From assembly GCA_029258375.1 (NCBI GenBank), contig JARHZA010000001.1:849564-913563 (forward strand): a stretch of 64,000 nt of DNA. The letters are read 5' to 3'. How positions within the stretch are numbered: the stretch's first letter is position 1; every line of letters starts with the position of its first letter. The position numbers were made by a program, and so were the translations under genes. Shown piece by piece: positions 1-64,000 of the stretch. The notes under the pieces were generated by a model, which was not told the origin of the DNA, did not search any database, and saw only the letters and a list, made by a program, of their open reading frames with translations. Source of the DNA: Eubacterium sp. (GTDB lineage: Bacteria; Bacillota; Clostridia; Oscillospirales; Acutalibacteraceae).

Positions 1-1
1 A

Positions 2-1351
2 GCTTATGGCGGTAAACCACGTTTAGCAGACCTTAATGCTGGTGCTGGTATCGGTACTGGTTACAACCAAGACTATGCTGGTACAATCACTATCAATGGC
101 GGTGTTGTATTCGCAGAAGCTGGCAACAAGAGATGTAGAAGCATTGGTGGTACAAATATCATCAATAAGCCTTCAGATAACGGCACATTCACAACAGGTA
201 AGAATGGTAATGCAGTTATAATCGCTAAAACAATCGGCGACCTTAGCCAACAGGCTAAATGGGATGCTATCGTAGTTTCAGGTGAATTTGATGAAAATTC
301 AGCTAAACTTAATGGTAACAAAGTTGTTTTAGAAGGTAAAAATGCAAACTTCAACGTTTATGGCAACCCAGTTGTTGACTACGATTTAGAAGTTGTTAAA
401 GGAACTACATTAACAGTTGGTCAAAACGAAGTAGACGGAAGATACTACAATGCAAACTTAGGCATTGCAAAAGGTAGCAAACTTATCAATAATGGTGCTA
501 TCAATCTTGGAACAGTAGTTAAAGGCTCAAGCGACCACTCAGTATTAACTTTATTTGGTGGTAAAGCTCAAACTTCTGGCGAAGGTATCCTTAAGCAAGT
601 TGAAAAAACTGCAGTAAGACTTCCTCTTTCAGAAGATTTAGTAAGCATGGAAGCAGCTAACGATTTAACATACAACGGTTCTAAACAAGAATTAGCTGTA
701 AATGTTAAACTTGTTGACTTATGGGGATATGATCAAGATTTCGCATCACCTAAAGAATATACAGTTGCATATGCAGATGCACTTAGCGCTGGCGAAACAA
801 CTGTTACAGTAACTTCAACTGGTAAGGGTAACCTTATTGGTACAGATTCAGTTGAACTTAAATATTCAATTGCACAAGCTGACTTCAATATTGATGTAGC
901 TAAAGAAGTTGAAGTTGTAAGTGGCGAAACTGATGTTTTATCAAAACTTCCAACAGCAACAGTTTCTGTTGATGCTTCAATCAAAGACGACCTTAAGAAA
1001 TTAGGTGCTGGCAAACTTGCTTGGTTCTTCGACGAAGATCACAAACAAGCAGTTGCAGCTGATTCACTTAAAGATTTAGCTGCTGGTGAAACAGTAACAT
1101 TATATTGGACTTACAATCACGAAGATACAAACTTCGTAAATGATAAGGCTGGTAGCACAGTTGTTAAAGTTGTAGCTGGTTCAAGCGTTGATAACAACGG
1201 TTCAAACAGCCAAGATGGCAATAACAACAACACAACATCACCTAATACAGGTCTTGATGAAAATGTTCTTTTCTGGGCAATCGCTATGCTTGCTTCAGGC
1301 AGCGTTTTAACAGGCGTACTTGCTTCTAAAAAAAGAAAATTTAATCAATAA
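2..1351 (+). CDS. Cell-surface protein, C-terminal part (5' truncated by window edge), with sortase-type sorting signal
   Basis: Frame open from base 2 through the 647..1351 ORF. C-terminus ...TTSPNTGLDENVLFWAIAMLASGSVLTGVLASKKRKFNQ = LPXTG-like SPNTG + hydrophobic segment + basic tail. Confidence 0.8.
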   Translation, partial: AYGGKPRLADLNAGAGIGTGYNQDYAGTITINGGVVFAEAGNKRCRSIGGTNIINKPSDNGTFTTGKNGNAVIIAKTIGDLSQQAKWDAIVVSGEFDENSAKLNGNKVVLEGKNANFNVYGNPVVDYDLEVVKGTTLTVGQNEVDGRYYNANLGIAKGSKLINNGAINLGTVVKGSSDHSVLTLFGGKAQTSGEGILKQVEKTAVRLPLSEDLVSMEAANDLTYNGSKQELAVNVKLVDLWGYDQDFASPKEYTVAYADALSAGETTVTVTSTGKGNLIGTDSVELKYSIAQADFNIDVAKEVEVVSGETDVLSKLPTATVSVDASIKDDLKKLGAGKLAWFFDEDHKQAVAADSLKDLAAGETVTLYWTYNHEDTNFVNDKAGSTVVKVVAGSSVDNNGSNSQDGNNNNTTSPNTGLDENVLFWAIAMLASGSVLTGVLASKKRKFNQ

Positions 1352-1363
1352 TATTTAACGATG

Positions 1364-1400
1364 AAGGCAGCGTAAGTCATTACGTTGCCTTTGTTTTTTT
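1364..1400 (+). terminator. Rho-independent terminator
   Basis: aaggcagcgtaa-gtca-ttacgttgccttt followed by a T-run. Confidence 0.75.
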
Positions 1401-1538
1401 GAAAGTGAATATCTATTTATATTAAAATTCATAATTAGGCTCTATGATTTAAAAATTTGTTATTAAAAACCCTTAATTCTTAATGAATTTACTTTTAATA
1501 TTTTAAGTAATATTTGAAATAATAAGAAAGGTGATTTT

Positions 1539-2483
1539 ATGTATAAGGATAGTAAAAAAGTAGCAATTGTTGGTGTTGGTATGGTAGGTATGAGTTTTGC
1601 CTACGCACTTTTAAATCAAAATATTTGTGATGAACTTTGTTTGATTGATATAAATAAAACAAGGGCAGAAGGCGAAGCAGCAGACCTTTCACACGGTTTA
1701 CCATTTGCTCCAACTAATATGAAGATTTATTCAGGCGATTATGAAGATTGTTGTGATATGGATGTAGTTATAATATGTGCAGGTGCACCACAACTACCTG
1801 GTGAAACAAGGCGAGATCTTTTGCAGAAAAACTATCGAATTTTTAAATCAATTGTACGGCCAATAGTTGAGAGTGGATTTAATGGCGTGTTTCTTGTAGC
1901 AACTAATCCAGTAGATGTAATGACACAAGTTGTTTATGCATTATCTGGTTTTCCGAGTGGAAGAGTTCTTGGCTCAGGCACTACTCTTGATTCAGCACGA
2001 TTACGCTTTATGATGAGCGATTATTTCCATATTAACCCAAGAAATGTTCATGCGTATGTGATAGGGGAACATGGCGATTCAGAATTTGTTGCTTGGAGTA
2101 ATGCAATGATTTCAGTAATTCCAATAGATAGGTTTGTAAAAGACAATGATCATATTATGGATGATTTGAAAAAGATTGCAGTTGACGTAAGAGAATCTGC
2201 TTATAAGATTATAGCGGCAAAAAGAGCAACTTATTACGGTATTGGTATGGTTCTTGCAAGATTAACAAGGGCAATACTTTATGACGAAAATTCTGTTTTT
2301 ACCGTTTCAGCATTTTTAAAAGGCGAATATGATAAAAATGGTTTTTATATCGGTGTTCCAGCTGTTATTAACAGAAATGGTGTTAAAGAAATTTTAGAAC
2401 TTGAACTTAATGAAGAAGAAAATAAGTTGTTTGATACATCTTGTGATATTATTAAAGAAATGCTTGATGAAATAGGTATGTAA
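1539..2483 (+). CDS. ldh: L-lactate dehydrogenase
   Basis: NAD-binding GVGMVGMSFAYAL; ATNPVDVMT; catalytic-region IGEHGDSEFVAWS; RBS gaaaggtg. Confidence 0.95.
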   Translation: MYKDSKKVAIVGVGMVGMSFAYALLNQNICDELCLIDINKTRAEGEAADLSHGLPFAPTNMKIYSGDYEDCCDMDVVIICAGAPQLPGETRRDLLQKNYRIFKSIVRPIVESGFNGVFLVATNPVDVMTQVVYALSGFPSGRVLGSGTTLDSARLRFMMSDYFHINPRNVHAYVIGEHGDSEFVAWSNAMISVIPIDRFVKDNDHIMDDLKKIAVDVRESAYKIIAAKRATYYGIGMVLARLTRAILYDENSVFTVSAFLKGEYDKNGFYIGVPAVINRNGVKEILELELNEEENKLFDTSCDIIKEMLDEIGM

Positions 2484-2517
2484 AAAAAGCTCTGTACGCA
2501 AAGTACAGAGCTTTTTT
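2481..2517 (+). terminator. Rho-independent terminator after ldh
   Basis: aaaaaagctctgtac-gcaaa-gtacagagctttttt. Confidence 0.85.
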
Positions 2518-2526
2518 GTTTTATAA

Positions 2527-3213
2527 TCATTTATTATCTTCAAGTAAGTAAGTACCGCTTGAAAGAACGGCAATGGCGTATTTACCGAATTTGTAGTATT
2601 CCTTAACGTTTTCTTCAAACTGAATATAGTCAGAAACTGTAAAATTCATTCCATCAATTTTTCTAACTTTATTACCGTGTGAACAAACATATACGTCACC
2701 GTCGTCAATTGAAATGTGGGTTGGATTGATAAAAGTAGTTGATTCTTTTCCACCAATTCTTAAATCAACCTGCATTGTTTGTGCTGAATAACGAATAGCA
2801 CAATGTTCAGCAGGGCATATAGTCCAGTAGTATTTTCCGTCAAGTGCGAGTTGATTTACAACTTCATCATGATATGTGAAATATCCACTCCAAGAAAGTT
2901 CGCCTTCTCTGTCAAATATACCAGCTTCGCCATTTGGGTAAATAACAAGAACCCTTTTATCATAAAGAATTGCAGAATTACATTGAACAAAGTTTGGTAT
3001 AGTTTCAATTACATTTTGAAAGATAGGACCAAACTTTTTTAAAAGATAAGCATTTTTTGTAAGAACCTCTTTTGTTTTTGTTTCAAAGTTAACAACACTG
3101 TAAGATGCTTTGAATTGTGTGGCATTTAAAAGAGGTGTTTTTTCAACGATAATTGCTTTTGAATCATTGTATTTTAATATGTCTGCAATTTCTTTTGTAC
3201 TTATTCTAATCAC
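2527..3213 (-). CDS. Hypothetical protein (possible beta-propeller/YncE-like repeats), downstream of rex
   Basis: 228-aa ORF, 3 nt from the rex stop; repetitive beta-rich sequence. Confidence 0.7.
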   Translation of the reverse strand: MIRISTKEIADILKYNDSKAIIVEKTPLLNATQFKASYSVVNFETKTKEVLTKNAYLLKKFGPIFQNVIETIPNFVQCNSAILYDKRVLVIYPNGEAGIFDREGELSWSGYFTYHDEVVNQLALDGKYYWTICPAEHCAIRYSAQTMQVDLRIGGKESTTFINPTHISIDDGDVYVCSHGNKVRKIDGMNFTVSDYIQFEENVKEYYKFGKYAIAVLSSGTYLLEDNK

Positions 3214-3216
3214 GAA

Positions 3217-3852
3217 TTATTCCTCCGTTGCAGTAAGGAATCCTAAAGTCATAAGACTATCAGTTAAATGTACATTCTCAACAAGAACTTCTGGATGTGC
3301 CATTGAAATATCATAGTTGCTGAAATTCCAAAAACTTTTAACACCAAGGTTAATAAGTAAATCTGTAAGTTCTTTCATATCATTTGAAGGAATACAAATA
3401 ACAGCACACATAGGTTTATTATCAATGCAAAAGTTTTCAATATAATCAATATTTCTTACAGGGATTCCTTTAATCATATTGCCACATAAAGCTTCGTTTT
3501 TATCAAAAATACCAATAAGTTTAAATCCGCTATTAACACTGAAAATTTTGTTGCAAACAGCTTTGCCAAGGTTACCAGCACCAATAAGAATTGTTTTTCT
3601 TTCCTTATCAACAGCAAGAATTTCACCAATTTTCGCATGAAGTTCAGGAACGTTGTAACCATATCCTTGTTGACCAAAACCACCAAAGCAGTTAAAGTCG
3701 TGTCTTATTTGAGATGCAGTAAGACCCATTCTGTTAGCAAGTTCTTTTGAACTAATTCTTATAATTCCGTTTTCTTTTAAACTTTGAAGAAAACGGTAGT
3801 AACGTGGAAGTCGTTTAATAACGGAGATAGAAATCTCATCCTTTTTATCCAT
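3217..3852 (-). CDS. rex: Redox-sensing transcriptional repressor Rex
   Basis: Winged-helix ISSKELANRMGLTASQIRHDFNCFGGFGQQGYGYNV and Rossmann segment ILIGAGNLGKAV. Confidence 0.95.
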   Translation of the reverse strand: MDKKDEISISVIKRLPRYYRFLQSLKENGIIRISSKELANRMGLTASQIRHDFNCFGGFGQQGYGYNVPELHAKIGEILAVDKERKTILIGAGNLGKAVCNKIFSVNSGFKLIGIFDKNEALCGNMIKGIPVRNIDYIENFCIDNKPMCAVICIPSNDMKELTDLLINLGVKSFWNFSNYDISMAHPEVLVENVHLTDSLMTLGFLTATEE

Positions 3853-3882
3853 TTTGTTCTACCTCTTTTCTATAAATTATAA

Positions 3883-5058
3883 TTATTTAGACATATTTGT
3901 AATTGTTTCCATTACGTAATCACCAAATTCTTCACAAGTACATCCAGTGTCACGTCCTGTTATAGAAAGTTTCTTTTCTTCAAACATACATTTATCAAGT
4001 GCAGCTTCAAGTGCGTTAGCTTTGTCTTGGTAACCAATATGTGATAAAAGCATAGCAGATGCACGGAGCATACTACATGGATCTGCATATTGACCTCTAC
4101 CCTCAGAAATCATTCTTGGTGCTGAACCATGAATAGCTTCAAACATAGCATATTTTTTACCAATATTTGCAGAACCAGCAGTACCTACACCACCTTGGAA
4201 TTCAGCAGCTTCATCAGTGATAATATCGCCATAAAGGTTTGGAAGAACAAAAACTTTAAAGTCTTTTCTTCTTAATGGATCAATAAGTTTTGCTGTTGTA
4301 ATATCAATATACCAGTCATCTGTAACAATATCTGGGTATTCTTCGCCAATTTTCTTTGCAGTGTTAAGGAATTTTCCGTCTGTTGTTTTAATGATGTTTG
4401 CTTTTGTTATGATAGAAACTTTGCCCTTGTTGTTCTTTTTAGCGTATTCATACGCAAGGCGAGCAATTCTGTCACAGCCTTCTTGTGTTGCAACTGTGAA
4501 GTCAACAGCAAGGTCATCAGTAATGTTAACGCCATATGAACCTACTGCGTAGCCACCTTCTGTGTTTTCACGGAAGAAAGTCCAGTCAATTCCTTCTTCA
4601 GGAACTTTAACAGGTCTCATATTTGCAAAAAGGTCAAGAGCTTTTCTCATTGCAACGTTTGCAGATTCAACATTTGGCCAACCATCTCCTTGGCGAGGTG
4701 TTGTTGTAGGACCTTTAAGAATAACATGGCAAGATTTTAGTTCTTCAAGAACATCATCAGGAATTGCTTTGAGACAAGCCGCTCTGTTTTCAATTGTAAG
4801 TCCATCAATTTCTTTAAACTTAACTTTGCCACTTGCAACTTCATCCTTAAGAAGAAAAGATAAAACTCTTTCACTTTCTTTTGTGATTACTGGTCCTATG
4901 CCATCACCACCACAAATACCAATTACAATTGTATCAAGTTTTTCGTAGTCAATAAAATCTTTGTCTTCTTTAATTTGTTTTGCACGAGCAAGTTGACCTT
5001 CCATAAGTGTACGGAATTTTTCAACTGCTTCGTCAATTGCTTTTTTATCATCTGTCAT
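3883..5058 (-). CDS. icd: Isocitrate/isopropylmalate dehydrogenase family (probably isocitrate dehydrogenase)
   Basis: GGDGIGPVITKESERVL; FRENTEGGYAVGSYG; NLYGDIITDEAAEFQGGVGTAGSANIG; directly downstream of aconitase. Confidence 0.9.
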   Translation of the reverse strand: MTDDKKAIDEAVEKFRTLMEGQLARAKQIKEDKDFIDYEKLDTIVIGICGGDGIGPVITKESERVLSFLLKDEVASGKVKFKEIDGLTIENRAACLKAIPDDVLEELKSCHVILKGPTTTPRQGDGWPNVESANVAMRKALDLFANMRPVKVPEEGIDWTFFRENTEGGYAVGSYGVNITDDLAVDFTVATQEGCDRIARLAYEYAKKNNKGKVSIITKANIIKTTDGKFLNTAKKIGEEYPDIVTDDWYIDITTAKLIDPLRRKDFKVFVLPNLYGDIITDEAAEFQGGVGTAGSANIGKKYAMFEAIHGSAPRMISEGRGQYADPCSMLRASAMLLSHIGYQDKANALEAALDKCMFEEKKLSITGRDTGCTCEEFGDYVMETITNMSK

Positions 5059-5070
5059 ACTAAGTTCTCC

Positions 5071-7008
5071 TTATTTGTTCATTTCTCTTGTATAATCTAA
5101 AAGTCCACCACAAAGAAGCATTTTTCTTTGGCGTTCTGATAAATGAGAAGATTCAAGTTCATATTCTTCATTTTTTGTAATATTCTTAAGAATAACAGGT
5201 TTGTTGTTTTCGATGCAGTCTCTAATTGAAATAAGTGAAAGTTCGTCCATCTGGTCAATTTTATCGTAATCAGCTTCATTTTTAAATGTAAATGGAAGAA
5301 TACCAGCATTTACAAGGTTTGCAACGTGAATTCTTGCAAAACTCTTTGTGATTACAGCTTTAACACCAAGGTAAAGTGGAACAAGAGCAGCATGTTCACG
5401 GCTTGAACCTTGTCCATAGTTTGCTCCACCAATGATAAATCCTTTTCCTTCAGCTTTAATTCTTTCAGGGAATGTTTCATCACATACACCAAAGCAGAAC
5501 TGTGAAAGGTGAGGAATGTTTGAACGATAAGGTAAAATCTTTGCACCAGCTGGCATAATATGGTCTGTAGTAATGTTGTCTTCAACTTTAAGTACAGCTT
5601 TTGCAGTGATTTCTTCTGGTAATGGTTCAGTTTTTGGGAAAGGTTTAATGTTTGGACCTCTTAACACTTCAACATCTTTAGCTTCTTCTTCAGTAGCAGG
5701 AGCGTCTATCATATTATCGTTAATAATGAAGTGTTCAGGCATTGTAATTTTTGGAGCTTCGCCAAGTTCTCTTGGGTCAGTAAGGTAGCCAGTAAGAGCA
5801 GATGCAGCAGCAACTTCTGGAGAAACAAGGTAAATACCTGCATCTTTTGTTCCGCTTCTGCCTTCAAAGTTTCTGTTAAATGTACGAAGTGATACGCCTT
5901 TTGAGTTAGGGCTTTGTCCCATACCAATACAAGGACCGCAAGCAGATTCAAGTATTCTTGCTCCTGCGTTAATCATATCTGAAAGTGCTCCGTTAAGGGC
6001 AAGCATATTAAGAACTTGCTTTGAACCAGGTGCGATACAAAGAGAAACTGTTGGACAAACTGTTTTGCCTTTAAGGATTGAAGCTACTTTCATTAAATCT
6101 GTAAATGAAGAGTTTGTGCAAGAACCAATAGCAACTTGGTCAACTTTAATTTTTCCAATTTCATCTGTTGATTTAACTTGGTCTGGCATATGTGGGCAAG
6201 CAGCCATTGGAGTTAGTGAACATAAGTCAATATCAATAACTTCATCATATACTGCGTCATCGTCAGCAGAAAGTTCCACCCAGTCTTTTTCACGGTCTTG
6301 TGCTTTAAGAAACGCAAGTGTGATTTCATCTGAAGGGAAGATAGAAGTTGTTGCGCCAAGTTCAGCACCCATATTTGTGATTGTAGCACGTTCTGGAACA
6401 GAAAGAGTTTTTACACCGTCTCCACCGTATTCAATAATTTTGCCAACTCCGCCTTTTACACTCATAATTCTTAAAACTTCAAGGATTACGTCTTTAGCTG
6501 AAACCCATGGTTTAAGATATCCGTGAAGGTTAATTCTTGTCATTTTTGGCATTGGAATATAGTAAGTACCGCCGCCCATTGCAACAGCAACGTCAAGTCC
6601 GCCAGCACCCATTGCAAGCATTCCTATACCACCACCGGTTGGAGTATGGCTATCTGATCCAATAAGTGTTTTTCCAGGAATGCCAAATCTTTCAAGATGA
6701 ACTTGGTGGCAAATACCATTACCAGGTCTTGAAAAATAAATTCCGTGTTTTTTAGTTACTGTTCTAATGTAACGATGGTCGTCTGCGTTTTCAAATCCAG
6801 TTTGTAAAGTATTGTGGTCTATGTATGCAACACTTTTTTCTGTTTTAACACGATCAACGCCCATAGCTTCAAATTCAAGATAAGCCATAGTACCTGTTGC
6901 GTCTTGAGTAAGAGTTTGATCTATTCTAAGACCGATTTCTGTACCCGCAACCATTTCACCTTCAACGAGGTGGGATTTTATAAGTTTTTGAGCAAGTGTA
7001 AGTCCCAT
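5071..7008 (-). CDS. acnA: Aconitate hydratase
   Basis: Fe-S motifs IGSCTNSSFTD and ACGPCIGMGQSP; GGANYGQGSSREHAALVP. Confidence 0.95.
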   Translation of the reverse strand: MGLTLAQKLIKSHLVEGEMVAGTEIGLRIDQTLTQDATGTMAYLEFEAMGVDRVKTEKSVAYIDHNTLQTGFENADDHRYIRTVTKKHGIYFSRPGNGICHQVHLERFGIPGKTLIGSDSHTPTGGGIGMLAMGAGGLDVAVAMGGGTYYIPMPKMTRINLHGYLKPWVSAKDVILEVLRIMSVKGGVGKIIEYGGDGVKTLSVPERATITNMGAELGATTSIFPSDEITLAFLKAQDREKDWVELSADDDAVYDEVIDIDLCSLTPMAACPHMPDQVKSTDEIGKIKVDQVAIGSCTNSSFTDLMKVASILKGKTVCPTVSLCIAPGSKQVLNMLALNGALSDMINAGARILESACGPCIGMGQSPNSKGVSLRTFNRNFEGRSGTKDAGIYLVSPEVAAASALTGYLTDPRELGEAPKITMPEHFIINDNMIDAPATEEEAKDVEVLRGPNIKPFPKTEPLPEEITAKAVLKVEDNITTDHIMPAGAKILPYRSNIPHLSQFCFGVCDETFPERIKAEGKGFIIGGANYGQGSSREHAALVPLYLGVKAVITKSFARIHVANLVNAGILPFTFKNEADYDKIDQMDELSLISIRDCIENNKPVILKNITKNEEYELESSHLSERQRKMLLCGGLLDYTREMNK

Positions 7009-7208
7009 TAACTAAGCCTCCAAAATAGTTATTAAAAATTTTGTCAATATATTTTACATTATTGTTTTTTTATTGTCAATATTAAAGATATAATTATTCA
7101 TATTATATTAAAAAATATCAATAGTATATCAATGTGTTGAAATAATTGGTTTGTTATGATACAATATTATAGGCATTTTGGGCATAATAACACAAAGGGT
7201 GTGTTTAA

Positions 7209-7943
7209 GTGTCTTTAATGGAAAATGAAAACGAAATAACAAATGAACAAAGCAGTAACGAATCAAAAGAGCAGGGAGTTTTTGAAACTGGGTCTATAAC
7301 AGTTGAAAATAATGGTCATTTTATTCATTGCTTAACAATAATTGGTCAAATTGAGGGGCACTATATTCTTCCAAGTCAAAATAAAACAACAAAATATGAG
7401 CACGTCATTCCTCAACTCGTTGCAATCGAAGAAAGCAAAGATATTGAGGGATTGCTTATTATTTTGAACACTGTTGGCGGAGATGTTGAGGCAGGGCTTG
7501 CAATTGCAGAACTTTTATCAACAATGAAAACACCAACAGCTTCTCTTGTTCTTGGAGGAGGTCATTCAATTGGTGTACCACTTGCAGTATCTTGTCAAAA
7601 AAGTTTTATTGTTCCAAGTGCAACAATGACGATTCATCCGGTTAGATTAAATGGTCTTGTTTTAGGTGTGCCACAAACTTTATCCTATTTTGAAAAAATG
7701 CAAGATAGAATAGTTAAATTTGTTGAAAGCAATTCTAAAATTTCATCACAAGATTTTAGAAATCTTATGATGAAAACTGGCGAACTTGTAATGGACGTTG
7801 GAACTGTTCTTGACGGTGAAGGTGCAGTGCAATGTGGGCTTGTTGACGAACTTGGTGGACTTTCAGATGCGTTAGATTTTCTTAATGAAACTATTGAAAA
7901 TAATAAGCATAGTGAAAAGAAAAGCAATTGTAAGGGGTGTTAA
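7209..7943 (+). CDS. tepA: ClpP-like translocation-enhancing protease TepA family
   Basis: ClpP-class fold: [43 protein letters not shown]; neighbour of YlzJ-like and FtsK as commonly seen in Firmicutes. Confidence 0.85.
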
Positions 7944-7947
7944 GTTA

Positions 7948-8166
7948 ATGCTTTGGTCAGTAATAAACGAAACAGATATTTTCTATAATGAAAATTCAAT
8001 TACAAGAAATAGCAGTATCCGTTCAAGTAATCCTTATGATTATTTATGTAATGGATATTTTTTAGATAATGGTTCGTTTTTTGGAGGGGATAATTTTGTC
8101 AATTTTAACAGCGATATTTCAAGCAATAGGACAGGCAATAGCGTTTATATTTCCGTTGTCAGATAG
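7948..8166 (+). CDS. YlzJ-like small protein
   Basis: ATG 7948 preceded by RBS aaggggtg; begins MLWSVINETDIFYNEN; position between tepA and ftsK matches ylzJ order. Sub-ORF of the 7885..8166 track entry. Confidence 0.55.
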   Translation: MLWSVINETDIFYNENSITRNSSIRSSNPYDYLCNGYFLDNGSFFGGDNFVNFNSDISSNRTGNSVYISVVR

Positions 8167-8956
8167 CGGTCATGCTTCAATATTTCAAGATTTTTCATCT
8201 CGTTATTCAGGCAAATACACTGAACTTACGGGATTGATTTACATAGGAATTGCAATAGGCATAATTATTGCTTTTTATAAGTTGTTTATAAAACTTACAT
8301 ACGAATTTTTTGCTGGTTTTAATGATCTTTTTCATAAAAGACTTGATATTAGTAATTTTTCTACCAGACGTAAGTTTACATATTTAACGCTTATTCCATT
8401 TGTGTTTATGTTGTTATATCTTATTCCAATTGGTGATAAAGGCAATATATATCAATGTATAAGAATGCTATCATATGACGGTAACCTTCTCTCTGAAGGT
8501 ATATGTTTTGTAGTAACAGCAACTTTATTATTATTAGCATCAATAAAACTTACTAAAAGTGAAAAGTCAAAGCAATTTACATTACCTGATGCAGTTATTT
8601 TAGGTGTTGCCATTTTTTTCACTTTACCTCTTGCAGGGCTTTCTCTTTGTGCAACCGTACTTTCTGTGTCAATTTTGTTAAATGTAAATAAAAAAGCAGC
8701 ATTACGTTATTTTGTTGCAATATCAGCTCCTATCCTTATTGTTAAAGGAATAGTAGAAATAGTATCTTGTGTAACGTATGTAAATATTATTGCGGGAATT
8801 ATTGGTGTTGTTTTGGGCGCAGTTTTTTCATTCTTTGCGTGCAAGTTCCTTATATTCATTGTGAAAACATATAGATTAAAGTATTTTTCATATTACAACT
8901 ATTCTCTTGGTATCATATTAGTTATCGTAGGGGTTATAGAAATTTTAGCAAAATAA
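8096..8956 (+). CDS. Polytopic membrane protein, degenerate UppP/BacA-like
   Basis: TTG start at 8096 after ggagggg RBS; N-terminus SILTAIFQAIGQAIAFIFPLSDSGHASIFQDF resembles UppP GxxQGxTEFLPxSSSGHL but lacks the catalytic Glu; repeated TM segments. Confidence 0.6.
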   Translation: MSILTAIFQAIGQAIAFIFPLSDSGHASIFQDFSSRYSGKYTELTGLIYIGIAIGIIIAFYKLFIKLTYEFFAGFNDLFHKRLDISNFSTRRKFTYLTLIPFVFMLLYLIPIGDKGNIYQCIRMLSYDGNLLSEGICFVVTATLLLLASIKLTKSEKSKQFTLPDAVILGVAIFFTLPLAGLSLCATVLSVSILLNVNKKAALRYFVAISAPILIVKGIVEIVSCVTYVNIIAGIIGVVLGAVFSFFACKFLIFIVKTYRLKYFSYYNYSLGIILVIVGVIEILAK

Positions 8957-8970
8957 TTTAAGAGGTTCTT

Positions 8971-11502
8971 ATGGCAAATAATAGTGCAAATAAAAAACAA
9001 AATAGGTCAACTAATAGAAGTCCACAGTCTCGTGCTCGTCAAACAAAAGCTCAAATTGAAAGAGAAGAGCAACTTAGGATTGAAAGAAATGAAACAATTA
9101 ACCGTGTAGTTGGAATAATTCTATTTTCTGTTTCGATTGTGTTCTTTTTCGTTGCCGTAATAAAGGGACAGGGTGCTTGGCTTTTTTTACATAATTTCTA
9201 TTTGGGTTTATTTGGAAAACTTGTTGCTTGTATTTTTCCTATATTAACCATAATAATCACAGTCCTTTATTCAATGAAATATAAAGAACCTAAAAAATTT
9301 ATATCAAAAAGTGTAGAAAGTGTAATAATGATTCTCCTTATTTCTATGCTTATACATATATTTATAAATGTTCCAGGAGAATCTTTTTCAGTAGCCGTAA
9401 AATCAGCATATCTAAATGCACCAGAAGAATTTAATGGTGGTTTGTTTGGTGCAATTTTTGGATGGATTTTTTTAACATTTGGCAAAGCACCTGCAATAAT
9501 ATTAACTATAGTGTTGATGTTTGTTGATTTTATGTTTTTAACAGGAATTACAATAATTCAATTTTTCAAAGGTGCTGCTAAACCCGCAAAAGCAACTTAT
9601 GATAAAATTGCCCCAGTTATTGAAGATCGTATTGAACAAAGAAGAATGACTAAGTTTGATATTGACGTTCCTCTTGATGATCCAATAAACGAAGACGAAC
9701 AAAATAGCAGTAAAACTAAAAAGAATAAAAAATCTGATAAGGCTCACGTAAAAGAAGAGGCTGCTACAAAAGATTTAATTGATGAAATAAATGCTGCAAC
9801 TGCTAAAAATAAGGCAGAGCGTAACAATGCAAAACAAAAATCAATTGATGAAATTGTAAGAGATGCATCTGCACAACAAGAAACAAAAAAAGTAGAAGAG
9901 TTTGAAGTTACAGATGAACAAATGAAAGCAGGTGTTGAAGAATATTCTATGCCTACTGTAAATCTTCTTAAGGTTGCAAAACACGCTGAAACTAAAGATA
10001 TTAGTGGGGAACTTAAAGAAAATGCCGAAAGACTTATTGATACACTTAAATCTTTTAATGTTGACGCAACTATAACAGATATTAGCCGTGGGCCAACCGT
10101 AACACGTTACGAATTAAAACCTGCAGCAGGCATACGTATTTCTAAAATAACTAATCTTGCAGATGATATTGCGTTAAACTTGGCAGCAACACACGTTCGT
10201 ATTGAAGCTCCAATTCCAGGCAAAGCAGCAGTTGGTATAGAAGTTCCTAATACTGTAAAAAATGCCGTGTCTATGCGTGAACTTATAGATACTCCAGAGT
10301 TTTCTGAACAGTCATCAAAACTTTCAGCTGGTCTTGGAAAAGATATTGCCGGCAATCCAGTATACTGCGATATTTCAAAAATGCCACACTTGCTTATTGC
10401 AGGTACAACTGGTTCAGGTAAATCTGTATGTATGAATTCAATTATAGTTTCAATTCTTTACAGAGCAAAACCTGATGAAGTTAAATTCCTTATGATAGAT
10501 CCTAAACAAGTTGAATTTTCAAAATACGTTGGTATTCCTCACTTGCTCGTACCAGTTGTAACTGATCCACGAAAAGCAGCAGGCGCTCTTGGTTGGGCTG
10601 TTTCTGAAATGTTGCAGAGATATAATAAGTTTTCAGAAACTGGTGTAAGAGATATTGAAGGATACAATAAATATGTTGCAAAGCATGAAGATATGGAACC
10701 AATGCCAAAAATCTGTATCTTTATTGACGAACTTGCAGACTTAATGATGGCGGCCCCAAAAGAAGTTGAAGATTCAATTTGTAGACTTGCTCAAATGGCA
10801 CGTGCTGCAGGTATGCATCTTGTTATTGCTACACAAAGACCTTCCGTTGATGTTATTACTGGTCTTATTAAAGCAAATATTTCATCACGAATTGCTCTTA
10901 CCGTATCTTCACAAATAGATTCAAGAACTATTCTTGACACTGGTGGTGCAGAAAAACTTCTTGGACGAGGGGATATGCTTTATAATCCAATTGGTGCAAG
11001 TAAGCCTATTCGTGTACAAGGTTGTTTTATTAGTGACGAAGAAGTCGAAGACCTTTGTGACTATATTAAAAACCAAGGCGAAAGTGAATATAACGAAGAT
11101 ATACAAAAAGAAATTGATGCAAAAGCTGTTCAAGATAAAAAGTCAAATCCTTTTGAAGATGACGGAATTGAAGAAAATTATGATGCTCTTTTTGAAAAAG
11201 CAGCGGAGATTGTTATTGAAACAGGTACTGCGTCAACTTCATTTTTACAACGTAAACTTTCAGTTGGTTACGCACGTGGTGCGAAGATTATGGATCAGCT
11301 TGAAGAATATGGTGTTATTGGAGCACCAGAGGGAAGTAAACCTCGCCAAGTTCTTATGACAAAGCAAATGTGGCTTGAAAAAAGAGCTTATGATAGTAGT
11401 AAAAATTATGACCCTGAGAATTTAGAACAAATTACAATGAGTGAAGCAGTATTTGCTAACGAAGTTGTAGATAATCAGGGGGATGGAGATTTATATGAAT
11501 GA
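8971..11502 (+). CDS. ftsK: DNA translocase FtsK/SpoIIIE
   Basis: N-terminal TM helices; [40 protein letters not shown]-terminal gamma domain ...[28 protein letters not shown]. Confidence 0.97.
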
Positions 11503-13381
11503 TTTTCTTCCTGTAAATATTGAAGATTGTAAAAAAAGAGGATGGGACGAAGTCGATTTTGTTTATGTAACAGGTGATTCTTATGTTGATCACCCTTCTT
11601 TTGGAGCAGCAATAATTACAAGAGTACTTGAGGCAAAAGGTTTTAAAGTTGCCATTTTAAGCCAACCTAATTGGAAGAACACAAAAGATTTTACTCGTTA
11701 TGGAAAACCAAGACTTGGATTTCTTGTTACAAGTGGTAATATTGATTCAATGGTTGCGCACTATACTGCAGCAAAAAAATTAAGACACGATGATGCCTAT
11801 ACTGCAGGTGGTGTTGCTGGTAAAAGACCAGACAGAGCAGTTATAGTTTATTCAAATATTATAAGAAAACTTTATCCTGATAGCCCTATTATCATTGGTG
11901 GGCTTGAAGCATCATTGCGCAGATTTGCACATTATGATTATTGGGATGATGATATTAGACCTTCTATTTTAATTGATTCTAAAGCGGACATTCTTATTTA
12001 TGGAATGGGCGAAAATCAAATTATTCAAATTGCAGAAAGACTTGATTCTGGTGAAGATATTACTTCACTTAGAGATATAAAAGGTATCTGTTACGCCGTT
12101 GATGTTAGAGAAACACCTTATGATGGTGTTGAAGTACCAAGTCTTGAAAACTGTATGAATTCAAAAAAAGAATATGCAAAATCCGTTCGTATTGAACAAG
12201 ATGAACAAGACCATATTAGGGGCAGAGTAGTGCGTCAGAAACACGGCAAAATAATGATAGTGCAAAACGTTCCTATGCCACCACTTGAAACAGAAGAACT
12301 TGACTGGGTTTACAGTTTGCCTTATATGAGAACATATCACCCAATGTACGAAAAACTTGGTGGTGTTCCAGGAATAAAAGAAGTAGAGTTTTCTATTACA
12401 CATAATAGAGGTTGTTTTGGTGCTTGTAATTTCTGTGCAATTCAGTTCCACCAAGGCAGATATATTACTTCAAGAAGTAAAGAAAGCATTGTTGAAGAAG
12501 CAAGAAAACTAACTGCATCAAAAGATTTTAAAGGGTATATTCATGATATTGGAGGACCTACTGCTAACTTTAGAAAGCCTTCATGTGAATTTCAGCTTGA
12601 ACACGGTCTTTGCAAGGGTAAAAAGTGTCTTGCTCCAAAGCCTTGTCCTAATTTAATTTCAAATCACGAAGAGTATCTTGATATATTAAGAACTGTTAGG
12701 GAACTTCCAAGAGTAAAAAAAGTTTTCATTAGAAGTGGTATTAGATACGATTATCTTTTACAAGATAAAGACGATACTTTTTTCAAGGAACTTGTTGAAA
12801 ATCACGTTTCTGGTCAACTTAAAGTTGCTCCAGAACATTGTAGTGCGTCAGTTCTTGATAAAATGGGCAAGCCACATATTGAGGCTTATATCGAATTCTC
12901 AAAAAGATATTTTCGTTATACAAATGAGGTTAATAAAGAGCAGTATCTTGTTCCATACTTAATGTCAAGTCATCCAGGTTCAACACTTGATGATGCAATT
13001 GAACTTGCTTGCTTTTTAAATAAAAATCATATTAGACCAGAACAAGTGCAAGATTTTTATCCTACACCAGGCACTATTTCTACTTGTATGTTTTATACAG
13101 AACTCGATCCTTATACAATGGAATCTGTTTTTGTTGCTAAAACTCCACACGACAAAGCATTGCAAAGAGCACTTTTGCAATATTACAATCCTAAAAATCA
13201 CAAGTTATGCGAAGAGGCATTAAGAAAAGCACATAGATATGATTTGATTGGTAATGGTAAAAATTGTTTGATTAAGGGCAGTGTTTCTCAAAATAGGAAC
13301 AGCAGTAACAGTAATAGAAATAATAGTAAATCAAATAATAGGAATTCTTATGGAAGAGGAAAAAAATATAAAAAGCGATAA
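11495..13381 (+). CDS. YgiQ family radical SAM protein
   Basis: [16 protein letters not shown] (CxxxCxxC); [18 protein letters not shown]-terminus; start MNDFLP at 11495 preferred (RBS ggatggag). Confidence 0.92.
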
Positions 13382-13829
13382 ACATCAAACAGAGATTTTA
13401 ATTGGTGTAGCACTTGTAATTTTAGGTATAATATTTGCTTGTTTTGCATTGATGCAGCCAAAAGTATCAAAAGAAAATAATTCTGTAAATACCGAAGTCA
13501 ATTCTTCACAATATTATGAAGACAGCAGTGAAAATCAATATGGCAATAGTATTAACGAAACTTCAGTAAAAGCAAATAATTCAAATAAAAAAGCAAATAA
13601 AAAATCAAAAGGTGCTAACAATGATATAAGTGTTACTTATCCTTTAAACTTAAACACTTGTACTACTGAAGAACTACAAACAATTGATAATATTGGCAAA
13701 ACAAGAGCTGATGCGATTATTGCATATAGGGAACATCTTGGTGGATATACAAGTGTAGATCAGTTAAAAGATATAAGTGGAATAGGCGATTCTGTTTTCA
13801 GCAGCATAGAGCCATATGTAACGGTATGA
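13350..13829 (+). CDS. comEA: ComEA-like helix-hairpin-helix protein
   Basis: N-terminal TM and C-terminal LNLNTCTTEELQTIDNIGKTRADAIIAYREHLGGYTSVDQLKDISGIGDSVF. Confidence 0.85.
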   Translation: MEEEKNIKSDKHQTEILIGVALVILGIIFACFALMQPKVSKENNSVNTEVNSSQYYEDSSENQYGNSINETSVKANNSNKKANKKSKGANNDISVTYPLNLNTCTTEELQTIDNIGKTRADAIIAYREHLGGYTSVDQLKDISGIGDSVFSSIEPYVTV

Positions 13830-14524
13830 TGAATAATTTTTTTGATAAAATTAAAATTTCACTATTTCCTAAACGTTGTGAAATATGTGGTGATGTTGTT
13901 GAGTTCGACAAAGCTATTTGCGATAATTGTAAACAGCTTCCAATTATAAAACCTCCTATTTGCCTAAAATGTGGATGTAGTAAAGATGAGTGTATCTGTA
14001 AAAAGCATAAAAGAAGAGAAAAAGAATACAAGTCAGTTGTTGCACCATATTATTATGAAGATTCGGTTAAAAAAGGCGTTCTAAATTTTAAAATGCACGA
14101 AATGCCTAAACTTGCAAATTCGCATGGTGAAAAAATAGCAGAAGTTGTAAGTGAATATTATGGTGCTATTGATTTTGATTTTGTAACTTTTATCCCAATG
14201 CGGAAGAAAGATATTATAAAAAGGGGATTCAATCAAGCAGAACTCCTTGCAAATGTTGTCTCTAAAAAATGCAATATTCCAATAGTTGATTCACTTTATA
14301 AATCTAAAAAAACTAAAAAGCAAAAAAGGCAACACGAAAACCAAAGATTTGCAAACATGTATAACGCATTTAAGGTCAATGAAAATATTGATTTAAATGG
14401 TGCAAAAATTCTTTTGATTGATGATGTAAAAACTACTGGGGCTACTTTGTCTTCGGCCGCTTTAGCACTAAAAGCCTATGGAGCAAAAGAAATTTATTGT
14501 GCAACTTTCGCAATTGTAAAATAA
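13826..14524 (+). CDS. comFC: ComFC-like phosphoribosyltransferase
   Basis: Zn-finger CEICGDVVEFDKAICDNC...CLKCGCSKDECIC; KRGFNQAELLA; LLIDDVKTTGATL. Confidence 0.9.
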   Translation: MMNNFFDKIKISLFPKRCEICGDVVEFDKAICDNCKQLPIIKPPICLKCGCSKDECICKKHKRREKEYKSVVAPYYYEDSVKKGVLNFKMHEMPKLANSHGEKIAEVVSEYYGAIDFDFVTFIPMRKKDIIKRGFNQAELLANVVSKKCNIPIVDSLYKSKKTKKQKRQHENQRFANMYNAFKVNENIDLNGAKILLIDDVKTTGATLSSAALALKAYGAKEIYCATFAIVK

Positions 14525-14567
14525 TACTTGATTTCTTGTTTCATTTGTGGTAATATATATCAGCAAT

Positions 14568-14650
14568 GCGGGTGTGGTGGAATTGGCAGACACGCTAGAT
14601 TTAGGATCTAGTGGGCGACCGTGCAGGTTCAAGTCCTGTCACCCGCACCA
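14568..14650 (+). tRNA. tRNA-Leu (anticodon UAG)
   Basis: gcgggtg...cacccgc acceptor, encoded CCA, ggttcaagtcc T-arm, anticodon loop around tttagga, long variable arm. Confidence 0.95.
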
Positions 14651-14681
14651 AGAAACGAGTAGCTTTTAGCTGCTCGTTTTT
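14640..14681 (+). repeat. attL direct repeat
   Basis: cacccgcaccaagaaacgagtagcttttagctgctcgttttt, identical to 37373-37414; covers tRNA 3' end plus the tRNA terminator hairpin. Confidence 0.95.
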
Positions 14682-14883
14682 CTTTTTATTATCTTCAAAA
14701 ATGGCTTAACGAAGCCGTTTTTTAAGTCTTTATTAGTAATTAATTTTACTTTTGCAATTTTATTATTATCTATTATTTAATCATGTTTTGAGTCCCAATT
14801 TGCATATATTGAGTCCCATATTGAGTCCCAAATTTTTTATATATTTTTAAAATAAAACTCCCAATAAAAATTGGGAGTTTATT

Positions 14884-16077
14884 TTATTTTAATTCTAAGT
14901 TTTTTAGCATTTCTGCATTTGCTTCATTTATCTTTTGAATATTAGATTCTTTAAATTTTTCAAGTATATCAACATAAGTGTTAATTGTAATTTTTATATC
15001 AGAGTGTCCCATTATGTCTTTTAAAACAGGTATTTCAACACCACTTTCAATACATCTTGTCCCAAAAGTGTGCCTTAGTCCATGTAGATTTGTATTTTTA
15101 ATTCCTGCACGATTTGCTATAAGGCGGTAAAAACTACTTACTTGACTATCATTGATAAATTTTCCCTTTATATCATAGAATATAAAATTTTCATCATTCG
15201 GAATCATATTTTCGATTGATTCTTTAATGATATTAATTAAAATGTCAGGAATTAGTATTGTTCTTATACCAGCTTTAGTTTTTGGATTATTTGCTATTTT
15301 AGTAGATTTCCTTGAATTGTCCTTGGTAACAGTTTTATTAACACTAATAGTACCGTTTTCAAGATCAATATCAGATACTTGAAGAGCATTTATTTCTCCA
15401 ATTCTCATACCAGTGAACATTGCAATATAAAGTTGATTTACATAACAATTATGATTCTTTCTTGGCTTGTATTTTTGAAGTTCATTAATAAATCTAATTT
15501 CTTCATCAATCGTTAAAGCTCTTACTTTTTTATCTTCTTTATTAGAAAGTGGTCTTTGAACAACAGGGCTGTTCATTGGATTTTTATTTATTATTTCATA
15601 ATATAAGGCAATATCAAAAGCTTTATTCAGCGATGTATATATCTTTTTAATAGTTGAATTTGCTTCCGTTGTTATCTGATTTAAAAACATTATAATATCT
15701 TTTTCTTGAATATCATAAATGTGCATTTTTCCCAAGGGTTTTTCTTCAATTTTCGATACTGTATAAAGATTTCTCTCGTAAGTTGAGTATCTAACTGTAT
15801 TGTTTTGATAATCCTTTGTATAAAGATATGTAAGAATATTTGTTATAGTAGCATTTTTAAATTTTGTATCTCTAAATAGAATATTCTTTTTTAAAAAACT
15901 TTCTCTTTTTTCGTAACACTCCTGTTCAGTAATACCATATACTGCTTTTCTACAAGATTTGTTATTTGCGTCTTTGTAGGTGAAAGATAATCTATATCTA
16001 TCTCTTTGAAAATCATAGTACAATGAACCAACACCGTTCTTATTTTTTGGATTTTTCAATTTCTTCTTTTTATTCAA
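14884..16077 (-). CDS. int: Tyrosine site-specific integrase
   Basis: AMFTGMRIGEINAL, NLHGLRHTFGTRCIESG, LKDIMGHSDIKITINTYVDI (R..HxxR..H..Y). Confidence 0.95.
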   Translation of the reverse strand: MNKKKKLKNPKNKNGVGSLYYDFQRDRYRLSFTYKDANNKSCRKAVYGITEQECYEKRESFLKKNILFRDTKFKNATITNILTYLYTKDYQNNTVRYSTYERNLYTVSKIEEKPLGKMHIYDIQEKDIIMFLNQITTEANSTIKKIYTSLNKAFDIALYYEIINKNPMNSPVVQRPLSNKEDKKVRALTIDEEIRFINELQKYKPRKNHNCYVNQLYIAMFTGMRIGEINALQVSDIDLENGTISVNKTVTKDNSRKSTKIANNPKTKAGIRTILIPDILINIIKESIENMIPNDENFIFYDIKGKFINDSQVSSFYRLIANRAGIKNTNLHGLRHTFGTRCIESGVEIPVLKDIMGHSDIKITINTYVDILEKFKESNIQKINEANAEMLKNLELK

Positions 16078-16079
16078 TA

Positions 16080-16421
16080 TTAAGCTGCTCCTTTCTGTTT
16101 ATATAAATTATCCCAATATCTTTTAGATGCTGGAGTTCTTTTAGTTGCTAAATATCGCTTTAATTCATTTCTCTCTACAAGTAATTTATGACCTTTGTCA
16201 AAAACAGCTAAATCAGGGTCATGCAAAATTCTTCGAGCTTGTTTTTCGCAGCAACCTGCATATTTCATTACTTCTTTTACTCCACACATAACAGGTTCAC
16301 TACCCATATCTTCAACCTTTTCTTTGATGTATTCTTCTATTATCAATAGAAGATTTGATATTTGGGTGTTTTTATATTCTTGCTCATTAAATTGATTCAT
16401 TAAATTTTCGATTTTTTTCAT
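16080..16421 (-). CDS. Excisionase-like helix-turn-helix protein
   Basis: VKEVMKYAGCCEKQARRILHDPDLAVFDKGHKLLVERNELKRYLATKR; two bases upstream of int. Confidence 0.75.
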   Translation of the reverse strand: MKKIENLMNQFNEQEYKNTQISNLLLIIEEYIKEKVEDMGSEPVMCGVKEVMKYAGCCEKQARRILHDPDLAVFDKGHKLLVERNELKRYLATKRTPASKRYWDNLYKQKGAA

Positions 16422-16681
16422 GAAATTATCTCTCTTTCTTGATTTTTATTTTAAATATTTTTATTTTCCTTTTCACTTAAGAACCTCTAATTTTTATAAT
16501 AAATTGATTTGTTTGTTAATCAATCCTATTTATTGTTTTCTATATGTAAATTTTATTTATAATATGAAAAAGGAGTTACTTATGAATACTCATAAATAAC
16601 TCCTTAATTAACTAAAAGAATTTAAAATTAACTTATATTTTAGTTATACATTAAAAAATTTATTCTGTCAAATTTAAGAAG

Positions 16682-17443
16682 TTATGCAATTATAAATTTA
16701 AAAGTTTCAAATTTAATTTTTGTTATTTTTGATTTTTCTTCTGGAGTTATTAAAATAGTTTTTGTTCCTGTTCTGTCAAGTGGAATTTCACTTATAATAC
16801 TTTTTGGCATTTTCAAATTTGATGTTGCCATATAAAGTTTTTTATGAGGAGGAAAGTTTTGACTATTGATTCTTTTAATAAATGATTTTTCATACTCTTT
16901 TGCAATGTTAGTTAAATAAGAAGCCTTAAAAATTAAATCATTGTTTGTTTGAACTCTTTCGAATTTAATTTGATCTCCTAATTTCCAAATGGTTTTAAAT
17001 ATTTCTTTGTTCAAAAAAATATTGCTAATGATCATATGAGCATGATAGTTATGTGATTTGCCTATCTCTTTTACAATTATCATTTTTACATCGTTGCTTA
17101 TTCTCTTTAGTTTTCGTTTTAGGCTTGCAAGGTCTTTTTGAAATTGGTCGTAATTCTCAGGCTGTTGTCTGTAAGTGAAATCGATAGAGTAAACTATTTC
17201 ATAATCAGGATCAAAGTTGTTAAGAATCAATAGGTTTATCTTTTGTAAACTTTTTTGTGTACTCTTATAATTTCTTGTATTTGTGTTTTTAGGTTTCAAC
17301 TCTCTTATTTCACCAGTACAAACATTTTGAATTTTAGAATTACCGATATTTCTCCACATATTAATGTTGTTTTTTGGCTTTGGGTATTCTATTTCTTGAA
17401 AACAGTTTTTATTTTCAAATTTTGTAAGCTTATAATTTTTCAT
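16682..17443 (-). CDS. HUH-type Rep-like replication initiator (probable)
   Basis: HUH-like motif KSHNYHAHMIISN and downstream ASYLTNIAKEYEKS; start MKNYKL at 17443 after gagaggtg RBS. Confidence 0.55.
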   Translation of the reverse strand: MKNYKLTKFENKNCFQEIEYPKPKNNINMWRNIGNSKIQNVCTGEIRELKPKNTNTRNYKSTQKSLQKINLLILNNFDPDYEIVYSIDFTYRQQPENYDQFQKDLASLKRKLKRISNDVKMIIVKEIGKSHNYHAHMIISNIFLNKEIFKTIWKLGDQIKFERVQTNNDLIFKASYLTNIAKEYEKSFIKRINSQNFPPHKKLYMATSNLKMPKSIISEIPLDRTGTKTILITPEEKSKITKIKFETFKFIIA

Positions 17444-17716
17444 TTTTTCACCTCTCTTCATATTTAAATATTAATTACATATATTCTTGATTATGTGCAT
17501 AAAACGTGCATAAAATATTGCAAAGCATTATCATTCCAGCTGAATAAAGATTTGAATAATTATTGCATTAGTGTTTTTAGGCATAAGAAAAGAGATAGCT
17601 TAATAAAAGCTATCTCTTAATTAAACGAATATTTGTAATTGCTTACATATTAATTATAACACAGATTTTTTAAAATCAAGGGAATTTAAGGAAAAATTTT
17701 AATTTTTTTGATTTTT

Positions 17717-18064
17717 TTAACATAAGTGTTTTAATAATGCATAAATACCAAATGTTTTGTTAAAAGCATTTAATTTGTTTCCTTTAAATAATATATTAAA
17801 ATAGTAATAAAGGTATTTTTCTATTTGAAATAATTCTTTAAAATCAACTTCAAAATAAATAAAACAATTATCGCTCTCATCTAAAACTTTTGTGTATGGT
17901 TTAGAAATATCTATAAATCCATTTTGATATAAATATGCATAAACAATTTGTCTTACTAAAAAATTATCATCTTTTCTTAAATTGTTATATAAATCTTTGT
18001 GATTGTTAAATAAAAATTTAATGTAATCATCCTTGTAAATATTGTCTTTAATTATTGTATTCAT
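17717..18064 (-). CDS. Hypothetical protein
   Basis: 115-aa ORF with upstream aggagaaac RBS-like sequence; no recognised family. Confidence 0.5.
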   Translation of the reverse strand: MNTIIKDNIYKDDYIKFLFNNHKDLYNNLRKDDNFLVRQIVYAYLYQNGFIDISKPYTKVLDESDNCFIYFEVDFKELFQIEKYLYYYFNILFKGNKLNAFNKTFGIYALLKHLC

Positions 18065-18534
18065 ATTATTGTTTCTCCTTTGTTTTAAATAATATTTTTA
18101 ATAAAAAAAAGAGCCATTGTTCCTTAACTGGAAAATGACTCTTTATAATTTTTAACTTATTAAATTTATAATTTGTTATATATTAATTTTATCATTAATA
18201 TGATTAACTCGTCAAATTGATAAGATTTGTATTTAATTAAAAATGGTCAATAATTATATGAAATTAGGTCAAAAAGTAATTATATTTAATATTTTTTGTT
18301 TTTGACCTTTTATTGCTTAAAAATATAGTGTTTTTCATTGTTTTTAGTATAATGTTTACGTATGATTTAGAAAACATATACATAAAACTTCAAATAAAAG
18401 TAATTGATAAATACTTATAAAAAAGAAGCAGGGATTGGAGTGCTTTATTCTAATCCCTGCGTTAGTTTTGATTGATTTTTGAATTATGCAAGATAAGATT
18501 TACGATTTATAACAATGAATTTATAATTGATTTT

Positions 18535-19143
18535 TTATATTAAATCCTTTGTGTTATATACATTATAACCTTCGTAATGATAACTTGCGTCAATACCTTT
18601 CATATATACCTCACGGTCGTTTATCTGGCTTGTTAAGGCATCTTTGAGTATTACCTTTATTTCAATATCCTTAATAGGACTGCGCTCCATAGCAAGCAAA
18701 TAGTCCTCTTTATCAACCTTGCTCCAGTCTATTACTTGATGAATTTCTTTTTTTAAAATGCAGTCAAGCCAAATGCGGGTACTGCGCCCATTTCCTTCTC
18801 TAAATGGGTGAGCAACGTTCATTTCAACATATTTTTCAATAATTTCATCGAAGTTTGATTGAGGCATCTTATCAATGTTTTCAAGAGACATTTGCAAATA
18901 CATTACAGGTGCAAATCTAAAATTACCTTTGGAAATGTTTACAGTTCTAACTTTGCCTGCAAAGTCATAAATATCTTCAAATAAAAATGCGTGTATTTGT
19001 GATAAACCTTTAAATGTTCCAACTTCAAATTCATCTAATTTTTTAGTTTCAAATAATTTAATTGCTTTTTCTTTGCTAAGCTTTTCTTCAACCCTTGCAA
19101 GCTCAGCAGAATCGGTTATATTGAGTTTGTTTTCTAATGCCAT
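18535..19143 (-). CDS. fic: Fic/DOC family protein (AMPylase-type)
   Basis: Fic motif HPFREGNGRSTR; start MALENKL at 19143 after aaggag RBS. Confidence 0.92.
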   Translation of the reverse strand: MALENKLNITDSAELARVEEKLSKEKAIKLFETKKLDEFEVGTFKGLSQIHAFLFEDIYDFAGKVRTVNISKGNFRFAPVMYLQMSLENIDKMPQSNFDEIIEKYVEMNVAHPFREGNGRSTRIWLDCILKKEIHQVIDWSKVDKEDYLLAMERSPIKDIEIKVILKDALTSQINDREVYMKGIDASYHYEGYNVYNTKDLI

Positions 19144-19549
19144 ATCATCGACTCCTTGCATATTATTATATCATATAAGCAGCCTTGTAGCAATTATAAA
19201 TGTAAGTTGTTTAGGAAAATGAGTATGCTGTAATTAAGTGATTTTATTAAATCTTATCTATTATGTTTTTAGTTTCCAAATTAGATATTGTGTTAAGAAA
19301 TAATAAATATTTAATTTTAATTATAAGAGTATTGTTATATAAAAGTCTATTAAAACGTTAGTTTAATAAATTATTGAACTAATTAATATAATTACTTCTT
19401 ATATAAGTTATATCATAAAATTGATATTGATTAAATTTCAATAATAGAAAACCAATACCTATAGATAACTGTTTACTACTTCAATTTATTAGTAAAATTG
19501 TTATTTAATCAACTTAAAAAAATTAAATTAAATAGATATTAAACTATAT

Positions 19550-19578
19550 TTGACAATTATTGACTTCAGTTCTATAAT
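19550..19578 (+). promoter_or_regulatory. Sigma-A-type promoter
   Basis: TTGACA (19550-19555), 17-bp spacer, TATAAT (19573-19578). Confidence 0.7.
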
Positions 19579-19745
19579 TAAATTATACTCCGTCTATATA
19601 ATATAGTTATTAACTTAGGTTGTATTTGAAAAATTATAAATTATTGTTTCGTTTTTTAGTGATTTGTAAGACGACTATATCGCAAAATTTACAAGGACTA
19701 TAATAGGGGTTATACCTACTATATAAATTGAAAGGATATACAATT

Positions 19746-20798
19746 ATGTCAAATTCAAACAATTTAGAATTAAAAACAAATGATTTTAACCTTGAAAAAA
19801 TTATCTCAACCTCAATTCAAGTACCAGGGGTAAAAGTTGACAGAAAAAAACTTTTAGCAGAAACTTTTTCTGATATGCCAGAAAAAATTCAAGATATTTT
19901 AGAGTATGGTACATTAGAATCTCAAATATCGAGAGAAGAGTTAAACAAACGTGCTCAAAAATTGATCTTAACAGAAACAAGTAAATCATCAGTAGCTTCA
20001 TTTCTTACTGGTATACCAGGTGGACTTGCGATGGCAGCAACTGTTCCAGCAGATATATTGCAATTTTTTGGTATGTCTTTAAGATTAGCTCAAGAGTTAT
20101 CGTATATTTACGGTGGTGAAGACTTGTGGGGAGAAAATGGCGAAGTAGATGATGAGCGAGTAAAGAATCAACTCGTTTTGTATTGTGGCGTAATGTTTGG
20201 AGTTTCAGGTGCTTCTGCTGGTGTTCGAATATTATCCAAACAGGTTGCAGAGACGGCGTTAAAGAAAATACCACAAAAGGCGCTAACAAAAACATTCTGG
20301 TACCCTATAGTGAAACAAATTGGTAAAGCCATTGGTATTAAAGTAACAAAAAGTACAGTCGCAAAAGGTGTTTCAAAAGCCATTCCTATAGTTGGTGGTG
20401 TGATTTCAGGAGGGTTGAATTTCGCATCGATGATGCCTATGGCAAAGCGTTTACATTCAACACTTGATGAAGCTGCATTTGGATATACACAAGAGGCAAT
20501 GGAAGCTGATATAGAAGAGTTATCTCAATTTGATGAAGATACAGTTGAAACTGAAACCATTAATAATTCTGAGATAACTGATTTAAAAGACAAAGTTTCT
20601 AAAGGTTTAAAAAATGCAAGCAATGGAATTTCAAATCTATTTAGTAAACATAATACACAAACAGAAGAAAATAAACAAAATGTAAGTGATGAAGAAATAT
20701 TTGCTAAAATAGAAAAACTTGCAAAGTTGAAAGATATGGGAGCAATTACAGAAGAAGAGTTTGCTCAAAAGAAAGTCGAGTTGTTAGATAAAATTTAA
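19746..20798 (+). CDS. EcsC-like membrane-associated protein with C-terminal SHOCT-like domain
   Basis: FLTGIPGGLAMAATVPADILQFFGMSLRLAQELSYIYG and SDEEIFAKIEKLAKLKDMGAITEEEFAQKKVELLDKI; RBS gaaagga before ATG 19746. Confidence 0.65.
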   Translation: MSNSNNLELKTNDFNLEKIISTSIQVPGVKVDRKKLLAETFSDMPEKIQDILEYGTLESQISREELNKRAQKLILTETSKSSVASFLTGIPGGLAMAATVPADILQFFGMSLRLAQELSYIYGGEDLWGENGEVDDERVKNQLVLYCGVMFGVSGASAGVRILSKQVAETALKKIPQKALTKTFWYPIVKQIGKAIGIKVTKSTVAKGVSKAIPIVGGVISGGLNFASMMPMAKRLHSTLDEAAFGYTQEAMEADIEELSQFDEDTVETETINNSEITDLKDKVSKGLKNASNGISNLFSKHNTQTEENKQNVSDEEIFAKIEKLAKLKDMGAITEEEFAQKKVELLDKI

Positions 20799-20824
20799 CA
20801 ACTTATAAAATAAATTATGCAATA

Positions 20825-20868
20825 AAAAAAGACAAACTTATTTTCAATTAAGTTTGTCTTTTTTACTT
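20825..20868 (+). terminator. Rho-independent terminator
   Basis: aaaaaagacaaactta-ttttcaa-ttaagtttgtctttttt. Confidence 0.8.
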
Positions 20869-21116
20869 AACTCTTAATAAGTTAATTATACTCTTTTGAA
20901 TAATAATATTTCCATTATCTTTTAGCCATTTATTCCTTATTATATTGGGATAGAATTGTTTTGATTTGATTCCTGAAAAAATTTAAAAATAATTAATTTA
21001 TTTTAGACTTAATTAAAAATATAAGCAAATATAAGATTTAAATTAGTGATTTAAAAGTAATAATAATGTAATTTTAATATAAATTAAGTTTTAATTAAAA
21101 AGAAAGAATTTCAAAT

Positions 21117-21272
21117 ATGGTTAATTAGGATTTTATTCTAACAAAAAATGTATCACAAATTAAAAATAAAAAATATTCGTTTTACATAAAATCTTGTAAG
21201 CATGGTTATAGGTTGATTAAAAATGAAGTAAAAGAACCGTTAGAATGTATAAACGAAATTAATTATGAATAA
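21117..21272 (+). pseudogene. Decayed small ORF with in-frame amber stop
   Basis: ATG GTT AAT TAG then an open frame DFILTKNVSQIKNKKYSFYIKSCKHGYRLIKNEVKEPLECINEINYE*; no other coding signal in 20.87-22.05 kb. Confidence 0.3.
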
Positions 21273-21817
21273 ACTGTTTGCAAATTTTCGTTGTTAAATT
21301 GATTTATAAAAACACAAATAGCAATTATTGTAAAATTAGTTAATATCTAAATGAAAATTATGATAAAGAAATATGCAATGGATTAGACAAAATTAAGCAA
21401 TTTATAACGAAATTTATTATTTTAAAGTTATTGATGGTCAACTAATGTCAACAATAATTGCTATAATGTTAAAGTTTTAGAAAATAATAAAATATAAATT
21501 TTGATTTTGCTTTGAATTGTAAGAATTATAGACGAGTTTTATATATCAAAAGAAAAAATTCAATAGAAACATGGTTAAATAAAGTTTAGAGGGAAATATT
21601 TATTACAAAAGTTTAAAGTAATTTGTTTTTCATTTTGTATAAAATTAATTCAAATAATAAATTTGAAAAATCCTAATGTTGTCATTACAAATTTGATTTA
21701 TGACGAACGTAATAAAAACGAGAATAAGCAGAGATATATGAATATGATCGTTCGAAGACGGTTTTGTTAGGTGTATTTAATAATTTAATTAAAACTACTA
21801 TTTGTGTACTACATTAT

Positions 21818-21852
21818 AAAAAACGATACCATTATTTTGGTATCGTTTTTGG
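21818..21852 (+). terminator. Strong stem-loop terminator
   Basis: aaaaacgatacca-ttatttt-ggtatcgttttt. Confidence 0.75.
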
Positions 21853-22054
21853 TTTTTGGTCCTAAAAATAGCACACATTTTACAAAATGTTGTTTTTATT
21901 CACAAAATGTGATATATTTAGTTTATATGATGTATAAATCTAATCTTTATTAAACGAGTAATTTATTTACGTTTGAATTAAAATATAAATTGTGTGAGTT
22001 ATCAAAATGGTTTATAGCTAATTTATTTAATATTAGTTTTTTGAGGAGTTAATT

Positions 22055-23575
22055 ATGGCTACTAAAAATAATGATAAAAACAATGCCAATATAGGATTTG
22101 AAAAACAAATTTGGGATGCTGCTTGTGTTCTTTGGGGACATATTCCTGCAGCAGAATATAGAAAAGTAATTGTAGGTTTAATATTCTTGCGTTATATATC
22201 AAGCGCTTTTGAAAAGCGCTACGAAGAGCTTGTTGTTGAAGGTGACGGCTTTGAAGATGATAGAGATGCTTACATTGAAGAAAATATTTTTTTTGTTCCA
22301 AAAGAAGCTCGATGGAGTAAGATTGCTTCAGCAGCACACACTCCAGAAATTGGAACAGTTATCGATGATGCGATGAGAGCTATTGAAAAAGAAAATACAA
22401 CTTTAAAAAATGTGTTGCCTAAAAATTATGCAAGTCCTGATTTAGATAAGCGTGTGTTAGGTGAAGTTGTTGACCTTTTCACTAATAATATGAATATGGA
22501 TGATACCGAAGAAAGTAAAGACTTACTTGGTCGTACTTATGAATATTGTATCGCTCAATTTGCTGCTTATGAAGGAGTTAAGGGTGGGGAATTCTATACG
22601 CCATCAAGTGTTGTAAAAACTATTGTTGAGATTTTAAAACCTTTTGCAAATTGTCGTGTATATGACCCAGCCTGTGGTTCTGGTGGTATGTTTGTACAAA
22701 GTGCTAAATTTATACAAGCTCATAGCGGAAATAGAGGACAAATCTCTGTTTACGGACAAGAAAGCAATGCTGATACTTGGAAAATGGCAAAAATGAATAT
22801 GGCAATTCGTGGAATTGATGCCAACTTTGGTCCATATCATGCTGATACATTTTTTAATGATTTACATTCAACATTAAAAGCAGATTTTATAATGGCGAAT
22901 CCTCCATTTAACTTGAAAAACTGGGGCGCTGATAAATTACAGGATGATGTTCGTTGGAAATATGGAATACCTCCAGCAGGTAATGCGAACTATGCTTGGA
23001 TTCAACATATGATACATCATCTTGCACCAAATGGAAAAATTGGTCTTGTCCTTGCAAATGGTGCATTATCTACTCAATCTTCAGGAGAAGGGGAAATTCG
23101 TAAAAAAATAATTCAGGATGATCTTATTGAAGGCATTGTTGCTATGCCAACACAATTATTTTATAGCGTTACAATTCCAGTTACACTTTGGTTCATAACT
23201 AAAAATAAAAAGCAAAAAGGTAAAACTTTGTTTATCGATGCTCGTAATATGGGTTATATGGTTGACCGTAAGCACAGAGATTTTACTGATGAAGATATTC
23301 AAAAACTCGCAGATACATTTGAACAATTCCAAAATGGAACACTTGAAGATGTAAAAGGCTTTTGTCGTGTTGCTGATCTTCAAGAAATTGAAAAACAAGA
23401 TTTTATTCTCACACCTGGTAGATATGTAGGTATAGAAGAACAAGAAGATGATGGAGAACCATTTGAAGAAAAAATGAGTCGCTTAACATCTGAATTATCT
23501 GAAATGTTTACTAAGTCTCATGAACTCGAAGAAGAAATTCGTAAGAATTTGGGTGCTATCGGATATGAAATATAA
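22055..23575 (+). CDS. hsdM: Type I restriction-modification DNA methyltransferase subunit HsdM
   Basis: YDPACGSGGMFVQ, MANPPFNLKNWG, GGEFYTPSSVVK. Confidence 0.97.
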   Translation: MATKNNDKNNANIGFEKQIWDAACVLWGHIPAAEYRKVIVGLIFLRYISSAFEKRYEELVVEGDGFEDDRDAYIEENIFFVPKEARWSKIASAAHTPEIGTVIDDAMRAIEKENTTLKNVLPKNYASPDLDKRVLGEVVDLFTNNMNMDDTEESKDLLGRTYEYCIAQFAAYEGVKGGEFYTPSSVVKTIVEILKPFANCRVYDPACGSGGMFVQSAKFIQAHSGNRGQISVYGQESNADTWKMAKMNMAIRGIDANFGPYHADTFFNDLHSTLKADFIMANPPFNLKNWGADKLQDDVRWKYGIPPAGNANYAWIQHMIHHLAPNGKIGLVLANGALSTQSSGEGEIRKKIIQDDLIEGIVAMPTQLFYSVTIPVTLWFITKNKKQKGKTLFIDARNMGYMVDRKHRDFTDEDIQKLADTFEQFQNGTLEDVKGFCRVADLQEIEKQDFILTPGRYVGIEEQEDDGEPFEEKMSRLTSELSEMFTKSHELEEEIRKNLGAIGYEI

Positions 23576-24023
23576 AAAAATCAAAGTTAAAGTAAAACCA
23601 AAGCAAAAAGAGCAACAAACAATTAAATTGGATGATGAGCAAGTAAAGAGTATAATTGATGAAATTACAGAGTTAACCGAGTGGTCAACAAATAAGATTG
23701 TTGATGAATCACATCCAATAATGAATAATATTGAATGTAAAAATCATTCTGCAAAAGATTCGTTTTCTGTAATTATACGTATTGTTTTAGCTTTAGTATT
23801 TTGGATATTTGGAATTTTTATATTTAATAGTGTAGTTCAAAATTGGTCTGATTATTGGATTGGCGGTATAAATAATTTTGCAACGATAGTTTTGTTAATT
23901 ATACCTGTAATTTGTTTATTCTTGGGAATAGATGTAATAAAAGAGAAAGATAAAAATTATTTAATTTCACTATTTTCAGCTTTGGTATCTTTAACTGCAC
24001 TAATTGTTGCAATAGTTAAATAA
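23565..24023 (+). CDS. Small membrane protein embedded in hsd operon
   Basis: ATG 23565 overlaps the hsdM stop; 152 aa with about three hydrophobic helices (VIIRIVLALVFWIFGIFIF, FATIVLLIIPVICLFLGI, LISLFSALVSLTALIVAIV). Confidence 0.65.
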   Translation: MKYKKIKVKVKPKQKEQQTIKLDDEQVKSIIDEITELTEWSTNKIVDESHPIMNNIECKNHSAKDSFSVIIRIVLALVFWIFGIFIFNSVVQNWSDYWIGGINNFATIVLLIIPVICLFLGIDVIKEKDKNYLISLFSALVSLTALIVAIVK

Positions 24024-24061
24024 TGATTGTTGTCTTGTTAAGTACAAAAAGAGAGTTAGAT

Positions 24062-24292
24062 AATTAGAGTGCTTTGGCTTGCAGAGCAAGGGTTAGCATC
24101 ATATCTTGCTATAGCGTCGCTCATAGTATTGTTAGTTATTTGTATTACAAAAGTAATAATTAAAACTAATACTGAAGGAGATGAGGCTATGGTGAATAAA
24201 AAAAGAGAAATTGTTAATGTGATGGTGGAGTGTTTATTTTCTATGGGCACAAACATAGCAGGCAATGCTCTGCTAGCCAAAGCACTCTAATT
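24062..24292. repeat. 231-bp segment bounded by 27-bp inverted repeats
   Basis: 24062-24088 aattagagtgctttggcttgcagagca; reverse complement of 24266-24292 is aattagagtgctttggctagcagagca (26/27 identical). Confidence 0.9.
24069..24290 (+). CDS. Possible small TM protein spanning the inverted-repeat segment
   Basis: GTG-start 73-aa ORF from one inverted repeat to the other; internal ATG 24189 follows ggagatgaggct. Coding status uncertain. Confidence 0.3.
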   Translation: MLWLAEQGLASYLAIASLIVLLVICITKVIIKTNTEGDEAMVNKKREIVNVMVECLFSMGTNIAGNALLAKAL

Positions 24293-24355
24293 GTATTTTT
24301 AGTATGATATGTTCAAATTGAGTAGCATTTATATATTGATAGGTAGGTAAACAAT

Positions 24356-25585
24356 ATGACTGAATGGAAAAATGTCAACCTTTCTGACATTGCTTATATT
24401 AACCCAAAAGAAAGACTGTCGAAGGGAACTTTTGCAAGGAAAATACCAATGGATGTTTTGAAACCATTTTGTAGAGACATAAATAGTTTTAGCTTTGAAA
24501 CTTTTTCTAGTGGTACGAAATTTAGAAATGGTGACACTATAATGGCAAGAATTACGCCTTGTTTAGAAAATGGTAAGACTGCCATGGTTAATTTGTTAGA
24601 TGATGGTGAGGTTGGATTTGGGTCTACTGAATATATTGTTTTTAGGGCAAAACCAAATGTTACTGATCCTTATTTTTTATATTACTTAGTTACCAGCTCA
24701 TTAGTTCGAAATCCTGCAATTAAGTCTATGGTTGGTTCATCAGGTAGGCAGAGGGTACAAATTGATGTTATAAAAAATTTGCAAATTGCTACACCTGAAT
24801 ATCAAGAACAAACAAAGATTGCTAATATATTAAAAATACTTGATGATAAAATTGAATTAAATAATAAAATAAACAATAATTTAGCTGAACAAATTAAAAC
24901 TATTTGCACGGCTTGGTTATCTGATTATGTACCCTTTGGCGGAGTAATGCCACCAGATTGGTCGGAAACATCATTAGCTGACATTGCAGAATTTATTAGT
25001 GGGTATTCATACAAAGGCAACGAACTAACAGAATCAACAATAGCAATGGCTACAATTAAAAACTTTGACCGTAAAGGTGGTTTTAAATTAGATGGTTACA
25101 AGGAAATTATACCTTCGTCTAAATTAAAAGATATACAACACGCTGACTTATTTGATACATTGGTTGCCCATACAGATCTAACGCAAAATGCTGAAGTTAT
25201 AGGTAATGCAGAACTGGTAATGAGCAAGTCTGGATATGAAGACATTGTATTTTCAATGGATTTAGTAAAGGTTTTACCTAAAACTGATAAAGTTTCTAAA
25301 TTTTTAATTGCTGCAATTCTTCAAGATAGAAAATTCAAAGCACATTGCTTAGGTTATGTAAACGGTACTACTGTTTTGCATTTAAGTAAAAAGGCGTTAC
25401 CTGAATATAAGTTATTTCTACCGAAAGAGCTTTCTGTATTAAAGCCATTGGATGAAATTGTAACAGCTTTATATCAGCAAATGTCAACAAATATTATTGA
25501 AAATATACATCTTGAACAAATTAAAAATTCACTTTTACCCAAACTAATGTCTGGAGAGTTGGATGTTTCTAACATTGCTTTTTAA
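24356..25585 (+). CDS. hsdS: Type I restriction specificity subunit HsdS (complete, expressed orientation)
   Basis: Two TRDs with DDKIELNNKINNNLAEQI central repeat and C-terminal SLLPKLMSGELDVSNI. Confidence 0.95.
   Translation: MTEWKNVNLSDIAYINPKERLSKGTFARKIPMDVLKPFCRDINSFSFETFSSGTKFRNGDTIMARITPCLENGKTAMVNLLDDGEVGFGSTEYIVFRAKPNVTDPYFLYYLVTSSLVRNPAIKSMVGSSGRQRVQIDVIKNLQIATPEYQEQTKIANILKILDDKIELNNKINNNLAEQIKTICTAWLSDYVPFGGVMPPDWSETSLADIAEFISGYSYKGNELTESTIAMATIKNFDRKGGFKLDGYKEIIPSSKLKDIQHADLFDTLVAHTDLTQNAEVIGNAELVMSKSGYEDIVFSMDLVKVLPKTDKVSKFLIAAILQDRKFKAHCLGYVNGTTVLHLSKKALPEYKLFLPKELSVLKPLDEIVTALYQQMSTNIIENIHLEQIKNSLLPKLMSGELDVSNIAF
24869..24884 (+). repeat. 16-bp recombination-site candidate A
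   Basis: ATAAACAATAATTTAG, in frame (INNNL) in hsdS. Confidence 0.85.
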
Positions 25586-26124
25586 GCCACTAAATTATTG
25601 TTTATCTCGCAGTTTGTATCTATTTTTTCATCAATAGAAGACAATAATGTTCCTATCTTTTCTTGAATAAACAAATTAGGACATTTTATTTCATATTGCG
25701 AAAAATTAGATTTATTAACAATCGGAACAGCTGTTGAAGTTTTACTATGAAAATTCAGCACTTTACCAAGTTGAATCATAGAATAATAAATAAAATCAAC
25801 ATTATATTTATCTTTATTAACAATAATCGAATTTATTTGCTGATTAGTTACTGTGTCCTCTGTTGTAATAACAACTTTACCCAAATCAGAACCAATGCAA
25901 CTTACACATACTGACTCAGCAGGGATTACATTGTTTTTCACTGAATTTCTTCCCACATCTGAAAGAGATTTATTTGTATTTTTTACATATTTTACATTCA
26001 TATCATCTGACGGAGTAAGAAATGGTGTCTCGCCTCCATAATTCTGTGGTTCAGATGTTTTGGGAGTTTTGCCTGTAATTATTTTCCCTATATCTGATAC
26101 TTGAATTGTTTTCCATTCAGCCAT
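25582..26124 (-). CDS. HsdS half-gene (TRD1 cassette, inverted), truncated right after site B
   Basis: MAEWKTIQVSDIGKIITGKTPKT...SSIDEKIDTNCEINNNLVA*; homologous layout to the first half of the expressed HsdS. Confidence 0.9.
   Translation of the reverse strand: MAEWKTIQVSDIGKIITGKTPKTSEPQNYGGETPFLTPSDDMNVKYVKNTNKSLSDVGRNSVKNNVIPAESVCVSCIGSDLGKVVITTEDTVTNQQINSIIVNKDKYNVDFIYYSMIQLGKVLNFHSKTSTAVPIVNKSNFSQYEIKCPNLFIQEKIGTLLSSIDEKIDTNCEINNNLVA
25590..25605 (-). repeat. 16-bp recombination-site candidate B (inverted)
   Basis: CTAAATTATTGTTTAT = reverse complement of site A. Confidence 0.85.
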
Positions 26125-26136
26125 ATTTCTACCTCA

Positions 26137-27117
26137 CTATCCTATATATTTTCGATGAGCAATCTTAACATTACTCTGCTTAACCATTGCGTACTGCAAT
26201 GTTGTATCTATTCTTTTATGCCCTAATAATTGCTGTAATTGTTCTATGGGCATTCCTTTATCTATCGCCATCGTTGCAAGTGTTCTTCTAAATTTATGTG
26301 GGTGAACCTTTTTAATTCCTATGTTTTTTCCCATATTTCTTAATCGTGATTCAATTCCACCTATTGACATACGAGAATATGGTGCTTTCAAAGATACGAA
26401 TAATGCTGGATCACCATCAATCCTACTATCTAAATAAGTTTGTAAATGTAGTTTGGTTCTAGCATCGAAATATACCATTCGTTCTTTGTCACCTTTACCA
26501 AATACAACACATTCTCGTTCATTAAAGTTAATATCACTTCGATTTAGTAAAACTAATTCTCCTACACGCATACCAGTAGAAGCTAATATATCTATCAGTG
26601 CTAAATCTCTTATCTCACAACAGTTATCTCTCATCAGTTCAAGTGTTTCATCAGAATAAGTTTCTTTTATATTACTTGCTGTTTTGACCTTATGAATTCG
26701 TCTAACTGGACTTTTTAGTATATAATCTTCATCTTCGAGCCAAGAAAAGAACGAAGATAAAATTCGACGAATGTTATCTATTGTAACTCTACTAGAATGT
26801 TTTTCTGTTTGATATTGTGTTAAATACGACCTTATATCATCAGTGCCAATTTCTTTAACACCTTTTTCTACAGAATTTAACATTGTTCTAATTGTTGATT
26901 CATAATAAGCTAATGACTTTTCTGAACATCCTTCTATTCTCTTTGCCGAAAGAAAAAGCTCAACAAAATCTTGTTCTTCCTCTTGGTTTGAATCAAATTC
27001 TGTTACTTCATATTTCCATAATGTATGAAGTAATACTTCTTGTAATTTTTCTATTTGTGCATTGTTTAGAAATGGTAGCATTCCTTGCAAAACATCGTTT
27101 ATAAGTATTTGTTTCAT
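26137..27117 (-). CDS. Tyrosine recombinase (XerC/D-like), putative hsdS shufflase
   Basis: LASTGMRVGELVLLNR, HPHKFRRTLATMAIDKG, LQQLLGHKRIDTTLQYAMV. Confidence 0.93.
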   Translation of the reverse strand: MKQILINDVLQGMLPFLNNAQIEKLQEVLLHTLWKYEVTEFDSNQEEEQDFVELFLSAKRIEGCSEKSLAYYESTIRTMLNSVEKGVKEIGTDDIRSYLTQYQTEKHSSRVTIDNIRRILSSFFSWLEDEDYILKSPVRRIHKVKTASNIKETYSDETLELMRDNCCEIRDLALIDILASTGMRVGELVLLNRSDINFNERECVVFGKGDKERMVYFDARTKLHLQTYLDSRIDGDPALFVSLKAPYSRMSIGGIESRLRNMGKNIGIKKVHPHKFRRTLATMAIDKGMPIEQLQQLLGHKRIDTTLQYAMVKQSNVKIAHRKYIG

Positions 27118-27202
27118 AGTAAATTCTCCTTAAAAAAAAGAACCACTATGGAGTGGAGTTCTTAATTATTTTGCCACTCACAAAATTAATTAAATTTTTG
27201 AT

Positions 27203-27394
27203 TTAAAATATGTCAATATCATCATGATCTTCCCCATCATAATGATTATAGTAGTGAAATCCATCTTCTAATGGTTTTCCACATTCACAACATATATCCC
27301 AATAACCAAACTCATCTTCATAAGTTGTTAAAACTTTACATGATAGACATTGACAATAATCTTCTCTTTCTAATTCCTTATTTCCTAATTTCAT
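27203..27394 (-). CDS. Small Cys-rich protein (CPCC/zinc-ribbon-like)
   Basis: YCQCLSCKVLTTYEDEFGYWDICCECGKPLEDGFHYY; strong RBS aggagg 8 nt before ATG. Confidence 0.65.
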   Translation of the reverse strand: MKLGNKELEREDYCQCLSCKVLTTYEDEFGYWDICCECGKPLEDGFHYYNHYDGEDHDDIDIF

Positions 27395-27420
27395 TTTTCA
27401 TTCCTCCTAGTTATAGTTAA

Positions 27421-27436
27421 ATAAACAATAATTTAG
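27421..27436 (+). repeat. 16-bp recombination-site candidate C
   Basis: ATAAACAATAATTTAG. Confidence 0.85.
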
Positions 27437-27440
27437 CGTC

Positions 27441-28079
27441 TTAAAGATCTATTTCTGATACATCCAGCTCCTCAGACATGAGTTTGGGCAACAATGAGTC
27501 ACGAAGCTGCTCTAAATAGCAGATTTCGTCGTAGTTATTGCGAATAGCGGCATCCATTGGAGCAACTATAGCCTCAAATTCATCAATCTTTTCGCTTGAA
27601 GGTATTAGAATTGGCATTCCATTCAGCGAGTTTCTGTTAATTGATCCGAAAACAGTACCTTCTCCATTAAAAACATCTAACTGCTTTTTGAGAGAGTACA
27701 TTGTGTAAAGCACGAATGATTGATGGTTAGTTTTTGAATGAATAGCTGCAAGCCCTCTACCAATACAACAGTCTGTATGAGCAACATTAAGGTCGCCTAC
27801 TGGAGCACGAACACTCATTAATGTGTCGTTGGTACAAGCCATTCGCTTCGGTTCAGTTGTATAAAGACGAACGGATGGAAACCTAAAACCAAATTCAGCT
27901 CGCCCCTGAAAGAAAACAGTGCCGTTTTTGTCCTCGTTATAACTACTGCCGCTCGGAGACTGACCCATTGTAATATCAGCTATATCGCTCACTGTACCTT
28001 CTGCCCAGTCTAAACTTGCATTATCAATGAACATTTGCTGATAGATTGCCTGTGCTTGCTGTTCTAAATTATTGTTTAT
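27441..28079 (-). CDS. Silent HsdS half-gene (TRD2 cassette) lacking its own start
   Basis: Open frame runs from site D: INNNLEQQAQAIYQQMFIDNASLDWAEGTVSDIADITMGQSPSGSS...SLLPKLMSEELDVSEIDL*; no start codon upstream of the site. Confidence 0.88.
   Translation of the reverse strand: MNNNLEQQAQAIYQQMFIDNASLDWAEGTVSDIADITMGQSPSGSSYNEDKNGTVFFQGRAEFGFRFPSVRLYTTEPKRMACTNDTLMSVRAPVGDLNVAHTDCCIGRGLAAIHSKTNHQSFVLYTMYSLKKQLDVFNGEGTVFGSINRNSLNGMPILIPSSEKIDEFEAIVAPMDAAIRNNYDEICYLEQLRDSLLPKLMSEELDVSEIDL
28064..28079 (-). repeat. 16-bp recombination-site candidate D (inverted)
   Basis: CTAAATTATTGTTTAT. Confidence 0.85.
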
Positions 28080-28089
28080 GAGGTGTAAA

Positions 28090-28655
28090 ATGAAAAAAGA
28101 TGATTTGATAAGACATCAATTAGATGGACTAACTTCTGAAGTTTATGAGTGGGAATGTTTAACACCAACAGTATTTTTTAAAGATAAAATAAAATTAGAA
28201 AAATCAGAAAAAGAAATAGTATTGGCTTATTTAAGAGTAGCAGAGTTTGTTTATTACGGAATGTTTAATGATAACAATCCAATACCACATATGAAAGTAA
28301 TTAGAAATAATCAGGTATGTATGCCATTTCTTTATTTATGTCGTTAAGCACTTGAACTTTCAATAAAATGGCGTCTAAAATATGAAAAGAAAAAGTTTTT
28401 TCAGGACATAAATTATCAATCTTACATAGTAGATTAAAAGAAATATCACCATCATTATCCAATAATGATGAACTTTCATTAATTGTAGAAGTGCTTGATG
28501 AGATAGATGATGATGGTTGTAAATTAAGATATAGTAAAGATAAAAATGATAATCTTTATCATGAAAAACCAACTTTTATTAAGGCAGACAGAATTTTAAG
28601 TCTCACAAATAAAGTTTGTAATAATTTAATTGATCCTCTATTAAATAATGATTAG
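28090..28655 (+). pseudogene. Decayed HEPN-like protein
   Basis: MKKDDLIRHQLDG...MPFLYLCR*ALELSIKWRLKYEKKK[frameshift]FSGHKLSILHSRLKEIS...DPLLNND*; in-frame TAA at 28345 and a frameshift near the T-run at about 28394. Confidence 0.6.
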
Positions 28656-28743
28656 AAAATTTAACTTTTGGTTGTTATTGAATTGAATTAAGCAGTATTA
28701 TTATAATTAATTTTATCAAAATATTGTTTTTAGGAGTACATAA

Positions 28744-29505
28744 ATGAAAAGTAATAGAAATACGTCAATTGTATGTGGTGTTTTAGTTGTTGTAAGTGGC
28801 ACTGGACATATTATATTAGAATTGTTTCTTTCTAAAAGTGCTATATATAGTGCGATTCAAGGTGTTATTTCTGGCGTTTTTACTGGCTTTATTGTATCGC
28901 TTGTAGTTTCGTTAATAGGCTATTTTAATGAACGAAATGTAATTATTGAAAAGATTAACAACCATATTAAACAACTCTATTTTAATATGGCTGTTCTTTC
29001 TAAAACAATAGGAAACACTTTGTCACAAATACTCAACGCAAATGAATTACCGATATTATTTTTTAAAAATATTTGTGGATTATCAGAATTGAATATTGAT
29101 TTTTTAGAAAAAATGGATCTTGGATTGTTTGCTCCTTTTTATAAGAAAGAGAAGTATAGTTCTATTTGTGCTCAATTGAAAGAATTTGAGCAAATAAATA
29201 ATAATATTAAAAATATTTCAACTAATCTTGAAATACAAGCTTTAGAATATAATTTAAAATTTTTAGAAATTCAACAAAATCAATTAAAAGGAATACAAAC
29301 AAATATTAATGAGATTAAATTATTAGATGAAAAGAAAAATTTAATCAATATCAAGACTGCAAAATTGCATGAATACACTATGTTAGAAACTATTGAATTA
29401 GATAAAATAGCTAAATATTTTTATGATTGCAAAGGTAATAAAGATTCTTGGATAAAAATAAAAAGTGATTTGTTGTCACAAGTAGACTATATTGTAAAGG
29501 GGTAA
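28744..29505 (+). CDS. Membrane protein with coiled-coil, hsd operon accessory
   Basis: Two N-terminal hydrophobic helices, then a coiled-coil-like region; stop 5 nt before hsdR start. Confidence 0.7.
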   Translation: MKSNRNTSIVCGVLVVVSGTGHIILELFLSKSAIYSAIQGVISGVFTGFIVSLVVSLIGYFNERNVIIEKINNHIKQLYFNMAVLSKTIGNTLSQILNANELPILFFKNICGLSELNIDFLEKMDLGLFAPFYKKEKYSSICAQLKEFEQINNNIKNISTNLEIQALEYNLKFLEIQQNQLKGIQTNINEIKLLDEKKNLINIKTAKLHEYTMLETIELDKIAKYFYDCKGNKDSWIKIKSDLLSQVDYIVKG

Positions 29506-29510
29506 ATTAA

Positions 29511-32500
29511 ATGAGCTTTACGGAAGCTGATTACGAAAATTCGATAATTGAATTGTTTAGAAGTAAATTAGGTTACGATTATGTATATGGACCAAATATC
29601 GAAAGAGATTTTTATAGTCCATTATATGAGGAGGTACTTTTAGATTCATTATATCGTTTAAACAAAGAATTACCTGAAGAAGCTATTCAAGAAGCTTTAT
29701 ATAAATTGAAAAACTTTGAAAACGGTGAACTTGTCCAGAAGAATGTTGTGTTTATGGACTATTTGCAAAATGGAATTCCTGTAAGGTATTTTAAAAATGG
29801 AGAAGAGAATTCATCTATTGTATATCTTGTAAATTATAAAGAACCTGATAAAAACTCATTTATTATTGCAAATCAATGGACCTTTATTGAAAATAGCAAT
29901 AAACGACCAGATGTCATTTTATTTTTAAATGGTTTACCAGTTGTTATTGTAGAGCTCAAATCTCCTTCACGAGAAGAAACAGATGCTTCGGAAGCTTATC
30001 GACAAATACGTAACTATATGATGGAAATACCATCAATGTTTACATATAATGCCATCTGTGTCATGAGCGACCAGTTGACTTCTAAGGCTGGTACAATAAC
30101 ATCAGGCGAAGACCGTTTTATGGAATGGAAAACTAAAGACGGTAATTATGAAAATACACAATACGCACAATTTGATACTTTTTTTGAGGGGATGTTCCAA
30201 AAAGAAAGGTTAATTGATATTATAAAAAACTTTATTTGTTTTTCTAATGAAGGTATAAAAACATTCAAAATTCTTGCGGGTTATCATCAGTATTTTGCAG
30301 TTCGTAAGGCGATTACAACAACAAAAAATGCAACTTTAACCGATGGTAAAGGTGGTGTTTTTTGGCATACACAAGGTAGTGGTAAATCATTATCTATGGT
30401 TTTTTATGCTCATTTATTACAAGAGAAATTGGACAGCCCTACAATTGTTGTTATCACTGATAGAAATGATCTCGACGATCAACTTTATGCTCAGTTTTCA
30501 AAGTGTAAAGACTTTTTAAGGCAGGAACCTATACATGCTGAAAGTAGAGAACATTTAAAAATATTACTCGATGGTAGAAAAGCTAACGGAATAATATTTA
30601 CAACAATGCAAAAGTTTGAAGAATCTTTTGATTCTCTTTCAGACAGAAGAAACATTATTGTTATGGCTGATGAAGCACACCGAGGTCAATATGGACTTGC
30701 TGAAAAAATCAAAATTACAAAAAATGAAAATGGGGAAGATGTTGCAAAGCGTGTGGTAGGTACTGCTCGTATTATTCGTAATAGCTTGCCTAATGCTACA
30801 TATATTGGTTTTACTGGTACCCCTATATCTTCAGCAGATAGAAACACCCGAGAAGTATTTGGCGAGTATATCGACATATATGACATGACTCAAGCAGTAG
30901 AAGATGGTGCTACTCGTCCTGTATATTACGAAAGTCGAGTTGTTAAACTTAATCTTGATAAAGAAACACTTAAACTTATAGATAATGAATATGATATTAT
31001 GGCTAATAATGCAGATGCTGCGGTTATAGAAAAAAGTAAGCATCAGTTGGGTAAAATGGAGGCTATTCTTGGTAATGACCAAACCATAAATTCTCTTGTT
31101 TGTGATATTCTTGATCACTATGAAAATAACCGACAAAATTTGTTAACTGGAAAGGCTATGATTGTTGCATATTCAAGGCCTATTGCAATGAAAATTTACA
31201 AACGTATTTTAGAATTACGTCCAGCATGGAATGAAAAAGTTGCTGTTGTAATGACTTCTGGTAATAATGATCCAGAAGAATGGCGAGATATTATAGGCAA
31301 TAAACAACACAAAAATGAATTGGCAAAAAAATTTAAAGATAATGATAGTCCTATGAAGATTGCTATTGTCGTTGATATGTGGTTAACAGGTTTCGATGTT
31401 CCTTCACTTGCTACAATGTATGTTTATAAACCTATGTCTGGTCATAATCTTATGCAAGCGATAGCACGTGTAAATCGTGTCTTTCGTGATAAAGAAGGCG
31501 GATTAGTTGTCGATTATATTGGTGTTGCATCTGCATTAAAACAAGCAATGAACGACTATACAACTCGTGATAAGATGAATTATGGTGATACTGATGTTGC
31601 TAAAGTAGCTTATCCTAAATTTCTTGAAAAACTTTCAATTTGTCGTGATATGCTTTTTGGATATGATTATTCAAAATTTATGACGGGAACTGATCTCGAA
31701 AGAGCAAAAACTATTAGTGGTGCTGTTAACTTTATAATAGATAGAAAAAAAGAAGAAAATAAAGAGGTTTTCATCAAAGAAGCACTTATGCTACATCAAG
31801 CACTTTCACTTTGTTCCTCATTAGTTGATGAGGCTATGAGATTTGAAGCTGCATTTTTTGAATCTGTAAGAGTTCTTGTTGTAAGACTTGAAAATAATGG
31901 GGAAGGTAAAAAAATTTCTTTACCAGAAATGAATTCGAGAATTAATGAACTTTTAAAACAAAGCATTAAAAGTGATGGAGTAATTAATCTTTTTTCTGAT
32001 ATAAAAGAGGAGTTTTCAATATTTGATCCAAAGTTTCTTCAAGAAGTTGCAAATATGAAAGAAAAAAATCTTGCAGTTGAACTTTTGAAAAAGTTGATTT
32101 CGGAACAAATATCGGTTTATCGCAGAACAAATGTTGTTAAATCTGAAAAATTTAGTGAAATAATACAGCATTCGTTAAATGCTTATTTGAACGGTATGCT
32201 TACTAATGAAGAAGTTATTGAGAAAATGCTTAAGTTAGCTAAACAAATTGCAGCAGCACAACAAGAAGGAGATAAATTAGGCTTAACTCAAGACGAACTT
32301 GCTTTCTATGATGCACTTACAAAACCACAAGCTATAAAAGACTTTTATGAAAATGAAGAATTAATTGCTATAACAAAAGAACTGACTGATACATTAAGAA
32401 AGAATAAAACTATTGATTGGCAGAAACGAGAGTCAGCAAGAGCAAAAATGCGTATGCTTATCAAAAAGCTCTTGAAAAAACATAAGTATCCACCAGATGG

Positions 32501-32570
32501 CATGGAAGATGCAGTCAAGACTGTTATGACTCAGTGTGAACTTTGGAGTGACAATGTTATGGTAATCTAA
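29511..32570 (+). CDS. hsdR: Type I restriction endonuclease subunit HsdR
   Basis: Nuclease RPDVILFLNGLPVVIVELKSP; helicase WHTQGSGKSLSM, ADEAHRGQYG, GFTGTPIS, MQAIARVNRVF. Confidence 0.97.
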   Translation: MSFTEADYENSIIELFRSKLGYDYVYGPNIERDFYSPLYEEVLLDSLYRLNKELPEEAIQEALYKLKNFENGELVQKNVVFMDYLQNGIPVRYFKNGEENSSIVYLVNYKEPDKNSFIIANQWTFIENSNKRPDVILFLNGLPVVIVELKSPSREETDASEAYRQIRNYMMEIPSMFTYNAICVMSDQLTSKAGTITSGEDRFMEWKTKDGNYENTQYAQFDTFFEGMFQKERLIDIIKNFICFSNEGIKTFKILAGYHQYFAVRKAITTTKNATLTDGKGGVFWHTQGSGKSLSMVFYAHLLQEKLDSPTIVVITDRNDLDDQLYAQFSKCKDFLRQEPIHAESREHLKILLDGRKANGIIFTTMQKFEESFDSLSDRRNIIVMADEAHRGQYGLAEKIKITKNENGEDVAKRVVGTARIIRNSLPNATYIGFTGTPISSADRNTREVFGEYIDIYDMTQAVEDGATRPVYYESRVVKLNLDKETLKLIDNEYDIMANNADAAVIEKSKHQLGKMEAILGNDQTINSLVCDILDHYENNRQNLLTGKAMIVAYSRPIAMKIYKRILELRPAWNEKVAVVMTSGNNDPEEWRDIIGNKQHKNELAKKFKDNDSPMKIAIVVDMWLTGFDVPSLATMYVYKPMSGHNLMQAIARVNRVFRDKEGGLVVDYIGVASALKQAMNDYTTRDKMNYGDTDVAKVAYPKFLEKLSICRDMLFGYDYSKFMTGTDLERAKTISGAVNFIIDRKKEENKEVFIKEALMLHQALSLCSSLVDEAMRFEAAFFESVRVLVVRLENNGEGKKISLPEMNSRINELLKQSIKSDGVINLFSDIKEEFSIFDPKFLQEVANMKEKNLAVELLKKLISEQISVYRRTNVVKSEKFSEIIQHSLNAYLNGMLTNEEVIEKMLKLAKQIAAAQQEGDKLGLTQDELAFYDALTKPQAIKDFYENEELIAITKELTDTLRKNKTIDWQKRESARAKMRMLIKKLLKKHKYPPDGMEDAVKTVMTQCELWSDNVMVI

Positions 32571-32632
32571 CAAATTGTTATAAAGGTCTTACATAAAAAA
32601 GGTGATTTAAATTTTAATTTATAGGAGCGTAT

Positions 32633-32725
32633 ATGCAAAATATCGACGATATTACCAGAGTTTCCATTGGAATTGTATGGACAATTATTGGAACTGTATC
32701 AGGTGTTTATTGCCGCAAAATATAA
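32633..32725 (+). CDS. 30-aa single-TM peptide
   Basis: RBS ataggagcgtat + ATG; MQNIDDITRVSIGIVWTIIGTVSGVYCRKI*. Confidence 0.4.
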   Translation: MQNIDDITRVSIGIVWTIIGTVSGVYCRKI

Positions 32726-33154
32726 ATGATTTAAAAAGAAAAGTTTTAGAAATTAAAAATGTGGATGTTTTTTTGTTACAAGTGAATTTTATGTTCAGAA
32801 TGAGTTTGTAGTTGGAATTTAAAATTACTATATTGAATAAGAAAAAACTTGGTGGTAGAAAAGCAAATATGTAAGTTATATAAAGATTCTTCTTTAATGA
32901 AAACATATTTTTGTGAAGATGAAAATAAACTAACAAAAAGTGAATGTATTAATAAATATGAAGAAAATTTATATATCGATGTTCAACCTAAATCAAGTAA
33001 AAAATTAAAGCGCTTTACCTGTTGTGGAAAATTTAAGTTCGTGTGATAAAGTTGTTTTTTTGTATTTTATAAAAAAATAAAACTATTTAGTTTAAAAAGA
33101 GTTGTTGTAAAGTTAGTTATAAATTTTAAAATCACTAATGTAGGAGAATAAATA

Positions 33155-35461
33155 ATGTTTGAGATGGATTTTACTTGGGTTCCATTTTTTGAAGAGTTAG
33201 CAGATAAACTTTTAACTTATAAGAACGATAGACAAACTTTAATAATTAAAGTACGTGAAGCTCATAAGATTGTAGGTAAAGAATTACCAAAAATAGAAAG
33301 CAATAATGAGAATATACTAAATATCGATCCTTTTACTGTTTTTGCATTGTTTAATCGTGGCAAACAAAGTGATACTTCTCGAAAAACATTATGTACTGGT
33401 TACAAAAAGGTTTTTGAAATTGTGTCAGAATTACCAAATGATTTTAATGGTATTCCTATGTATGCATACAATAGTTATTGTTTTTATCGATTTGTTGATG
33501 GTTCTAAAAGAAATGATAATTCCTTTGATATATTGTGGGACTTATTTGAAAAAGCAATAAATTATTCAAAAGATGTTAGTAATTATAATAGTTTTGTTTG
33601 TGCTTTTGATAAGGCTATAAGTTTAGATTATGTTGGCCTTTCTAAATTAACGATGGGATTATTTCAAATAAGGCCAAATAAATTTCTTAATTTAGATAAA
33701 AGAAATGTTAATTTAATACAAAAAAATTTAAATGGTTTTGAAAATATAGATAAAATTTTAGATTGTGAGAATTACATTAAATTATGTAACTACATAAAGC
33801 AACATTTATCAGATGTATTTAATTGCTCAAATCTTCCTGAATTTTCATTTAAAGCATTTACGGAGGATAATTTAAATGAGAAAAGTCAAGTAAAAAATAA
33901 GGATAATAAAAATATGAGTACACCAACAACAGAAAGAGATTTTTCTAAAAATACAATTTTATATGGTCCTCCTGGAACAGGTAAAACATATAATACAGTT
34001 AACTATGCAGTTGCTATTATTGAAGGTAAGCCATTAGAAAAAGTTCAAAATGAAGAATACGAAAATGTTTTTCAAAGATATAAAGAATATAAACAAAAAG
34101 GCTTTATTGAGTTTACAAGTTTCCATCAATCTTACGGGTATGAAGAATTTATAGAAGGAATAAAGCCTGTAATTGATTTTGCTGATGATCAACAAAAGGA
34201 TGTGCAATATGAAATTAGTTCTGGCTTATTTAAATCGTTTTGTGATAAGGCATTACAACCTGTATTCAAGAATCAAAAACAAGAGTTAGGTGTTAATGAT
34301 TCACCTACTATTTGGAAGGTGTCTCTTGAAAGTACATATGAAAATAAGACTCGTACGGAATGTTTGAAAAACAACCATATAAGAATAGGATATGACAGTT
34401 ATGGAGAAACCATAACTAATGATATGAATTTTGATTGTGGAGGAAAATATATTCTTAATGCTTTTATTTCTAATATGAGAATCGGCGATATTGTTATGTC
34501 TTGTTATAATAACACGACTATCGACGCAATTGGTGTTGTTACAGGTGATTATGAGTGGCATAGTGAATATGAAAAATATAAAAGATTACGAAAGGTTAAT
34601 TGGTTAGTCAAAAATATTCGTGAAGATATTCTTGATATAAATAATGGCGTTACTTTTACACTTTCAACTGTTTATAGACTTAAAATATCTTTGAAAGATG
34701 TTATGGATATAATTAAGAAATATTCAAATTTTAAGAATTTTGTTGAAGAAAAGAAGAAAAATTATGTATTCATAATTGACGAAATTAATAGAGGTAATAT
34801 ATCTAAAATATTTGGTGAACTAATAACTTTGATAGAAGAAACAAAACGTATTGGAAAATCTGAAGAATTAAAGGTTAGACTCCCATATTCTAAAGAAGTT
34901 TTTGGTGTACCAAACAATGTTTACATACTTGGTACTATGAATACTTCTGACCGTTCAATTGCAGCAATAGACACTGCTTTAAGACGTAGATTTAGCTTTA
35001 AGGAAATGTTGCCTAATGCTAATTTACTTAAAGGTGTTAAAGTTGGCGATGTTGATATTGAGCAAATGCTCGAAGTAATGAATAAAAAAATTACTGCACT
35101 ATATGATAGAGAACATACTATTGGTCATTCTTATTTGTTGCCATTGAAGAAAGACAACTCACTTGATAATTTAGCGAATATATTTGAAAATAAGATTATT
35201 CCGTTACTTCAAGAATATTTCTTTGAAGATTATGAGAAAATTCAACTCGTTTTAGGCGATAATTATAAAGACGATACTAATAAATTTATCGTAAAGCATA
35301 CAGATAATTTTAATGCACTTTTTGGTAGCGGAGATAGTGATAACTATGCTGATGATTTTATTACTTATGAAATCAACAAAGAAGCATTTCATAACATAGA
35401 GTCATATAAGGCTATTTGTAGAACTGGAGAAAAGAATGAAAAAGTCATATCAAATAACTGA
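33155..35461 (+). CDS. mcrB: McrB-type AAA+ restriction GTPase with EVE-like insertion
   Basis: YGPPGTGKTYNTVNYA; FTSFHQSYGYEEFIEGIKP; FIIDEINRGNISKIFGELITLIE; GTMNTSDRSIAAIDTALRRRFSF; insert WKVSLESTYENKT...NNHIRIGYDSYGE...IGDIVMSCYNNTTIDAIGVVTGDYEW. Confidence 0.93.
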   Translation: MFEMDFTWVPFFEELADKLLTYKNDRQTLIIKVREAHKIVGKELPKIESNNENILNIDPFTVFALFNRGKQSDTSRKTLCTGYKKVFEIVSELPNDFNGIPMYAYNSYCFYRFVDGSKRNDNSFDILWDLFEKAINYSKDVSNYNSFVCAFDKAISLDYVGLSKLTMGLFQIRPNKFLNLDKRNVNLIQKNLNGFENIDKILDCENYIKLCNYIKQHLSDVFNCSNLPEFSFKAFTEDNLNEKSQVKNKDNKNMSTPTTERDFSKNTILYGPPGTGKTYNTVNYAVAIIEGKPLEKVQNEEYENVFQRYKEYKQKGFIEFTSFHQSYGYEEFIEGIKPVIDFADDQQKDVQYEISSGLFKSFCDKALQPVFKNQKQELGVNDSPTIWKVSLESTYENKTRTECLKNNHIRIGYDSYGETITNDMNFDCGGKYILNAFISNMRIGDIVMSCYNNTTIDAIGVVTGDYEWHSEYEKYKRLRKVNWLVKNIREDILDINNGVTFTLSTVYRLKISLKDVMDIIKKYSNFKNFVEEKKKNYVFIIDEINRGNISKIFGELITLIEETKRIGKSEELKVRLPYSKEVFGVPNNVYILGTMNTSDRSIAAIDTALRRRFSFKEMLPNANLLKGVKVGDVDIEQMLEVMNKKITALYDREHTIGHSYLLPLKKDNSLDNLANIFENKIIPLLQEYFFEDYEKIQLVLGDNYKDDTNKFIVKHTDNFNALFGSGDSDNYADDFITYEINKEAFHNIESYKAICRTGEKNEKVISNN

Positions 35462-36728
35462 ATATGAGTCTTTTGTAAACAAAGAAAATAGCGCTGATGG
35501 TAGTAAGTATCATTATCTGCCTACTCAAGATTTTGAAGCTTTATTAGATTTTGTTAGATTTAATAAAAACAAAAAAGATAATGCGGAAGAACTCTTTTCA
35601 ATAAGTGAAAAGTCAAATGTAACATATATAATTGCAAAAAATTATGTTGGTTTAATTCTTTTGAAAAATGGTACAATGATTGAAATTTTGCCTAAAATAG
35701 GATCAACAAATTTTGAATCAGATGAAGTGAAAGCATTAGTTACAAAAATGCTTAGTACGCTCAAAGAATATCCTTTCAAAAATTTGCAGTCATCAAGTAT
35801 GAAAACTGTAAAAATGAGTATGTTTGATGTGTTTGTTAGAATGTTTATTGATAAAATAAATTCTATTGTTAAAAAGGGCTTAAAATGTGGTTACGAAACA
35901 GTTGAGTCTAACGAAATCTTCTTTAAGGGTAAAATTAAATTTAGTGAAAATATAAAATATAATTACGCTCATAAGGAAAGAAACTATGTTGAGTACGATG
36001 AGTTCAACGACAATAGGAGTGAAAACAAACTCATCAAGTCAACACTTATTTATCTTTACAGAAATACTCTTAATTACAAAAACAAAAGTGACCTAAAAAA
36101 ATTGATTTCTGCTTTTTCAAATGTAGATGAGTCAACGAATTATAAAAAAGATTTTAATAGTGTTAAAGTTGGCAGAAATATGGAGAATTATAAACTTGCA
36201 CTAATATGGTGTAAAGTGTTTTTAATGGGAGAAAGTTTTACTTCATATTCAGGCTCAAAAGTTGCATTTGCATTATTATTTCCTATGGAAAAGCTATTTG
36301 AAAGTTATGTTGCAAACAAACTAAAAAAAGTATTAGATTTAGAAAATTATCATTTTTCAGCACAGGACAAAAGTTTTTCTTTGTTTGACGAACCAAATAA
36401 TTGTTTTAATCTAAGACCAGATATAGTCATCAAGAATAAACAAACTAACGATGTATTCGTTATTGATACTAAATGGAAATCACTAAGCCAAGAAAAAAAT
36501 AAAAATTATGGAATCTCACAAGCTGATATGTACCAAATGTACGCCTATCAAAAGAAATATAATGCAAATTCAGTAACATTATTGTATCCACATACTGAAT
36601 TAGTAAATAAGGATAAGCAGATACAGTATAAGTCGGATGATGGTGTAATAGTAAATGTAAAATTTGTTGATTTGTTTAATGTAGAGACAAGTTTGTTAGA
36701 TATATTGAATGAAGTAATATGTAAATGA
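35436..36728 (+). CDS. mcrC: McrC family protein
   Basis: Follows mcrB with overlap; C-terminal nuclease region LRPDIVIKNKQTNDVFVIDTKWK. Confidence 0.92.
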   Translation: MKKSYQITEYESFVNKENSADGSKYHYLPTQDFEALLDFVRFNKNKKDNAEELFSISEKSNVTYIIAKNYVGLILLKNGTMIEILPKIGSTNFESDEVKALVTKMLSTLKEYPFKNLQSSSMKTVKMSMFDVFVRMFIDKINSIVKKGLKCGYETVESNEIFFKGKIKFSENIKYNYAHKERNYVEYDEFNDNRSENKLIKSTLIYLYRNTLNYKNKSDLKKLISAFSNVDESTNYKKDFNSVKVGRNMENYKLALIWCKVFLMGESFTSYSGSKVAFALLFPMEKLFESYVANKLKKVLDLENYHFSAQDKSFSLFDEPNNCFNLRPDIVIKNKQTNDVFVIDTKWKSLSQEKNKNYGISQADMYQMYAYQKKYNANSVTLLYPHTELVNKDKQIQYKSDDGVIVNVKFVDLFNVETSLLDILNEVICK

Positions 36729-36749
36729 TTTTTATAAGGAGTGATTTTA

Positions 36750-36950
36750 ATGAAATTTGGAATGAGGAAACCAAGTTTAAAAAAATCAATAAAAGCAAGA
36801 ACTACAGGAAAAATAAAAAGAAGTGTAAAAAAAGCTGTTGTTCCAGGATATGGTAAGAAAGGAATGGGATGGGTAAAAAATCCTAAAAAAGCAGCATATA
36901 ATAAAGTTTACAATAAAACAAGTTTTAGCATAATGGATTTGCTTAAATAA
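36750..36950 (+). CDS. Small basic protein
   Basis: aaggagtg RBS; MKFGMRKPSLKKSIKARTTGKIKRSVKKAVVPGYGKKGMGWVKNPKKAAYNKVYNKT... Confidence 0.65.
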   Translation: MKFGMRKPSLKKSIKARTTGKIKRSVKKAVVPGYGKKGMGWVKNPKKAAYNKVYNKTSFSIMDLLK

Positions 36951-37372
36951 AAAAGGTTCATAATAAACGATGATGAACCTTTAAATGTAAAATTTAATGA
37001 TTTAATTATATTGTACTAATATTTGAACAAAAAGATATAAAGTATGTTATTTCTTACGTCTATTATAATTAAGCCTTAAAGAAAGTTTATTATAATAGAT
37101 TGTAAAAAATATATTATTGTTAATGCGTTGAGATTTAATTTTATACTTATATTCAAAATATTTATAAAATTGATATAATTGTCTTATAAAATATATTTTT
37201 TATCGTATTAAGTTAGTTAAATATTTCAGTTTATTATATTCAATAAATAGTGCTTACATAATATTAAAAACGCTATTTTGAGTCCCATATTGAGTCCCAA
37301 ACATTTTAGAAAATTGTGAAAACCGTTGATACATCAGGGTTTTTAAGGGATAGGGGACACACATAGTCATAC

Positions 37373-37414
37373 CACCCGCACCAAGAAACGAGTAGCTTTT
37401 AGCTGCTCGTTTTT
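37373..37414 (+). repeat. attR direct repeat
   Basis: Same 42 bp as 14640-14681. Confidence 0.95.
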
Positions 37415-37738
37415 TCATTGGATAATAATTAAGGTTTGTATTATTGATAAAAAATTTCTAGTCAGATTTGAACAATTGTTATTATTGTATTATTTCTAAA
37501 TTACTATGGTGCTTAATTGATTTTATTTTTAAAAATTCTTTATAAAATTAAAATTAATTACTTTAAAATATTGAAAATTATAAGTTGAGAATCATGAAAT
37601 TTAACGATTTATTTTATGTAGTATAACGTTTTATAAGAATTTATTGTAAAAAATTTACGGTATTAAAAATATATTTGAATTTTTATTTGCGTATTCATTT
37701 TTATTGTGTTATAATATCGTCGCTAAATAATTTAATAA

Positions 37739-37842
37739 AGGCAGAATAGGGATATATGCGTTAAGTGCTAGTTGAACGGGGAGTTGTCAGCTAGACGAAA
37801 AGTATAACGCTTGCGATATATGTCCCGCATCCCGCTGCTGCA
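37739..37842 (+). promoter_or_regulatory. Tetrahydrofolate (THF) riboswitch
   Basis: gaatagggatatatGCGTTAAGTGctagttgaacGGGgagttGTcagctagACGAaaagtataacGCttgcgatatatgtcccGCATCCCGCT matches THF-aptamer layout; promoter TTGCGT-17-TATAAT at 37687-37715; upstream of a FolT-like gene. Confidence 0.85.
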
Positions 37843-37904
37843 CATAGAGTGTTAAAATTACCTTCTGTGCGTAGCTCAAGGACTACTGCTAAGGAGGTAT
37901 TTTT

Positions 37905-38492
37905 ATGTCAAAATTTAAGCAACTATTTATTGATTCAGCTCGTGAGTTTAAAAACCCAAAAGTTATGACAATAACCGCAATGTTTATTGCAATAGGTGTT
38001 GTACTGGGATTTGTAACCAACATTCAAATAAACGAGTTTATTAGAGTTGGTTTTTCTTTTCTTCCAAATCATTTTGTATCAATGATTTTTGGACCGGTCG
38101 TAGGTTCAATTATGGGAGGTATAACTGATCTTTTAAAATACTTAGTTAGACCAACAGGACCATTTTTTATTGGATTTACACTTAACGCAATTGTAGAAGG
38201 CTTGATTGTTGGTCTTGTATTGTATAAACGCCCACTTACTTTTAAAAGAGTTTTACTTGCTAATATTTTAATTGCTATTTTTGTTAATATATTAATGACA
38301 ACTTGTTGGCTAAGTATTTTATATTCAAAAGGATTTTTTGTAATTCTTTCAACAAGAATAGTAAAGCATTTAATTACAGTTCCAATTGACTCTATTGTTT
38401 TTTATGCAGTTGCAAAACCACTTGTAAATACAAAGGTTTTAAAACCATTTGTAAATACAAAGGTTTTAAAACCTTATTGTAAATTTAATTGA
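37905..38492 (+). CDS. folT: ECF transporter S component, folate-type (FolT)
   Basis: Six-TM small protein; FVTNIQINEFIRVGFSFLPNHFVSMIFGPVVGSIMGGITDLLKYLV; THF riboswitch upstream. Confidence 0.88.
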   Translation: MSKFKQLFIDSAREFKNPKVMTITAMFIAIGVVLGFVTNIQINEFIRVGFSFLPNHFVSMIFGPVVGSIMGGITDLLKYLVRPTGPFFIGFTLNAIVEGLIVGLVLYKRPLTFKRVLLANILIAIFVNILMTTCWLSILYSKGFFVILSTRIVKHLITVPIDSIVFYAVAKPLVNTKVLKPFVNTKVLKPYCKFN

Positions 38493-38507
38493 TAATATAT
38501 AAAAAAA

Positions 38508-38542
38508 TAAAGCACAGAAAGTAAAATCTTTCTGTGCTTTTT
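38508..38542. terminator. Terminator hairpin shared between convergent genes
   Basis: aaagcacagaaagtaaaatctttctgtgctttttg. Confidence 0.8.
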
Positions 38543-38554
38543 GTTTATGCGTTA

Positions 38555-40708
38555 TTACATAATGTGTGTGCTTTCTACCTTTTCATTGAAGAAATCTTTA
38601 AATTTAATAAGCGGATTTCTTAAGAATAAACCTAAGCAAAGGGTAGGAGGTATGAAGCAAGCTAATTTTGCTAAGCAAATCCAGTAGTAGTTTGCGTAAA
38701 GTCCACCGATTGTTTCACGCATTGCATCAATAGCATAAGTGAATGGTAAGAAATGATATAAACCTTGGAAGAAGGCTGGTGTAACTTCAATTGGGAATGT
38801 GCCACCTGAACCTGCGATTTGTAAAACAAGTAATACTACTGCAAGTGCCTTACCAATATCACCAAATGAAACTGTAAGAGTGTAAACTATGTTAGAGAAT
38901 ACAATACTAATGACCCAACCTGAAAGTATGAATTTAAATGGATTTGGACACTGGATCTGTAAGAAAAACAAATCACCCAAGCAAATGATTGTTGTTTGAA
39001 TTAGAGAAAGAACCATAAAGTATAAATATCTACCTATATAGGCTTCTCGAGGCTTAATTCCTTTTATCTTATCGTCTTCATCAACATCAACTTTTAATAT
39101 TGCAACTAATACGATACAACCAACCCATATTGCAAGAACTGAATAGAAAGGAGTCATTGCAGAACCATAATTTTCAATTGTATATAGTGAATTTATTTCT
39201 ATTTGGGTAGGGGATGAAATGAATTTACCAATTGATTCTGGATCGTTTTGAATGGCTGCTGAAATTTTTTCTCCTATTTCACTATCTGATAATTTATCTA
39301 AATGAGTGTTAATAGTACTAATTTTTCCTTGGAGTAAAGTTAAAAGTGCCTCAGCATTTTTGAGTGAATTATTTCCTGATTCTGATGCTTTGTCTGCTGA
39401 TGTTAAAGCGTTTTGAATATCTTTGTTTTCTGCTAATGAATCAAGAATGCCTGCAGTTTTTCCAAGAACAGAATAAATTGAAGAAAGTGATTTATCAATA
39501 TGTGGCTTAATTACTGTTGAGAATGCTGTGTTAAATGAGCCAATTTGATTTTGCATTTCTGTAATTGATTTTTGAATTTGTTTTGCTAATTCAGTAGGGA
39601 ATTTGCCGTCTTTTAATGAAGATGCAAGTTGTCTTAAATCAGTTAATAGAGCTCTATGCTCGTTGATATTATTATCAAATTTTGCAATTAAATTTTTAAT
39701 TTTTTCTGGTAATCTTAAATTATCTGTTAGTGAGTGTATCATTTCAGATATTTTTATTTCAGTTGAAAGTATAGTTTCAACCCTGTCTGCTATTGCATTA
39801 ACTTTTTCATAAGCAGCCATATTATTATCTTCAAATATTTTAGCAAGCTCATCAACAGCAAATTTAATATTTTCTGCTTTAGAATTGATATCTGTTAATA
39901 ATTTACCAGCAGTTTCAGTAACTTGCTGCACAGAATCTTTTGAATAAAGAATTACTGATTGAAGATCCGAAACAGTTGATGATGTATCACTTGCTACTTG
40001 AGAAACTTGTGGTAAAAGTTTTTGCGTATTGTTTGAGAGACTACTTAGCGATTCAGTAGTTTGTTGAAGAGAAATTATTCCGGCTTTCATAATTTCTAAA
40101 TCATTTGATGCTGTGTTAAGTGCTGATTTTAGTGTGTCTACAGGATTGTTTTCGCCGTGTGTCGCATTTGCATCATTCAAAATATTTGCAACTGTGCTTG
40201 CAATTGTATCAATAAATGTTTCATTAACTTGAGCTTTAATTGTTTCTACACATTTGTCTGTTATTTTAGGCGCAATAGCATTTTTCTTTTCGTTAACATA
40301 ATATTGAATTTTTGGTGTTTGAATATCATCACTTAAAAAACTAATTATGTTTTTACTAAAATCTTCTGGAATAACGACGCTTGCGTAGTATTCGCCACTT
40401 TTAACGCCTTGTAATGCCTCATCTTCGCTAACAAATTGCCAACCAATTTTGTCATTAGCTTTTAAATTATCAATAATTTGATCGCCAATTGTAATGCTAA
40501 ATGAATTAGTTAATTCATAACCAGTATCGCAGTTTGCAACTGCAACACTAATTCCATCAGTGCTTCCGTATGGATCCCAGTTTGCCGCAATATTAAACCA
40601 AGCATACATAGCAGGAATAACGCAAATACCAACTGCAACAATCATAGCGATGGCATTACGTCCAACTCTTTTAATGTCCCTTATAAAAATTTTAAAGGCT
40701 TTTTTCAT
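38555..40708 (-). CDS. YhgE/Pip domain-containing membrane protein
   Basis: N-terminus MKKAFKIFIRDIKRVGRNAIAMIVAVGICVIPAMYAWFNIAANWDPYGSTDGISVAVANCD; C-terminal ABC-2-like TM block. Confidence 0.9.
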   Translation of the reverse strand: MKKAFKIFIRDIKRVGRNAIAMIVAVGICVIPAMYAWFNIAANWDPYGSTDGISVAVANCDTGYELTNSFSITIGDQIIDNLKANDKIGWQFVSEDEALQGVKSGEYYASVVIPEDFSKNIISFLSDDIQTPKIQYYVNEKKNAIAPKITDKCVETIKAQVNETFIDTIASTVANILNDANATHGENNPVDTLKSALNTASNDLEIMKAGIISLQQTTESLSSLSNNTQKLLPQVSQVASDTSSTVSDLQSVILYSKDSVQQVTETAGKLLTDINSKAENIKFAVDELAKIFEDNNMAAYEKVNAIADRVETILSTEIKISEMIHSLTDNLRLPEKIKNLIAKFDNNINEHRALLTDLRQLASSLKDGKFPTELAKQIQKSITEMQNQIGSFNTAFSTVIKPHIDKSLSSIYSVLGKTAGILDSLAENKDIQNALTSADKASESGNNSLKNAEALLTLLQGKISTINTHLDKLSDSEIGEKISAAIQNDPESIGKFISSPTQIEINSLYTIENYGSAMTPFYSVLAIWVGCIVLVAILKVDVDEDDKIKGIKPREAYIGRYLYFMVLSLIQTTIICLGDLFFLQIQCPNPFKFILSGWVISIVFSNIVYTLTVSFGDIGKALAVVLLVLQIAGSGGTFPIEVTPAFFQGLYHFLPFTYAIDAMRETIGGLYANYYWICLAKLACFIPPTLCLGLFLRNPLIKFKDFFNEKVESTHIM

Positions 40709-41063
40709 TGTTTATTTGCTCCTCTAAGTCTGTTATATTTTTTTCATTTTCATATTCTTTAATTTTATTTGATAGATATTCGTTAACATTGACATCTGTT
40801 GGAATATCTAACATTTTTTTATAATGATAGTCTGTATATTCAATTACAATAATAAACACCGCACATACTATAATTGAAACTATCCATAGTATCAAAAATA
40901 TTATTTTTGCATCAAGGCTAAACATTAACAAAAGAAAAATTATTGGAATTATTACAATTGCTAAGAATCCACCTTTAACTAAATTATTATAGTTTTTTCT
41001 AAAGCTTGCATAACTTTTTAAAAGTTTTATGTAAACTGTTTTTTCTTCTTCGTGTTTTGACAT
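40692..41063 (-). CDS. Small membrane protein in YhgE/Pip operon
   Basis: gaggtg RBS before ATG 41063; two hydrophobic helices. Confidence 0.65.
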   Translation of the reverse strand: MSKHEEEKTVYIKLLKSYASFRKNYNNLVKGGFLAIVIIPIIFLLLMFSLDAKIIFLILWIVSIIVCAVFIIVIEYTDYHYKKMLDIPTDVNVNEYLSNKIKEYENEKNITDLEEQINNEKSL

Positions 41064-41356
41064 AACCACACCTCACTATCACTCCGTGTATATTGTAATT
41101 ATACTCATAATATAATTAAGGTCAATATACATAATATTAAATAATTCTAAAATTTTCGCAATATTTTTTGAAAAATGAAAAAATAGCCTAAAAAATTAAA
41201 AAAAACGTTGTATTTTTATCAAATATTACTTCGACTATATTTAACATTATATATGATATTGTAATTAAATTCATTAGTTGTATTCATTATGTTAAAATAA
41301 ATTTATAAATTGATTGATAAAAAATAAAAAAAGCAGTCAAAAGACTGCTTTTTATT

Positions 41357-42655
41357 TTAAAACTTTTCGTCAAATCTTTCTTCGAAAGTCTTAATTAGTT
41401 CTTCTCTAAAGTTAGGGTGGGCTATGTTAATTAAAGCTCTTGCTCTGTTCTTTAAAGTTTGACCTTTAAGTTTAGCAACACCATATTCGGTAACTATGTA
41501 GTTAACATCATTACGTGGTGTTGTAATAGCTGAATTTTCTGTAATAGTAGGCACAATCTTAGAAACAGTACCGTGTTTAGCAGTTGAAGGCATTGCAATT
41601 ATTGATTTACCACCTCTGCTCATTGTTGCACCACGAACGAAGTCAACTTGACCACCAACACCTGAAATTTGATTGAGGCCAACAGTATCAGAAACTACTT
41701 GACCTTGCAGGTCAACTTGTATGCAAGAATTTATAGAAATTACATTGTCGTTTTTTGCAATTTCTATTGGGTGATTAACTTCTTCAATAGGATACATTTC
41801 AACATTTGGATTGTCATCAATAAAATCAAACAATTTTTTTGTTCCAAAAGCAAATCCAAGAACTGTCTTTCCAACGTGTGTATTTTTCCTTGTGTTATTG
41901 ATAACTCCACTTTTAATTAAATCAACAACACCGTCACCAACCATTTCAGAATGTAATCCAAGATCCTTTTTATCTTTTAGCTCTTCACAAATAGCATTTG
42001 GAATACCACCAATTCCAAGTTGTAAACAGTCGCCGTCATTTATTAAAGAAGCACAATTTTTTCCTATGGCTTTTTCAACATCGGTTAGAGGAGCACTTGG
42101 AACTTCTGGTAATGGTTCGTCTATATTAACAAAGAAGTCAAATTCAGAAACGTGCTTTAATGCTTTGCCATGGGTTCTTGGAACATATTTATTAACTTGA
42201 GCAATTTTTAAATCGCAGTAAGATAATGTGCTTTCGATATAGTCAACATTTGTGCCAAGTGAAACGTATCCGTATTCATCAGGTGGGCAAACAGATACTA
42301 TTGAAACTCTTGGCTTTATAACTTCACGAAGAACAGTTGGAATTTCATAAAAATAACAAGTTGTGAAGTCTGCATCACCACAAGAAATAGCTTTTCTACT
42401 TGATTTAGATGCAAAGAAAGAATTATAAGAAAAATGCCCTTTATATTTATCATGAACCCAAATTGTATCGCCAATTAAAAGCATATTAGAAATTTGCACA
42501 TCATGGTAATCTTCATAATGATCTGCAAGAACTTTTTCTAAGCCGATAGGCTCACAACAACCAAAAGATGTAACAATTTTATCACCACTGTGAATATGGC
42601 TTATTGCTTCTTCAGGGGTTACAAGTCTTTTATTATATATTTCTTTCCAATCCAT
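41357..42655 (-). CDS. Acetyl-CoA hydrolase/transferase family (4-hydroxybutyrate or butyryl-CoA:acetate CoA-transferase-like)
   Basis: LQLGIGGIPNAICEEL, GVGGQVDFVRGA, YIVTEYGVAKLKGQTL. Confidence 0.88.
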   Translation of the reverse strand: MDWKEIYNKRLVTPEEAISHIHSGDKIVTSFGCCEPIGLEKVLADHYEDYHDVQISNMLLIGDTIWVHDKYKGHFSYNSFFASKSSRKAISCGDADFTTCYFYEIPTVLREVIKPRVSIVSVCPPDEYGYVSLGTNVDYIESTLSYCDLKIAQVNKYVPRTHGKALKHVSEFDFFVNIDEPLPEVPSAPLTDVEKAIGKNCASLINDGDCLQLGIGGIPNAICEELKDKKDLGLHSEMVGDGVVDLIKSGVINNTRKNTHVGKTVLGFAFGTKKLFDFIDDNPNVEMYPIEEVNHPIEIAKNDNVISINSCIQVDLQGQVVSDTVGLNQISGVGGQVDFVRGATMSRGGKSIIAMPSTAKHGTVSKIVPTITENSAITTPRNDVNYIVTEYGVAKLKGQTLKNRARALINIAHPNFREELIKTFEERFDEKF

Positions 42656-42802
42656 AATATCACCATCATATATAAATATATTGTTAAATAATTAACATAT
42701 ACATATAATACAACAAAAGATATTAGAATTCAATAACATTGTTAAAATATTGTCACAAATAATAAATTAAAGCATATAAATCAAACTAATATTGTTATAT
42801 TT

Positions 42803-44194
42803 TTAATAAACTACTTTTAAATTTTCTTCAGCTTCTGCTACTTTAAGCATTATTGCACATTCTATACGCTTTCTGTGAAGTTCGCAACCAAATTCATAAA
42901 CACCGTTTACACTTCCAGTAGTGTGGTATGCATTAGCAGCACAACCGCCACTGCAATATAGTTTTGCAAAACAATCTTTGCACTCTTTATGTGAATAAAC
43001 ATTACATTCATTAAATTGATCAAGAACTTCTTTGTTTTGAACACCGTTCCAAATGTCACCAAGTTTAAACTTTTCATCACCAACAAATTGGTGGCAAGGA
43101 TAAAGATCTCCATCTGGAGTAACAGCCATATATTCTGTTCCAACACCACAACCAGAAACTCTTTTAACAATGCAAGGACCTGCATCAAGGTCAATCATAT
43201 AATGATAGAATGTGAATCCGTCACCTTTACGATATCTTTTAAGCATTTCATTTGCAAGTATTTCATATTGTTCTTTAAGAATAGGTAAGTCACTTTCTTT
43301 TAATGCATATGCTTCTTTTGGATCAGATACAACTGGTTCAATTGATAATTCTTTAAATCCCATATCAGCCATATGAAGAATATCTTTTGAAAAATCAGTA
43401 TTATAGTGTGTGTAAGTGCCACGCATATAATAATCAGTTTGATTTCTTGAATTAGCAAATTTTTTGAATTTGTCGATGATTAAATCATATGAACCTTTTC
43501 CATTACAAAAAGTTCTTAGCCTATCGTGAGTTTCTTTTCTTCCGTCAAGTGAAAGAACAACATTGCCCATTTCTTTGTTGCAAAAATCAATTACTTCGTC
43601 TGTAACAAGAAGGCCGTTTGTTGTTAGTGTAAATCTAAAGTTTTTATTATATTCTTTTTCTTTACTTCTTCCATATTCAACAAGTTGTTTGCAAACTTCC
43701 CAGTTTAAAAGGGGTTCTCCACCAAAGAAATCAACTTCAAGATTTTTTCTTGTTCCGCTTTGTTCAATAAGAAAATCAAGTGCTCTTTTACCTGTTTCAA
43801 AACTCATTAAACCCTTTGGGCCGTCATATTCACCTTCGCCTGCAAAGCAATATTTACAAGCAAGGTTACAATCATGGGCAACGTGAAGACAAATTGCTTT
43901 TACAACACCTTGTCTTTTTTTGAATTCTTTTGCAGTTTCTTCAAAAGTGTCTTTTGAAAAAAGTCTGTGATCGTCAATTAAAGAGTCAATATCTTCAAAA
44001 CAAAGATCAATGTCTTCTTCTGTTACATCAGTTCGATCTTTGTATTTATTAATAATAAAAGATTTGATTTCATCTTTTGTGTTTGTTTCGTACATTGTAA
44101 TAATGTCATAAGCTACTTCATCAACAGAGTGAACACAACCGCTGTTTTGGTCAATTATAATGTTGTAGCCGTTCATTTTGTATGCATGTATCAT
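42803..44194 (-). CDS. scfB: SCIFF-peptide radical SAM maturase (thioether-forming)
   Basis: Radical SAM CNLACKYCFAGEGEYDG; SPASM CGVGTEYMAVTPDGDLYPCHQFVGDEKFKLGDIW...CKDCFAKLYCSGGCAANAY; SCIFF precursor adjacent. Confidence 0.93.
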   Translation of the reverse strand: MIHAYKMNGYNIIIDQNSGCVHSVDEVAYDIITMYETNTKDEIKSFIINKYKDRTDVTEEDIDLCFEDIDSLIDDHRLFSKDTFEETAKEFKKRQGVVKAICLHVAHDCNLACKYCFAGEGEYDGPKGLMSFETGKRALDFLIEQSGTRKNLEVDFFGGEPLLNWEVCKQLVEYGRSKEKEYNKNFRFTLTTNGLLVTDEVIDFCNKEMGNVVLSLDGRKETHDRLRTFCNGKGSYDLIIDKFKKFANSRNQTDYYMRGTYTHYNTDFSKDILHMADMGFKELSIEPVVSDPKEAYALKESDLPILKEQYEILANEMLKRYRKGDGFTFYHYMIDLDAGPCIVKRVSGCGVGTEYMAVTPDGDLYPCHQFVGDEKFKLGDIWNGVQNKEVLDQFNECNVYSHKECKDCFAKLYCSGGCAANAYHTTGSVNGVYEFGCELHRKRIECAIMLKVAEAEENLKVVY

Positions 44195-44260
44195 ATAGTT
44201 ATCTCCATAGAAAAACGGCGGTAAAGCATACCGCCGTAGATCACTTAGTAAATTTAATTA

Positions 44261-44407
44261 TTACTTCTTAATTTGTTCGCACTTTTGGTTAGCTACAGAA
44301 CAAGAAGTTTTGCTTGCTGATTGGCAAGAAGTTTGGCATTCACCGCAACCACCTTTTTTTGCAGATTCGCAAAGGTTACGAGAACTTAAAGTATTTATTC
44401 TTTTCAT
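44261..44407 (-). CDS. scfA: SCIFF (six-cysteine-in-forty-five) ribosomal peptide precursor
   Basis: MKRINTLSSRNLCESAKKGGCGECQTSCQSASKTSCSVANQKCEQIKK*: six Cys; gaggtg RBS; absent from the ORF track because it is shorter than the cutoff. Confidence 0.95.
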   Translation of the reverse strand: MKRINTLSSRNLCESAKKGGCGECQTSCQSASKTSCSVANQKCEQIKK

Positions 44408-44453
44408 TATAGAGTGCACCTCTTTTCATAAAATATGTTGTAATCATTTTATA

Positions 44454-45767
44454 TTATTTATCGCTTTTTGTCAATATGCGAGTGGGGAGTAAATTGCTGT
44501 CAGAAATAACGTTAACGCCTGTTGAAATCATTCTATTAACACTACTAATTATTTCGTTTGTTATTACTTCTCCTGGCACAATTATTGGTATGTCAGGAGG
44601 ATAAGCATATACATATTCGCCACATATTTTTCCTACAGAATTTGACAAAAGACATTCATCAGTAGTTTTAACTTCGCTTGATTTGAAAATGTTTTTTGGC
44701 AATATAGGTTTTTGAATCTTTTTTATTTCAACTTTAGCTAATATTTTGTCTATCTCTTCTAAAGCATTTTTTAGTAATTCAAAACACTTTTTTGAGTCTG
44801 CAATAGATGTCATTAAAATTATATAATTTACACTTGCCATTTCACATTCAATATTATATTTTTCTCTTAAAATCTTAGATAATTCAATACCACTTATATT
44901 TGTGTTTGCAGTAGAAATCACAATTTTTCCTTTATCATCACCAATTTTAATGTCAAGATTTTTTAATTTAATGTTATAAAACTCCGTTAAATTTTTTTCA
45001 TATATGTCGAATAGATCTTCATTTGAATTTAAAATTTCAATACATTTTGAAACAGAATTCATAAGAACATAACTTGGGGAACTTGTTTCAAATATACTTA
45101 TATATTTTTTTACTTCATTTATATATTTAGAGTTATAAACATTTAAAACTGCAGTTTGCGTTAAGCAGGGGAGAGTTTTGTGTAAACTCGAAACTACTAT
45201 ATCTGCTTTTGGATATTTTGGAAAGTTTCCAAAACCAAAATGTGCTCCGTGAGCGCAATCTATAATTAGTGGTAATTCACATTGAATATCGCTAATGTTG
45301 CCTTCATAAGTAGGGGATGTAATCACAACTGCTTTTGCATCTGGGTGATTGTTTATTATTTTATCCACTTCATTTTGAGACAAGCTTGTGTAATATCCTT
45401 CTACGTCGTTATAATTAGGTTCGATATAAACAACATTAAGTTCTCTTAAAAAACAAGCATTGTAAACACTTTTGTGACAGTTTCTGGCAATTATGATTTT
45501 GTCATTTTGTTCTGTTAATGCAAAAATTGCAGAAATTAGGCCAACTGTTGAACCGTTGATAAGCATAAAAGATCTTACTGAATTGTATATTTTTGATAAA
45601 TTATCCTCAATTTCTTTTATCGCTCCGGTTGCAGAATGAAGATTGTCAAATCCTTCAATTTCAGTAATATCAATATCTGAGCCAACGATGCCAAATTTCT
45701 TATTACGCTTATGACCAGGCATATGAAAAGGGTATTTATTTAGTTTATCTAAATCATTATGTAGCAT
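44454..45767 (-). CDS. Orn/Lys/Arg decarboxylase-like PLP protein
   Basis: PFHMPGHKRNKKF; SSLHKTLPCLTQTAVLNV PLP-lysine motif; 437 aa. Confidence 0.88.
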   Translation of the reverse strand: MLHNDLDKLNKYPFHMPGHKRNKKFGIVGSDIDITEIEGFDNLHSATGAIKEIEDNLSKIYNSVRSFMLINGSTVGLISAIFALTEQNDKIIIARNCHKSVYNACFLRELNVVYIEPNYNDVEGYYTSLSQNEVDKIINNHPDAKAVVITSPTYEGNISDIQCELPLIIDCAHGAHFGFGNFPKYPKADIVVSSLHKTLPCLTQTAVLNVYNSKYINEVKKYISIFETSSPSYVLMNSVSKCIEILNSNEDLFDIYEKNLTEFYNIKLKNLDIKIGDDKGKIVISTANTNISGIELSKILREKYNIECEMASVNYIILMTSIADSKKCFELLKNALEEIDKILAKVEIKKIQKPILPKNIFKSSEVKTTDECLLSNSVGKICGEYVYAYPPDIPIIVPGEVITNEIISSVNRMISTGVNVISDSNLLPTRILTKSDK

Positions 45768-45888
45768 AAATTCTCCTAATATATAATGTTTATAATATAA
45801 ATAACATTATATTATAAGACAATTGACTTTTCAATAATGATATGATACGATAATTTTTGTTTGTTTAGTAACGACTTGAATTAAATAT

Positions 45889-45972
45889 GTGGATGTGGCG
45901 GAATTGGCAGACGCGCAGGTCTCAGACTCCTGTGGAATTTCCTTGTGGGTTCAAGTCCCATCATCCACACCA
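45889..45972 (+). tRNA. tRNA-Leu (anticodon CAG)
   Basis: gtggatg...catccac acceptor, encoded CCA, anticodon loop ctcagac, long variable arm. Confidence 0.93.
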
Positions 45973-46003
45973 AAAAAGCAAACATCTTTGTTTGCTTTTT
46001 TAT
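45973..46003 (+). terminator. Terminator after tRNA-Leu
   Basis: aaaaaagcaaaca-tctt-tgtttgctttttt. Confidence 0.85.
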
Positions 46004-46147
46004 TTTATAATGTTAGAGTATTAAAGTTTACAATTACAACAATATTGTCAAACTTGTAAATTTTTGTTTGCAATATTTATTCTATTGTGCTATAATCTTT
46101 GAGGTCAAATTTAAAAAGCCCTACGAAACTTTTAGAATTTTTTAAGA

Positions 46148-46300
46148 CTGAAAGCGAAGGGGACTCTGGAGAATCTCTTAAATGAGTGCCGAAGGTGCAA
46201 AGCGATTATTCGTTGAATCTCTCAGGCAAAAGGATAGAGTTATGCGCACAATTTTATTGTGTTATTTCTGGAGTTGCTTTTTAGGCAACTCTTTTTTTAT
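46148..46300 (+). promoter_or_regulatory. Glycine riboswitch (single aptamer visible) plus terminator-type expression platform
   Basis: gaaggggactctGGAGaatctcttaaatgaGTGCCGAAGGTGCAAAgcg...gaatCTCTCAGGCAAAAGGAtAGAG; then gagttgctttttaggcaactcttttttt; promoter TTGCAA-17-TATAAT at 46068-46096. Confidence 0.9.
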
Positions 46301-46313
46301 GAGGAGAAGTTTT

Positions 46314-47717
46314 ATGCAAGAAATAACAGATTTTATTTTACCTATTGTTCAAAAAATTAACTTTTATTTAAGTGACTACATACTTATTGCGTTACTTATT
46401 GGTTGTGGTCTTTTTTTCACTTTCAAAACAAAGTTTGTTCAAGTTCGTTGTTTTAAAGAGGGAATGAAAGAAGTGTTCGGTGGACTTTTTTCAAAAAGTA
46501 AGGATGATGAAAAAGGATTAACATCATTCCAAGCATTGGCAACTGCTATTGCAGCACAAGTTGGTACGGGTAACCTAATTGGTGCTTGTGGTGCTATTTT
46601 AGTTGGAGGTCCTGGTGCTATTTTTTGGATGTGGATTATTGCTTTCTTCAGTATGGCAACAATTTATGCAGAAGCAATATTAGCACAAAAAACTCGTAAA
46701 ACATTACCAGATGGAACTATTGTCGGTGGTCCTGTTTACTATATTCAACAAGCATTCCCAAATAAGTTTGGTAAGTTTCTTGCAGGTATGTTTGCGGTAG
46801 CAATTACTCTTGCACTTGGATTTATGGGTAGTATGGTACAATCAAATTCAATTGGTGAAACTTGTAATACAGCTTTTCATATTCCTACATGGGTTATTGG
46901 TTTATTATTAGTAGCCGTTTGTGCGTTTATTTTTATCGGTGGTGTAAAACGTATCGCTTCAGTTGCAGAAAAAATTGTTCCTATTATGGCAGTTCTTTTT
47001 CTTGCAGGTGGTTTTGTTGTTTTAATTGCACGAATTAAATACATACCAGAAACTTTTGGAATGATTTTCAAATATGCTTTCGTTCCTAATGCTATTATTG
47101 GTGGTGGAATTGGGTATGCATTAAAAACTGCAATTAGCCAAGGTGTTAAACGTGGCTTATTCTCAAACGAGGCTGGTATGGGTTCAACTCCACATGCTCA
47201 TGCATTGGCAGACGTTCCAACTCCACATAAGCAAGGTGTAGTTGCAATGGTTGGCGTATTTATTGATACATTTGTTGTTCTTACAATGACAGCATTAGTA
47301 GTTATTTCAACATTGTATGCTGGAAATGGTCCTCTTGCAGATGGTGTTCAAGAAGGAATCACAAAGAGCAATATGGTTCAAATTGCTTTTGGTCAGGTTA
47401 TGGGAACAACAATGGGCAATGTTTTTGTTGCACTTTGCCTTTTATTCTTTGCATTTTCAACCATTCTTAGCTGGAACTATTTTGGTAAAATCAACACAGA
47501 ATATCTTTTTGGAAAGAAGAGTAACGTTTTCTACTCAATTATAGCATTAGTATTTATATTCTTAGGTGCTATTCTTTCAAATGATCTCGTTTGGGAATTA
47601 ACAGATATGTTTAACCAACTTATGGTTATTCCAAACGTATTAGCGCTATTTGCACTTTATAAATTGGTAGTAGAATCCGCAAAAACATCTAAAGAAACTA
47701 AAATTAAAAAGAAATAA
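46314..47717 (+). CDS. AGCS family alanine/glycine:cation symporter
   Basis: TSFQALATAIAAQVGTGNLIGACGAILVGGPGAIFWMW; FSNEAGMGSTPHAHA; start at 46314 after gaggagaag RBS, not 46182, which lies in the riboswitch. Confidence 0.94.
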   Translation: MQEITDFILPIVQKINFYLSDYILIALLIGCGLFFTFKTKFVQVRCFKEGMKEVFGGLFSKSKDDEKGLTSFQALATAIAAQVGTGNLIGACGAILVGGPGAIFWMWIIAFFSMATIYAEAILAQKTRKTLPDGTIVGGPVYYIQQAFPNKFGKFLAGMFAVAITLALGFMGSMVQSNSIGETCNTAFHIPTWVIGLLLVAVCAFIFIGGVKRIASVAEKIVPIMAVLFLAGGFVVLIARIKYIPETFGMIFKYAFVPNAIIGGGIGYALKTAISQGVKRGLFSNEAGMGSTPHAHALADVPTPHKQGVVAMVGVFIDTFVVLTMTALVVISTLYAGNGPLADGVQEGITKSNMVQIAFGQVMGTTMGNVFVALCLLFFAFSTILSWNYFGKINTEYLFGKKSNVFYSIIALVFIFLGAILSNDLVWELTDMFNQLMVIPNVLALFALYKLVVESAKTSKETKIKKK

Positions 47718-47718
47718 G

Positions 47719-47751
47719 ATAAAACCTCGTAGCGTTAAGCTACGAGGTTTT
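47719..47751. terminator. Terminator hairpin
   Basis: aaaacctcgtagc-gtta-agctacgaggtttt. Confidence 0.8.
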
Positions 47752-47763
47752 ATTATTTATATT

Positions 47764-49074
47764 CTATTCTTTTGATTTTTTTGTAACGATGCAAGTTCTT
47801 ACAGTATGTAATTTTATTTCTGTAACATCAATAATCAAATCATCTGTCTCAATTGAAAAGGATTCTCCATCTTTAGGAATATTGCAGTAAATCCCAAATA
47901 TATATCCGCTAAATGTTTCATACTCATCAATTGGTAATTTAATGTTTAATTCGTGCTCAACATCGTCAAGTGAAACAAGACCTTTAATTTCCCACTTGTT
48001 TTCATCTATCTTGGTAATATCTTCATCATCTTCAACTTCGTCATATTCAAGATCACCAACGATTTGTTCCAATAAATCGTTCATTGTGATAATACCAACT
48101 GTTCCACCGTATTCATCTAAAACAACTGCAAAGTGGTTGTTGGCCTTTTTCATTTGAGCAAATAGCACATCTATGCACATACTCTCAGGAACATATAGAG
48201 GTTGTGATAAAGCTTCTCTTTTTATGTTTTCTTTTGTTTTGTTTTTAATTCTAAAATATATTTTTGAATTTAGAACAAAAAGAACGTTATCAATTGAATC
48301 TTTATAAACAGGGAATAGACTGTGAGAATTGTTTCTAATAATTTCATCCCATTTTTCAATAGAATCTTCAATATTAAGTGCTATAATTTCTTTTCTGTGT
48401 GTAGAAAATTCTCCGCATTCTTTATCATCAAATTCAAAAACATTTTGAATCATTTCTTTTTCTGAAATATCAATTATACCTTTTTCAGAACCAACGTCAA
48501 CCATCATTCTTATTTCTTCTTCGCTAACTTCTTCATCGTCAGCATTTGGGTCAATACCAATTATTTTTAAAACAATGTTTGTTGATGCAGTTAATAACCA
48601 AACAAGTGGTGCAAAGATTATTGAACAAACAGTAATTAGTCCACTTACACCAAGAGCTATGTTTTCTGTTTTTCTCATTGCAATTCGCTTTGGAACAAGT
48701 TCACCAAAAACAAGAGTTAAATATGATAGTATAATTGTAATTACAATAACAGAAATTGTATCTAAAGTAGATACATTTATTGATACGCCTAAACCTACTA
48801 ACCAATCAACAATTAAATCAGAAAAATTTTCAGCAGCAAACGCACTGCCTAAAAATCCAGATAAAGTTATTGCTACTTGAATAGTTGCTAAAAAACCTGC
48901 TGGTTTTGATGTTAGTTTAACAAGTTTTTTTGCTCTTTTGTTTCCTTCTTGTGACATTTTTTGTAATTTAGCTTCACTAAGAGATACTATTGCAATTTCA
49001 GCACTTGCAAAAACTGCGTTAATAAATATAAGTATGGCTTGTAAAAATAATTGCCACCCTAAGGGTATGTCCAA
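47764..49074 (-). CDS. Hemolysin-family/CNNM transporter-like protein with CBS and CorC_HlyC domains
   Basis: DUF21-like N-terminus; NNHFAVVLDEYGGTVGIITMNDLLEQIVGDLEYDEVED; C-terminal KGLVSLDDVEHELNIKLP. Confidence 0.92.
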   Translation of the reverse strand: MDIPLGWQLFLQAILIFINAVFASAEIAIVSLSEAKLQKMSQEGNKRAKKLVKLTSKPAGFLATIQVAITLSGFLGSAFAAENFSDLIVDWLVGLGVSINVSTLDTISVIVITIILSYLTLVFGELVPKRIAMRKTENIALGVSGLITVCSIIFAPLVWLLTASTNIVLKIIGIDPNADDEEVSEEEIRMMVDVGSEKGIIDISEKEMIQNVFEFDDKECGEFSTHRKEIIALNIEDSIEKWDEIIRNNSHSLFPVYKDSIDNVLFVLNSKIYFRIKNKTKENIKREALSQPLYVPESMCIDVLFAQMKKANNHFAVVLDEYGGTVGIITMNDLLEQIVGDLEYDEVEDDEDITKIDENKWEIKGLVSLDDVEHELNIKLPIDEYETFSGYIFGIYCNIPKDGESFSIETDDLIIDVTEIKLHTVRTCIVTKKSKE

Positions 49075-49206
49075 AAAATATTCCTCCTAATTTGACATTT
49101 TAAATGTCTAATATTTCAATTATAGAATAAAACATATTTTGCTTTTTGTAAATATAAAATTTTAAATTTAAAATATGTTTAAAAAATGTTTAAAATAATT
49201 TCATAA

Positions 49207-49243
49207 TAAAAAGTGGCATAATTTTTAAGATATGCCACTTTTA
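49207..49243. terminator. Terminator hairpin
   Basis: aaaaagtggcata-atttttaaga-tatgccactttt. Confidence 0.7.
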
Positions 49244-49252
49244 AATTTGTTT

Positions 49253-51673
49253 TTATTTGTTTTTATTTGTTTTTTTGGAAGCTAATTTATCGGTTCTTAG
49301 TTTTGAAGCAAAAGCTTCTTTTTCTGCTTCAAGTCTTTTTGCTTCCTCCTGTTCTTTTCTTAAATGCTCTTCAGCATTTTTCTTTGCCTTGTCATACATT
49401 GCTGCTATTTCATCATAATGTTTATAGTTTTCTTCTTGAACAATAAGTTTCTTAGCATCAGTATATGGTTTTGCAAGGCGAGTATAAACTGAATTCTTTT
49501 CTGTTGCATCTTTAATTTTTAATGAAACAATTTTCTTTTCTGCTTTTAATTCTTTTATAGATTCCTTAATATTTGCAATCTGTTCTTTATTGTGAGATTT
49601 CTTTGCTTCATGAATTTTAATATAAGCTTTACGAATACCTTCATCAATAATATCTTCTTTTTCAAACAATGATTCAAAAATTGATGTATCAAACTGTTCA
49701 ATTTTACCACCATGCTTATTTACTATTATATTCTTGGTAGAACGACGAAGTTTAGCAAGTTTGATTGCATTTTTTCTAATTTCTTTTTCAGTTTCTGTGT
49801 TTTTAGGAAGTTTACGAGCATTATCAATTTCGTCATCAGAAACGTGAGTAAGACCTTCGATGCCTGCATTATATACTTTTTTTGCGCTTTCAAATTGAGC
49901 AATTATAACAGGATTATCAAATTTATTAAGTTCATCAACAACAATTTTAGATATATCTATATTTTGATTATATTCACGTGCTTCTCGTACGGCTTTTCTT
50001 AATTCTTTACCTTTAATACCACCAAGTCTTTCTTTTGTTGCTTTTCTTGACTCGTCAATTTTTTCTTTTGTTGCAAATTCTTTTGCTTCGTTGATAATAT
50101 CTATTGCTTCAACAAGATCTTTGTCAGCAAGAGCGTTGTTGCCATAGTCTTCAAATAAGGCACGTATTTTAAGAACTTTTATCATACCTCTTTGTTTAAC
50201 TTCACTAAGGTCGTAGAAGAAATAAGGGATAACATTCATAATTGCACCAATGACTGAAAGCAGTATAAGTGCAAACATTACTTTGTCAAAAATGCTATCT
50301 ATGTAAAGAACATCGTAAAGTGTTAATTCACGAGCTTGTTTTCCCAAATCATTCATTGCTTGAATAATCATTGGTTTACTTTCGTTAAATACTTGTGTGT
50401 TAATGCCACATGTTTTATATACTGCTGGAAGCACACCACTCATAACAAGTGTTATTACGCTACCAATAAGACCGATTGTAGAGAACATTCCGTCAATTCT
50501 TTCTCCACTTATATATTGTTGATAGTCACGAATATCACCATTAAGACTTGGATTAAGAATATGAGCGAAAGAACCAACAAGAGCATTCATAAATAAACAA
50601 GCAAGAACCATCCAAATCATATTTTTAGGATGTGTAGAAATAATTGGATACATCAAAGCTATAAATACAATATTTAAAATGTTTGTAACAACAAGTATTT
50701 TCTTTTTGCCATATTTTCTAATTGCAAGTGGTGCAAATAACATACCCCAAAATGATGCGTTACCGTATATTAAACCTATAATAACAAAAACTTCTGGTGT
50801 GCAGGCATTTTTATACTCATAAAGCCAGTTAAGTATTACACTGTAAGAACCCTCAAGAAATCCGAGCCATCCAGCAAAAGAAATAATCCAAAAGTATTTG
50901 TTCTTTGCTACTGCTCTTAAAGCATCCATAAATTTAATTTGTACGGCGTGTGTCTTTGCTTGAACAATTTTTTCTTGAGTGTTAGCATAAACGATAACAG
51001 ATAAAAGTATACCTATTATGCTATAAATAGGAAATAAAACACGATATAGTTTAATGTCTGCAATAGAACCATTTGTAATATACTTAGCTGCAATTGGTGT
51101 AATTGCGTTTGTTATTGTTGGTGCAATGGAATATACAATTGCTTTAACAGATGACGCGTCACTGCGTTCAACTGTATTTGGAGACAATACAAGTATAAGA
51201 TTTTCGTAAGCATCGAAGAAGAACATATAAAAGAATTGAAAACAGATATTAAAGAATAAAACTATGCCGGCTTTAATGATTTCAGATTCTATATGTTCAT
51301 AAGGGACCATTATAAAAGCTATTGCAAGTATACAAGTAGGTATACCCATAGTCATCAAATATGGTCTATATTTACCTTTTTTATTTCGTGTGTTATCAAT
51401 TATATGAGCTCTAATAGCGGTTGAAGGAAAACCTGAAATTATAGAAATAATATAAATTACATAAAGGATTTCAGGACTGATACCAATTACGTTTCCTATA
51501 ATGAAACTATTAACAGCTATAGATAATTGCTGAATAACGGTGATGATTAAATGTGCACCAATACCACCAAATGCGTACGCTGCAATTTCTTTGTAAGGCA
51601 TATATCTGCCTAAAGGCGGATGATTCCAATAAAGTTTTGCATCTGATGCAATTTGTTTGATTTTTTGCTTCAC
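49253..51673 (-). CDS. GPH/MFS-type sugar transporter with about 300-aa charged C-terminal extension
   Basis: Twelve-TM-like N-terminal portion with GPH-like N-terminus; then a long lysine/glutamate-rich coiled-coil tail; divergent from the GH35 gene. Confidence 0.82.
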   Translation of the reverse strand: MKQKIKQIASDAKLYWNHPPLGRYMPYKEIAAYAFGGIGAHLIITVIQQLSIAVNSFIIGNVIGISPEILYVIYIISIISGFPSTAIRAHIIDNTRNKKGKYRPYLMTMGIPTCILAIAFIMVPYEHIESEIIKAGIVLFFNICFQFFYMFFFDAYENLILVLSPNTVERSDASSVKAIVYSIAPTITNAITPIAAKYITNGSIADIKLYRVLFPIYSIIGILLSVIVYANTQEKIVQAKTHAVQIKFMDALRAVAKNKYFWIISFAGWLGFLEGSYSVILNWLYEYKNACTPEVFVIIGLIYGNASFWGMLFAPLAIRKYGKKKILVVTNILNIVFIALMYPIISTHPKNMIWMVLACLFMNALVGSFAHILNPSLNGDIRDYQQYISGERIDGMFSTIGLIGSVITLVMSGVLPAVYKTCGINTQVFNESKPMIIQAMNDLGKQARELTLYDVLYIDSIFDKVMFALILLSVIGAIMNVIPYFFYDLSEVKQRGMIKVLKIRALFEDYGNNALADKDLVEAIDIINEAKEFATKEKIDESRKATKERLGGIKGKELRKAVREAREYNQNIDISKIVVDELNKFDNPVIIAQFESAKKVYNAGIEGLTHVSDDEIDNARKLPKNTETEKEIRKNAIKLAKLRRSTKNIIVNKHGGKIEQFDTSIFESLFEKEDIIDEGIRKAYIKIHEAKKSHNKEQIANIKESIKELKAEKKIVSLKIKDATEKNSVYTRLAKPYTDAKKLIVQEENYKHYDEIAAMYDKAKKNAEEHLRKEQEEAKRLEAEKEAFASKLRTDKLASKKTNKNK

Positions 51674-51903
51674 GATATTCCTCCTAAATTTTGTTCATAA
51701 TTTGTAATATACTATAAATTGTATAAAAGGTCAATATTAAATTGTATAAAATAAACATAATTATATGACATGATGATATAAAATTGTTTATAATGTTCAT
51801 ATTGGCAGATTGAATATTTTGATTTATTATGTTACTATTCTGTTTAATAAAGTAAAAGTTCTATAAGTGATACACTTTAAAATTTATATAAGTAGGGGCA
51901 ATT

Positions 51904-54024
51904 ATGAATATAAAAATAAAAGCTGAAACTAATCCAATATTTAATTCAAATTTTAATTATGGAAATATAAAAAGTAAGTATGGCATTGAGTCATTATATT
52001 TTACTAAAAATGAAAAACCATATATGATTGTTGCTGGAGAATTACATTTTAGCAGAGTTCCAAGAGAAAGTTGGAGACGTGAATTACTCAAAATGAAAGA
52101 GTGTGGTTTAAATACAGTATCTACATATGTATTTTGGAATTTTCATGAAGAAGAAAAAGGCGCATTTGATTTTTATGGAAATAAAGATGTTAAAGAATTC
52201 TTGAAAATATGTAAAGAAATTGATATGCCTTGTATTTTACGTATTGGACCATGGTGTCACGGTGAAGTTGTTAGAGGTGGATTTCCAAAGCGTATAAATA
52301 GAATGACAAGAAAACGAACTAACAATCCAATTTATTTAAAAGAAGTTGAAGACTTTTGGAACAGACTTTATGAAGAAGTTAAAGAATATTTAGATGGCGA
52401 AACAGTTTTAGCAATTCAAATTGAAAATGAATATAGCGGTCAAATAGACCATATAAAAACACTTAAAAAATTAGCAGAAAAAATTGGATATAAAGCGCCA
52501 TTTTTTACAATGACTTTATGGCCAAGTAACAAGCCTGATAATGAACTTTTGCCATTAGTAGGTGGTTACCCAGATGAGCCATGGAGTGGTAAAAGAAGAA
52601 AAACAGAACCTTCAAATAGATTCGCAATTACTCCTTTAAGATCTGATACACTTATAGGAACAGATTTGATAAAGAATCAAGTTAAATCTGATAACAATAT
52701 ATTAAAAACAATTCCATTTGCGTCTTGCGAAACAGGACCAGGTAATCAGGTCACAAATCTTCGAAGACCGTTTATTAGTGAAAAAGATGGCTATGGTGTT
52801 TGTTTTGCTAAATTTGCAGCAGGCTGTAACTGGCTTGGATACTATATGTTTCATGGTGGCCGTAATCCATCTGGTCAACTAATGCAAGAAAGCAGAAAAA
52901 CTTTTTATCCCAATGACTGTCCTATTATAGATTATGATTTTCAAGCACCAATTAGCCGATATGGCGAATGTAGATCACATGGTGACTTGTTACGTTTAAT
53001 GCATATGTTTACAAAATATTTTGATTCTAACATTGTCACTAAAAATGCATATTTTCCTAAGTGGAATTCATTAAATCCAAAAGATATTTCATTTTTAAAA
53101 TGTTCGGTTAGAATGAATGAAGAAATGAGCGGTTACTTCTTTGTATCTACTTATGAAAAGAATCTAAAATACAATGATTTTGAAAATGTAAATGTTGTTA
53201 TAGAAACAGAAAATAAATCTATTAAATTGCCAGAGGTTGATATAAAAGCAGGCTCTATGTTTTTTTATCCTTTTAATATTGATATAGAAGATATTCATTT
53301 TGATTATATAACTGCACAACCAATAGCAAAATTAAACGTTAATGGAAGAACAACTTGTTATTTTGTTGAATGTGAAGGTGTTTTACCAAAATATTCAGTT
53401 AACGGTGTTGAAAAAGAGTTAGACATAAACATTGATGGACAATGTTTGGAAAATAGTAAAATTAAATTAGTTGTTTTACCTATTGAAAAAGCAAAAGAAT
53501 TACACATAGTAAATAATCAAGTAGTTTTTTCCAAAGGAACTGTTTATGTTGATGATAATATTATTTATTGTGAGACAACAGAAGGGTATTTGAATAGTCA
53601 AATAATCAAAGAAATTGATGTTAAAAATGAAATTTCTTTTGAAAAGTGCGATAAAACATCTCTCCCACATAATAGTTATTTATTTTCACATAGTAAAAAG
53701 CAGTATTATTCTTTAAAAGTTCCATCAAGTCTTTTAGATGATAATTTTGATGTTGAATTAAAATTTAATTTTTCTGGTCTTAATCTACAAGTTTTTAGTG
53801 GAAAAACTATTGTAAATGACTATTTTAATATTGATGGAAATTTTGTTATGAGGTTAAGAGAATACAAAGAATATATAGAAAATGGTGAACTTATATTTAA
53901 GACGTCAGATAGAACAAATTTTGGTGCTGGACACGTATATCAAGAAATTGTACCTGAAAAAAGAGTTAATAATCTAACACTTGAATCGGCAAAAGTGGTA
54001 AACTTAGTGAGTGAAGATGTGTGA
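51904..54024 (+). CDS. GH35-type beta-galactosidase family glycosyl hydrolase
   Basis: YMIVAGELHFSRVPRESWRRELLKMKECGLNTVSTYVFWNFHEEEKGAFDFYG; VLAIQIENEYSG. Confidence 0.93.
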   Translation: MNIKIKAETNPIFNSNFNYGNIKSKYGIESLYFTKNEKPYMIVAGELHFSRVPRESWRRELLKMKECGLNTVSTYVFWNFHEEEKGAFDFYGNKDVKEFLKICKEIDMPCILRIGPWCHGEVVRGGFPKRINRMTRKRTNNPIYLKEVEDFWNRLYEEVKEYLDGETVLAIQIENEYSGQIDHIKTLKKLAEKIGYKAPFFTMTLWPSNKPDNELLPLVGGYPDEPWSGKRRKTEPSNRFAITPLRSDTLIGTDLIKNQVKSDNNILKTIPFASCETGPGNQVTNLRRPFISEKDGYGVCFAKFAAGCNWLGYYMFHGGRNPSGQLMQESRKTFYPNDCPIIDYDFQAPISRYGECRSHGDLLRLMHMFTKYFDSNIVTKNAYFPKWNSLNPKDISFLKCSVRMNEEMSGYFFVSTYEKNLKYNDFENVNVVIETENKSIKLPEVDIKAGSMFFYPFNIDIEDIHFDYITAQPIAKLNVNGRTTCYFVECEGVLPKYSVNGVEKELDINIDGQCLENSKIKLVVLPIEKAKELHIVNNQVVFSKGTVYVDDNIIYCETTEGYLNSQIIKEIDVKNEISFEKCDKTSLPHNSYLFSHSKKQYYSLKVPSSLLDDNFDVELKFNFSGLNLQVFSGKTIVNDYFNIDGNFVMRLREYKEYIENGELIFKTSDRTNFGAGHVYQEIVPEKRVNNLTLESAKVVNLVSEDV

Positions 54025-54458
54025 TAATAAAAATGAATCAAGATTTAAAAAACGCTATAAATATTTTAAATAATGAAAATCTTACCTGTGTTTTATGCCA
54101 TAGTAATATTATTTATAAAAGCAGTGAAAAAGGTATTTTGCCTATTTATAAATATATATCACTCGGTTATGATTTAAATAATTTTGCAGTAGCTGATAAA
54201 GTAGTCGGTAAAGCTGTAGCGATGTTATTCGTTTTTGCTGGTATAAAAGAAGTTTATACAACTGTAATAAGTGATGTCGCTTATGAAGTCCTAAAAAACA
54301 ATTGCATAGAGGTTAATTACGAAATAAAAACAGACATGATTGTTAACAGAGTTGGTAATGATATGTGCCCTATGGAAAAAGCTGTTGTTTCAATTGATGA
54401 TCCAAGAGATGCCTATGAAAATATCGGAAGAACATTGTATAAAATGTCTTTAATTTAA
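54021..54458 (+). CDS. DUF1893-like protein
   Basis: VLCHSNIIYKSSEKGILPIYKYI...VVGKAVAMLFVFAGIKEVYTTVISDVAYEVL; overlaps the end of the GH35 gene. Confidence 0.75.
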   Translation: MIIKMNQDLKNAINILNNENLTCVLCHSNIIYKSSEKGILPIYKYISLGYDLNNFAVADKVVGKAVAMLFVFAGIKEVYTTVISDVAYEVLKNNCIEVNYEIKTDMIVNRVGNDMCPMEKAVVSIDDPRDAYENIGRTLYKMSLI

Positions 54459-54622
54459 AATTTATATTGTTACTAAAAAAGTGGAGAATTATTCTTCACT
54501 TTTTTGTTATATCAATTTTAGTTTGTTTAAATAATACTAATATGCTTGCAATGAATCTATTTAGTGTTATAATCTATTCGATATTTTAAAATAATTTATT
54601 TATAATGATAGGATACAAATAT

Positions 54623-55459
54623 ATGGCAAGAGAACTAACTTATAATCAAAAAGTTGAAAGAAGTATTATAAAAACATATAGAAAGTCAATTTGGAATCCA
54701 TTTGTTGAGGCGTGTAAAAATTATGAACTGGTAAATGATGGCGATAAAATAGCTGTTTGCATTAGTGGTGGAAAAGATTCTGTGTTAATGGCAAAATGTC
54801 TTCAACAATTAAAAAGAGTATCAAACACAGATTTCGATTTGAAATTTATTTGTATGGATCCAGGATACAACGAAAAAAATCGTAAAATGATAGAAGAAAA
54901 TTGCCAAAAACTTGAAATACCAGTTGAATTTTTTGAATCAGATATTTTTTCTGTAACAGAAGTTGTAGGTGGTAGCCCTTGTTATCTTTGTGCAAGAATG
55001 AGAAGAGGTCATCTTTATGCAAAAGCAAAGGAACTCGATTGCAACAAAATTGCACTTGGACATCATTTGTCTGATGTTATAGAAACAACAGTTTTGGGAA
55101 TGTTTTATGGTGCACAACTTCAAGCAATGTTACCTAAATTGCATTCAACTAACTTTGAAGACATGGAACTTATTAGACCTCTATTTTGTGTTAATGAAGA
55201 TGCAATATTAAAATGGAGAGACTATAATGATTTAACATTTATTCAATGTGCTTGTCGTTTTGTTGATGAATATAGTAATTCAGAAGATGGAATAGGTAAG
55301 TCTAAAAGGCAAGAAATTAAATTACTTATAAAAGAATTGAAAAAAGTTAATCCAGACATAGAATCAAATATATTCAATTCAATTCATAATGTAAAACTTG
55401 ATACATTTATAAGCTATAAAAAAAATGGTGTAGAACATAGTTTTTTAGAAGAATTTTAG
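54623..55459 (+). CDS. TtcA-like PP-loop ATPase (tRNA thiolation)
   Basis: CISGGKDSVLMAKCL; SPCYLCARMRRGHLY; LGHHLSDVIETTVLGMFYG. Confidence 0.9.
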   Translation: MARELTYNQKVERSIIKTYRKSIWNPFVEACKNYELVNDGDKIAVCISGGKDSVLMAKCLQQLKRVSNTDFDLKFICMDPGYNEKNRKMIEENCQKLEIPVEFFESDIFSVTEVVGGSPCYLCARMRRGHLYAKAKELDCNKIALGHHLSDVIETTVLGMFYGAQLQAMLPKLHSTNFEDMELIRPLFCVNEDAILKWRDYNDLTFIQCACRFVDEYSNSEDGIGKSKRQEIKLLIKELKKVNPDIESNIFNSIHNVKLDTFISYKKNGVEHSFLEEF

Positions 55460-55482
55460 TATAAAATTATTACTGGAGAGAT

Positions 55483-57216
55483 ATGAAAAGTTTACTTGTA
55501 TACTTAAAAAATTACAAATGTGAATCTGTTTTTGCTCCATTATTCAAAATGTTAGAGGCTTTATTTGAACTTATTGTTCCACTTGTAATTGCATCTATTA
55601 TTGATATTGGTATAGCTAATAAGGATTTAAAATATATAATAAAGCGTTGCTTGTTACTTGTGCTTTTTGCCGTTATTGGTCTAACAGTTTCCATTACAGC
55701 TCAATTTTTTGCTGCAAAGGCTGCAACGGGTTTTTCAAAGGAATTAAAGCATAGTCTTTTTGCTAAAATCCAAACATTATCATTTACAGAACTTGATAAA
55801 ATTGGGACTTCAAGTTTAATTACAAGACTTACTGCAGATGTAAACCAAATTCAAAATGGGGTAAATATAGGATTAAGACTTTTGCTTAGAAGTCCATTTA
55901 TAGTGATTGGTGCTATGATAATGGCTTATTCTGTTGATAGAAAAAGTTCAGTTATATTTATCGTAATTACTATACTTTTATCAGTGGTTATTTTTGGAAT
56001 TATTGCATACACAATTCCTAAATACAAAAGTGTTCAAAATAACCTTGATATACTTACTCTTAAAACAAGAGAGAATTTAAATGGCACAAGAGTTATAAGA
56101 GCGTTTACTGAAGAAAAAAATGAAGTTGATGATTTTAAAAATAAAAACGATTTTTTAACTGGTATTCAAAAAAGTGTTGGCAAAATATCAGCCTTAATGA
56201 ATCCTTTAACTTACGTTATCTTAAATATAGGTATAGTTTTGGTTATTTATTTGGGTGGAATTGAAGTAAATGTAGGTAATTTAAGTCAAGGAGAAGTTGT
56301 AGCACTATATAACTATATGAGTCAAATTCTTGGAGAACTTCTTCAGCTTGCAACACTAATTATTTCAGTAACAAAAATTTTTCCATCAGCATCAAGAGTA
56401 GAGTATGTATTCAAAATAGAAAATTCACAAAAAAATAATAAATCATCAATTAAAAAACAGTCAAAACAAACTGATAATGAGGTGGATTTTGTTAATGTTT
56501 CTTTTAAGTATGATGGGGATTCAGAAGATTCATTAACGAATATTAACTTTAGTGCTAAAAAAGGCGAAATAATTGGAATAATTGGTGGAACTGGTAGCGG
56601 TAAAACAAGTTTAGTTTCTTTAATTCCACGTTTTTATAATGTTACAAATGGTTCGGTTTTATTAAATGGTATTGATGTTAATTTGTACAGTAAAGACGAA
56701 CTTATTAGTAAAATAGGATTTGTATTTCAAAATTCAGTTTTATTTAAAGGTAGTTTAAGAGAAAATCTTAAATGGGGAAATAATAATGCATCTGATGAAA
56801 ATATGAAGAATGCATTAGTCAAAGCTCAAATTTATAATGAAATGATGCAAAAAAATGGGCTCGATACAGAAATCGAACAAAATGGTTCTAATTTGTCAGG
56901 TGGTCAAAAACAAAGAATATCAATTGCAAGAGCTCTTGTAAAAAAACCTGAAATATTAGTTTTTGATGACAGTTTTTCCGCTCTTGATTTGGCAACAGAA
57001 TCATCACTTTCAAATGAAATTTATAATCTTAAATACAAACCAACTGTTTTTATAGTTAGTCAACGTGCAAATTCAGTTATAAAAGCAGATAAAATAATTG
57101 TGCTTGATGACGGAATTATGGTTGGAATTGGAAAACATAATGATCTCTTAAAAACTTGTGAAGTGTATAAAGAAATCTACGAATCACAGTTTCAAAAGGA
57201 GGTAAATTATGAATAA
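55483..57216 (+). CDS. ABC exporter, permease-ATPase fusion
   Basis: GGTGSGKTSLVSLIPRFY; LSGGQKQRISIARALVKKPEILVFDDSFSALD. Confidence 0.95.
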   Translation: MKSLLVYLKNYKCESVFAPLFKMLEALFELIVPLVIASIIDIGIANKDLKYIIKRCLLLVLFAVIGLTVSITAQFFAAKAATGFSKELKHSLFAKIQTLSFTELDKIGTSSLITRLTADVNQIQNGVNIGLRLLLRSPFIVIGAMIMAYSVDRKSSVIFIVITILLSVVIFGIIAYTIPKYKSVQNNLDILTLKTRENLNGTRVIRAFTEEKNEVDDFKNKNDFLTGIQKSVGKISALMNPLTYVILNIGIVLVIYLGGIEVNVGNLSQGEVVALYNYMSQILGELLQLATLIISVTKIFPSASRVEYVFKIENSQKNNKSSIKKQSKQTDNEVDFVNVSFKYDGDSEDSLTNINFSAKKGEIIGIIGGTGSGKTSLVSLIPRFYNVTNGSVLLNGIDVNLYSKDELISKIGFVFQNSVLFKGSLRENLKWGNNNASDENMKNALVKAQIYNEMMQKNGLDTEIEQNGSNLSGGQKQRISIARALVKKPEILVFDDSFSALDLATESSLSNEIYNLKYKPTVFIVSQRANSVIKADKIIVLDDGIMVGIGKHNDLLKTCEVYKEIYESQFQKEVNYE

Positions 57217-58957
57217 AGAAAGAACAATTACTTTAAAAAAAGTGTTGTTGTACATTGGTGCTTACAAGTACTATCTTGTGTTTTCAATATTATTATCAAT
57301 TATCTCTACTGCCTTAGTTCTTTATATTCCTATACTAGTTGGTAATGCTATTGATTTTATTATATCAAAAGGAAATGTTGATTTTGTAATTATAAAAGAT
57401 ATACTCATACAAATTGTGATAATTGCCGTTATAACTGCGTTATTGCAATGGCTAATGAATGTTGTTAATAACAAAATATCTTTTAACGTTGTAAGGGATA
57501 TGAGAAATAAAGCGTTTAACAAGATTCAAAAATTGCCATTATCCTATATTGATTCTCTTTCTAACGGAGATATTGTTAGTAGAGTAATAAGTGATGCAGA
57601 CCAACTTTCAGATGGTTTGATTCTTGGGTTTACCCAGTTATTTAAAGGGATAGTTACTATTATTGGAACTCTTTGCTTTATGCTATATATTAACGTTGGC
57701 ATAACAATTGTAGTGGTAGTTTTAACTCCGTTATCATTTTTAATAGCAAAATTTGTTGCAAAAAAAACATTTAATATGTTTAAAATCCAAAGTGAAATAC
57801 GAGCAGAACAAACATCATTTATAGATGAAATGATTTCAAATCAAAAAGTTATTGAAGCATATGGCCATGAAAAAGGCAATATCGAACAATTTGATGATAT
57901 AAATGAAAGGTTATCAAAAGCTTCATTAACTGCAATTTTTTACTCTTCAATAACTAATCCAGCAACCAGATTTGTAAATAGTATTGTTTATTCCGCAGTT
58001 GCTTTATTTGGTGCAATAATGGCATTAAACGGTAATATATCTGTAGGAATATTATCTTCTTTTCTTGCATATGCAACACAATATACAAAACCATTTAATG
58101 AAATAAGTGGCGTTGTAACCGAACTTCAAAATGCCCTTGCTTGCGCTAATCGACTAATAGAGTTAATTGAACTTAAAGAAGTTGATGATAAAAATGAAAA
58201 TGGTTTGTCTAAAAACGATTTAAAAGGCAACTTTTCTCTTCAGAACGTATCATTCAGTTATAATAATAATGATTTTATTAAAAATTTATCTATTGATGTT
58301 CAAGCAGGAATGAAAGTTGCAATTGTTGGTCATACTGGTTGTGGAAAAACTACTTTAATAAATCTTTTAATGAAGTTTTATAATATAGATAATGGAAAAA
58401 TATTTGTTGATAATACTGATTATAATGAATTCAATATTAAATTTTTAAGAAATAACATAGGTATGGTCCTTCAAGATACTTGGCTTAAAAGTGGAACTAT
58501 TTTTGAAAATATAGCTTTAGGCAAACCTAATGCAACTAAGGAAGAAGTCATTGATGCTGCAAAACGTTCTTATGCTCATTCGTTTATAAAAAGACTTCCT
58601 AATGGATATGATACTTATATTTCTTCTGATAGCACAAATTTATCGGGTGGTCAAAAGCAATTACTTTGTATTTCAAGACTAATGCTATCAAGTCCAAATA
58701 TTTTAATTCTTGATGAAGCAACTTCAAATATTGATACAAGAACAGAAATAAAAATACAAAAAGCATTTTCTAATTTAATGCAAGGTAAAACAACATTTAT
58801 CGTTGCGCATAGGCTGTCAACTATTAGAAATGCAGATTTAATTTTAGTGATGGATAACGGTAGCATAGTTGAAAGAGGAACTCATTTAGAGTTAATAGAA
58901 AGAAAAGGTTTTTATTATAATCTTTATAATAGTCAGTTTAAAAATATAATTGAATAG
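57209..58957 (+). CDS. ABC exporter, permease-ATPase fusion (partner)
   Basis: GHTGCGKTTLINLLMKFY; LSGGQKQLLCISRLMLSSPNILILDEATSNID. Confidence 0.95.
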   Translation: MNKERTITLKKVLLYIGAYKYYLVFSILLSIISTALVLYIPILVGNAIDFIISKGNVDFVIIKDILIQIVIIAVITALLQWLMNVVNNKISFNVVRDMRNKAFNKIQKLPLSYIDSLSNGDIVSRVISDADQLSDGLILGFTQLFKGIVTIIGTLCFMLYINVGITIVVVVLTPLSFLIAKFVAKKTFNMFKIQSEIRAEQTSFIDEMISNQKVIEAYGHEKGNIEQFDDINERLSKASLTAIFYSSITNPATRFVNSIVYSAVALFGAIMALNGNISVGILSSFLAYATQYTKPFNEISGVVTELQNALACANRLIELIELKEVDDKNENGLSKNDLKGNFSLQNVSFSYNNNDFIKNLSIDVQAGMKVAIVGHTGCGKTTLINLLMKFYNIDNGKIFVDNTDYNEFNIKFLRNNIGMVLQDTWLKSGTIFENIALGKPNATKEEVIDAAKRSYAHSFIKRLPNGYDTYISSDSTNLSGGQKQLLCISRLMLSSPNILILDEATSNIDTRTEIKIQKAFSNLMQGKTTFIVAHRLSTIRNADLILVMDNGSIVERGTHLELIERKGFYYNLYNSQFKNIIE

Positions 58958-59122
58958 TATATTTTATTGGTTGTATTGTTTATACAACCAATTTTTTTAC
59001 GATTATCAAATAATATTGATTTCAATATGTATAAATTCAACAAATAAAGTTATATATTATGTTAATTGAAGATTATTTTAATAAATGTTATAATTTAATC
59101 ATTAACTAAAAGGAGAAAAGTC

Positions 59123-61195
59123 ATGGAATATAGTATGCTTTTCAGTCCTATGAAAATAGGTAATGTTGAAATTAAAAACCGTATTGTTATGGCTCCAATG
59201 CTTATGGGGTTTGGGCAATTTAATGGTAATGCAACAGAAAAAATGATGAATTACTATGAAGAAAGAGCTAAAGGTGGCACAGGTCTTATAATAACGGAAA
59301 TTACACGCGTTAATGACACAACTGGTGCATCTTCATTTGGTCAACTATCGGCATCTAAAGATAGAAATATTGAATCAATGAGTGAACTTGCTAAAAGAAT
59401 TCATAAGCACGGTTCTAAACTTTTTGTAGAACTTCATCATCCAGGCAGACAAAATGTTAACCTTATGATTAACACGCTGCCTATATCTGTTTTTTGCGAT
59501 AAAATAATGCCTAAAGATTCATATAGTAAGCTTTTATACGGCAGTATTGTTCCTTTTGGCAAGAAATTAGTTGAAAAAGATTTGTTCTTTAGAACTGTTT
59601 CTCCAAGTAAATGTGAAAAAAGCAAATTTTCAGATAGTGCAAATAAAACATTATCCAAATCAGAAATTAAAAAGATTGTTATGCAGTTTGGTGATGCCGC
59701 ACTTCGTGTTAAAAAAGCTGGTTGCGATGGTGTAGAAATCCATGCAAGTCATGGATATCTTATTCAGCAATTTCTATCTCCGTTTACAAATAAACGAATA
59801 GACGAATATGGTGGTAATTTTGAGAATAGAATGAGATTTCTTCTCGAAATCATTGACGATGTAAGGCAAAAATGTGGCCAAGAATTTCCTATAATTGTTC
59901 GACTTACAGTAGATGAGATGTATGATAAGATAGGTGAAAAAGGAAAAGGTTATGACCTCAACGAAGGTGTGAAAATGGCAAAAGTGCTCGAGGAAAAGGG
60001 CATTGATGCAATAGATGTTTCATCTGCTGGATACGATACATTTAATTATTGGCTTGAACCTACTACTTTTGAGTGTGGATGGAGAAAAAATCTTGCTGCA
60101 GAAGTTAAAAAGAATGTGAGTATACCAGTAATTGCAGCCAATTTGATTCGTTCACCAGAGCAAGCAGAAAAACAACTTGAAGATGGTATACAAGATTTTA
60201 TTTCACTTGGTAGACCACATATCGCTGATCCTTATTGGACAAAAAAAGTTGAAGAGGGCAGAGAAAATGAAATAAAACGTTGTGTTTGCTGTCTCTACTG
60301 TTTTGAAAGCATGATGAATGGTGCATATGTTGGAGATAATGGGCATTGTTCGGTTAACCCATTTGTTGGAAAAGAAAATATTAAACTAAATGAAAATGGT
60401 AATAATAGAAAAGTTGTAATCGTTGGTGCAGGTGTTGCCGGTCTTACTGCTGCAGAACTTCTTGCGAAAAGAAAATTTGATGTAACAGTTCTTGAAAAAG
60501 AAAATGAAATTGGCGGTCAAATAAATCTTGCAGATAAACCACCACATAAAGAAAAACTTCATTGGTGTGTTGAAGATTTATATGTTAATGCAATAAAAAA
60601 TGGTGCAAAGGTAGAGCTTGGTATTTGTGCAGATAAAAAAATAATTGAGTCATATAATCCTGAATTTGTAATTGTTGCAACTGGTGGTTATGCAGTTCAT
60701 CCGAAAGCATTCACAAAAGATAATGTAGTAACTGTTACTGATGTTCTTAATGGAACTGTGAAGATTCAAAATAAAGAGGTTTGCGTTATTGGTTCTGGAA
60801 TGACAGGTCTTGAAACCTCTGAACTTCTTTGTGAACAAGGAAACAAAGTTAATATTATTGAAATGGCAGACAAAATTGCACCGGGTGCATGGTTCCAACA
60901 TCTTGATGATGCAATTCCAAAATTAGAAAAAGCTAATACTAAATTTTATACATCAACAAAATTGTCTGAAATTACTGAAAATGGTGTTTCTGTTGTTGAT
61001 TTAAAAAGTAATAAATCATTTGACATTAAATGTGACTTAGTTGTACTTTCTATGGGTGTTAAATCTGATAATTCGCTTTATGAAGAAATTAAAAACTCAT
61101 TTAATAATGTATACAATATAGGCGATTCTGCTAAAATTGGAAGAATTTACAATGCTACTGAAAGTGCGTTTAATGTTGTTATGAAAATTGAGTGA
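59123..61195 (+). CDS. OYE/2,4-dienoyl-CoA reductase (FadH/BaiCD-like) flavin oxidoreductase
   Basis: MLFSPMKIGNVEIKNRIVMAPM; GVEIHASHGYLIQQFLSPFTNKRIDEYGG; Fe-S CVCCLYCFESMMN..C; VVIVGAGVAGLTAAELLAKR. Confidence 0.93.
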   Translation: MEYSMLFSPMKIGNVEIKNRIVMAPMLMGFGQFNGNATEKMMNYYEERAKGGTGLIITEITRVNDTTGASSFGQLSASKDRNIESMSELAKRIHKHGSKLFVELHHPGRQNVNLMINTLPISVFCDKIMPKDSYSKLLYGSIVPFGKKLVEKDLFFRTVSPSKCEKSKFSDSANKTLSKSEIKKIVMQFGDAALRVKKAGCDGVEIHASHGYLIQQFLSPFTNKRIDEYGGNFENRMRFLLEIIDDVRQKCGQEFPIIVRLTVDEMYDKIGEKGKGYDLNEGVKMAKVLEEKGIDAIDVSSAGYDTFNYWLEPTTFECGWRKNLAAEVKKNVSIPVIAANLIRSPEQAEKQLEDGIQDFISLGRPHIADPYWTKKVEEGRENEIKRCVCCLYCFESMMNGAYVGDNGHCSVNPFVGKENIKLNENGNNRKVVIVGAGVAGLTAAELLAKRKFDVTVLEKENEIGGQINLADKPPHKEKLHWCVEDLYVNAIKNGAKVELGICADKKIIESYNPEFVIVATGGYAVHPKAFTKDNVVTVTDVLNGTVKIQNKEVCVIGSGMTGLETSELLCEQGNKVNIIEMADKIAPGAWFQHLDDAIPKLEKANTKFYTSTKLSEITENGVSVVDLKSNKSFDIKCDLVVLSMGVKSDNSLYEEIKNSFNNVYNIGDSAKIGRIYNATESAFNVVMKIE

Positions 61196-61198
61196 TTA

Positions 61199-61228
61199 AA
61201 AAGGCAGGGGATTCCCTGCCTTTTTTGT
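61199..61228 (+). terminator. Terminator
   Basis: aaaaggcaggg-gatt-ccctgccttttttg. Confidence 0.85.
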
Positions 61229-61304
61229 ACATTGTTTATCTCTATTGACTTTATTTTTAAATTGTTTTATAATAATCATACTAAATAGATAGGAAATAAG
61301 AAAA

Positions 61305-63800
61305 ATGAAAGAATTCGATATTACAGGTATGAGTTGTGCTGCTTGCAGTGCAAGAATTGAAAATGCTGTGTCTAAAGTTGACGGTGTCGAAAATGTTTCC
61401 GTAAACCTTTTAACAAATTCTATGAGTGTAGATGGAAATATTTCTGATGATGTAATTATTGATGCGGTTACAAATGTTGGTTATGGTGCCAATGTTAAAG
61501 GAACGAAAATTGAAGATAAAGGTAAAAAAGAATTAAAAGATGAACAAACACCTTTACTTGTAAAGCGACTTGTTGCGTCATTAGTTTTTTTATTACCTCT
61601 TATGCATGTTTCAATGGGGCATATGATGTGGGGTTGGCCTGTTCCAGAATTTTTACAAGATAATTATATGGGAATAGCTTTATTCCAATTGATTTTTACG
61701 ATTATTGTAATGGTTATAAATCAAAAATTCTTTATAAGTGGCTTTAAAGGTGTTATTCATAAAGCACCTAATATGGATACACTTGTTGCAATGGGTTCAG
61801 GTGCTGCTTTTATTTATAGTACCGTTCTATTATTTTTGATGAGTGTAGATATAAAAAATGGCAACATTGAACACGCCCATATTTATCTTCATGATTTATA
61901 TTTTGAATCTTCGGCAATGATTTTAACTCTTATTACTGTTGGAAAAACGCTTGAATCATATTCAAAAGGTAAAACAACGAATGCTTTAAAGAGTTTAATG
62001 AATTTGACACCTGAAACGGCAACGGTAATTAAAGATGGCAAAGAAATTACTGTGAAGTCTGAACAAGTTAAAATTGGAGATGTTTTTGTTGTTAGAGCTG
62101 GTGAAAAGATACCAGTTGATGGAGAAGTTATTAAGGGTGAAAGTGCAGTAGATGAATCTGCTCTAACTGGTGAAAGTATTCCAGTGGATAAATTTGTCGG
62201 CGATAGCGTCTCAGCTGCAACAATAAATCAAAGTGGTTATATTGAATGTAGAGCCGTTTCTGTTGGTGAGGATACAACAATTTCTAAGATTATTAAGATG
62301 GTCGAAGATGCATCTTCATCAAAAGCACCAATTGCAAAAATCGCTGATAAAGTATCAGGAATCTTTGTTCCAACAGTTATTGCTATATCTTTTATAACTT
62401 TAATTATTTGGTTGATTGCAGGCAAAAGTATAGGATTTTCTCTTGCAAGATCAATTTCTGTTCTTGTAATTAGTTGTCCTTGTGCTTTAGGCCTTGCTAC
62501 ACCAGTTGCAATTATGGTTGGAAGCGGTAAAGGTGCTAAAAACGGTATTTTATTTAAGAGTGCAGAAAGTCTTGAAACTGTTGGCAAGACAGATATTGTT
62601 TGTCTTGATAAAACAGGAACAATTACAGTTGGTAATCCATCGGTAACAGACGTTATTTCTAATAATGTTAATGAACTTTTAGAATATTCGTATGCAGTAG
62701 AAAGTAAAAGTGAACATCCTTTATCTAAAGCAGTTGTTAAATATTGCGAAGAAAATGAAATTAAGTTAATTGATTCCGAAAATGCTACAACAGTTGCAGG
62801 AAATGGTATTTATGCTATTGTTAATGGCAAAAATATTTATGCAGGTAATATTAACTATATTTCTAACTACGCTAATATAAGCGAAAAATCAAAAGAGACT
62901 GCAGTTAAATTAGCTAAAGAAGGTAAGACACCGTTATTCTTTGCTAAGGATGATGAATTTCTTGGAATTATTGCTGTTTCTGATACAGTTAAGGAAACAA
63001 GTAAAGACGCAGTTTCAAATCTTAATAAAATGGGAATTGACGTTGTTATGATAACGGGTGATAACGATGACACGGCAAGTGCTATTGCAAGTGAAGTTGG
63101 TATATCTAATGTTATTTCAAAAGTTCTTCCTAATCAAAAAGAAGAAAACGTTAGGTTGCTTTCTGAATATGGTAATGTTGCAATGGTTGGTGATGGTATA
63201 AATGATGCTCCAGCTCTCACAAGAGCAAGCACCGGAATGGCAATTGGAGCAGGAACAGATGTTGCAATTGATGCAGCTGACGTTGTTCTTATAAAAAATG
63301 ATCCACTTGATATTTCAAGAGCAATTACACTTTCACAAAAAGTAATCCAAAATATTAAAGAAAATTTATTCTGGGCATTTATATATAATGTTATAGGTAT
63401 ACCTGTCGCTGCAGGTGTTCTGTATCCAGCATTTGGAATTGCATTAAATCCAATGATTGGTGCAGCTGCAATGAGCTTATCAAGCTTTTGCGTTGTTACT
63501 AATGCTTTGAGATTAAACATTGTTAATATTGACAAAGTAATAAATAAACATTCAAAAAGAAAGGAATTAGATATGAGTTTATTTAATAAAAAAGAAAAAA
63601 AGCCTTACATTGTAATTGAGGGAATGATGTGTGCACATTGTGAAGCACATGTAACTGAAGCACTTGATAAAATAGGTGTAAAAGTTACAGCAGATCACAA
63701 TAAAAACAGAGCTGTTATTGAAAGCGGAGAAATTGATGAAGAGAAAATCAAAAACGCAGTAAATGAAGCTGGCTATAAATTTATCGAGATTAAAAAGTAA
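61305..63800 (+). CDS. copA: Copper-translocating P-type ATPase CopA with N- and C-terminal HMA domains
   Basis: [54 protein letters not shown]-terminal [16 protein letters not shown]. Confidence 0.95.
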
Positions 63801-63809
63801 TTGAAAAAT

Positions 63810-63849
63810 AAAAAAAGGTGTGTAAGTATTAGTACTTACACACCTTTTT
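63810..63849. terminator. Terminator hairpin between convergent genes
   Basis: aaaaaggtgtgtaagta-ttag-tacttacacaccttttt. Confidence 0.85.
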
Positions 63850-63851
63850 AA

Positions 63852-64000
63852 TTATAAAATTATTAGTTCTTTATTTACTGTTGAAATATCAATGTTTCCA
63901 TCTTCTGTTACTACACAAACATCTTCTATTCTAATTCCAAATTTATTTGGAATATAAATACCTGGTTCAATTGAAGTAACATTTCCTACTTCGTAAGTAT
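63852..64000 (-). CDS. M24 family aminopeptidase (C-terminal fragment, continues beyond window)
   Basis: Reverse strand reads [47 protein letters not shown]. Confidence 0.85.

What the first reader, a model, noticed from the sequence alone, without database searches (positions are those of the whole stretch)
24356..28079. Cassette-type phase-variable type I specificity locus: four copies of one 16-bp site bracket two TRD2 cassettes
Seen directly: ATAAACAATAATTTAG occurs at 24869 (+), 25590 (-), 27421 (+) and 28064 (-). Sites A/B bracket the second half of the expressed hsdS; sites C/D bracket a start-less second half. A separate first half (26124-25606, minus) runs into B and ends INNNLVA*. 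All coding copies are in the same frame (INNNL), so inversion gives clean joints. A/B inversion moves TRD2a from TRD1a to TRD1b; A/D inversion puts the silent TRD2 behind TRD1a. Up to four TRD1/TRD2 combinations seem reachable. A tyrosine recombinase lies between the cassettes. Invertible hsdS systems with a resident recombinase are established knowledge; the short 16-bp core and the two self-contained invertible TRD2 cassettes are the unusual part.
Basis: partly seen in the sequence, partly recalled or inferred. Interest (0 to 1): 0.78.

Follow-up and report, generated by a model that had tools for sequence, protein, structure and literature searches.

The report
Shuffling DNA-recognition gene with RNA-gated recombinase
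This bacterium can probably reshuffle the part of a DNA-defence enzyme that chooses which sequence is marked, using four copies of one short site and its own recombinase; the arrangement is a widespread, already described type, but the recombinase gene also carries a conserved, apparently undescribed folded RNA leader that may control how often the switch is thrown.

Summary
All joints are in frame; single inversions reach 16 arrangements and four full-length HsdS proteins.

The 'unusual part' is not unusual. The same architecture and core (TAAA-N6-TTTA) recur in at least 80 loci, mostly Bacillota, and Streptococcus suis SsuCC20p is an experimentally proven, recombinase-dependent example. I file the locus as a new member of that kind.

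(1) In 77 of 85 non-redundant loci exactly one hsdS is complete, and in 81 of 85 the recombinase points with hsdM. Free, independent inversions do not predict this; coordinated double exchange or selection does. (2) The window is one of four loci with the recombinase segment inverted. (3) The recombinase leader folds into a strongly covarying H-type pseudoknot plus a hairpin hiding the ribosome site and start codon. It is present in the window, tied to this recombinase clade, and without an Rfam match.

Switching in this strain itself is untested.

The parts
22055..23575 (+). hsdM, type I methyltransferase subunit
   Evidence: Pfam N6_Mtase 6e-111 and HsdM_N
24356..24868 (+). TRD1a: fixed first half of the complete hsdS (hsdS ORF 24356-25585, 409 aa)
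   Evidence: ORF; Methylase_S 1.9e-22
24869..24884 (+). site A, ATAAACAATAATTTAG, in frame I-N-N-N-L
24885..25589 (+). segment 1: TRD2a cassette, joined to TRD1a in this assembly
   Evidence: 83% identical to a cassette of Granulicatella L071
25590..25605 (-). site B, inverted copy
25582..26124 (-). TRD1b half-gene with its own ATG 12 bp after the recombinase stop; truncated at INNNLVA*
26137..27117 (-). tyrosine recombinase (XerA/XerD-like), 326 aa, with the R, K, HxxR, H and Y catalytic residues
   Evidence: Phage_integrase 1.7e-30; NF040815 above cutoff; aligned to XerA 5hxy
27115..27212 (-). leader RNA of the recombinase: pseudoknot helices P1/P2 and a hairpin covering ribosome site and start codon
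   Evidence: covariance model R1, 47.3 bits, E 5e-10, window not in the training set; covariation in relatives
27203..27394 (-). 63-aa cysteine-rich ORF carried in the recombinase segment
   Evidence: ORF; no Pfam match
27421..27436 (+). site C, non-coding here
27437..28063 (-). segment 3: silent TRD2b cassette without start codon (reading frame 28079-27441), GC 41.5% against about 30-32% for its neighbours
   Evidence: 89% identical to a cassette of Massiliimalia L121
28064..28079 (-). site D, encodes the I-N-N-N-L start of TRD2b
29511..32570 (+). hsdR, type I restriction subunit
   Evidence: Pfam HSDR_N, SWI2_SNF2; TIGR00348

Best explanation
[quoted passage not shown] The resident tyrosine recombinase exchanges strands inside a 14-16-bp core, TAAA-N6-TTTA, whose central six bases are the same at all four sites of a locus. 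Exchange moves two TRD2 cassettes between two TRD1 halves: one fixed behind hsdM, one carried with the recombinase. This yields four possible HsdS specificities plus clean half-proteins ending INNNL(A/V)A. Shown: anatomy, in-frame joints, natural inversions in relatives with endpoints on the core, and a near-universal rule of one complete hsdS per locus. Inferred: that it switches in this strain, that this recombinase does it, that switching usually occurs as a coordinated double exchange, and that translation of the recombinase is damped by its structured leader RNA.
For: Four exact sites and in-frame products. Same four-site plan around homologous recombinases in many genera. L121 versus L123: flanks 97-99.9% identical, the A/B cassette inverted at 99.8%, overlap limited to the 14-bp core. 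L107 versus L177: recombinase segment inverted at 99.1%. 28 of 53 locus pairs with recombinases at least 93% identical are in different states. 24 of 54 contig ends in the set lie within 135 bp of a core, about 2 expected, many exactly at it, as when neighbours are mixed in the sample. The S. suis homologue switches and requires its recombinase (PMC10790761). Leader RNA: 90% paired, covariation 0.358 against at most 0.126 for slid controls.
Against: No reads, methylome or second isolate of this strain were available, so switching here is not shown. The recombinase is inverted relative to hsdM in this window (4 of 85 loci), which could be a locked or rare state. TRD1b lies on the strand opposite hsdM and no promoter for it was demonstrated; the consensus promoter scan found no more than chance.
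Confidence: 0.85

Rival explanations
1. Independent single inversions at any inverted pair (A/B, B/C, C/D, A/D), with no coupling.
For: All 16 arrangements are reachable in silico. The window itself and L050, L177, L191 show the recombinase segment inverted, a single-inversion product.
Against: Uncoupled inversion predicts half of codirectional loci with zero or two complete hsdS and half of all loci with an inverted recombinase. Observed: 73/81 with exactly one, 4/85 inverted. The bias survives thinning to recombinases under 80% identity (28/31, p 5e-6).
Confidence: 0.2
2. Excision through directly repeated pairs (A/C or B/D) and reintegration at the other pair, as in the pneumococcal tvr locus: the two TRD2 cassettes trade places without inverting.
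For: In one stroke it preserves both invariants seen in the survey, recombinase direction and exactly one complete hsdS (inference). L124 versus L125 have a TRD2 cassette at exchanged positions. tvr uses circles (PMC6265443).
Against: It cannot invert a cassette in place, yet L121/L123 show that. It would leave the reverse-oriented TRD2 never used, although silent TRD2s are intact. No circle was looked for.
Confidence: 0.3
3. Free inversions, with selection removing cells that have no complete HsdS, two complete HsdS, or an inverted recombinase.
For: Explains the rarity, not absence, of the off-rule states: 6 none, 2 both, 4 inverted.
Against: The S. suis authors report no strain with two or no complete hsdS and no inverted xerD in assemblies, and no read with two complete hsdS in an ordinary culture (PMC10790761). 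Two complete HsdS should not be lethal (general knowledge of type I systems).
Confidence: 0.35
4. A frozen relic: the sites are conserved because they encode the HsdS linker (I-N-x-N-L), not because they recombine.
For: Three of four copies are coding in the conserved linker.
Against: C is non-coding here, the outer ends of cassettes carry the core in every four-site locus, the central hexamer is locus-specific yet shared within a locus, and natural inversions end on the core.
Confidence: 0.05

Closest known systems
SsuCC20p of Streptococcus suis (PMC10790761; first described in PMC5198162)
   Same: hsdM, hsdR, four TRDs, a XerD-like recombinase between them; TRD2 and TRD4 each flanked by the same short inverted repeat (14 bp, TAAATCATCATTTA = TAAA-N6-TTTA); TRD3 next to the recombinase; one complete hsdS at a time; four alleles.
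   Different: Other central hexamer (CAATAA here), a more distant host, recombinase segment inverted here (a state not seen in S. suis assemblies), and a pseudoknot leader. Switching is proven there, not here.
tvr / SpnIV of Streptococcus pneumoniae (PMC6265443)
   Same: Resident tyrosine recombinase shuffles TRDs through short repeats; recombinase expression is restrained by a leader element.
   Different: tvr repeats all share one orientation and act by excision-reintegration; it carries tvrAT toxin-antitoxin homologues; its attenuator is a hairpin, not this pseudoknot.
cod / ivr / SpnD39III of S. pneumoniae with PsrA (CreX) (PMC7096588, PMC7394358)
   Same: Tyrosine recombinase acting on a 15-bp repeat inside hsdS; same purpose.
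   Different: Three different repeat pairs (15 bp, 85 bp and about 300 bp) and silent hsdS copies used as sequence donors; here one site four times and a TRD1b with its own start.
REBASE survey of duplicated hsdS with inverted repeats (PMC7394358)
   Same: Catalogue of phase-variable type I loci.
   Different: It required at least 20 bp of exact inverted repeat, so 16-bp cores such as these fall below its cut-off unless the flanks happen to match.

Membership tests
SsuCC20p-type cassette-shuffling type I locus | hsdM, hsdR and four TRDs (two first halves, two second halves) in one locus | tested here: met
SsuCC20p-type cassette-shuffling type I locus | tyrosine recombinase between the TRDs, with a first-half TRD directly after it | tested here: met
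   26137-27117 (-), TRD1b ATG 12 bp after its stop
SsuCC20p-type cassette-shuffling type I locus | both second-half TRDs flanked by the same short inverted repeat TAAA-N6-TTTA | tested here: met
   S. suis sequence from PMC10790761
SsuCC20p-type cassette-shuffling type I locus | exactly one complete hsdS | tested here: met
   TRD1a-TRD2a 409 aa; TRD1b truncated
SsuCC20p-type cassette-shuffling type I locus | switching depends on the recombinase | not testable with these tools
   needs a deletion strain
tvr (SpnIV) excision-reintegration locus | all repeats in one orientation | tested here: not met
   sites are +,-,+,-
tvr (SpnIV) excision-reintegration locus | tvrAT toxin-antitoxin next to the recombinase | tested here: not met
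   only a 63-aa cysteine-rich ORF beside the recombinase, no Pfam match
cod / SpnD39III type | several different inverted-repeat pairs of 15 to about 300 bp in duplicated hsdS genes | tested here: not met
   one 16-bp site four times; no other long exact inverted repeat pair inside the hsdS array
Tyrosine recombinase (XerA/C/D-like) | catalytic R-K-HxxR-H-Y set and Phage_integrase domain | tested here: met
Known Rfam cis-regulatory RNA (leader) | match to any of 4227 Rfam families | tested here: not met
   no plausible match in the window or in 13 relatives at E up to 1-10

The most novel reading that the evidence does not exclude
The whole family works as a counted switch: coordinated double exchange keeps exactly one complete hsdS and leaves the recombinase in place, and the rate is set by an undescribed pseudoknot leader RNA that senses something (a ligand, or a protein of the system) and opens or closes the ribosome site of the recombinase mRNA.
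Probability: 0.3. Interest if true: 0.78.

Novelty: new member of a known kind. Interest (0 to 1): 0.5.

Why it matters
Phase-variable type I systems change which sites in a genome are methylated and restricted, with effects on phage defence and on expression of many genes. This locus belongs to a class known experimentally from one streptococcal system. The survey suggests it is common in Bacillota, obeys a one-complete-hsdS rule whose mechanism the S. suis authors left open, and uses a core too short for the published REBASE screen. The conserved leader of the recombinase, if it is a regulatory RNA, would give a first handle on what controls the switching rate, and is directly testable with a reporter.

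Tried and rejected
Rfam searches of the window and 13 relatives gave only chance-level matches. I recalled an 'xerDC' RNA motif; the paper (PMC2864571) describes STAXI, tandem pseudoknots near XerDC integrases and other genes, which is not the same arrangement. A check with RF01732 was mis-aimed (that family is asd) and says nothing. One search was a malformed query and returned an error. An alternative pairing GGAAC/GTTCT that would free the ribosome site is 97% pairable but shows no covariation, so I do not claim it. A generic pseudoknot scan of the AT-rich window leader was not significant against shuffles; the claim for the window rests on the covariance model. Intrinsic-terminator scanning of leaders found few (7 of 85, against 11 of 425 shuffles), so a general terminator attenuator is not supported. 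The consensus promoter scan was uninformative. Homologous recombination was considered and rejected: the inverted pairs share too little sequence (16 bp exact; 77 bp at 79% for one pair).

Full report
Observation. Beyond the 16 bp the flanks of the copies differ. hsdM (22055-23575) and hsdR (29511-32570) are intact and on the + strand; the complete hsdS is 24356-25585.

Anatomy. The sites alternate +,-,+,- and cut the locus into three segments: TRD2a (A-B), recombinase plus TRD1b (B-C), TRD2b (C-D). TRD1a is fixed outside A, behind hsdM. Each segment is bounded by inverted sites, so any of A/B, B/C, C/D and A/D can invert; A/C and B/D are direct pairs and would excise. In silico all 16 arrangements are reachable by single inversions and give four complete HsdS (409, 411, 383 and 385 aa) or half-proteins ending INNNL(V/A)(A/S). 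With the recombinase oriented as in this window, TRD1a and TRD1b face the two ends of the same cassette, so exactly one is complete whatever else flips; with the usual orientation this is not forced.

Relatives. One scan of 85,488 species genomes for the recombinase gave at least 587 relatives; the best 80 were fetched, and more came from other collections. By record title the same plan recurs in Lachnospiraceae, Oscillospiraceae, Ruminococcus, Peptostreptococcus, Streptococcus, Enterococcus, Granulicatella, Listeria, Megasphaera and others. The core is TAAA-N6-TTTA. The central hexamer differs between loci (13 types in 85 loci) but is essentially constant within a locus: 65 of 85 loci have a single hexamer among coding sites, and the rest are mostly the same site read on the other strand. 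This is what strand-swapping homology of a tyrosine recombinase would require (inference). At truncated joints 114 of 157 end in (A/V)A-stop directly after the core.

Natural rearrangements. L121 and L123 have 97-99.9% identical flanks and a cassette inverted at 99.8%, with overlaps of only the 14-bp core. L107 and L177 differ by inversion of the recombinase segment at 99.1%. Several contigs begin and end exactly at the core, as an assembler would do if two neighbours coexist; in metagenome assemblies strain mixture could cause the same.

One-hsdS rule. For 85 non-redundant loci in which both TRD1 halves could be scored: TRD1a complete and TRD1b truncated 37, the reverse 36, none 6, both 2, recombinase inverted 4. 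Exactly one complete in 77/85; within codirectional loci 73/81. Thinning by recombinase identity leaves the result. hsdM lies upstream of and codirectional with the recombinase in nearly all; the window and L050 are exceptions. The S. suis authors found the same in that species, no strain with two or no complete hsdS and no inverted xerD in assemblies, and proposed coordinated double recombination (PMC10790761). The window is therefore in the single-recombination state they looked for and did not find in assemblies. I cannot separate coordinated exchange from selection. Scoring used open-frame length (at least 110 codons) on either side of a core, and loci with fragmented or unrecognised sites are left out.

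Leader RNA. The roughly 100 nt upstream of the recombinase start are conserved among relatives. In 69 leaders, P1 (7 bp) and P2 (7 bp, its 5' arm inside the P1 loop) form an H-type pseudoknot: 93% of cells paired, 155 cells with both sides changed, covariation 0.492 against at most 0.161 for slid controls. P3 pairs the ribosome site and the bases before the start codon with GTCGTTCTC; it is 87% paired with two covarying pairs, so weaker by covariation. A covariance model of P1+P3 built without the window finds the window leader at 47 bits, and genome-wide hits in 19 named genomes lie at the recombinase gene, second copies included. More distant recombinases lack it. No Rfam family matches. That it regulates translation is inference from the position of P3.

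Cassette traffic. TRD2b has 41.5% GC in a locus of about 30-32% and is 89% identical to a cassette in Massiliimalia; TRD2a is 83% identical to one in Granulicatella. Cassettes seem to move between families.

Verdict. What deserves follow-up is the one-hsdS rule, the inverted recombinase state seen here, and the leader RNA.

Noticed in passing
27115-27212 (-); relatives in alignment A1: Conserved, covarying pseudoknot leader with a ribosome-site hairpin upstream of the hsdS-shuffling recombinase; no Rfam match; restricted to one recombinase clade.
   Followed up: yes
27437-28063: TRD2b cassette has 41.5% GC against about 30-32% around it and close relatives in other families, so it was probably acquired horizontally.
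   Followed up: partly
24062-24292: 27-bp inverted repeat (96%) around a 73-aa ORF between hsdM and hsdS; single copy in the genome, so not an active multicopy element.
   Followed up: partly
27203-27394 (-): 63-aa cysteine-rich ORF inside the recombinase segment without a Pfam match; L101 has a similar sequence upstream of its recombinase.
   Followed up: no
33155-35461 (+): AAA_5 ATPase (McrB-like) next to hsdR, possibly a second restriction system.
   Followed up: no
L066 and L104: Two tandem copies of recombinase segment and cassette in one locus, as unequal exchange or an assembly error would give.
   Followed up: no
L124 versus L125: TRD1 halves as well as TRD2 cassettes appear exchanged between the two hsdS positions (95% identity).
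   Followed up: partly
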